DNA of 32,598 nucleotides from Sedimentisphaerales bacterium (lineage in GTDB: Bacteria; Planctomycetota; Phycisphaerae; Sedimentisphaerales; Anaerobacaceae), in contig JARYLO010000017.1 of the NCBI GenBank assembly GCA_029907605.1, forward strand, positions 1 to 32,598, read 5' to 3'. Under the pieces are notes generated by a model. The model had not been told where the DNA came from. It made no database searches and saw only the letters and a list, made by a program, of their open reading frames with translations. A program made the translations under genes and the position numbers. Within the stretch, counting starts at the first letter, position 1; every line of letters starts with the position of its first letter. Shown here in pieces: positions 1 through 32,598 of this stretch.

Positions 1-1332
1 GTTCCAGGTCTGGCCATCCTCTGAATAGACGATCTCCACGTCCTTTGCGCCATAACCCGCCATGGTCTCGATGACCTGGTTGGAGTTCCAGACCCACAGC
101 TGGTCCAGCTTGTAGACCTTATCGAACTCGTATTGGATCCAGATGGGTTGGATATTGAGTTTGCTGATCCACATATCAGCGGTCCTGGTGGAGTGCGCAT
201 CGCCAACAAGCCCGGACCCATCTATGGTCCTCTCCGGACCAGTGCTTGCCTCTGGTGGGGCTGCCTTATATATGCTAGACGCGGTGGCTGCAATGGGCTT
301 GACAGGGTAGCTGTAGGGCTCTGCTGTAAAGCTCCATACTATGCCCTTGTAGATCTTGTAGTCTGGCGGGCCATTGACCTCATCCACACGCCAATAGTAC
401 GTCTGGCCATACGACAACAGCCCTGGCGGATCAAACGTGGTCTGCTGCTGATCCTTTGACAACAATACACCCTTTGGGTCCTCCCTACTGGCAGTATTGA
501 CGTCGTCGAAGTCCGCACCAAAGTACACATCATGTGTCTTGGCATATGGACCGGCCGTCCAGCTAAGTACTACATCCCTTGGCACGTCGCTGGCACCATC
601 GCGAGGAACAGGTTTGTCAGCTACCGGGTCCCAGATCCCCCTCACGATCACCTTGATCTCGTCCTCGCTCAGGGCCCTGTGGTAGATCCGCACATCATCG
701 ATCATCCCGTTCCAATACCTGCCTGTGGCCTGTGGATTGTCGCCGATCAGCAGGTTGCCTCCTGCCGTGTGCATACCGCCTGTGAGGGCAGCGGTATTGT
801 CTAGCACACCATCTACATAAAGCCGCATTTCTGCCCCATCGTATGTACCAGTGACGTGGTGCCACTCATTCAGGCCAACGGTGATATTCCCATTGACCGC
901 CTCGTAGTTGGGTCCACCACGCACGGCAAAGTGGAACCGTCGATTCGTATCGTACAGTGAGATACGCCACGCGCTTTCTCCCTTTGCCACTGCCGCCATC
1001 CACTGGCCATTGACCGCCCTGATGTTCAACCAGAGGGCCACAGTGATGACATCCCCAAAGTTGAACAGGGATGGGTTGCCGCAGTCCACATAATCCCCAT
1101 CCCCATCCATATCCAGACACCCCTTCATCTTGCCAGGTGCCCACTTGGGGTTGCCCATCACTGTACCATGGTTTTCATACTTGGATGAATCGTGTGCGAT
1201 CGTCCCTTCCGTCTCATCGAGTTTCCAACATCCCACAAGACTACTGTCAGCATCTGGATTGAACCCCCAGGCAATGCCACTCAACACCAATACCGCCAGG
1301 CATGCCCAGGCACATCGATCTTTTAGCCGCAT
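1..1332 (-). CDS. Secreted LamG plus discoidin (F5/8 type C) domain protein, 3' end cut by window edge
   Basis: An open frame of 444 codons runs without a stop to the window edge, so the C-terminus is missing. The start is ATG at 1332, with a full Shine-Dalgarno (aaggaggt, 1339-1346) six bases upstream. Residues 1-22 form a signal peptide (basic start, hydrophobic core ACLAVLVLSGIAWG). Residues about 28-225 are a LamG/concanavalin-like domain, with the typical stretches GCWKLDE, GDYVDC, NEWHHVTGTYDG, MRLYVDGV and IDDVRIYHRAL. Residues about 235-325 look like a fibronectin/Ig-like spacer (DVYFG, YYWRVDEV, WSFTAE). From about 330 a discoidin-type carbohydrate-binding domain begins (ASS, ERTIDGSGL, WIQYEFDKVYKLDQLWVWN, DVEIVYSEDGQTW). 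Such proteins are common in Planctomycetota and are thought to bind surface or environmental polysaccharide. No catalytic domain is visible in this part, and one could lie beyond the edge. It has its own promoter, separate from smc upstream. Confidence 0.85.
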   Translation of the reverse strand, partial: MRLKDRCAWACLAVLVLSGIAWGFNPDADSSLVGCWKLDETEGTIAHDSSKYENHGTVMGNPKWAPGKMKGCLDMDGDGDYVDCGNPSLFNFGDVITVALWLNIRAVNGQWMAAVAKGESAWRISLYDTNRRFHFAVRGGPNYEAVNGNITVGLNEWHHVTGTYDGAEMRLYVDGVLDNTAALTGGMHTAGGNLLIGDNPQATGRYWNGMIDDVRIYHRALSEDEIKVIVRGIWDPVADKPVPRDGASDVPRDVVLSWTAGPYAKTHDVYFGADFDDVNTASREDPKGVLLSKDQQQTTFDPPGLLSYGQTYYWRVDEVNGPPDYKIYKGIVWSFTAEPYSYPVKPIAATASSIYKAAPPEASTGPERTIDGSGLVGDAHSTRTADMWISKLNIQPIWIQYEFDKVYKLDQLWVWNSNQVIETMAGYGAKDVEIVYSEDGQTWN

Positions 1333-1817
1333 GATTTGACCTCCTTCAAAACAGATACTAATTGGCGTTAGTTCCCTCACACATGGCAGGCCTTGTTTAC
1401 CTGCCGCCATCCTAGGTTATAGCTCGTATCTCGGTCGTTTCACCCCCTTTCTTTAACAAGAGCCAGCCTTTCCCCCCAGACAGCCAGCCAACCTACATAC
1501 CACACAAACCATGGCCCACCCCTAGGCCAAGGTCCTGAAATATAGTAATATTCTAAACACAACCCCGCAGACTAGTCAATATCGAGCAGAGGGAAAAGTC
1601 ACCTGGTGGTTAGGTCGATACATCAGGAGGATGAAATGGAATCTTGCAAGTATGTTCCGACTGTACGTCAGGCCCGAGACCCAAGAGGGTCCCAAGGTCA
1701 AGATCCTTACTTGGTACCCTAGTGACCGCAGTTGTGCGGCTAATCTTGCCTTCCAAGGCAGGCCAAGGCCTGTACCTCCCCTGATGGTACGCAAGGCCGA
1801 ATGGCGGCGGTAATAAC
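1333..1817 (-). other. Intergenic region smc to LamG gene: promoter and structured-looking leader
   Basis: This 485-bp stretch holds no convincing gene. Read on the minus strand it contains, after the smc stop, a small hairpin (1676-1693, 7-bp stem with one G-U pair and a UCUU loop) that lacks a following U-run. A sigma70-like promoter follows (1550-1579), then about 210 nt of leader. The leader has a 6-bp stem (1385-1390 with 1400-1405) whose flanks can pair alternatively (ATGGC with GCCAT), and ends in the strong Shine-Dalgarno at 1339-1346. The short frames that cross this region start inside smc or lack a ribosome binding site, and I do not call them. Confidence 0.5.
1550..1579 (-). promoter_or_regulatory. 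Candidate sigma70 promoter for the LamG gene
   Basis: On the minus strand TTGACT (1574-1579) is followed after 18 bases by TAGAAT (1550-1555). Each hexamer matches consensus at five of six positions. The predicted start near 1543 gives a leader of about 210 nt. Sequence match only. Confidence 0.5.
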
Positions 1818-4800
1818 CTAGGCCACTGCCTGTTGCGGCCTGCACTCCTCAAACCTGACACTGATCTTCTTGCTGACCCCCTGCACCTGCATCGTTATGC
1901 CGATCAGCTCATCGGCAATGCGCATGGTCCGCTTGGAGTGGGTGATGACTATGAACTGTGTGTCCGCCTGGAACTCCTTGACCAACAGGTTGAACCTCTC
2001 GTTGTTGGCCTCATCCAGGGCTGCATCCACCTCGTCCAGGAAGCAGAACGGTGACGGCCTTGCCCTGAAGACCGCAAACAACAAGGCCAGGGCGGTCATG
2101 GACTTCTCCCCACCACTTAGCAGGGAGATGCTCCTTGTCTCCTTTCCAGGGGGCCTGGCGATGACCTCCACCCCTGCCTCTAGCTGGTCCTCTGCCTCCT
2201 CGAGGATGACATCCGCCCTGCCACCACCGAACAGCTTGCGGAATATCTGCTGGAAGTGCTCGCGGATCTGCTCGAATGTCTGGGTAAACCTCTCCTGGCA
2301 CTCCCTGTTGAGCTTTGCGATCAACTGCTGCAATTGGGCCTTGCTGGACTGCAGGTCCTCCAATTGCCTTGTCAGGAACTGGCACCTCTGCTCCAGCTCG
2401 TCCTGTTCATCTATGGCCTCCAGGTTCACCGTTCCCAACCTTTCGAGCCTCGACCTGAGATCTGCAATCTCCTCCTGGACCTGCTGCCAGTCGCATTCCT
2501 GCTGGTTATAGGAGGCATAGGCCTCTGCCAGGTCTATCTGGAGCTCCTCCTTGATCCTGGCCACCAGGTCCTGCTGCCTGACCTCCAGTTGGGCAAGCTC
2601 AACGCGGAGGTCATTGACCTGCTGTTCAAACTGTGCCTTCTGCTGGCTATACTGCCTGAGGGCCTCCTCGGCTTGTCTATGTTGCTGGAGCAGGAGCTGG
2701 ATCTGGTCCTTTAGCTGGTCGCAGGACTGCCGCAACTGATCCTTTTGCATGTAGAGATCCGATATCGCAGACTCCGTCTGGAGGATGGATCTATCCGTCT
2801 GTGCGATCTGCTCTGCTGCCTGGCTTGCCTCTTGCTGCGCTGTCTTGAGGGTCTCGGATGCGTTATTGATCTGGCCACGGATACCATCTATGGTCTGCCT
2901 AATGGACCTTGCCTGCTCGGTGATCTGACCCAGCCTGACCCTCTGATCGGTCAGTGCTGCCATCTTGGCCTGGTAGTCCTGCTGAAGCCCGGCCAGCTCC
3001 GATTCAAGCTGGGCGATCCTGGTATTCCGCTGGGTACTGACCGCCTCCAGCTCTGCCAACCTCTGTTTTGACTGGTATTCCCGCCTGACCGATTCTGTGA
3101 TCTGGGCCTCCAGCATGCCCATCTCACTGGCGATCAAGGGCTGCTCCTGCTGGAGCCTGGCGATGGTCTGTTCAAGGGCCGCCAGCTTGGAACTGACCTG
3201 CACCTTCTCGGTGTTGGCCTCGTAGATCGCGGTCCGCAGGTCCCTGCAAAGCTTGGATAGATGGGCATGTGTCTGCTGGTTGCAGGCGATCTGTGTCTGG
3301 AGCTGCTCGATCTGGGCGGAGATAACGGATATATCCTTCTCAAGCCGTCGCATCAGGCTCTTCCTCGATATCAGTCCCGATGCCTTTCCAACAGGCCCAA
3401 GGGCCAGGCCCCTGCCAGGCTCTATGACCTCACCCTTGACCGTGACGATCCTGTACTCATCGCCAAGGACATTGGCAAGCCCTAGTCCAGACTGCAGGTC
3501 CTCGACCACTATCGTCTTGCCCAGCAGCCTCCAGAGCATTGGGGCGTACTCTGGCCTGAACCTGACGAACTCCACGAGCTTGCCAACCACCCCTGGAAAC
3601 CTGCTAGTATCTATCTGGTCGCTCCAGCAAGGGAACTGGTCACGGCTGAAGAATCGCACCCTGCCATGCAGGGGTCCGATGGCCTCTATCTGGCCAAGCA
3701 AGGCCTCCAGATCCGTGACGATCACCGCCTCCGCAAGCCCTTCCAGTGCTGCCTCTACTGCAGGGGCATACTCCAGGTCTGTCTCGACGATCTGCGCAAG
3801 TATGCCCAGAACACACGAGAATGCCTGCCGATCAGTGGCCTTGCCCTGAAGTATGGCCTTCACCTGGCTGTTGAGGCCCTCGTAACGCTGCTCCATCTGC
3901 ACCAGGACCTCCAATTGGCCACCGAGTGCACTGCGCTGTTCCTTGGCCTGCGCCAATTCCTGCTGCCACTGGCTGATCTGTTGCTCTATCGCATCGGCCT
4001 CCTGTCGCTTGACCTGGAGGTTCTCCTGCAGCTCCTGCAAGACCTTGTCTATGTCCTCTAGCCTGGCCTGATGCTGGGCCTTCTCGGCCAGGACCTGCTC
4101 TAGCTGGCCTATCGCAATCCTTGCCCTATCAGCAAGTTTCTCCTTCTGCTGGGCAAGGCTGGCACGGAAGTCAGAAAGGCTGCGTATCTCATTATGCAAC
4201 TGGGCCGTTCGGCGGACTATGTCAATGATACCTGCCTTTTCGTCCTTCAGCTCCGCCTCTAATGCGGCGATCCGGCCTTCCAATTGCCTGGCCTGTTCCT
4301 GATCCTGGCTTATCTGGGCCTGAAGCTGACCAGTGGCCTGTTGGGTCTGGTCCAGCTGGGCCAGATGACCGGCCAGTTCCGACTGGTAGAGATTGAGCTG
4401 CTGCTGGGCAGCCAGGACCTGCTGGGCCCTAGTAGACCTTGCCTGCTCCAACTCCTGCTGTCTTGTCCGAAGCAGTTCTATCTTTTGGAGGCCCTGCTCT
4501 ATCCGGCCGGTGATGGCCACCATCTTGTTGCCCAGGTCGTTGAGGGCATGCTCGTGTTTGAGGATGGCCTGATTGATCTGACTTACCTGTAGCTCGGTCT
4601 TGGCCAGGTCTGCACTAAGCTTGGCATAGACATCGCAGGCCTGCTCCAAACTTTGACGTTTGGCCTGGATCTGCTGATGATTCCTGCTGTAGTCTGCCAA
4701 GGCATAGTTGAGCTGGAGCTGCTTGAGTCTGGAGGTGTACTCAAGATATGTCCTGGCCCTGGCTGCCTGCACCTTTACGGAACGCAGCCTCTTTGTCACC

Positions 4801-5402
4801 TCGCCCAGTATATCCGCAAGCCTCAAGAGGTTCTGCTCAGTATGCTCCAGACGCCGCAGGGCCTCCTTCTTATGGAGCTTGTAACGGCTGATCCCCGCAG
4901 CCTCCTCAAATATCTGCCTGCGATCCACGGTGGAGGCAGTGACGATCTGTTCGACCTGACCCTGTTCTATGATCGAGTAGGCCCTGGTGCCAAGGCCTGT
5001 GCCCATCAGGAGCTCTCGTATATCCCTGAGCCTACAGACCTTTCCATTGATCCTGTATTCACCTTCCCCACTGCGGTAGACCTTCCTGGTGATCTCGACC
5101 ATGTCGGTATCTATAGGTAACCTCCTGGCATTGCCTGCCGGTGGGTTCGAGATGACCAGCGTGACCTCTGCAGCATTGAGGGGCTTGCGGCTGGTGCTGC
5201 CATTGAAGATCACATCGGTCATCTGCTCACTTCTGAGGCTCTTTACCTTCTGCTCCCCCAATACCCACTTGACTGCATCGACCACATTGCTCTTGCCGCA
5301 GCCATTTGGACCAACGACAGCCGTTATGGGATGGGCAAAGACAAACTGTGTCTTATCGGCAAAGCTCTTAAAGCCGTTCAGTATTACCTTCTCCAGACGC
5401 AT
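1818..5402 (-). CDS. smc: Chromosome segregation ATPase SMC
   Basis: This is a full-length SMC of 1194 aa, the usual size. The N-terminal head has Walker A GPNGCGKSN (residues 31-39). Long coiled coils rich in Q, E, L and A follow, broken by a hinge in the middle (around 500-680, with GVVGKLVEFVRF and GEVIEPGRGLALGP). The C-terminal head has the ABC signature LSGGEKSMTALALLF (from 1095), Walker B FCFLDEVDAALDEAN (catalytic E1124) and the H-loop ITHSKRTM. SMC dimers with ScpA and ScpB entrap and organise the chromosome. Here scpB is about 6.6 kb away on the same strand and scpA is not in the window. The ATG start at 5402 has gagga about seven bases upstream. The gene follows the FlgI/HEAT-like gene after 100 bp and is probably cotranscribed with it. 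Identification is certain. Confidence 0.97.
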   Translation of the reverse strand: MRLEKVILNGFKSFADKTQFVFAHPITAVVGPNGCGKSNVVDAVKWVLGEQKVKSLRSEQMTDVIFNGSTSRKPLNAAEVTLVISNPPAGNARRLPIDTDMVEITRKVYRSGEGEYRINGKVCRLRDIRELLMGTGLGTRAYSIIEQGQVEQIVTASTVDRRQIFEEAAGISRYKLHKKEALRRLEHTEQNLLRLADILGEVTKRLRSVKVQAARARTYLEYTSRLKQLQLNYALADYSRNHQQIQAKRQSLEQACDVYAKLSADLAKTELQVSQINQAILKHEHALNDLGNKMVAITGRIEQGLQKIELLRTRQQELEQARSTRAQQVLAAQQQLNLYQSELAGHLAQLDQTQQATGQLQAQISQDQEQARQLEGRIAALEAELKDEKAGIIDIVRRTAQLHNEIRSLSDFRASLAQQKEKLADRARIAIGQLEQVLAEKAQHQARLEDIDKVLQELQENLQVKRQEADAIEQQISQWQQELAQAKEQRSALGGQLEVLVQMEQRYEGLNSQVKAILQGKATDRQAFSCVLGILAQIVETDLEYAPAVEAALEGLAEAVIVTDLEALLGQIEAIGPLHGRVRFFSRDQFPCWSDQIDTSRFPGVVGKLVEFVRFRPEYAPMLWRLLGKTIVVEDLQSGLGLANVLGDEYRIVTVKGEVIEPGRGLALGPVGKASGLISRKSLMRRLEKDISVISAQIEQLQTQIACNQQTHAHLSKLCRDLRTAIYEANTEKVQVSSKLAALEQTIARLQQEQPLIASEMGMLEAQITESVRREYQSKQRLAELEAVSTQRNTRIAQLESELAGLQQDYQAKMAALTDQRVRLGQITEQARSIRQTIDGIRGQINNASETLKTAQQEASQAAEQIAQTDRSILQTESAISDLYMQKDQLRQSCDQLKDQIQLLLQQHRQAEEALRQYSQQKAQFEQQVNDLRVELAQLEVRQQDLVARIKEELQIDLAEAYASYNQQECDWQQVQEEIADLRSRLERLGTVNLEAIDEQDELEQRCQFLTRQLEDLQSSKAQLQQLIAKLNRECQERFTQTFEQIREHFQQIFRKLFGGGRADVILEEAEDQLEAGVEVIARPPGKETRSISLLSGGEKSMTALALLFAVFRARPSPFCFLDEVDAALDEANNERFNLLVKEFQADTQFIVITHSKRTMRIADELIGITMQVQGVSKKISVRFEECRPQQAVA

Positions 5403-5502
5403 CCAGAATCCTCAATAGTCGTAATAGTGAGGTCCCACCCTCCGAAGAGGTCGGCCTCTAAAGACTTATCGGCCCAGCTCCAAACTTTTCTTGATATGCA
5501 GC

Positions 5503-7062
5503 TTATTGGGAGATTGGACCAGCCCAGAACTGTGCTGCTATCAAACCCTGCTCGCAGCCAGCCTGCAACAGGCCCACAAGGTCTGAGTAGTCCAGGCAAG
5601 GGCCGCCTTTTTCCGCGCTGCACAGCAGCCAGATCAGCTCCACTAGGTTTGAGCCGCATCTTACAGGACCAAATGAGACCTTCCTGAGCTGATCTACGCC
5701 ACTTACCAAGACGACACCTGGACCCTGCCGGCTGTCTATCACTACGCGGTCATTGCCATATCGCAAGACCACGCCACTTCGCAGGCCGATATTCCCCAAG
5801 AGGCAAACCCTTGCCTGCCTGCTGCGGAGGGCGATGATCCCAGGCCTCTGGGCGGTAGGCACCTGGTCTATGAGTATATAGTCCGATACCTTCTGGGATG
5901 GCAATGCCGTTGGTGAAAGCTGGATCAACCATCGGTATGCAGATGCAGCTACTGCCAACTGATCACTAGATAACAAGGCACGCAAGGCCTCTACCACCTC
6001 GGTCGATGGACCTGCAGCAGCCAATGCATCTATTGCCTCCAGACGCCGGGCAGAGGAGCTATCAAATGCAATCCCAACAAGCGCCGGCAATGCAGCAGGG
6101 TTGCCAAGGTTCCTCAGACACCTTGCGGCAGCGAGCCTTGCCTGCTCATCTGCTGACCTGAGCAGACCTGTCAGATGGCCCACTACTGCCAGGCCTATTG
6201 CCTCCAGCGCGACCTCTGCCTGCCGGTCACCTGAGGTCAGCCTGGCTACAAGGGACTCGGCATAGCCTGCTGGTGGCATGTCCAACGGCACCTGCTCCAA
6301 CACCTCCACGAATCGCTCAGGCTGATACGCATAGGCCCTGGGGATCGTTATGGAGATCTGCCTTGGAGAAAGGGGCCTAGCAGTCTGAAAGCCGAACCGG
6401 TCCTCCAGAAGGTCACGAAGCCGCACAGAGGTCCTAAAATCATCCTTGGCCAACACAAGTAGCAGAGATGGCTGGACCTGCAGCCTGCCGCCGCCCAAGA
6501 TAAGGCCCTTCCGTGGATCTGGTGCGGTCTGTCCCAACCTGTCGATGTACACATGACCTTGGGCAATCGCAGACCTACGCAGCGGCATGATAGGCGAACC
6601 CTTTGGCACAAGCTCTGCTGCGTACAACCAACCGCCTTCCAGGTTAGTGGCAGTAGACTGACTAACTGCAGTGACCTTTACATCAAACTGCTCGCCAAGC
6701 TGTGCCAGACCGGGTAAGGTACCCTCTATGTAGACAACCGCCGCATTGTAGCTATTGAGCAACTGATCTATGTCAGCAGAACGGCCCCAGGCCTGGGTCT
6801 GGGCATAGCGCCGCAGGTACTGCTTGATCCTCAAAGGACATTCTGGCGAGCCAGTACCTGGCAGACCGGCGACGATCCCATAGCCTTCTAGCTGTAGTTC
6901 CTTGAGATAAACAGGTCTCGCAACGGTCCTCACCGTGGGAACGCCACTGAGCTTGGCCTGGCTGGACCTTTCGCCACAGCCTGCCGAGGCCACTGCTAGC
7001 AGCCCAACGATGATCAGGCACCTATGCCTTGCCAAATCCACCCCAAGCCAACCACCTTCCAT
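5503..7062 (-). CDS. FlgI-like (flagellar P-ring) domain protein with inserted HEAT repeats, candidate lipoprotein
   Basis: Product of 519 aa. The start at 7062 is chosen because its ATG shares one base with the TGA stop of yjbQ (TGATG), implying translational coupling; a longer frame upstream would overlap yjbQ by about 80 bp. Residues 12-29 are hydrophobic and end in ASAGC, a possible but non-canonical lipobox (Ser at -3). Residues about 45-260 resemble the FlgI N-terminal region: a GYGIVAGLPGTG motif (60-71; compare GYGLVVGLDGTGD in E. coli FlgI), then FDVKVTAVS, GGWLYAAELVP and an ISITIPRAY strand. Residues about 270-380 are alanine/leucine-rich HEAT repeats (ARLAAARCLRNLGNPAALPALV). The C-terminus (DRVVIDSRQGPGVV, DLVGLLQAG) again recalls FlgI. 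No other flagellar gene lies in the window, so a true P-ring role is doubtful; an envelope-associated paralogue is equally possible. Confidence 0.7.
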   Translation of the reverse strand: MEGGWLGVDLARHRCLIIVGLLAVASAGCGERSSQAKLSGVPTVRTVARPVYLKELQLEGYGIVAGLPGTGSPECPLRIKQYLRRYAQTQAWGRSADIDQLLNSYNAAVVYIEGTLPGLAQLGEQFDVKVTAVSQSTATNLEGGWLYAAELVPKGSPIMPLRRSAIAQGHVYIDRLGQTAPDPRKGLILGGGRLQVQPSLLLVLAKDDFRTSVRLRDLLEDRFGFQTARPLSPRQISITIPRAYAYQPERFVEVLEQVPLDMPPAGYAESLVARLTSGDRQAEVALEAIGLAVVGHLTGLLRSADEQARLAAARCLRNLGNPAALPALVGIAFDSSSARRLEAIDALAAAGPSTEVVEALRALLSSDQLAVAASAYRWLIQLSPTALPSQKVSDYILIDQVPTAQRPGIIALRSRQARVCLLGNIGLRSGVVLRYGNDRVVIDSRQGPGVVLVSGVDQLRKVSFGPVRCGSNLVELIWLLCSAEKGGPCLDYSDLVGLLQAGCEQGLIAAQFWAGPISQ

Positions 7063-7481
7063 CACTGGCCCATTATCTGGCAGACGACCGTCCTTGTCCT
7101 GGGCCTGGTGTCGAACTCTATCAAGACCACCTGCTGCCACTGGCCAAGTAGTAACTGCCCGCCTACGATCGGTATGGTCAGAGAAGGCCCGACCACCGCA
7201 GCCCTTACATGAGAATGCCCATTGTCGTCATGCCAGGTCTTCTCGTGCTCATATACCGCATCCTTAGGGGCCAGGCGTTCAAATGCGTCTGCCAGGTCCT
7301 TCTCTGCAAGCCCTGGTTCATATTCGGTGGTGGTAATGCACGCAGTAGACCCAATATTGAATAGGACCAGGATCCCATCCTGGACCTGGCTACGCCTTAC
7401 TACTGCCCTTACCTCCTCGGTGATGTCTACCACGTGGCAGTCGCCCCTTGTCCTTACCTCAATATGCTCTGTCTTGACCAT
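7062..7481 (-). CDS. yjbQ: YjbQ/UPF0047 family protein (secondary thiamine-phosphate synthase-like)
   Basis: Product of 139 aa from ATG at 7481, the usual family length. Family features are the N-terminal TEHIEVRTRG, the strand GILVLFNIGSTACITTTEYEPGL, the metal-site histidine region EKTWHDDNGHSHVRAAVVGPSLTIPIV and the C-terminal LGQWQQVVLIEFDTRPRTR. E. coli YjbQ has been annotated as a secondary thiamine-phosphate synthase; the native role is unsettled. A start ten codons upstream (ATG 7511) exists, but the family begins at MVKTEHI, and a -10 box sits eight bases before 7481, so the shorter form, possibly leaderless, is preferred. Its stop overlaps the ATG of the FlgI-like gene. Confidence 0.88.
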   Translation of the reverse strand: MVKTEHIEVRTRGDCHVVDITEEVRAVVRRSQVQDGILVLFNIGSTACITTTEYEPGLAEKDLADAFERLAPKDAVYEHEKTWHDDNGHSHVRAAVVGPSLTIPIVGGQLLLGQWQQVVLIEFDTRPRTRTVVCQIMGQ

Positions 7482-7489
7482 AACATGGC

Positions 7490-7517
7490 AGTATACCAGC
7501 CCACGCCACATAGTAAA
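7490..7517 (-). promoter_or_regulatory. Candidate promoter for yjbQ, implying a leaderless or near-leaderless mRNA
   Basis: On the minus strand TTTACT (7512-7517), a 16-base spacer and TATACT (7490-7495) precede the yjbQ ATG by only eight bases. Transcription would begin at or within two bases of the start codon. No Shine-Dalgarno is visible before 7481, which agrees with this. Confidence 0.45.
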
Positions 7518-7545
7518 CGGCCTTTGGGATACACTCCAGGCTGGT

Positions 7546-7574
7546 TTGACCAGACCATGCAGACCACTTATAAT
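7546..7574 (+). promoter_or_regulatory. Near-consensus sigma70 promoter for the phospholipase/transporter genes
   Basis: TTGACC (7546-7551), a 17-base spacer and TATAAT (7569-7574). Predicted start near 7581, giving about 36 nt of leader with an aggag ribosome site at 7606-7610, six bases before the ATG at 7617. It lies back to back with the yjbQ promoter. Confidence 0.7.
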
Positions 7575-7616
7575 CCAGCAAGCTCAGTGGAAACAACATG
7601 GATGTAGGAGACGCCA

Positions 7617-8714
7617 ATGCCAGCCAACATCGCCCACATGATCATTGCACACCATGCACTAAAGGCCCTAAAGACCTCTGATAGACCGGAACTGGCAGGG
7701 TTTGCCAATCTGATCGATGACGACTCCGATGCCCACAACTGTAGGGCCTACACAAACCTTGGAAGTGTTGGGCCAGACCTGTTTTACTATAGCAGCATAT
7801 CCAAGTCTATTAAGGATATGGTCACTGAGGGCTTTGTACAGGCGGCTGGGGTCACTGCCTGGTCATACCACCTGCATTCCTGCAGGCCCAATCAGGTCCC
7901 ACTGAATCTCTTGGAGGTGGTCTTCAGCGATGTGATCCGCAGGGATGGTAAGGTCATGATGGAGGACCAAGACCTCCAGAAGATCGCCTACATAGCCGGC
8001 CATCTTACGCATATTGCAGCCGACCAGATCATCCATCCATTGGTCAATCAGATCGCAGGGCCATACTATCGGGATGGTGAGAACCGCCGCCGGCATAGGC
8101 AGGCAGAGGTCTTCCAAGACTATTACTTGTATGAAGAATTGTACCGCCAAAAGAGACTCCAATCAGATAGACAACAGGCGGCAAGATATGACTTCTTCAG
8201 CCAGAACTTTGCAAGCTGGGTAGATTGCATCAAGGGACTTACCACTAGGAACACCACCGATTGGTTCCGATACTTCCTGCAACGCGGACTTGTGCAGTGC
8301 TATGGGATGTTTCCTTCAGAAGACCTTATCGAGGACGCCGTTGACAACCTGCTACTGACATTGAAGACATGCCTGTTGGTAGGACCCTACAAGGATGCGG
8401 CAAAGGAATATCAGGCCATGGGAGATCGATCACCTATGTATAGAAGGTTCATTAAGGACATAGACTATCTGCAGGCATATCAACAGGCAGTAAGGTTGGC
8501 AAAGGTCTACCTGATCGCCTTATATGAGGTCCACACGATCCTTAAGGATGGCAAGGATTTTACCGACAGGCACAGGGCCAGGTTCTGCAGCATCATCAGC
8601 GGTGCCGACCTTTCTTGCCCACTCGAGGCAGAGATCGTTCAGAAGGCCATCGCCGCCCTTTGTGCGCCAAGATCAAAGGGGGCTATATACCGGAAGGTTG
8701 TCGATGCCCAATAA
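7617..8714 (+). CDS. Zinc-dependent phospholipase C family protein
   Basis: Product of 365 aa of the Zn_dep_PLPC family (as in the alpha-toxin catalytic domain). Candidate metal ligands appear in order: NIAHMIIAHHAL (H7, H12/H13), GSVGPDLFYY (D54), WSYHLHS (H85/H87) and the helix AGHLTHIAADQIIHPLVN (H129, H132, D136, H140). The family hydrolyses phosphodiester bonds, classically phosphatidylcholine. No signal peptide is visible, unlike secreted toxins, so many such bacterial proteins are probably cytoplasmic with unknown substrates. The C-terminal half (about 200-365) is helical and unrecognised. The ATG at 7617 has aggag six bases upstream. It is the first gene of a packed set with two transporters, the nucleoside transporter starting nine bases after its stop. 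Confidence 0.8.
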   Translation: MPANIAHMIIAHHALKALKTSDRPELAGFANLIDDDSDAHNCRAYTNLGSVGPDLFYYSSISKSIKDMVTEGFVQAAGVTAWSYHLHSCRPNQVPLNLLEVVFSDVIRRDGKVMMEDQDLQKIAYIAGHLTHIAADQIIHPLVNQIAGPYYRDGENRRRHRQAEVFQDYYLYEELYRQKRLQSDRQQAARYDFFSQNFASWVDCIKGLTTRNTTDWFRYFLQRGLVQCYGMFPSEDLIEDAVDNLLLTLKTCLLVGPYKDAAKEYQAMGDRSPMYRRFIKDIDYLQAYQQAVRLAKVYLIALYEVHTILKDGKDFTDRHRARFCSIISGADLSCPLEAEIVQKAIAALCAPRSKGAIYRKVVDAQ

Positions 8715-8723
8715 CATTGCCTT

Positions 8724-10052
8724 ATGACCATCTACAATCTTGTCAGCCTTGCGGGGATATTCATACTGGCAGCTATCTGCTGGGCATTATCTACCAATCA
8801 TAGATTGATCAATTGGCGGGTAGTCGTAGGTGGCATAGGCATACAATTACTGGTGGGCCTGCTCGTCTTTAGGGCTGGGATCGGTGTAAGGGCCTTCTAC
8901 ATACTCAACGACGGGCTGATAGCAATACTGGAAAGGGCATCCGAAGGGACCAGGTTCGTCTTTGGGCCATTAGCCGTACCGTCAGGCCAGGCTGGTTCCT
9001 TGGGTTTTATACTGGCCTTCCAAGGCCTCCCGACCATCATATTCTTCTCTGCATTGATAGCCATCTTGTACCACATCGGCCTGATGCAGCTTCTGATAAG
9101 GTCCTTTGCATACTGTTTTCATAGATTACTACGTGTCTCAGGGGCAGAGTCACTGGTTGCTGCCAGTAACATCTTCGTAGGTGTGGAGTCGGTCCTGACC
9201 GTGCGACCGTATCTGGCAGAGATGACACGGTCAGAGCTCTGCACCGTTTTGACCGCAGGCATGGCAACCGTTGCATCGAATGTGCTTGCAATATATGTGA
9301 TCACCCTAAAGGGTCAGTTCCCTGCCATAGCAGGCCACATCGTCTCTGCCTCCATCCTGTCCGCACCTGCAGCCATAGTGGCCTCGAAACTCATCTGGCC
9401 AGAGGATGGCCGGCCAAGGACCATGGGAATCCAGGCAGAACCCTTTGTCCCAGAACAACAAGGCCTTTTTGAATCCATCATAAATGGGGCCAACGCAGGG
9501 GTGAGGATGGTCGTAGGCATTGTTGCCCTTCTAATAGCCGTGTTGGGCCTCGTCTCGGTAATAGACCTGGGCCTTACAAGGCTTGGTCATCTGATAGGGC
9601 TAAGGTCTGCAGGTGGAGGGGCATTGTCGTTGAAGGGACTTTGTGCATGCCTATTCTATCCATTGACGATCATAGTGGGTGTGCCGTTGTCCGACGCATG
9701 GCAGATAGCAAGGATCATCGGCCAAAGGCTGATAGTCACGGAGGTCCCTGCATATCAGGAACTTGCGACGGTCCTGGCAAATGGACTACTGCACTATCCT
9801 CAAAGGTCTGCAGTGATTGCCACCTACGCCCTCTGCGGCTTTGCCCACCTGGCCTCTATCGCCATATTCGCAGGCGGTATCTCTGCCATTGCCCCAAACA
9901 GGACAGCAGATGTCGCGCGTGTCTCACTGAGGGCACTTGTTGCTGCCGCTATCGCCTGCATGATGACCGCCGCTGTTGCAGGGGCCTTCTTTACAGGTGA
10001 CTCCATCTTATTTGGCAGGCCAGGTGTGGATGGATTGGCCAACCTTCATTAG
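8724..10052 (+). CDS. Concentrative nucleoside transporter (CNT/NupC family)
   Basis: Product of 442 aa, with about ten hydrophobic segments over its length. CNT hallmarks are the N-terminal helices with NWRVVVGGIGIQLLVGLLV, the re-entrant FGPLA and FQGLPTIIFFSALIAILYHIGLMQ, and the motif GAESLVAASNIFVGVESVLTV with EMTRSELCTVLTAGMATVASNVLAIYV, which forms the nucleoside and cation site. The C-terminal half has GANAGVRMVVGIVALLIAVLGL and the closing CGFAHLASIAIFAGGISAIAPNR. It imports nucleosides using a Na+ or H+ gradient across the inner membrane. DeoC, encoded in the opposing operon, would degrade the deoxyribose 1-/5-phosphate arising from such nucleosides. No clear Shine-Dalgarno precedes the ATG, so it may rely on coupling from the upstream gene. 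Confidence 0.9.
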   Translation: MTIYNLVSLAGIFILAAICWALSTNHRLINWRVVVGGIGIQLLVGLLVFRAGIGVRAFYILNDGLIAILERASEGTRFVFGPLAVPSGQAGSLGFILAFQGLPTIIFFSALIAILYHIGLMQLLIRSFAYCFHRLLRVSGAESLVAASNIFVGVESVLTVRPYLAEMTRSELCTVLTAGMATVASNVLAIYVITLKGQFPAIAGHIVSASILSAPAAIVASKLIWPEDGRPRTMGIQAEPFVPEQQGLFESIINGANAGVRMVVGIVALLIAVLGLVSVIDLGLTRLGHLIGLRSAGGGALSLKGLCACLFYPLTIIVGVPLSDAWQIARIIGQRLIVTEVPAYQELATVLANGLLHYPQRSAVIATYALCGFAHLASIAIFAGGISAIAPNRTADVARVSLRALVAAAIACMMTAAVAGAFFTGDSILFGRPGVDGLANLH

Positions 10053-11532
10053 CTTTGTCGCATACTTGGTAGCAATGTTGGCCTTGGGGGTCAGGTTCTG
10101 GTCGAGCGGCCAGACCCAGGAAGGCTATCTCCTAGGGGACCGTAAGCTCGGCTCTTGGGTGACTGCCATATCTGCCGAGGCATCAGATATGAGCGGCTGG
10201 CTGCTTCTGGCCCTGCCTGGTACCGTGTACCTGCACGGGCCATCGGAGGGCTGGATAGCAATAGGGCTGATCGTAGGTACATATCTCAATTGGCGACTAG
10301 TTGCAGCGAGGCTGCGTGTTTATACCGAACAGACAGGCACCCTTACCCTGCCTGCATTCCTGGCCAGGCGGTTTGGGGACAGGACAGGTCTGATACAGGG
10401 ATTGGCTGCAGGACTGATCGTGCTGTTCTTTACGATCTATAGTGCCAGCGGTATGGTCGCCACTGGCAGGCTACTTGAATCGGTCTTTGGATTGCCGTAC
10501 AGATGGGCGGTGCTGCTGGGTGGTGGGGTGGTGATTGCATACACCTTCCTCGGTGGATACCTGGCGGTCTGTTGGACGGACCTGTTCCAGGGCATGCTGA
10601 TAATCGTAACATTGGTCTTGCTGCCTTTCTTTGCATTCCAGAAGGCAGGGGGTGTAGAGGGCATAATGTCGGCCATGGCGGCCAGGAACCTCAATCCAGG
10701 CCTGATTCCGATTGGAAAAGGCCTGCCTGTCCTGGCGGTGCTTTCCAGTGCCGCATGGGGCCTGGGCTACTTCGGCCAACCGCACATACTGGCCAGGTTC
10801 ATGAGCATAAGGTCGGTTGGTGAACTACGCAGATCCATCCGGATCGCGATGGTCTGGGTGACCATAGCATTGAGTGCCGCTGTAATCATTGGCCTGATCG
10901 GTATCGGCCTTTTTGCAGACCTACCAACTGGAGGACACGAGAAGGTCACGATCTACCTGATCCAGGAGGTCACGTCCAGGTATGTTCAAGGGATACTGCT
11001 AGCGGCCATACTGGCTGCGATCATGTCTACCATAGACTCACAACTGCTTGTATCTGCCTCATCCCTATCTGAGGATATATACTGCAGGTTCTTCCGCAGG
11101 GATTCGGGATTGCGTTATGTTGGTCTGGTCAGTCGCATATCTGTCATATGCATAGCAATAGTGGCAATCATCTTGGCCATGCCAAAGGATAGTCTCATAC
11201 TGCAGATCGTTGCATATGCCTGGGCAGGATTTGGTGCAACCTTTGGGCCTGTGATCCTATTTGCACTCTTCTGCAGAGACACCACCTATCCTGCAGTGTG
11301 CGCAGGGATGGTGGCTGGCGCTGCCACGGTGATCATATGGCGGAATTGCGGCCTAGGCACGATCATGTATGAGATCGTCCCAGGTTTTTTAGCAAACTGT
11401 CTGCTGATAGGATTGATCAACCTGTTTTGCAAACAAAAAGATCCAGAGATACTGGACACATTCGATCAGGTAACAAGGATGGTCCGCAACAAGAGGGACT
11501 CAAAGCCCCAACCTACATCGCAGGTGGTATAG
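10030..11532 (+). CDS. putP: Sodium/proline symporter of the SSS family (PutP-like)
   Basis: Product of 500 aa with about 13 hydrophobic segments. PutP-type motifs are YLLGDRKLGSWVTAISAEAS with DMSGWLLLALPG, the sugar/solute symporter signature region GGGVVIAYTFLGGYLAVCWTDLFQG, GLGYFGQPHILARFMSIRS, and TVDSQ-type residues in the segment IMSTIDSQLLVSASSLSEDIY that help form the Na+ site. It takes up L-proline with Na+ as carbon/nitrogen source or osmolyte; within SSS the exact substrate cannot be fixed from motifs. ATG 10030 is chosen because the protein then begins MDWPTFISFVAYL as in PutP. A longer in-frame start at 9976 would overlap the nucleoside transporter further. The chosen start already overlaps it by 23 bp, so translation is probably coupled. 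Its 3' end overlaps the convergent exonuclease gene by 33 bp. Confidence 0.88.
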   Translation: MDWPTFISFVAYLVAMLALGVRFWSSGQTQEGYLLGDRKLGSWVTAISAEASDMSGWLLLALPGTVYLHGPSEGWIAIGLIVGTYLNWRLVAARLRVYTEQTGTLTLPAFLARRFGDRTGLIQGLAAGLIVLFFTIYSASGMVATGRLLESVFGLPYRWAVLLGGGVVIAYTFLGGYLAVCWTDLFQGMLIIVTLVLLPFFAFQKAGGVEGIMSAMAARNLNPGLIPIGKGLPVLAVLSSAAWGLGYFGQPHILARFMSIRSVGELRRSIRIAMVWVTIALSAAVIIGLIGIGLFADLPTGGHEKVTIYLIQEVTSRYVQGILLAAILAAIMSTIDSQLLVSASSLSEDIYCRFFRRDSGLRYVGLVSRISVICIAIVAIILAMPKDSLILQIVAYAWAGFGATFGPVILFALFCRDTTYPAVCAGMVAGAATVIIWRNCGLGTIMYEIVPGFLANCLLIGLINLFCKQKDPEILDTFDQVTRMVRNKRDSKPQPTSQVV

Positions 11533-11988
11533 GTTCAGGACATCCTCTCTATTGTACCCCAGCAGTAGCCCAAGGGCCTCAGTGTCGCCACCCCGCACAT
11601 AACGCCACCACAGTTCTATGGCCATCCTGCCATCCACATCGGCAGTCTGCCTGGCTATCCCAAGCTGCCTCTCCACTGCCTTCAGTCCACCCTTCAGACC
11701 ACGTCTCCAACAATGATACATCAGGTCTGTATGCATGAACATGGACCTGAGGTCCAGCCCCACCTTTGCCCTGATAAAGGGCAGGTCGAATCGAGCCCCA
11801 TTGTACGTATAGATGTGACCTGCCGGCCGCAGGATGCCTAGAAGGTTCTCGGCGGTGATCTGGTCGCCTATCAACTGGAAGAAATGATAAGGCTGGGGAT
11901 CGGCCAATGCCACGCCCACAACGGTCAGTTCTGCATAGGCTTGCCAGATACCAGTGGTTTCTATGTCCAGGTAGGCATCAAAGGTCAT
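11500..11988 (-). CDS. YprB-like ribonuclease H-fold 3'-5' exonuclease
   Basis: Product of 162 aa with the DEDD exonuclease arrangement. Motif I is YLDIETTGI (D8, E10), motif II is YNGARFDLPFI, and motif III is GYNREDVLNLY, a Y-x-x-x-D layout of the DEDDy type. This matches the RNase_H_2/YprB family, whose substrate is not established. It is the last gene of the nine-gene run from rpmE, four bases after scpB. Its 3' end runs 33 bp into the convergent symporter gene, and no terminator hairpin lies between them, so antisense read-through in both directions is likely. Confidence 0.85.
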   Translation of the reverse strand: MTFDAYLDIETTGIWQAYAELTVVGVALADPQPYHFFQLIGDQITAENLLGILRPAGHIYTYNGARFDLPFIRAKVGLDLRSMFMHTDLMYHCWRRGLKGGLKAVERQLGIARQTADVDGRMAIELWWRYVRGGDTEALGLLLGYNREDVLNLYHLRCRLGL

Positions 11989-11992
11989 CTAT

Positions 11993-12613
11993 CTATGGAG
12001 CACCTTGCTCCTTGGGCCTCTTGAGTTCCTCTATGCTAGGCAGGTCCTCAAGGGAATTGAGCCCAAAGACCTCCAGGAACCTCTTTGTCGTGCCATATTG
12101 AAGTGGCCTTCCGATCACCTCCGCCCTTCCGACGATCTTTACCAGTCCCTTTGCCATCAGGCTCCTGATGACCTCCCCACAGGCCACGCCCCTTATCGCC
12201 TCGATCTGGGCCCTGATTATGGGTTGCTTGTATGCGATTATGGCCAATGTCTCCAAGGCTGCAGGAGTGAGTTTGTGATCCTCCCTGACACGGGCAAGCC
12301 TTCGCAGATATACATTGTATTCGGGCAATGTCAAGAATTGCAGGCCCCCAGCAATCCTCTCAATCCTGAAGGCATGGCCATGCGCCTGGTATCTTTGATT
12401 GAGGGCATCCACCGCAGAATTGACCTGCTTGCTCGTCAGACCTGTTATGGAGGCGATACGGCTTACTGGTATGGGTTCATCACTGGCGAATAAGATGGCC
12501 TCTATGACCGACTCGATCTGCTGGGAGCTGGCATCAGAAAGGCTGGGTTCCGCCTGCGGCCCCTTGTCCTGGTCATCACAAGTAACCTGCTGTGGAACTA
12601 CAATCTCTTCCAT
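11993..12613 (-). CDS. scpB: Segregation and condensation protein B
   Basis: Product of 206 aa, the usual length. Two winged-helix domains are visible: the first at about 33-110 (IESVIEAILFASDEPIPVSRIA with GLTSKQVNSAVDALNQRY), the second at about 115-190 (KLTPAALETLAIIAYKQPIIRAQIEAIRG, SLMAKGLVKIVGRAEVIGRPLQYGTTKRFLEVFGL). The ALETLAIIAYKQP and GRPLQYGTT strings are strong ScpB signatures. ScpB binds the ScpA kleisin bridging the SMC heads. The first 16 bases overlap the end of the upstream Nif3-family gene. The acidic, Q-rich N-terminal 30 residues are a variable tail. scpA, often adjacent, is not in this window. Confidence 0.95.
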   Translation of the reverse strand: MEEIVVPQQVTCDDQDKGPQAEPSLSDASSQQIESVIEAILFASDEPIPVSRIASITGLTSKQVNSAVDALNQRYQAHGHAFRIERIAGGLQFLTLPEYNVYLRRLARVREDHKLTPAALETLAIIAYKQPIIRAQIEAIRGVACGEVIRSLMAKGLVKIVGRAEVIGRPLQYGTTKRFLEVFGLNSLEDLPSIEELKRPKEQGAP

Positions 12614-13710
12614 ACAAACGGGTCTGCATCCTTCTTGCTAAGGACCACCTCCACAGATGGCAAGGCACGCCCCAGACCTTGCACCAGAGGTCGCAACGCA
12701 AATCGCTCTGAAACACTGTGTCCCAGGCACACGGCAGTCATACCTGCCTCCTGACAGGCCAAGGCCTGGTGGTGTTTGAGCTCACCTGTTACATACAACT
12801 GGCAACCTGCAGCTATGGCATTGGCAAAAAGCCTATCGCATGCACCTGCGCATACCGCTGCCTTACTGATCATACGCTGTCTGCCATTGACAATGCCGGC
12901 CACCTTTGCGCCTGTGGTCCTCTTGATCCTGGAGAGGATCTGGCCTATTGGGGTCGGCTTGGCGAGCCTGCCCAACCTGCCCAGTCCGAGCCTGGCTGAG
13001 GGATCGTAGTGGCGAAATACATCAAATGCAGGCATCTGGTATGGATGGGCCTTGCGCATAGCTGCAATGACGGCCGCCAAGTCCTCGGACTTCACAACGG
13101 TCTCCAGCCTGACCTCCTGGACCCTCTCCAACCTTCCAATCGAACCGATGGCAGGCCTGGCCCCCTCAAGCGGCATGAATGTACCGGTGCCTGTGACCTG
13201 AAAGCCGCAGTGGGAATATGGTCCTATGTGACCTGCACCTGCCTTGTACATGGCATCTGCCACCTTATCTGCATGCTCAACAGGCACGAACGTCACCACC
13301 TTGTATCTTGGCCCTGCTGAGTCCTCGACATAATCGCCCAATGGCTCCACATACACCAGCCCTATGGCCTGTGCCAGTGCATCGTTGATCCCGCCTTGGA
13401 TCACATCAAGGCATGTATGTATGGAATAGACCGCGATCCCACTGCGTATGAGCTCATAATGCAATCCTGTTGGACCAGATGCAGTGATCTGCTTGAGGCC
13501 ATCCCAGATCACAGGGTGATACGATAGGATCATCTCCGCCTCGGCCTCCTTTGCCTCCTGCAAGACCGCAGAGGTTATGTCAATGGTAACAAGGACCTTC
13601 CTAACCGAGGCCTCAGGATCGCCTATGAGCAGACCTACATTGTCCCAAGACTGGGCCAGTGCCTTTGGGTAAAGCCGCAAAAGTATATCTACTATCTCAC
13701 GGACCTTCAT
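12598..13710 (-). CDS. Nif3-like dinuclear metal centre protein with PII-like insert
   Basis: Product of 370 aa from ATG 13710 (MKVREIVDIL); a GTG four codons upstream at 13722 is possible. N-terminal features are AQSWDNVGLLIGDP, SYHPVIWDGLK (metal His) and YSIHTCLDVIQGGINDALA (His/Asp). The C-terminal half has CLGHSVSERFALRPL (His/Glu), completing the two-metal site. The middle (about 135-240) with YKVVTFVPVEHADKVADAMYKAGAGHIGPYSHC is the PII/CutA-like insert seen in the longer Nif3 members, which explains the length over the ~250 aa short form. The family is often labelled GTP cyclohydrolase I type 2, but that activity is not generally established. It overlaps pabC by 14 bp and scpB by 16 bp. 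Confidence 0.9.
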   Translation of the reverse strand: MKVREIVDILLRLYPKALAQSWDNVGLLIGDPEASVRKVLVTIDITSAVLQEAKEAEAEMILSYHPVIWDGLKQITASGPTGLHYELIRSGIAVYSIHTCLDVIQGGINDALAQAIGLVYVEPLGDYVEDSAGPRYKVVTFVPVEHADKVADAMYKAGAGHIGPYSHCGFQVTGTGTFMPLEGARPAIGSIGRLERVQEVRLETVVKSEDLAAVIAAMRKAHPYQMPAFDVFRHYDPSARLGLGRLGRLAKPTPIGQILSRIKRTTGAKVAGIVNGRQRMISKAAVCAGACDRLFANAIAAGCQLYVTGELKHHQALACQEAGMTAVCLGHSVSERFALRPLVQGLGRALPSVEVVLSKKDADPFVWKRL

Positions 13711-14566
13711 GTCCCTTGCCACAATACCTATCTATCTCTCGATCAAAACCAGCAAGCATCTGCCTTGCCACAGGCCCTACCTTGCCATCAGCAACGGTAT
13801 GCCTCTCTACTGCTATTACAGGCATTACCCGCATGATCACATTGGTCAGAAAGACCTCTTCGGCAGACAAGAGGTCGTCAATGGTCAGACGCCTCTCTGT
13901 CAGCTCCATACACTGATCCGAGGCGACCCTTGCAACCACCTTCCTTGCAATACCAGGCAAGACAGGCGTAGACAATGGTGGCGTCAGGAGCCTGCCAGAA
14001 CAGACCAAAAACACATTGCTGACACACCCCTCGGCCAGCGACCCATCGGGGGTAAACCAGAGGGCCTCGGCGGCACCTGCCTGATGTGCAAGTCTCAAGG
14101 CCAACATCCTGGCCATGTAGCTGGTGGACTTGTGGCCGGTCAGTGGATCTGAAGGATTCTGTCTATAGGGGCAGAGGATGACCTTGATACCCTTCTGATA
14201 ATATGCAGTTGGGTAGGTCTCAAGGGCAGTGGCGGCGACCAATATCGTCGGTCTCCTGACCTGATCATCTGCATAGATAGAACCGCTGGTCACCGTCAGC
14301 CTGCACCTTGCATCCTTAAGGTTGTTCGCCCGCAGGACCTGGCCTATGGCATCTGCCAAGAAATCACGCTCCACCTCAAGGCCCATCCCAAGCCTCTTGG
14401 CACTGGAGAACAGCCGATCCAGATGGTCCTCCAGCATAAAGACCCTATGGTTACAGACCCGCATGGTCTCAAAAAGCCCAGAGCCGTACAAGAGACCCCC
14501 GTCGTTGGCAGGCACTGCTGCGTCCTGTTCATCCACTAATCGATCGTTCAAGAAGACCTTTGCCAT
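13697..14566 (-). CDS. pabC: Aminodeoxychorismate lyase, PLP class IV aminotransferase fold
   Basis: Product of 289 aa. Fold IV signatures are VFLNDRLVDEQDAAVPANDGGLLYGSGLFETMRV at the start, the PLP lysine region TGHKSTSYMARMLA and EALWFTPDGSLAEGCVSNVFLV, which positions the cofactor. Class IV also contains branched-chain and D-amino acid aminotransferases, which cannot be separated by motif alone. Adjacency to pabB (three bases after its stop) favours 4-amino-4-deoxychorismate lyase, which releases pyruvate to give p-aminobenzoate for folate. The nearest ilv genes are on the opposite strand about 5 kb away. Confidence 0.8.
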   Translation of the reverse strand: MAKVFLNDRLVDEQDAAVPANDGGLLYGSGLFETMRVCNHRVFMLEDHLDRLFSSAKRLGMGLEVERDFLADAIGQVLRANNLKDARCRLTVTSGSIYADDQVRRPTILVAATALETYPTAYYQKGIKVILCPYRQNPSDPLTGHKSTSYMARMLALRLAHQAGAAEALWFTPDGSLAEGCVSNVFLVCSGRLLTPPLSTPVLPGIARKVVARVASDQCMELTERRLTIDDLLSAEEVFLTNVIMRVMPVIAVERHTVADGKVGPVARQMLAGFDREIDRYCGKGHEGP

Positions 14567-14569
14567 CGC

Positions 14570-15985
14570 CTAAACACCCCCAAGCCAAGTCAACAACGCC
14601 CTGGCCTTGCTAAGGGTCTCCTGGTACTCTGCCAATGGATCCGAATCTGCAACTATACCACCGCCTACCTGTATGAAGGCCATATCGTCGATGATGATAG
14701 CCGTCCTTATGGCCATGTTCAAGCTCACATTGCCATCCAGCCCTACATACCCTATACCGCCCGTGTATATCCCCCTGGCAGTAGGTTCAAGCCCCGCTAT
14801 GACCTCCATTGCCATTAGCTTTGGCGCGCCAGTGACAGAGCCGCCAGGGAACGTGGCCTTCAAGACATCTGCAAACCCCTTGTCCGGCGAAAGCCTTCCC
14901 TTGATCACTGCAACGGCATGGTAGACCGTCTGATAGACCTCTATCATCCTTTCCACAGGTACATACCTGGTACCTGGTATGCAGACCCTGGCCAGGTCAT
15001 TTCGCTCCAGGTCCACTATCATCGCCAGCTCTGCCTTCTCCTTTTCACTGCTAATCAACTCCACAAATCCCATTTGGTCGGCCTCTATACTGGCCTTGTC
15101 CTGGCCGGTCAGCCTAGGCCTTGTACCCTTTATGGGCCTTGTCTCTATCCAACCATCACTGATCCTCAGGAACAGCTCTGGCGATGTACAGACAATCTGA
15201 TATGGCGGCCAATCCAGGTAGGCAGAATAAGGGCTTGGGTTGAATCGATTCTGCCAGCAGAATAGGTCTATGGCCCTGCCATAGAAAGGTATGTCAAACC
15301 TCTGCGAAAAGTTGACCTGGTATACATCACCATCCACTATCCTTCGCTTGATCTGGCAGACCGCATCTAGGTAATGAGCCTTGCTCATGTTCGACCGGAC
15401 CTCTTGCATGGCCTGAGGACCACAAGGCCTGGAATTGCAGATATCTGCCTTGTGCAACAGCCGGTAAAGGCCATCAAGTTTGCTGGAGGCAGGCTCATCC
15501 CCAGGGATCTCCAAGGCGATCAGCCATGCCTGACAATCTAGGTGATCGTAGGCGATCAGCCTATCATAAAGGCCAATGGCTATGGCAGGCATGCCTAGGT
15601 CGTCTAGCCTGTGCGGTCTGACCTGCTCTATGGACCTTGCAAGGTCGTAGCTAAGGAAACCCATCCAACCGCCACAGAAGATCCCCTTTGGCAGTGATAT
15701 CTCAGGATTGCAGGACAGCCGCCAGCTACTCAATGTCTGATCAAGCAGGGCCAGGGCATCGTGCTTGCCTGGTTTGACCTCAAGCCTCGCAATGGGCCAT
15801 GCCGACCAGTAGCTGAACCTATCTGGTCCAAACCTGGCAGGATTTCCGCCCAGGATACAAGGATAAGGCAGGTCCGCAAAGATCCGGCTGAGGCCTTCTA
15901 GGTCTGGCTGGCACTGGATCGACCTTGCGCGCAGGCCACATACCCTCTGACCTGAGAAGGCCATACCGGTAGCCACATGGGCCAT
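14570..15985 (-). CDS. pabB: Aminodeoxychorismate synthase component I
   Basis: Product of 471 aa of the chorismate-utilising family. The C-terminal catalytic domain (about 205-470) carries YQVNFSQRF, PYSAYLDW, SPELFLRI, ETRPIKGTRPR, MIVDLERNDLARV and the Mg/chorismate motif GGSVTGAPKLMAMEVI. The lysine in PIKGT is the residue that distinguishes PabB from anthranilate synthase TrpE (PIAGT). The enzyme aminates chorismate to 4-amino-4-deoxychorismate with ammonia from PabA. No PabA/TrpG glutamine amidotransferase gene is in the window, so it must be elsewhere. It sits one base after deoC and three before pabC. The usual R in GAPKxRAME is replaced by M here (GAPKLMAME). Confidence 0.92.
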   Translation of the reverse strand: MAHVATGMAFSGQRVCGLRARSIQCQPDLEGLSRIFADLPYPCILGGNPARFGPDRFSYWSAWPIARLEVKPGKHDALALLDQTLSSWRLSCNPEISLPKGIFCGGWMGFLSYDLARSIEQVRPHRLDDLGMPAIAIGLYDRLIAYDHLDCQAWLIALEIPGDEPASSKLDGLYRLLHKADICNSRPCGPQAMQEVRSNMSKAHYLDAVCQIKRRIVDGDVYQVNFSQRFDIPFYGRAIDLFCWQNRFNPSPYSAYLDWPPYQIVCTSPELFLRISDGWIETRPIKGTRPRLTGQDKASIEADQMGFVELISSEKEKAELAMIVDLERNDLARVCIPGTRYVPVERMIEVYQTVYHAVAVIKGRLSPDKGFADVLKATFPGGSVTGAPKLMAMEVIAGLEPTARGIYTGGIGYVGLDGNVSLNMAIRTAIIIDDMAFIQVGGGIVADSDPLAEYQETLSKARALLTWLGGV

Positions 15986-15986
15986 A

Positions 15987-16670
15987 CTACCTACCTGCCA
16001 GCTCCTGCATGATCTGGACCGCAGAGGAGGTACCTATCCTATCTGCCCCTGCCTCCAGCATGGCCAAGGCCTTTTCGAGGGTAGATATCCCGCCAGATGC
16101 CTTTATCTTGCAGTTCGGGGCCTCTGACTTTAGCAATGCCACATCCTCTACCGTTGCCCCTCCTGCAGGATGAAGACCTGTAGAGGTCTTTATGAAATCC
16201 ACACCAGCCATCTGAGCTACCCTGCATGCGAACCTCTTCTGTTCGTTAGTTAGGGCAGCGGTCTCTATGATGACCTTCAGGATCACCGATGGCCTCATGG
16301 CCCTGCAGACCCTCATGACCGACCTGAGCTGTGCCAGTATGTACTTACTATCCCCCTCAACTATGGCTGCAAGGTCCGCAACCATGTCCACCTCGTCTGC
16401 ACCCTCGAATATGGCCTGTCTGACATTGGCGACCTTGACCTCTGTGGACGATGCCCCTAGGGGGAAGTCCACCACCGTCACGGCCTTCACGCCCGTCCCC
16501 TGGAGCTTGTCAGCCGCAAGGTCTATCCACCTAGAGTTGATGCAGACCCCATGGAATCCGTACTCAATCGCCTGTTCGCAGTGCCTTTCTATCTGGTCGC
16601 CAGTGGCGGTAGGCAGCAACAATGTATGTTCTATGGCTGCGGCCAAGGTCTTCTGATCGATCCTAAGCAT
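15987..16670 (-). CDS. deoC: Deoxyribose-phosphate aldolase
   Basis: Product of 227 aa, a complete TIM-barrel class I aldolase. Key residues are K161 in VDFIKTSTGLHPAG (Schiff-base lysine), K190 in CKIKASGGIST (proton relay) and the DFPLGASSTEVKV and GADEVDMV strands. It splits 2-deoxy-D-ribose 5-phosphate into acetaldehyde and glyceraldehyde 3-phosphate, the last step of deoxynucleoside catabolism. Its ATG lies eight bases inside the end of the upstream kinase/NDT-like gene, so the two are likely translationally coupled. The nucleoside transporter of the opposing gene set could supply the pathway. Confidence 0.96.
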   Translation of the reverse strand: MLRIDQKTLAAAIEHTLLLPTATGDQIERHCEQAIEYGFHGVCINSRWIDLAADKLQGTGVKAVTVVDFPLGASSTEVKVANVRQAIFEGADEVDMVADLAAIVEGDSKYILAQLRSVMRVCRAMRPSVILKVIIETAALTNEQKRFACRVAQMAGVDFIKTSTGLHPAGGATVEDVALLKSEAPNCKIKASGGISTLEKALAMLEAGADRIGTSSAVQIMQELAGR

Positions 16671-17751
16671 CTTTTATGTATCCTTTCCTTGCAAAGGCCG
16701 CCAGGGCCTGATCCACATCCTCGAAGACCTCTGTGGCCGTCTGTGTCACGAATACCGATGGCCTCTGCGACGAAGGCCAGATCACGTATACCTCCTTGGC
16801 AGCCTCGTGCGCGTGCTGCAGCTCCCGCTCCACGCCACTGGATATAGCTGCCCTGCCATCAGGCATAGGAGGGATGAAACTGATGATCATGTCCGACTGA
16901 TCTATGAGCATGAAATCCCTGGCATACGTCTGGCTGTAGATGTCCCGCTCTATCTGCCGGATCTGTTCGCAGCTAAGATGGACCAACTGCCCATCTACCT
17001 GAAGCTCAACAAAGTCCTTGCCAGCAGCCAGGGCCTTGCTGGCCTTTGCAGGTAGGTCAGACTCCTCCAGGTCGCCAGGATCAAAACAGACAAAGGCCCG
17101 CTTCATCCTCTGTCTGAAGGCATCAATCTGGGACTTGACCTGTTCTAGGCCAACTACTGCGGTCATTGGGTAGCTCAGGTATGCCTTCTTGGCGGTCTGG
17201 TCAAAGACCAGCCTGAAGAAGGTCTCTATGGTCTGAATGCTTGAACCTCTGGCAAGGCAGTACATAGCCACCGGCCTATCCATGGCCTGGCAGAGCATCT
17301 GCGTTCCTATCACCTCCTCCTCCCTCCAGACGATGAGGTCCTTGAGTGTGTGTTCTACGGTATGTTCGGTCAATAGCCTATGATGCAGGGCAGCGATGCC
17401 ATCCAAGAGGCAGACGTAAAGGTCTGCGTTCAACTGCCTCATCTGGTCAAAATCTACAGCAGGAAAAAGGCCATGCCTCCACCTGAATGTAGCATGGGTA
17501 TTGACCAGCACATTTGGTTCTACAGCAGCCCTGGCAAGTATATCCTTGAATACGCTCCTGCGGAGGGACTGCAGTCGCTTTATCGGTAGATCCAGGATCT
17601 TGCCTGGAGGCACATCTGGGGCCTCTGCATACATCATCTGGCCTACGTTACACAGCCTCACGTCTATCCCGCAACTGGCAGCATATCGACAGACAGCCTC
17701 CAGATAGCTCCGCTTGTCAAGGCCCACCATCCCTGTGACTACTACCATCAT
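16663..17751 (-). CDS. Uncharacterised protein: nucleotide-kinase-like N-terminus and deoxyribosyltransferase-like C-terminus
   Basis: Product of 362 aa, not firmly recognised. It begins MMVVVTGMVGLDKRSYL: a beta strand and a loop placed like a P-loop (residues 7-15), but G-K-[ST] is replaced by D-K-R. Residues 78-125 (NVLVNTHATFRWRHGLFP, then an aspartate-rich LYVCLLDGIAALHHRL) resemble the archaeal-type adenylate kinase segment with its THA motif. The last third (about 280-362: DFMLIDQSDMIISFIP, SSGVERELQHAHEAAKEVYVIWP) has the layout of nucleoside 2-deoxyribosyltransferase-like Rossmann domains, with E308 where the family has its catalytic Glu. Cotranscription and an 8-bp overlap with deoC support a nucleotide or deoxynucleoside role. 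Domain assignments are inferred from motifs only. A second in-frame ATG lies at 17748. Confidence 0.6.
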   Translation of the reverse strand: MMVVVTGMVGLDKRSYLEAVCRYAASCGIDVRLCNVGQMMYAEAPDVPPGKILDLPIKRLQSLRRSVFKDILARAAVEPNVLVNTHATFRWRHGLFPAVDFDQMRQLNADLYVCLLDGIAALHHRLLTEHTVEHTLKDLIVWREEEVIGTQMLCQAMDRPVAMYCLARGSSIQTIETFFRLVFDQTAKKAYLSYPMTAVVGLEQVKSQIDAFRQRMKRAFVCFDPGDLEESDLPAKASKALAAGKDFVELQVDGQLVHLSCEQIRQIERDIYSQTYARDFMLIDQSDMIISFIPPMPDGRAAISSGVERELQHAHEAAKEVYVIWPSSQRPSVFVTQTATEVFEDVDQALAAFARKGYIKDA

Positions 17752-17767
17752 CAGCCTGCACCGACGC

Positions 17768-18850
17768 CTACAACTGCTGCAGCCGCCGCCTGCGTTCGTA
17801 GTCCTTCAGGGCGGCCACCAGCTCATCCAGTTCACCAGTCATGATCTTATCAAGTGAATAAAGTGACAGGCCGATCCTGTGGTCGGTCACGCGGTTCTGT
17901 GAGAAGTTGTAGGTCCTGATCTTCTCAGACCTATCCCCAGATCCTATCATGTGTCTCCGCAACTGGTCCCTTTCCCTTCGCTTCTGGCTGGCGTAGTATT
18001 CAAATACGCGGCTCCTGAGGACTCGCCATGCCTTTTCCCTGTTCTTGTGTTGGCTGCGTTCGTCCCTCATATTCACAGTGATACCTGTTGGCACATGCTC
18101 TAGCCTTATGGCAGAGCTGACCTTGTTGACGTTCTGGCCACCAGGTCCACCTGCCCTCGAGACACTCTCTATTACGTCATCCGGGTCAATATGGATGTCC
18201 AACTGGTCTGGCTCTGGCAAAACGGCAACCGTGGCAGCAGAGGTATGTATCCTGCCTTGCGATTCGGTCACAGGCACGCGCTGGACCCTGTGCCCACCGC
18301 CCTCAAACCCAAGGTCCGACCAAACGCCCTGTCCCTTGATGCTCAGGATCACCTCCCTGAAGCCTCCCAGGTCGGTGGGGCTGAAATCCAACTGCTCCAC
18401 CTTCCAACCCCTTCGCTCAGCGTACCGGACGTACATGTTGTAGAGGTCCCTCGCAAACAGTGCTGCCTCCTCGCCCCCTGTGCCAGCCCTTATCTCCATG
18501 ATGATAGAACCTACTGCGTCATCATCTGCCATGACAAGGCTGTTGAGGATATCGTCCAAGCTGGCCTTTGCCTGCTCCTGCAGTGTCTCTACCTCCTGCC
18601 GGGCCAATACCTGCAGCTCCTTGTCAGAGCCCTCATCCTCCAGTATCTGCCTTGCCTGGTCAAGGGATCCTAGGATCTGTTTGTATCGCTGATACTTGGT
18701 CACGATAGGCTGCAACTTACCCTGCTCCTTGGATAGCTCGACCAGTCTTGAGGCATTTGCAGCCACTGCTGGATCTGCGATCTGTTCCTGCAGATACCTG
18801 AATCGCTGTTCGATCTGGTCTAGCTTGGCATGTATCGCCGAGGTATCCAT
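17768..18850 (-). CDS. prfA: Peptide chain release factor 1
   Basis: Product of 360 aa, exactly the family length. The catalytic GGQ loop is in [22 protein letters not shown]. The codon-recognition tripeptide is PVT in [20 protein letters not shown], a variant of the RF1 P-x-T motif (PAT in E. coli) and distinct from RF2 SPF, so UAA/UAG reading is expected. Other RF1 strings are [21 protein letters not shown] and [14 protein letters not shown]. It follows rpmE, a common bacterial pairing, but prmC, which methylates the GGQ glutamine and often follows prfA, is not here. Sixteen bases separate it from the next gene. Confidence 0.97.
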
Positions 18851-18888
18851 GATGGCCTACAATGACCCCTAGGTCTGGATAATACAAT

Positions 18889-18920
18889 GGCCTCTGCCTG
18901 AAAAACCCAAGCAAGAGGCC
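18889..18920 (-). terminator. Stem-loop between rpmE and prfA, possible weak terminator or processing site
   Basis: GGCCTCT (18889-18895) pairs perfectly with AGAGGCC (18914-18920), extended by two further G-C pairs across a bulge. On the minus strand it is followed by attgtattat, only moderately U-rich. It could lower expression of the downstream operon relative to rpmE; a strong stop is unlikely since prfA has no other obvious promoter. Confidence 0.35.
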
Positions 18921-18940
18921 TAAACGGGAATCCAGGGCTG

Positions 18941-19174
18941 CTAGGTGCCCTTTTGCTTGGCCTTGCCCTTGAGGTAGTCGGTGCCGTACTTCTTCTGAAA
19001 CCTCTCGATCCGGCCTGCGCTGTCTATGTACTTCTGCTTGCCTGTAAAGAAGGGGTGACACATAGAACAGATCTCGGCATGGATCTCCTTGACCGTACTG
19101 CGGGTCTCAAAGGTATTACCGCACCCACAGTGCACGATCACCTTGTGGTATTCTGGATGAATGCCTTTCTTCAT
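18941..19174 (-). CDS. rpmE: 50S ribosomal protein L31, zinc-binding form
   Basis: Product of 77 aa. It starts [12 protein letters not shown] and has the CxC and CxxC zinc pairs (CGC, CSMC) followed by the invariant HPFFTGKQK and [11 protein letters not shown]. Presence of all four cysteines marks the zinc (C+) form rather than the zinc-independent paralogue. It is the first gene of a nine-gene minus-strand run, with a taggag ribosome site and a promoter just upstream. Confidence 0.97.
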
Positions 19175-19203
19175 TTCGGGTTTCTCCTAACTGCCAGCCC
19201 AAT

Positions 19204-19231
19204 AGTATATCAACAATAATCCGCCGTGCAA
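19204..19231 (-). promoter_or_regulatory. Candidate promoter for rpmE and the downstream operon
   Basis: On the minus strand TTGCAC (19226-19231), a 16-base spacer and TATACT (19204-19209), about 30 bases before the rpmE ATG. It is back to back with the ilvB promoter, the two -35 boxes lying 22 bp apart. Confidence 0.5.
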
Positions 19232-19253
19232 GGACCTGGTCCAACCAAAAACA

Positions 19254-19282
19254 TTGACAGACCATCTGCGTATCGGTATATA
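19254..19282 (+). promoter_or_regulatory. Strong sigma70-like promoter for ilvBH
   Basis: TTGACA (19254-19259) matches the -35 consensus exactly, with a 17-base spacer and TATATA (19277-19282); TATATT two bases further is an alternative -10. Predicted start about 19289, leaving a leader of some 185 nt before ilvB. Confidence 0.65.
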
Positions 19283-19288
19283 TTAATA

Positions 19289-19473
19289 CAATACCAGGCC
19301 TGTAAACAGGCTGGTACGACCTGAGACACAGCATGGGCTGTGGTTGACGGTGCTGTGGCAAGGGGTGGTTGCTGGTTGCCAACAAGGATGGTCAGGCCTT
19401 GTTGGGGTCAGACGACCGCCAAGAAAGCCATGGTAACTGCAATAACGTAGGCGTTTATCAGGAAAGGAAGGCT
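19289..19473 (+). promoter_or_regulatory. Hairpin-rich leader of ilvB, candidate attenuator or structured regulator
   Basis: Three stems are visible. The first pairs 19292-19302 with 19307-19316 (10 bp, one bulged G, short loop). The second pairs CACAGC (19327-19332) with GCTGTG (19337-19342), or alternatively with a second GCTGTG (19352-19357), so the two folds exclude each other. The third is a perfect 9-bp stem, CCAACAAGG (19379-19387) with CCTTGTTGG (19397-19405). No U-run follows the third stem, so classical intrinsic termination is not supported. A 20-codon frame (ATG 19388 to TAG 19450) ends 23 bases before ilvB but has no spaced ribosome site and no striking Val/Leu/Ile run. Confidence 0.4.
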
Positions 19474-21210
19474 ATGAACTCACGAATAACCTCCCAGTCT
19501 GGCACTAGAGGCCAGGCGCAACAGGAATCCCTCACTGGGGCAGAGATCGTAGTGAGGACACTCCTCGACCTAGGCGTTGACACCATGTTTGGGTATTGCG
19601 GGGGCGTGGTCCTGCCACTGTTTGACAAGCTCTTTGACGCCCCTATCAGGTTCATTGTGCCCAGGCACGAACAAGGCGGATGTCACATGGCCGATGCCTA
19701 TGCCCGTGCAAGTGGAAAGGTAGGGGTAGTGGTTGCAACCAGCGGTCCAGGTGCCTGCAACCTGGTCACCGGCCTTGCCACTGCCATGATGGATTCCTCG
19801 CAGGTAGTTGCCCTTACCGGCCAGGTCCGCACAGAGCTGATAGGTAATGACGCCTTTCAGGAGGCAGATACCACAGGCATCACAAGGCCCATAACCAAGT
19901 ACAACTGCCTGGTCAAGGACGTCAAGGACCTGGAGAGGACCATACGGGAGGCCTTCTATATCGCCTCTACAGGTAGGCCTGGACCGGTACTAGTGGATCT
20001 ACCAGTGGACGTAGAGGTCGCAAGGTATCACATGGGCGAGCCAGCAACCATAGATCTGCCAGGCTATAAGGTCCGCACAAAGGGCCACTCTAGGCAGATC
20101 GCCATGGCAGCACAGGCCATCAACCAATCTGAGCGGCCGGTCCTTTATGTTGGTGGCGGGGTAATAACCTCAAATACCTCTGAACAATTGAGGGCCCTGG
20201 CCCGAAAGGCCAATATACCAGTGACCATGACCCTGATGGGGCTTGGCAGCTTCGACCAGACCGACCCGCTGTCCTTAGACATGCTGGGCATGCATGGGGC
20301 AGCCTATGCCAATTATGCAGTCCAGGAGTGTGACCTATTGATAGCAGTTGGTGCAAGGTTTGACGATAGGGTCACCGGCAAGGTAGCCACATTCGCACCA
20401 CATGCCAAGGTCATACACATCGACATAGACCCTGCTAGCATATCCAAGAGCGTCCGTGTTGACATCCCGGTTGTAGGAGATGCAAGATGCATCTTGGAGG
20501 AACTGCTAGAGCAGGTAGAACATAGGCCCAGGACCGCGTGGTTCGAGAAGATCGCGCAGTGGAAACAACGCTACCCATTCGCCTATGACCGCAACAGCCC
20601 ATATATCAAACCTCAGTACGTGATAGAGGAGATATGGAGGCAGACGAGGGGCCAGGCCATAGTCACTACTGGCGTTGGCCAACACCAGATGTGGACGGCC
20701 CAGTTCTACAAGTTCAGGCACCCTCGACAACTGATCACCAGTGGCGGCCTCGGTACCATGGGTTTCGGCCTGCCTGCGGCCATAGGCGCACAGATCGCCA
20801 GGCCTGATGCCCTGGTCATAGACATAGATGGTGACCATAGCTTCAATATGACCATGACAGAGCTTGCCACCGCAGTAGAGCACAATCTGCCTATCAAGGT
20901 CTGCATCATGAACAATGGTTATATGGGTATGGTCAGGCAATGGCAGGAGTTGTTCTATGGCAAGCGATACTCAAAGAGCTACCTTGCCAATCCGGATTAT
21001 GCCAACGTAGCCAGGGCCCTTGGCGCAGTGGGCCTGACCTGCGAGAAGAAGGAGGAGGTACCTAAGGTCATAGAAGAGATGCTCAGGCAAGAAAGGCCAT
21101 GTGTGGTGGACTTCAAGGTAGACCGCCACGAGAATGTCTGGCCCATGGTCCCTGCAGGCAAGAGCCTCAATGAGATGAATGGCCTGGATATCCTAGAGAG
21201 GCTCATCTAG
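19474..21210 (+). CDS. ilvB: Acetolactate synthase, large (catalytic) subunit
   Basis: Product of 578 aa from ATG 19474, which has ggaagg just upstream; the frame is open further 5' but that part lies in the leader. The N-terminal TPP domain has E66 in RHEQGG, the catalytic glutamate. The central domain contains GGGVITSN and DDRVTGK. The C-terminal TPP site is DIDGDHSFNMTMTELATAV followed by NNGYMGMVRQWQELFYGKRYS. It condenses two pyruvates, or pyruvate and 2-oxobutyrate, in the first common step of valine, leucine and isoleucine synthesis. GMVRQWQ is a signature of the anabolic ALS type. Oddities are GDH where the TPP motif usually reads GDG or GDA, and GYCGG where GYPGG is usual. ilvH follows 24 bp later. 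Confidence 0.96.
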   Translation: MNSRITSQSGTRGQAQQESLTGAEIVVRTLLDLGVDTMFGYCGGVVLPLFDKLFDAPIRFIVPRHEQGGCHMADAYARASGKVGVVVATSGPGACNLVTGLATAMMDSSQVVALTGQVRTELIGNDAFQEADTTGITRPITKYNCLVKDVKDLERTIREAFYIASTGRPGPVLVDLPVDVEVARYHMGEPATIDLPGYKVRTKGHSRQIAMAAQAINQSERPVLYVGGGVITSNTSEQLRALARKANIPVTMTLMGLGSFDQTDPLSLDMLGMHGAAYANYAVQECDLLIAVGARFDDRVTGKVATFAPHAKVIHIDIDPASISKSVRVDIPVVGDARCILEELLEQVEHRPRTAWFEKIAQWKQRYPFAYDRNSPYIKPQYVIEEIWRQTRGQAIVTTGVGQHQMWTAQFYKFRHPRQLITSGGLGTMGFGLPAAIGAQIARPDALVIDIDGDHSFNMTMTELATAVEHNLPIKVCIMNNGYMGMVRQWQELFYGKRYSKSYLANPDYANVARALGAVGLTCEKKEEVPKVIEEMLRQERPCVVDFKVDRHENVWPMVPAGKSLNEMNGLDILERLI

Positions 21211-21234
21211 GCCTGGGCTGGAAAGGATCATAAC

Positions 21235-21723
21235 ATGAAGCACATCATCAATGCCCTGGTTGAGAATAAGCCTGGTGTCCTGGCACACGTCGCTGGTATG
21301 TTTGCCGCTAGGGGATTCAATATCGATTCCTTGGTGGTAGGCAGGACCGAGGATCCTAGGTTCAGCCGTATGACCATAGTGGTCATTGGCGACGACAGGG
21401 TCTTAGAACAGGTCCGCAAACAACTAGCAAAGATCATACCAGTAGTCAAGGTACAGGACTTCTCAGGTCAACCTGTGGTCACAAGGGACTTGATGCTCAT
21501 AACCGTGGCAGCACCACCTGAGAAACGTGCGGAGCTATTTGCCATCATAGAGGTCTTCCGTGGCCATGTGGTGGATATAGGTCCAAAATCTCTGACCATA
21601 GAGGTCAGTGGTCCTGAGTCCAAGATAGAGGCCTTCATAGATGTGTGCAGGCCTTACGGTATAAAGAGCCTTGCACGTACCGGCACCATTGCGGTCCCGC
21701 GCCAGGCAGGGGCTGAGCTGTAG
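21235..21723 (+). CDS. ilvH: Acetolactate synthase, small (regulatory) subunit
   Basis: Product of 162 aa, the usual length. The N-terminal ACT domain (about 1-75) has ALVENKPGVLAHVAGMFAARG and FNIDSLVVGRTEDP, where the valine effector binds in family members. The C-terminal ALS_ss domain contains RDLMLITV, FRGHVVDIGPKSLTIEVSG and IDVCRPYGIKSLARTGTIAVPR. It activates IlvB and confers feedback inhibition. A gaaagga ribosome site lies before ATG 21235. A perfect hairpin follows 44 bp after the stop. Confidence 0.97.
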   Translation: MKHIINALVENKPGVLAHVAGMFAARGFNIDSLVVGRTEDPRFSRMTIVVIGDDRVLEQVRKQLAKIIPVVKVQDFSGQPVVTRDLMLITVAAPPEKRAELFAIIEVFRGHVVDIGPKSLTIEVSGPESKIEAFIDVCRPYGIKSLARTGTIAVPRQAGAEL

Positions 21724-21767
21724 CGGGTCGTAAGCACCATCTTGGGCTGGTTGGCCTAGGAAAAGAA

Positions 21768-21797
21768 AAGGGGTAGGTCTGAGCAGACCTACCCCTT
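21768..21797. terminator. Perfect 13-bp terminator hairpin between ilvH and the chemoreceptor gene
   Basis: AAGGGGTAGGTCT (21768-21780), loop GAGC, then the exact complement (21785-21797). On the minus strand the stem is followed by a run rich in T (ttttctttt), a good intrinsic terminator for the chemoreceptor gene ending at 21805. On the plus strand no T-run follows, so ilvBH termination would be weaker. Confidence 0.85.
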
Positions 21798-21804
21798 GTG
21801 ATTG

Positions 21805-24006
21805 CTAGAGCTTGAACCGATTGACCAGGCCTTGGAGCTGCTCAGACAGCACAGAAAGGTCCTTGGTCGCCTGCTGGATGTTATTGACACCATCGCTTGT
21901 CTGCTGTACAGCCTGACCTACGGTATTGATACTGCTTGTGATCTCGTTGGTGGCTGCAGCGACCTGGCTGATATTCTGAGCTACGAACTCCGAGGCCGAT
22001 GCGGTCTGCGTTATGTTGTTGGCGATCTCGCTTGTGGTGACGGATTGTTCCTCAACCGCAGAAGCGATGGCCTGTGAGACCTCGCTTACGTTCTTTATGG
22101 AATCCTTTATCTGACCAATAGACTTTATCGCAACACCGGTCGACTGCTGTATGGCCTGCACGCGTCGCCTTATGTCCTCTGTGGCCTCTGTGGTCTGCTT
22201 GGCCAACTCCTTTACCTCATTGGCCACCACGGCGAAGCCCTTGCCTGCCTCACCTGCCCTTGCGGCCTCTATGGTCGCATTGAGGGCCAGCAGATTGGTC
22301 TGTTCCGCTATGTCCTGGATGACCTCCACAACCTTTGTGATCTGGTCCGCAGCCTGACCAAGTTGGCCGATCTGGCCATCGCTTTCCTCTGCAAGCTTGG
22401 CGGCCTGCTGGGCAATAGAGGCGGCCTGATCTGCGTTCTTTGCGATCTCCTTTATACATGATGTCATCTGTTCTACCGCTGCAGCAACCGTACGCACGTT
22501 ACTGGACATCTGCTCGGTAGAGGATGCCACGTTCTTTATGTTCGTGCTCATCTGTTCTGTGGAGGCAGCCACAGTACTTGCGCTGCCTGTAAGCTGCTGG
22601 GCCTGGCCTGCGATCTGGGCAGATGCTGCAGCCAGTTCTGTGGCGGAGCTGGCCACCGTATGGGCGGTATTGGCAACCTGACTTACCAGTTCATGGAGCT
22701 TGTCCATAAAGCCATTGAACCACTTGGCCAACTCGCCTACCTCATCCTTGCTTTGCACATTGAGCCTGCTGGTCAGGTCGCCCTGGCCCTGGGCCATCTC
22801 CTTGAGCATGCCAACTGCCTGCAATAACGGCCTGGCTATCCTCGTAGCCAGGAGGAATGCAAGGATGCTACATGCAACGGCTGCCACGATCGCACCAAGT
22901 CCTGAATACCAGACCAGATCGCCCCTGTGTTGATCTATGCGCGCAAGGCTGTCCATGAACTCGTCTTCATAGGTACCTACACCTATTACCCAATCCCACG
23001 GCTGAAAGTATGTCACTGCTGCGATCTTCCACCTGGCCTTGTCCTCGCCCTGATTCTTCCATGGGTAGCGTTCAAAGTCGCACTGACCATCCTTTGTGGC
23101 AAGGGCCTTGGTGATTACGGACTGTATGAAGGGCCTGCCGTCTGTATCCGTTGCATTCCATATGTTCTCACCATCCCTTGCCCCATCCTTTGATATGATA
23201 TATACACCCTTCTGATCTCCAGTACCTCCTAGTATGTACACATAGCCGGTCTTCCCGACCTTTATGTCCATGATCCCCTTTCGCAGCTCCGGCACGTCCT
23301 CCTGTTTGACACCGACATACAGCATCCCTATGACCTTGCCTGCCTGATCCTTGATAGGTTCGTATGCGGTTATGTACCACGCATTGACTACATATGCCCG
23401 GCCTGTATATGTCTGACCTGACAGTACCGTCTGTATGACCGGGTTGGGTGTGCCATCCGGATTGATGGCAGGAATGTACGTACCTACCGCCCTTGTACCA
23501 TCTGTCTTTTGGACATTGGTACAGATCCTCAGCATGTCGCCTTGTTCGTTGATCCTCTGGAATATGGTGGAGGTGTCGCCAGAAAGCTCCTTTAGTGCAT
23601 CTACTATTGGGACCTTCACATCCATGCTGGTGACCTGGCCAAGCCACTGGTTGCCAACCAGCATCTTGGGAAGCTCAACGGTCTTTACCTGGTTGGTATA
23701 CTGGTTTGTGGCCTGCCATTGGATCGTCTCCTGGGCCAGGCTCACAGCCCCTGCCTGCTGGACCAACTGCCTTGCAAGCCTCAGGTCAAGGGTCAGCTTC
23801 TTCTTGAGGGTCTCATGCTGCGTCCGCAACATGAGCCAGACGTCCTTTGCAATCTTCTCGCATTCGTTGCGGCTAAGTACCTCCAACTCCTTGTGGATAT
23901 CCTGCCTCAAGAGGCCCTTTTGCCAGATGACCATGGAGATGAATACCAGCACCGTCAGGGCAATGCCCCCCACATTGACCAACACAATCTTCTTCTTGCT
24001 GCCCAT
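21805..24006 (-). CDS. Methyl-accepting chemotaxis protein with Cache sensor
   Basis: Product of 733 aa. Start ATG 24006 has aaaggaga five bases upstream; longer frames lack such a site. Topology: TM1 about 6-27, a periplasmic region of roughly 340 residues resembling Cache_3-Cache_2 ([84 protein letters not shown]), TM2 around [16 protein letters not shown], a HAMP linker, then the cytoplasmic signalling coil with the conserved tip [25 protein letters not shown] to [10 protein letters not shown]. It senses an extracellular small molecule and controls CheA. No C-terminal CheR-tethering pentapeptide is seen. No che genes lie nearby, so it is an orphan receptor; ligand unknown. A terminator hairpin follows at 21768-21797. 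Confidence 0.94.
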
Positions 24007-24203
24007 AAAGATCTCCTTTCTCATTGGCAAACAACTAAACAAGTCCGCAAGGACACCAGCTATGCAGGGATTCGGCTTGAGGATGGTCCAACTTGAATAT
24101 ACCCTTTGATAATGCCTCGAATCTGCAACCATGCTGCATTCCTGGCCCTATAACAGCAAGGGTGGTTATTGCCAATTAAGGCAGGCCTCCTTAGACTACG
24201 CAT

Positions 24204-25199
24204 ATGTTCAAGAATGTCTCGATCATAGGGGATGGGGCCATGGGCACGGTCATGGCCATGCTGTTGGCAGAACGCGGCATAAGGGTCCGAATTTGGGGCC
24301 ACGATGCCAAACAACTGGCCCAGATAGCTACTGCAAGGGAAAATAGCCTCTTTCTGCCGGGCCATAAGATCCCTCCAGCAGTGCAGTTCCAGCCCGATGA
24401 TAGGCAGATCCTACAGGATGCACACCTCCTAGTAAGCGCGATACCTTGTCAGTACATAAGGCAGATATGGCTGAGGCTTAAGCCACACCTACCGCCAGGA
24501 TTGCCTATCGTGTCGGTAACAAAGGGCATAGAGAACGACACGCTAATGCGCCCGACCCAGATCATAGCAGACGTGCTCGGTACCGATACACCTACCGCAG
24601 TACTCAGTGGACCGACCATAGCAGATGAGCTTGCCAGGCGCCTGCCAGCCACCGCATGTGTGGCCAGCAGCGATCAGGTCCTGGCATCGGCCATTCAACA
24701 GACATTCAGTACCGACTGGTTCCGCATCTATACCAACAAGGATATCATCGGTGTGGAACTGGCTGGTGCATGCAAGAATGTGATCGCAATAGCTGCAGGG
24801 ATCATAGATGGCATAGGTGCAGGCAACAATGCAAAGGCAGCCCTGCTGAGCCGTGGACTTGCAGAGATCACCAGATTGGGCCTTGCATGCGGTGCAAGGC
24901 CAGAGACATTCGCCGGCCTGGCAGGGTTGGGTGACCTTGTGACCACATGTATCTCGCCACTAGGCAGAAACCGCTCTTTGGGCGAGAGGATAGGACAGGG
25001 TCAGACCTTGGAACAGGCACTTGCTGCTACAAGGTCTGTGGTGGAGGGGGTGAGCACCTGCCGATCGGTGGTGGCATTGGCAACAAAGGCCCAGGTGGAG
25101 ATGCCGATCACATTCGCCGTGTATCAGGTCCTGTTCGAGAAGAAGCCTGTCAAGCAGGCCATCCAGGAGCTGATGTGCCGCCAACTCAAACCGGAATAG
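24204..25199 (+). CDS. gpsA: Glycerol-3-phosphate dehydrogenase [NAD(P)+]
   Basis: Product of 331 aa. The N-terminal Rossmann motif is SIIGDGAMGTVMAMLLAERG (G-x-G-x-x-G). Further signatures are SVTKGIEND, LSGPTIADELARRLPATACVAS, the catalytic lysine region GVELAGACKNVIAIAAGI and GNNAKAALLSRGLAEITRLG, TFAGLAGLGDLVTTCISPLGRNRSLGERIG and VVEGVSTCRSVV. It reduces dihydroxyacetone phosphate to sn-glycerol 3-phosphate for phospholipid synthesis. No clear Shine-Dalgarno precedes ATG 24204. It is convergent with the polyamine genes, with one base between the two stop codons. Confidence 0.96.
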   Translation: MFKNVSIIGDGAMGTVMAMLLAERGIRVRIWGHDAKQLAQIATARENSLFLPGHKIPPAVQFQPDDRQILQDAHLLVSAIPCQYIRQIWLRLKPHLPPGLPIVSVTKGIENDTLMRPTQIIADVLGTDTPTAVLSGPTIADELARRLPATACVASSDQVLASAIQQTFSTDWFRIYTNKDIIGVELAGACKNVIAIAAGIIDGIGAGNNAKAALLSRGLAEITRLGLACGARPETFAGLAGLGDLVTTCISPLGRNRSLGERIGQGQTLEQALAATRSVVEGVSTCRSVVALATKAQVEMPITFAVYQVLFEKKPVKQAIQELMCRQLKPE

Positions 25200-25200
25200 C

Positions 25201-26370
25201 CTAAGAGAGCCTGTCTCTATAGTCCAGATACCCAAACCTACGCTGCAGCCGGTATGAACGGGCCCCTGGCTCATAGAACACGATGTCGGGCAGGTTAATA
25301 CCATTGAACATCGTATTCTTGACCATTGTATAGTGTGCCATATCGGTAAAGACGAGCTTGTCACCCACCCTCAAGGGCCTGTCAAATGAATAGTCCCCAA
25401 TCACATCGCCAGCCAGGCAGGTAGGGCCTGCCAATCTGTATGTATAGGGTCTCTTGCCTGGCAGGTCAGCCCCTATGACCTGGGGTCTGTAGGGCATCTC
25501 TAGCACGTCAGGCATATGGGTACTAGCCGAACAATCCAAGATCGCGATGGCCATCTGGTTGTGGACGATGTCCAGCACAGAGCTGACCAAGAAACCTGCA
25601 TCCAATGCCACTGCCTCCCCAGGCTCCAGATAAACGACCTGGATATTCCTATATCTATCCTGAAGGTCCATAATCAGCTTGCAGAGCAGGTCCCTATCGT
25701 AGTCAGGCCTTGTGATGTAGTGTCCACCTCCCAGATTGACCCACTCTACGCGCCTCAAGAATGCCCCAAACCTTGCCTCAACAGCGGCAAGTGTCCTCTC
25801 CAAGGCATCTGCATTCAATTCGCAAAGGCTATGGAAGTGAAGGCCTGTGATGCCATCGGTCAGGTCCATCCGGAACTGATCTGCAGTAATGCCCAGTCTG
25901 GAGCAGGGACCGCATGGGTCATACATAGGGGTCTTAACCTCGCTGTGGCCTGGGTTTATACGCAGACCGCACCTGATCGATCTTCTGGCCTTACTGACCT
26001 GTGATCTAAATCTATCCCACTGACCAAATGAGTTGAAGACTATGTGGTCCACAAGGCAGAGAAATTGTTCGAACTCGTCCTGCCTGTAGGCAGGTGCACA
26101 AAGGTGCACCTCCTTGCCAAGGTGTTCTACAGCCAGCTTGACCTCGTTGAGGCTGCTTGCCGCCGCCCCCCAAAGGTACCGCCTACAAAGATCGAATGTG
26201 CCCCATGCCGCATATGCCTTCAGTGCAAGCAGGATCCTGCAGCCGGCCCTGGACTGCACATCTGCAAGGACCTTTAGGTTCCCCTCTAGCCTACCAAGGT
26301 CTATCAGGTAACAAGGTGTGTCAAGGCCATCAAGGTCATACGGTATCTCAGGTCCCATACCGGCCATCAT
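25201..26370 (-). CDS. nspC: Carboxynorspermidine decarboxylase
   Basis: Product of 389 aa of the alanine racemase-fold PLP decarboxylases. The start has LDTPCYLIDLGRLEGNLKVL and the PLP lysine K51 in ILLALKAYA. Later segments are FHSLCELNADALERTLAAVEARFG, WVNLGGGHYITRPDYD, LEPGEAVALDAGFLVSSVLDIV and the C-terminal GPTCLAGDVIGDYSF and GDKLVFTDMAHYTMVKNTMFNGI. The enzyme decarboxylates carboxynorspermidine or carboxyspermidine to norspermidine or spermidine. The upstream dehydrogenase stop codon directly abuts its ATG, so the two form a polyamine operon. ATG codons at residues 2 and 5 are alternative starts. Confidence 0.94.
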   Translation of the reverse strand: MMAGMGPEIPYDLDGLDTPCYLIDLGRLEGNLKVLADVQSRAGCRILLALKAYAAWGTFDLCRRYLWGAAASSLNEVKLAVEHLGKEVHLCAPAYRQDEFEQFLCLVDHIVFNSFGQWDRFRSQVSKARRSIRCGLRINPGHSEVKTPMYDPCGPCSRLGITADQFRMDLTDGITGLHFHSLCELNADALERTLAAVEARFGAFLRRVEWVNLGGGHYITRPDYDRDLLCKLIMDLQDRYRNIQVVYLEPGEAVALDAGFLVSSVLDIVHNQMAIAILDCSASTHMPDVLEMPYRPQVIGADLPGKRPYTYRLAGPTCLAGDVIGDYSFDRPLRVGDKLVFTDMAHYTMVKNTMFNGINLPDIVFYEPGARSYRLQRRFGYLDYRDRLS

Positions 26371-27567
26371 CTACAAGACCTTGCCTTCAAGCATATGCCA
26401 TGGCAGGCCATACTTTGGCAGGTCCTCCATGAAGGGATCTGGGTCAAGTTGCTCCACATTGAACACCCCCTTGCCTTGCCACTTGCCTTCAAGGATCTGC
26501 TTTGCACCTATCATGGCAGGCACACCTGTAGTGTAACTGACCGCCTGCGCCTTGACCTGCTTATATGCAGCCTGATGATCGCAGACGTTATAGAGCATCA
26601 CGGACCTGGTCTTGCCGTCCTTTGTGCCCTGGATGATGCAGCCTATGCAGGTCTTGCCCTTGTAGGTAGGGCCCAGTGATGCTGGGTCTGGCAAGAGGGC
26701 CTTCAGGAACTTCAACGGCACGATCTTCTTTCCCTCAAACTCTATCGGATCGATCCTGGTCAGGCCAAGGTTCTGCAAGACCTTCAGATGGGTCAGATAC
26801 TGATCGCTAAAGGTCATCCAGAACCTGATCCTCTTGAGGCCCTTGATGTGTCTGACGAGCGACTCAAGCTCCTCATGATAAAGCAGGTAGCTCTTCCTAG
26901 GTCCTACCTGCGGATAGTCGATATCCATCGAGACACTCATAGGGTCTACCTTTATCCAACGCCCCTCCTCCCAATACTTGCCAGGTTGGGTGACCTCCCT
27001 GATATTGATCTCAGGATTGAAATTCGTAGCAAATGGATGGCCATGCTCACCAGCATTGCAGTCCACGATGTCTATGTAGTGGATCTGGTCAAAAAGATGC
27101 TTCTGGGCATATGCGCAGAACACATTGGTCACCCCGGGATCAAACCCGCAACCCAATAGTCCCATGATCCCCTTCTTCTTGTAGTCCTTATGGTATGCCC
27201 ATTGCCACTTGTACTCAAACTGCGGTTTGAAAGGTGGCTCGTAATTGGCCGTATCAAGATAGTGTACACTAGTCTTCAGACACGCATCCATGATCGAGAG
27301 GTCCTGATAGGGCAGTGCAACATTTATGACGATATCTGGCTTGAACCTCTCGATCAACCTGACCACCTGCCTCGAATCGTCTGCATCCACCTTGGCCAGA
27401 CGGATCCTTCTGCCAGTAGCAGCCTGAACACTTTCGGCTATCCGGCGACACTTCTCCATAGTCCGGCTGGCCAAGACGATCTGTTCAAATACCTCCGGGA
27501 CCTGCGCACACTTGTGCACAACGACATTCCCAACACCACCTGCACCGATTATCAGTACCTTGCCCAT
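26371..27567 (-). CDS. Carboxynorspermidine synthase (saccharopine dehydrogenase family)
   Basis: Product of 398 aa from ATG 27567, preceded by a purine-rich gggggtaagga; an upstream in-frame ATG at 27591 is less likely because the Rossmann strand begins at MGKVLIIGAGGVGNVV. Other features are the ASRTMEKC strand, DIVINVALPYQDLSIMDACL, YLDTANYEPP, MGLLGCGFDPGVTNVFCAYAQKH and DCNAGEHGHPFATNFNPEIN, all typical of CANSDH rather than lysine-pathway saccharopine dehydrogenase. It joins aspartate semialdehyde with a diamine by NADPH-dependent reduction, giving the substrate of NspC. Norspermidine versus spermidine cannot be told from sequence here. Confidence 0.92.
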   Translation of the reverse strand: MGKVLIIGAGGVGNVVVHKCAQVPEVFEQIVLASRTMEKCRRIAESVQAATGRRIRLAKVDADDSRQVVRLIERFKPDIVINVALPYQDLSIMDACLKTSVHYLDTANYEPPFKPQFEYKWQWAYHKDYKKKGIMGLLGCGFDPGVTNVFCAYAQKHLFDQIHYIDIVDCNAGEHGHPFATNFNPEINIREVTQPGKYWEEGRWIKVDPMSVSMDIDYPQVGPRKSYLLYHEELESLVRHIKGLKRIRFWMTFSDQYLTHLKVLQNLGLTRIDPIEFEGKKIVPLKFLKALLPDPASLGPTYKGKTCIGCIIQGTKDGKTRSVMLYNVCDHQAAYKQVKAQAVSYTTGVPAMIGAKQILEGKWQGKGVFNVEQLDPDPFMEDLPKYGLPWHMLEGKVL

Positions 27568-27609
27568 ATCCTTACCCCCATTTGCATCCATCTGACTGCA
27601 ACTTACAAG

Positions 27610-27637
27610 ATGATATTGACGAACCACCCAATTACAA
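27610..27637 (-). promoter_or_regulatory. Candidate promoter for the polyamine operon
   Basis: On the minus strand TTGTAA (27632-27637), a 16-base spacer and TATCAT (27610-27615). Predicted start about 35 bases before the dehydrogenase ATG. It lies in the 114-bp divergent gap with the RodA-like gene; I see no equally clear promoter in the other direction. Confidence 0.4.
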
Positions 27638-27681
27638 CCCCCAGTATGGATTTTCCAGGGCGAGGTGGTATTTTGCATCTG

Positions 27682-28941
27682 ATGCCGTCGTTGCTGGAAG
27701 GAAGACTGAAGGGTGTAAGGATATGCATGTTGGTAGCAGCCGGGCTGCTTGTCTGTATAGGGCTTGCCACACTATATGCGATTGGGCATCCGGCAGAAGG
27801 CGGCCCTGCAGCCAAGGACAACGCCCTGGCCAGGCTATATAGCAGGCAACTGGCGTTTGCAATCCTTGGGACCATCATGCTCATATCGGTCAATGCCATC
27901 AGCTACAGGACCATAGGCCGGTATAGTGGGTGGATATTCGCACTGGTCATCGGGCTATTGATCATATTGGCCTTGGCAAGGGTATTGGGCAGGGTCGGGA
28001 TACACCTGCCATTTGTCCCATATAGAAACAATGTTTACCAATGGATCACCCTGGGGATAGGCAGGTATTCCATTGGAACGATCCAGCCATCGGAGTTTTG
28101 CAAGCTTGCCTATATACTTTTCCTCTCCTGGCACCTGCGCTACCGCAGTAACTATCGGCGATTCAAGGTGCTGATAGGCCCGTTTATCCTGACCATCATA
28201 CCGGTCTGTCTTATCCTGGTGGAGCCTGATCTGGGCACTGCATGCCTGCTAATAGCCATGTTGTTGGCCATGCTCTTTGTGGCAGGTGCAAGGGCCAAGC
28301 ACCTAGGGATGATCATTTGCCTTGGTCTTGCCCTCAGTCCCCTGGTCTGGCAGGTACTCAGCCCTACCCACAAGGGAAGGATCACTGCGGTACTGCTGCA
28401 GAACCAGCAGGTCAGAAAGGCAGTGCAAGAAAGCCCTCTCCTGAGCAGGATCCTTGTTGGTGGATCATTCGATCCGACCAGGTGGGAGAGGGCAGAAGGC
28501 TATCAGCTAGAAAGATCCAAGCACGCAGTGGCGTCCGGCGGCCTTACCGGCTATGGCTTCCGAAAAGGCCCATTCATCAAATATGATTTTCTTGTGTACA
28601 GGGAGAGCGACTTTATATTCTCGGTCATCGCCCATCAATGGGGCCTAGTCGGTGCATTAGGGGTGCTGGGACTTTACGGTGTCATAGTCCTTTCCGGTCT
28701 GGAGATCGCCACCAACAATACTGACCCATTCGGTAGGCTCCTGGCAGTGGGCATAGTGATCATGTTGACCTTGGAGGTACTAGTAAACGTCTCGGTTACT
28801 ATCGGCCTGATGCCGGTAACAGGCCTGACCCTGCCCTTGATCAGCCATGGAGGTTCCAGTCTGTTGGTACACATGATTGCAATAGGACTCTTGAACAACA
28901 TAGGCAGATCCAGGCCATTCACCCTGGCAAGAAAGACCTAG
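27682..28941 (+). CDS. rodA: RodA/FtsW-family peptidoglycan glycosyltransferase (SEDS), RodA-like
   Basis: Product of 419 aa from ATG 27682, which leaves a short cytoplasmic N-terminus before TM1 as in RodA; ATG 27646 (12 codons longer) is possible, and neither has a textbook ribosome site. About ten TM segments are present. SEDS motifs are YQWITLGIGRYSIGTIQPSEFCKLAYILFLSWHL, VEPDLGTACLLIAMLLAMLFVAGA, the conserved acidic segment YRESDFIFSVIAHQWGLVGAL and the C-terminal GLMPVTGLTLPLISHGGSS. SEDS proteins polymerise glycan strands from lipid II together with a class B PBP. Pairing with murJ (ATG one base after this stop codon) supports a cell wall role. RodA is preferred over FtsW by the H-x-x-G and ESDFIFSVI style, but the choice is not certain. 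Confidence 0.85.
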   Translation: MPSLLEGRLKGVRICMLVAAGLLVCIGLATLYAIGHPAEGGPAAKDNALARLYSRQLAFAILGTIMLISVNAISYRTIGRYSGWIFALVIGLLIILALARVLGRVGIHLPFVPYRNNVYQWITLGIGRYSIGTIQPSEFCKLAYILFLSWHLRYRSNYRRFKVLIGPFILTIIPVCLILVEPDLGTACLLIAMLLAMLFVAGARAKHLGMIICLGLALSPLVWQVLSPTHKGRITAVLLQNQQVRKAVQESPLLSRILVGGSFDPTRWERAEGYQLERSKHAVASGGLTGYGFRKGPFIKYDFLVYRESDFIFSVIAHQWGLVGALGVLGLYGVIVLSGLEIATNNTDPFGRLLAVGIVIMLTLEVLVNVSVTIGLMPVTGLTLPLISHGGSSLLVHMIAIGLLNNIGRSRPFTLARKT

Positions 28942-28942
28942 C

Positions 28943-30544
28943 ATGAAAAGGGCATTCGGTCAGATCGCGCTGATGAGTACACTCAGTCGAATCCTTGGCA
29001 TGGCAAGGGACATGGCCTTTGCATACACCTGGGGCCGCAGCGGCCTTACCGACCTTTGGGTGGTGGCGTTTATGCTGCCCAACCTGGCCACCCGCCTGTT
29101 GGGTGAGGGGGTCCTTGCCTCAGCAGTGATACCATTGTACCTGGCCCAGCAACAGGAAGATCCAGACAAGGCCGCAAGGTTTGCAGGCACCCTTGCCACA
29201 TTCATCACGACCATCCTGGCATTGGCGGCAACGGCCGTCATGCTGGGCCTGGGCCTGTGGATGATCCTCTGCCACACCATCAACAGCCAACAACGGCTGC
29301 TTGCAGGATTGATGGCCCTGATGATGCCCTATATGGTGATAGGAGGGCTGAGTATCATCATCGGGGCCGTACTGAATGCCCATCAACACTTCCTTGCACC
29401 TGCATCCTCTGCCGTGGTCCTCAATACAGCCATAATCTCTGCACTCCTGCTGACCAATAGGTGGACAACTGCCACACAGACGACCAAGGCCTTGGCGATT
29501 GCAATGGCGGTGGTCAGTGCAGGTCTGGTCCAGGTGGCCATACATCTTAGGGTCCTCCGAGGGCACCAGATCCGGATACGTCCTTGTTGGGATCTCCACG
29601 ATCCTGCCTTCCGGCAGATTGGAAGGCTACTTATCCCGACACTGATAGGACTGAGCATAACGCCCATCAACGTACTGCTCAATAACATCATGGCATACCT
29701 GGCCTCAGGGTCTGGTATAGATGGATCTGGGCCCTTGACACCCGGTAGAGGATGGGCATACCAGTTCCAACAAGGGGACGTAGCAGGGCTATACTATGCC
29801 CAGAGGCTCTATCAATTCCCACTAGGTGTACTCGGTATGGCACTTGCCACTGCTGCCTTCCCGACCCTCAGCAAGGCATTCTGCGACGGAGACCTCCATA
29901 AAGGCAGGGCCACCATCACTGAGGCGATCAAGACCGCCTTGTTCATCTCCATCCCGACCACCATAGTTGCGATCATCTGCAACAAGCAGATAGTCGCAGG
30001 CCTATTCCAACACGGCAGCTTCACCAGCAAGGACACGGCACACGTATCTAGGATCCTGATCTGCTATGCAGTCGGGCTAGTTGCGTATTTCCTCCAACAG
30101 GTACTGACAAGGGCATTCTATGGGATGCCCTCAGCAGGCAAGACGAGGATACCAGTTATCAGTGGCATCACCGCCATCATCGCCAATATTGCCTGTTCGG
30201 CAATCCTGATCAGGCAGCTTGGCGTGCAGGGCGTCGCATTATCCACCTCCATAGCAGCATGGATACAGGTGGCGATCCTAGGCCATTGCCTTGCCCGCAG
30301 GCTCAATATCAATTGCAGGCAGGAATTGATAGGGGTGATTGCACGCATCCTGTTTGCCTCAGGGATCATGGCGGTAGCGTGCAACTGGCTACTGGCACTC
30401 GGCCATTACCTACCACAGACAAGGCTGATAGGCCTGCTGTGGTTGTTTGTGGTAATCGGCTCTAGCGGCCTTTTATACCTTAGCACCTGCCGGCTGGTCG
30501 GCCTAGACCAGGTCAGGTTCGTACTGCCTGACCTAAGATCCTAG
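28943..30544 (+). CDS. murJ: Lipid II flippase MurJ (MviN)
   Basis: Product of 533 aa with about 14 hydrophobic segments. MurJ strings are SRILGMARDMAFAYTWGRSGLTDLWVVAFMLPNLATRLLGEG, LMALMMPYMVIGGLSIIIGAVLNAHQHFLAPASSAVVLN, GLYYAQRLYQFPLGVLGMALATAAFPTLS, FISIPTTIVAIICNKQIVAGLFQHGSFTSKDT and QQVLTRAFYGMPSAGKTRIPV. It moves lipid II to the periplasmic face for use by the SEDS polymerase encoded just upstream; the ATG follows the upstream stop by one base. Its stop codon overlaps that of the convergent DUF2400 gene in a shared CTAG. Confidence 0.95.
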   Translation: MKRAFGQIALMSTLSRILGMARDMAFAYTWGRSGLTDLWVVAFMLPNLATRLLGEGVLASAVIPLYLAQQQEDPDKAARFAGTLATFITTILALAATAVMLGLGLWMILCHTINSQQRLLAGLMALMMPYMVIGGLSIIIGAVLNAHQHFLAPASSAVVLNTAIISALLLTNRWTTATQTTKALAIAMAVVSAGLVQVAIHLRVLRGHQIRIRPCWDLHDPAFRQIGRLLIPTLIGLSITPINVLLNNIMAYLASGSGIDGSGPLTPGRGWAYQFQQGDVAGLYYAQRLYQFPLGVLGMALATAAFPTLSKAFCDGDLHKGRATITEAIKTALFISIPTTIVAIICNKQIVAGLFQHGSFTSKDTAHVSRILICYAVGLVAYFLQQVLTRAFYGMPSAGKTRIPVISGITAIIANIACSAILIRQLGVQGVALSTSIAAWIQVAILGHCLARRLNINCRQELIGVIARILFASGIMAVACNWLLALGHYLPQTRLIGLLWLFVVIGSSGLLYLSTCRLVGLDQVRFVLPDLRS

Positions 30545-31449
30545 GCAAGACAGAGATCGGCAAGTCCGCACCTGGCACACCTGTCTGCAGGCCTGCCGGT
30601 ACAGCCATCCACTATCCCTACCCTTGACAGGGCCCAGTCATATCTGACAGGATCATCCGGACTTATCCTGGCAAAACGCTCGGTCAGCCTGATCGCAGCC
30701 CGGATCGTGATTGCCCTGCCATCGTGCAGGCCCAACAGTTTACAGATACGGTTCATATGCGTATCTATAGGTATGATCAAACTGGCAGGCCCCAGGCATG
30801 TCCAAAGGCCAGGATCTATCTGGTCCTGCCGCACCATCCACCGCATGAACATGTTCAGCCGCTTGCAGCCACTGCCTCCTGAAGGCGTGGAAAGCAAGAA
30901 CCGCAGGCCTTTACTGGGGGCCACGTGCAGATAGGCGGCCCTATCCAATAGGACCTGACAGAATCTATCCTCTGCACCTAACAGGTCGCTGGCTGCCTCA
31001 AGGCCGCAGCGAAAGATCTCCTCCAGGCCCCCTGCCTGCCGCGCTGCCCAGCCAAGGACCTCCAGCAGGTCTGCCATATCCTGGCCCTTGGTAAACCTGT
31101 GCCTGAAGCCTGCAAGGTCCTGCCTGACAGATGGTTGTAGATGGCATATGGTACGGTACGGACTTGGTCCCAGGTAATCCAGGATCCTCTCAATAGACCT
31201 AAAGATCTGCCCCACCCTCCCATAGGCCAGCATGGCCGATATGAATGCCACCACCTCCTGATCCTGTCTTCTGTGGAAGCGGTATAGGAACTGGACAGGA
31301 TCTGACCCGATAAGCTCACGCCTGTTGCAGCGATGATAGAGCCTCTCCAAGAGGGCCTTAAGCTGGGCATCAGACCATCTGATCGACCGATCTGGCTGAT
31401 CAGCTGTTTTGGATTGTCGCTGGCCTAGACCTTTGTAGAATGACTGCAT
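30541..31449 (-). CDS. TIGR02757/DUF2400 family protein with endonuclease III-like signature
   Basis: Product of 302 aa. The family core starts near residue 33 (LLERLYHRCNRRELIGSDPVQFLYRF) and includes DQEVVAFISAMLAYGRVGQI, GSGCKRLNMFMRWMVRQDQIDPGLW and LIIPIDTHMNRICKLLGL. The family is described as uncharacterised. IDTHMNRI resembles the VDTHIFRV aspartate motif of endonuclease III, GSGCK the GVGRK lysine hairpin, and the tail has C-x7-C-x2-C-x5-C (C283, C291, C294, C300), close to the iron-sulphur loop of endonuclease III. This suggests an HhH-GPD-like fold, by inference. ATG 31449 overlaps the cysS start; a TTG at 31350 would restore a gap but removes a poorly conserved 33-residue N-terminus. 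Confidence 0.85.
   Translation of the reverse strand: MQSFYKGLGQRQSKTADQPDRSIRWSDAQLKALLERLYHRCNRRELIGSDPVQFLYRFHRRQDQEVVAFISAMLAYGRVGQIFRSIERILDYLGPSPYRTICHLQPSVRQDLAGFRHRFTKGQDMADLLEVLGWAARQAGGLEEIFRCGLEAASDLLGAEDRFCQVLLDRAAYLHVAPSKGLRFLLSTPSGGSGCKRLNMFMRWMVRQDQIDPGLWTCLGPASLIIPIDTHMNRICKLLGLHDGRAITIRAAIRLTERFARISPDDPVRYDWALSRVGIVDGCTGRPADRCARCGLADLCLA
31414..31441 (+). promoter_or_regulatory. Candidate cysS promoter inside the divergent DUF2400 coding region
   Basis: TTGTCG (31414-31419), a 16-base spacer and TAGAAT (31436-31441). The predicted +1 falls on the A of the cysS ATG (31448), implying a leaderless mRNA; no Shine-Dalgarno precedes this ATG. A match by eye of moderate quality. 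Confidence 0.35.
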
Positions 31450-31467
31450 GGAACTGCGATTCTACAA
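31433..31467. repeat. 9-bp perfect inverted repeat around the overlapping divergent start codons
   Basis: TTGTAGAAT (31433-31441) and ATTCTACAA (31459-31467) are separated by 17 bases that contain the CATG shared by the cysS and DUF2400 start codons. Each arm contains a -10-like TAGAAT reading inward, and each encodes F-Y-[K/N] of its protein. It may be an operator, facing promoter elements or coincidence from similar N-termini. Confidence 0.6.
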
Positions 31468-32598
31468 CAGCTTGACCAGAAGACTAGAAAGATTCGAGCC
31501 AGTCAGGCCCGGCCAGGTGGGGATATATGTGTGCGGCCCAACCGTATATGGCCATGCCCACCTGGGCCATGCAAAGAGCTATGTGAGCTTCGATGTCTTG
31601 GTTAGGTACCTCCGGTACAAAGGTTACTCAGTGACCTATGTGCAGAACATAACCGATGTGGGCCACCTTACTGACGATGCAGATAGCGGTCAGGATAAGA
31701 TCGCCAGGCAGGCAGCACTGGAACGCAAGCACCCAATGGCAGTTGCAGAATACTACACCCGCAGCTTCTTTGAGGACATGGATCAGCTCAACTGCCTCAG
31801 GCCTGACATAAGCCCCAGGGCAACTGGCCACATCCCAGAGCAGATAGAGCTGGTAAAGACCCTCCTGGCAAAAGGCTATGCATATGAGGCGAACGGATCG
31901 GTCTATTTCGAGGTGGCAAGGTTCAAGGACTATGGACGCCTCTCAGGCCGAAGGGTAGACCAGATGCTGGCAGGTGCCAGGGTAGAGATATCCCAGGAGA
32001 AGAAGGACCCAGCAGACTTTGCCTTGTGGAAGCGGGCCGAACCAAACCATATCATGCAATGGCCGAGCCCCTGGGGTATGGGCTATCCAGGCTGGCACCT
32101 GGAATGTTCGGTCATGAGCATGAAGTACCTTGGCACCACCATCGACATACACGGTGGCGGCATAGAGAATATCTTCCCACACCACGAATGCGAGATCGCC
32201 CAGTCAGAGGCCGCAACAGGCCAGCCATTCGTCAGGTATTGGCTTCACAACAATATGGTGACCGTGGATGGCCAGAAGATGGGCAAGAGCCTCAACAATT
32301 TTATTACATTAAAGCAGGCCTTTACAGGCCAGCATCCCAGGCTCACACAGGCATATGACCCTATGGCCATAAGGCTGTTTATATTAAGTAGCCATTACCG
32401 CAGTCCGCTGGACTTCTCCGATCAGGCCCTGGATGCGGCCAAGAGCGGCCTGGCCAGGCTTACAGAGGCTGCCTTCTCGCTGGAGACCGCCGTACACGGT
32501 GCGGCAGAAGGACCTATTGATCCACAGATAGTCCAGCAGGCAGACGATGCAAAGGCCAGGTTCGAGCAGGCGATGGATGATGACCTGAATACTGCCAT
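31448..32598 (+). CDS. cysS: Cysteinyl-tRNA synthetase, 3' end cut by window edge
   Basis: An open frame of 383 codons runs to the window edge; about 80-100 C-terminal residues are missing compared with the usual ~460-490. The protein starts MELRFYNSLTRRLERF as the family does, so ATG 31448 is secure. Class I motifs: C29 in YVCGPTVYGHAHLGHAKS (zinc ligand and HIGH equivalent HLGH), WHLECSVMSMKYLG and HGGGIENIFPHHECEIAQSE (further zinc ligands) and KMGKS at 277-281 replacing KMSKS. It charges tRNA-Cys with cysteine. The KMGKSLNNF and FPHHECE forms differ from E. coli but recur in some bacterial lineages. Its start codon overlaps the divergent DUF2400 ATG by two bases. Confidence 0.96.
   Translation, partial: MELRFYNSLTRRLERFEPVRPGQVGIYVCGPTVYGHAHLGHAKSYVSFDVLVRYLRYKGYSVTYVQNITDVGHLTDDADSGQDKIARQAALERKHPMAVAEYYTRSFFEDMDQLNCLRPDISPRATGHIPEQIELVKTLLAKGYAYEANGSVYFEVARFKDYGRLSGRRVDQMLAGARVEISQEKKDPADFALWKRAEPNHIMQWPSPWGMGYPGWHLECSVMSMKYLGTTIDIHGGGIENIFPHHECEIAQSEAATGQPFVRYWLHNNMVTVDGQKMGKSLNNFITLKQAFTGQHPRLTQAYDPMAIRLFILSSHYRSPLDFSDQALDAAKSGLARLTEAAFSLETAVHGAAEGPIDPQIVQQADDAKARFEQAMDDDLNTA

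Follow-up and report, generated by a model that had tools for sequence, protein, structure and literature searches.

DUF2400, a candidate lysine-dependent DNA glycosylase/AP lyase family with a predicted HhH-GPD fold

The closest described systems are endonuclease III (Nth; PF00730), OGG1/OGG2, AGOG (PF09171) and the DUF2419/Qng1 queuosine-5'-phosphate glycosidase (PF10343). In endonuclease III, the lysine of a GVGRK motif is followed at a spacing of 18 by the aspartate of a DTH motif and then by a C-x6-C-x2-C-x5-C iron-sulphur loop. This signature, on which the preliminary description had drawn, was seen, with the aspartate in DTHVIRL, in the Nth encoded by the same genome (L106:5190-5897). 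The Lys-Asp spacing is about 19 in OGG1, and neither OGG1 nor AGOG is known to carry the four-cysteine cluster. The substrate of DUF2419/Qng1 is a free nucleotide. DUF2400 (TIGR02757, PF09674) was found in the literature in one paper, as a table row in an excerpt of PMC8477406.

The window, by which we mean the whole analysed stretch of 32,598 nucleotides from a Sedimentisphaerales bacterium, contains on its minus strand an open reading frame (30541..31449) encoding a protein of 302 aa. The protein matches PF09674 at E 6e-67, with 226.4 bits against a cut-off of 25, and TIGR02757 with 182.7 bits against a curated cut-off of 139.2, in agreement with its earlier assignment to TIGR02757/DUF2400. 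At E<=10 it matched none of PF00730 (the Pfam HhH-GPD model), PF09171 and PF10343; likewise no match to PF07934, the OGG_N domain, was found, and a plain phmmer search of the PDB returned nothing relevant. OGG1 and Qng1 were rejected as identifications of DUF2400 on the missing PF07934 and PF10343 matches, AGOG on the missing PF09171 match and the absence of its stacking residues, and endonuclease III proper on the missing PF00730 match and a Lys-Asp spacing of 33 (32-37 in the family) instead of 18. The family is distributed over several bacterial phyla, Bacteroidota phages and one archaeal provirus.

Structure prediction followed by structure search, the check proposed in the preliminary description, returned a confident HhH-GPD fold, with glycosylases foremost among the matches listed. 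The single AlphaFold model of the window protein has a pLDDT of 89 and a pTM of 0.87. In VIA-align, the top row was endonuclease III (1orn) at Z 13.2, a Z of about 13 being the border value given for helical models; MutY reached 11.7, MagIII 11.4, OGG2 11.1 and OGG1 10.6. The best 50 rows listed comprise 43 DNA glycosylases and seven DUF2419 nucleotide glycosidase rows, the latter at Z 10.9-11.7. Foldseek gave no match to the AlphaFold model at E<=0.001; its ranks 1-21 are all HhH-GPD glycosylases, with a best E of 0.047 and AGOG of Pyrococcus furiosus (1xg7) at rank 5. AGOG was not among the best 50 VIA-align rows, which excludes nothing.

Profile comparisons pointed to the same superfamily. 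A 39-row DUF2400 profile searched against the PDB placed endonuclease III first, at its D-x-H-V motif, with E 0.024, a value nearly equalled by two unrelated chains, bL35m (0.036) and a designed protein (0.049). The hhalign comparison with an Nth-type profile (19 rows, at least two of them MutY-type) gave Prob 96 and E 4.7e-9, with the cysteine loops in register. Without the cysteine tail, the alignment retained Prob 94, E 1.3e-7 and a score of 55.5, as compared with 10.95 (0.07%) for the reversed profile and at most 20.7 when the columns were shuffled 30 times. The N-terminal half alone yielded nothing useful against the Nth-type profile (0.19%), and K196 was not placed by it. The failed alignments with AGOG (0.2-0.3%) and with DUF2419/Qng1 (0.1%) are weak evidence, because these profiles held four and two sequences, respectively. 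The idea of a divergent HhH-GPD superfamily member is supported by the confident predicted fold, the controlled profile-profile alignment and the invariant lysine and aspartate, and we regard this membership as almost certain.

The GSGCK (K196) and IDTHMNRI (D229) motifs are present in the window protein, 33 residues apart, as the preliminary description had claimed. K196, the candidate Schiff-base lysine (codon 30862..30864, minus strand), lies in a predicted HhH hairpin with its second helix (residues 189-207; 30829..30885, minus strand), supported by conservation and by a helix at 180-185, a turn and a helix at 196-206 in the model; its register at the hairpin end was set by eye and by the start of the model helix, not by hhalign. 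D229, the candidate GPD catalytic aspartate of the PIDTH motif (codon 30763..30765, minus strand), was placed on the Nth DTH motif by both hhalign and the PDB profile search. Both residues are identical in all 58 aligned DUF2400 homologues and in all 39 rows of an earlier alignment, so the motif match is more than chance, and we rejected a chance resemblance. The 58-row set omits the near copies L045, L060 and L065, the truncated L066, and L028, a 71-aa partial second match in G039 that was excluded from all alignments and from the 38 chromosomal loci discussed below. R118, R197, R203, W204, R207, D212, G214, W216 and D266 are also identical in 58/58 homologues, position Lys+4 is always L or M, and F, T, C or S predominate at position 275. 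Just as well conserved are two acidic residues that precede the last helix, D266 (58/58) and D271 (57/58) (DPVRYD; 30637..30654, minus strand); D271 aligns, in a low-confidence hhalign alignment, with AGOG D218, a guanine-contacting residue.

The window protein also carries the C-terminal C-x7-C-x2-C-x5-C described earlier (C283, C291, C294 and C300; 30550..30603, minus strand), a candidate 4Fe-4S loop that hhalign aligned with the Nth cluster loop. VIA-align end points at the loop pair residue 300 with 203 of 2abk and with 214 of MutY, and the loop has low confidence in the AlphaFold model (pLDDT 48-59). The four-cysteine motif was found in 15 of the 58 members and is absent from 43, among which we counted L018, which ends after the first cysteine, and L032, which has three. 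The proposed conservation thus held for K196 and D229 and failed for the cysteines, and the cluster was rejected as a family hallmark. The lysine result leaves the HhH-GPD reading standing, while the cysteine result would contradict it if the cluster, which OGG1 and AGOG are not known to have either, were required. On sequence grounds, the loop is a feature of a subset of DUF2400, holding a putative cluster. If optional, an Fe-S cluster would give a natural experiment on its purpose in glycosylases.

With endonuclease III, DUF2400 shares the fold, the order of lysine, aspartate and Fe-S loop, the D-x-H motif and the profile alignment; in contrast, its Lys-Asp segment is longer (32-37 versus 18), it has an extra D-x-G-x-W segment, it lacks a PF00730 match and its cysteine cluster is optional. 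With OGG1/OGG2 it shares the fold (rows at Z 10.1 to 11.1), the lysine and the aspartate, but it has no OGG_N domain and a longer Lys-Asp segment. The spacing resembles that of AGOG, which is 32 in Pab-AGOG (K142/D174, from an excerpt of PMC9638937), whereas the AGOG stacking pair F146/W212 is not conserved in DUF2400, if the weak AGOG alignment holds.

Our main reading, to which we assign a probability of roughly 0.6, is that DUF2400 removes oxidised bases as a lysine-dependent DNA glycosylase/AP lyase, most likely with 8-oxoguanine as its substrate. A DNA glycosylase/AP lyase as such is probable, and a substrate of the 8-oxoguanine type has about an even chance. The damaged base would be flipped out of duplex DNA, D229 would assist base loss, and K196 would attack the sugar C1' to form a Schiff base, leading to a nick 3' of the site. 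The enzyme may thereby take the place of Fpg or OGG1 in bacteria that lack them. We find it unlikely that DUF2400 instead resembles endonuclease III in acting on oxidised pyrimidines, or is an AP lyase of broad range, with a 4Fe-4S cluster as in Nth: endonuclease III does top both VIA-align and the PDB profile search, the Nth-type profile matches and the cysteine loop is present in the window protein, but the same genome already encodes a canonical Nth, 97 of 99 genomes contain PF00730 proteins, most members lack the four cysteines, the Lys-Asp spacing is not that of Nth, and the negative association described next is with Fpg/OGG1.

Fpg (as a full-length match) or OGG_N was found in 7 of 27 DUF2400-positive genomes versus 58 of 72 negative ones (p 7.5e-7; Mantel-Haenszel p 1.3e-5 after stratifying on MutY), with full Fpg matches separated from weak ones at a threshold set after inspection of the list and six genomes with a weak match alone (E 5e-16 to 1e-12; G001, G003, G038, G058, G063 and G081) scored as Fpg-lacking. 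Counting every Fpg match gives p 0.0015, and 0.02 after stratifying on MutY. MutY, scored at E<=1e-30 (31 of 74 pass the curated cut-off), is also depleted (15/27 versus 59/72, p 0.01), and an anaerobic lifestyle may therefore explain part of the Fpg pattern. Fpg and DUF2400 do coexist, in 7 of 27 genomes and in the control Deinobacterium chartae; in the control genome of Bacteroides ihuae, DUF2400 and MutY were matched and neither Fpg nor OGG_N was. For 8-oxoguanine and MutM in anaerobic Bacteroides, the literature listing gave one paper, on Nudix hydrolases. The AGOG search gave no match in any genome, controls included, so that absence is not shown by it.

Another reading is a nucleoside or nucleotide N-glycosidase of the DUF2419 (Qng1) kind, which would salvage or destroy a modified, perhaps oxidised, guanine nucleotide and not act on DNA. 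We consider this quite unlikely. The fold similarity (Z up to 11.7, seven of the best 50 rows) speaks for it, as do L041 and L042, where inspection by eye finds a K-R...D pair at a distance of 32 and, at the terminus, a D-x3-W-x2-G helix similar to the D...G helix of DUF2400. However, profile similarity to the two-sequence DUF2419 profile and a PF10343 match are both lacking, DUF2419 itself occurs in 3 of the 99 genomes, and action on DNA is favoured by the GSxCK hairpin, by the Fe-S loop and by the recombination genes around the phage copies.

Eight of the 38 other chromosomal DUF2400 loci lie near genes for Fur, rubrerythrin, desulfoferrodoxin, ferritin, FprA or Hrb. Compared like for like, stress neighbours were found at 4 of 20 wide-flank DUF2400 loci versus 0 of 20 PF00730 loci (p 0.11). 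In this small control set, the PF00730 gene is MutY at three loci (G001, G010 and G016), and of the five same-phylum genomes that have stress neighbours two (G011 and G031) are represented. Stress operons are confined to the non-Cys subclade, in 8 of its 14 rows; the window protein belongs to another subclade, and no stress operon was found at its locus. Among 95 neighbours at 20 same-phylum loci, rubrerythrin occurs at six. No neighbour family was found at more than three of the named chromosomal loci (63 neighbours, 11 of 12 loci) or on more than two viral contigs (92 neighbours).

Phage copies of DUF2400 sit among replication and recombination genes. Those of Bacteroidota phages have genes for DNA methylase and radical SAM proteins nearby, and in L039 the DUF2400 gene is followed by AlkD; together with the MagIII Z score, these neighbours are consistent with an HhH-GPD protein whose target for recognition or excision is a different base, such as alkylated purines or modified phage or host bases (7-deazaguanine, methylated DNA). 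We hold this to be improbable, as oxidative-stress genes are what recurs beside the chromosomal copies and every aligned member keeps the lysine that typifies bifunctional enzymes for oxidised bases. The phage setting and the AlkD neighbour, like the stress neighbours, also count in favour of the main reading. Two phage records are already labelled 'N-glycosylase/DNA lysase', so annotation has in part anticipated the glycosylase idea.

A broader picture, which we offer tentatively and with some doubt, would make DUF2400 an unrecognised 8-oxoguanine-excising HhH-GPD lineage with a long Lys-Asp segment, a dispensable Fe-S cluster and PerR-type stress operons, replacing Fpg/OGG1, perhaps also in Bacteroidota such as Porphyromonas, and captured by phages. 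If the glycosylase reading is true, a family curated as of unknown function would acquire a base-excision-repair role that can be tested, and bacteria without the usual enzymes a possible missing enzyme for oxidised-guanine repair; the family would perhaps also supply a candidate gene for the 8-oxoguanine-removing activity of Porphyromonas, so far without a gene. According to an excerpt of PMC3747172, P. gingivalis lacks an Fpg homologue and may remove 8-oxoG by an undescribed mechanism; its extracts gave a 28-mer product versus the 25-mer of Fpg, taken there as non-BER. As reported in that excerpt, the 28-mer counts against the 8-oxoguanine glycosylase reading of DUF2400. DUF2400 itself occurs in other Bacteroidota.

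The gene at 30541-31449 on the minus strand encodes a 302-residue, full-length DUF2400 (PF09674/TIGR02757) protein by profile match, the single TIGR02757 match in a profile search of its genome. It is flanked by two plus-strand ORFs, one ending at 30544 and one starting at 31448, which from their translations are probably MurJ and CysS; the minus-strand ORF at 26371-27678 presumably resembles a saccharopine/carboxynorspermidine dehydrogenase. The motifs and spacings that the preliminary description had likened to those of endonuclease III, namely GSGCK with K196, IDTHMNRI with D229 and C-x7-C-x2-C-x5-C, are correct on the translation.

The placement of DUF2400 in the HhH-GPD superfamily is near certain. 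The AlphaFold model from a 39-row alignment (pLDDT 89, pTM 0.87) has a predicted helix at 180-185, a turn and a helix at 196-206 with the lysine at its start. Foldseek with this model gave no match at E 0.001 or better, and its rows 1-21 were all HhH-GPD glycosylases (OGG1, AGOG, MUTYH and EndoIII). EndoIII ranked top in VIA-align (1orn, Z 13.2, rmsd 4.0, 199 residues), where the best 50 rows comprised 43 DNA glycosylases and 7 DUF2419 entries. The final aligned residue was 300, opposite 203 of 2abk and 214 of MutY, presumably the last cluster cysteines of those proteins. When the family profile was compared with the PDB by sequence only, the best match (E 0.024) was to the D-x-H-V motif of endonuclease III, with two unrelated chains close behind (E 0.036 and 0.049). 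Profile-profile alignment with an Nth-type profile, built from 19 proteins of which at least two are MutY-like, gave Prob 96 and E 4.7e-9. With the cysteine tail removed, Prob was 94, as compared to 0.07 for the reversed profile, and the alignment score was 55.5 against a maximum of 20.7 among 30 column shuffles. The N-terminal half alone gave no signal against the Nth-type profile, and the register of K196 therefore depends on the model together with the GSxCK hairpin and the invariance of the residue.

Homologues were collected from 99 Planctomycetota genomes, named genome contigs (12 loci), phage records (16) and viral contigs (17 loci); DUF2400 is present in 27 of the 99 genomes, that of the window included. 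The proposed Lys/Asp pair held throughout, K196 and D229 being identical in 39/39 rows of the first alignment and in 58/58 rows once phages were included. R118, R197, R203, W204, R207, D212, G214, W216 and D266 are also invariant in the 58 rows, while D271 occurs in 57, the sole exception being an Asn in viral contig L059 (5953-6861). The four-Cys loop, present in the window protein, is not a family-wide signature: C-x7/8-C-x2-C-x5-C is found in only 15/58 rows (14 chromosomal, window included, and the Archaeoglobus provirus L049). It is absent from all 8 Bacteroidota chromosomal rows and from the 18 other phage and viral rows. The maximum-likelihood tree has a supported side of 22 rows, made up of Bacteroidota and 14 phage rows, and a cluster-free clade of 14 rows (99/94) lies within the 32-row group containing every cysteine-bearing row. 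The cluster label requires five changes in this group (3-5 in bootstraps), a pattern that either loss or gain may fit. The DUF2400 of L032, a MAG labelled Bifidobacterium breve, clusters with a Planctomycetota genome (100/92), and the bin is perhaps mislabelled.

DUF2400 is not simply an endonuclease III, as its Lys-Asp spacing is 32-37 across the 58 rows rather than the 18 of the Nth in the same genome, and this long segment holds an invariant D-x-G-x-W. The spacing is similar to that of AGOG, for which PMC9638937 gives K142/D174. Sequence comparison found no link between DUF2400 and AGOG, and the stacking aromatics of AGOG are not conserved in DUF2400. In a weak alignment, R203 at Lys+7 takes the position of the guanine-contacting K149 of AGOG, and D271 that of AGOG D218, both hinting that the base read might be guanine. 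DUF2400 is likely a DNA glycosylase/AP lyase, with oxidised guanine as the leading but unproven candidate substrate.

Among the 99 Planctomycetota genomes, full-length Fpg occurs in 7/27 DUF2400-positive and 53/72 negative genomes (p 2e-5), OGG_N in 0/27 and 6/72, and either in 7/27 and 58/72 (p 7.5e-7). The Fpg test gave a median p of 4e-4 with one genome per family (500 draws), and 11/27 versus 55/72 (p 0.0015) with weak matches included. MutY is also rarer alongside DUF2400 (15/27 versus 59/72, p 0.01). Fpg or OGG1 was found in 5/15 DUF2400-positive versus 49/59 negative genomes bearing MutY (p 3.5e-4), and in 2/12 versus 9/13 of those lacking it (p 0.015). Fourteen of the 99 genomes lack Fpg, OGG1 and MutY alike. 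The genome of the window has two PF00730 proteins; it matched neither Fpg nor OGG_N, and MutY was absent at E 1e-30. Of the two DUF2400-bearing control genomes, Deinobacterium chartae gave an Fpg match and Bacteroides ihuae did not. This co-occurrence suits a replacement of Fpg/OGG1 by DUF2400 but is not proof; the effects of lifestyle and common descent are corrected for only in part.

At three loci from Fermentibacterota (L029-L031), DUF2400 is preceded on its own strand by genes for Fur, rubrerythrin, desulfoferrodoxin, ferritin, flavodiiron FprA and flavin reductase-rubredoxin, as identified by Pfam for L029 and L030, and by similarity for Fur of L030 and the whole of L031. Directly 3' of DUF2400 in this operon is a gene of about 179 codons (L029:5793-6329, L030:5801-6340, L031:5795-6316) with no Pfam match. 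At least one of those stress genes lies near DUF2400 on the same strand in five Planctomycetota genomes: Fur, rubrerythrin, desulfoferrodoxin and FprA in L067/L002, Fur in L006, rubrerythrin and ferritin in L069/L004, rubrerythrin and desulfoferrodoxin in L071/L008, and Hrb in L076/L014. Such neighbours thus occur at 8/38 chromosomal DUF2400 loci, window excluded; wide flanks were available at 20/26 Planctomycetota loci, and the remaining 6 had at most 1.5 kb. None were found around 20 control PF00730 genes, three of them MutY and the other 17 Nth-like or of another kind, from 19 DUF2400-bearing relatives and the genome of the window. Like for like, 4/20 DUF2400 loci versus 0/20 PF00730 loci gives p 0.11, which makes this control suggestive at most. 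Since all eight loci fall in the 14-row non-Cys clade, and no stress genes lie near DUF2400 at the window locus, the context bears on the family rather than on the window copy. At one Bacteroidales locus (L039), DUF2400 is followed by AlkD.

DUF2400 is also carried by Bacteroides, Phocaeicola, Parabacteroides and Alistipes phages. In phage loci L044-L046, it lies amid RecT, exonuclease VIII, Holliday-junction resolvase, SSB, AAA/SMC-like ATPase and exonuclease genes, identified by annotation or match. L047 carries no functional annotation. In L048, the closest genes encode a tail protein and products of no known function, and RecT and a resolvase lie at a distance of 6-7 kb. Terminase, HNH endonuclease, sigma-like and SSB-like genes lie near DUF2400 in viral contig L050, and four viral contigs (L050-L052 and L054, one of 424 kb) have common gene sizes and order downstream. 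On balance, the phage context favours an enzyme acting on DNA.

A C-terminal extension of about 130 residues or more is borne by DUF2400 in two complete phage records of about 44-45 kb (L046:7956-9104, L047:7989-9143) and three viral contigs (L059-L061); the two members tested matched no Pfam family. The four-Cys DUF2400 of the Archaeoglobus profundus provirus (L049:5509-6768) has a further C-terminal region, which matched nothing in searches and looks nuclease-like by eye. Downstream of DUF2400, the L044 and L046 phage groups both have two further genes, one for a radical SAM protein and one with an ASCH/ASC-1-like annotation.
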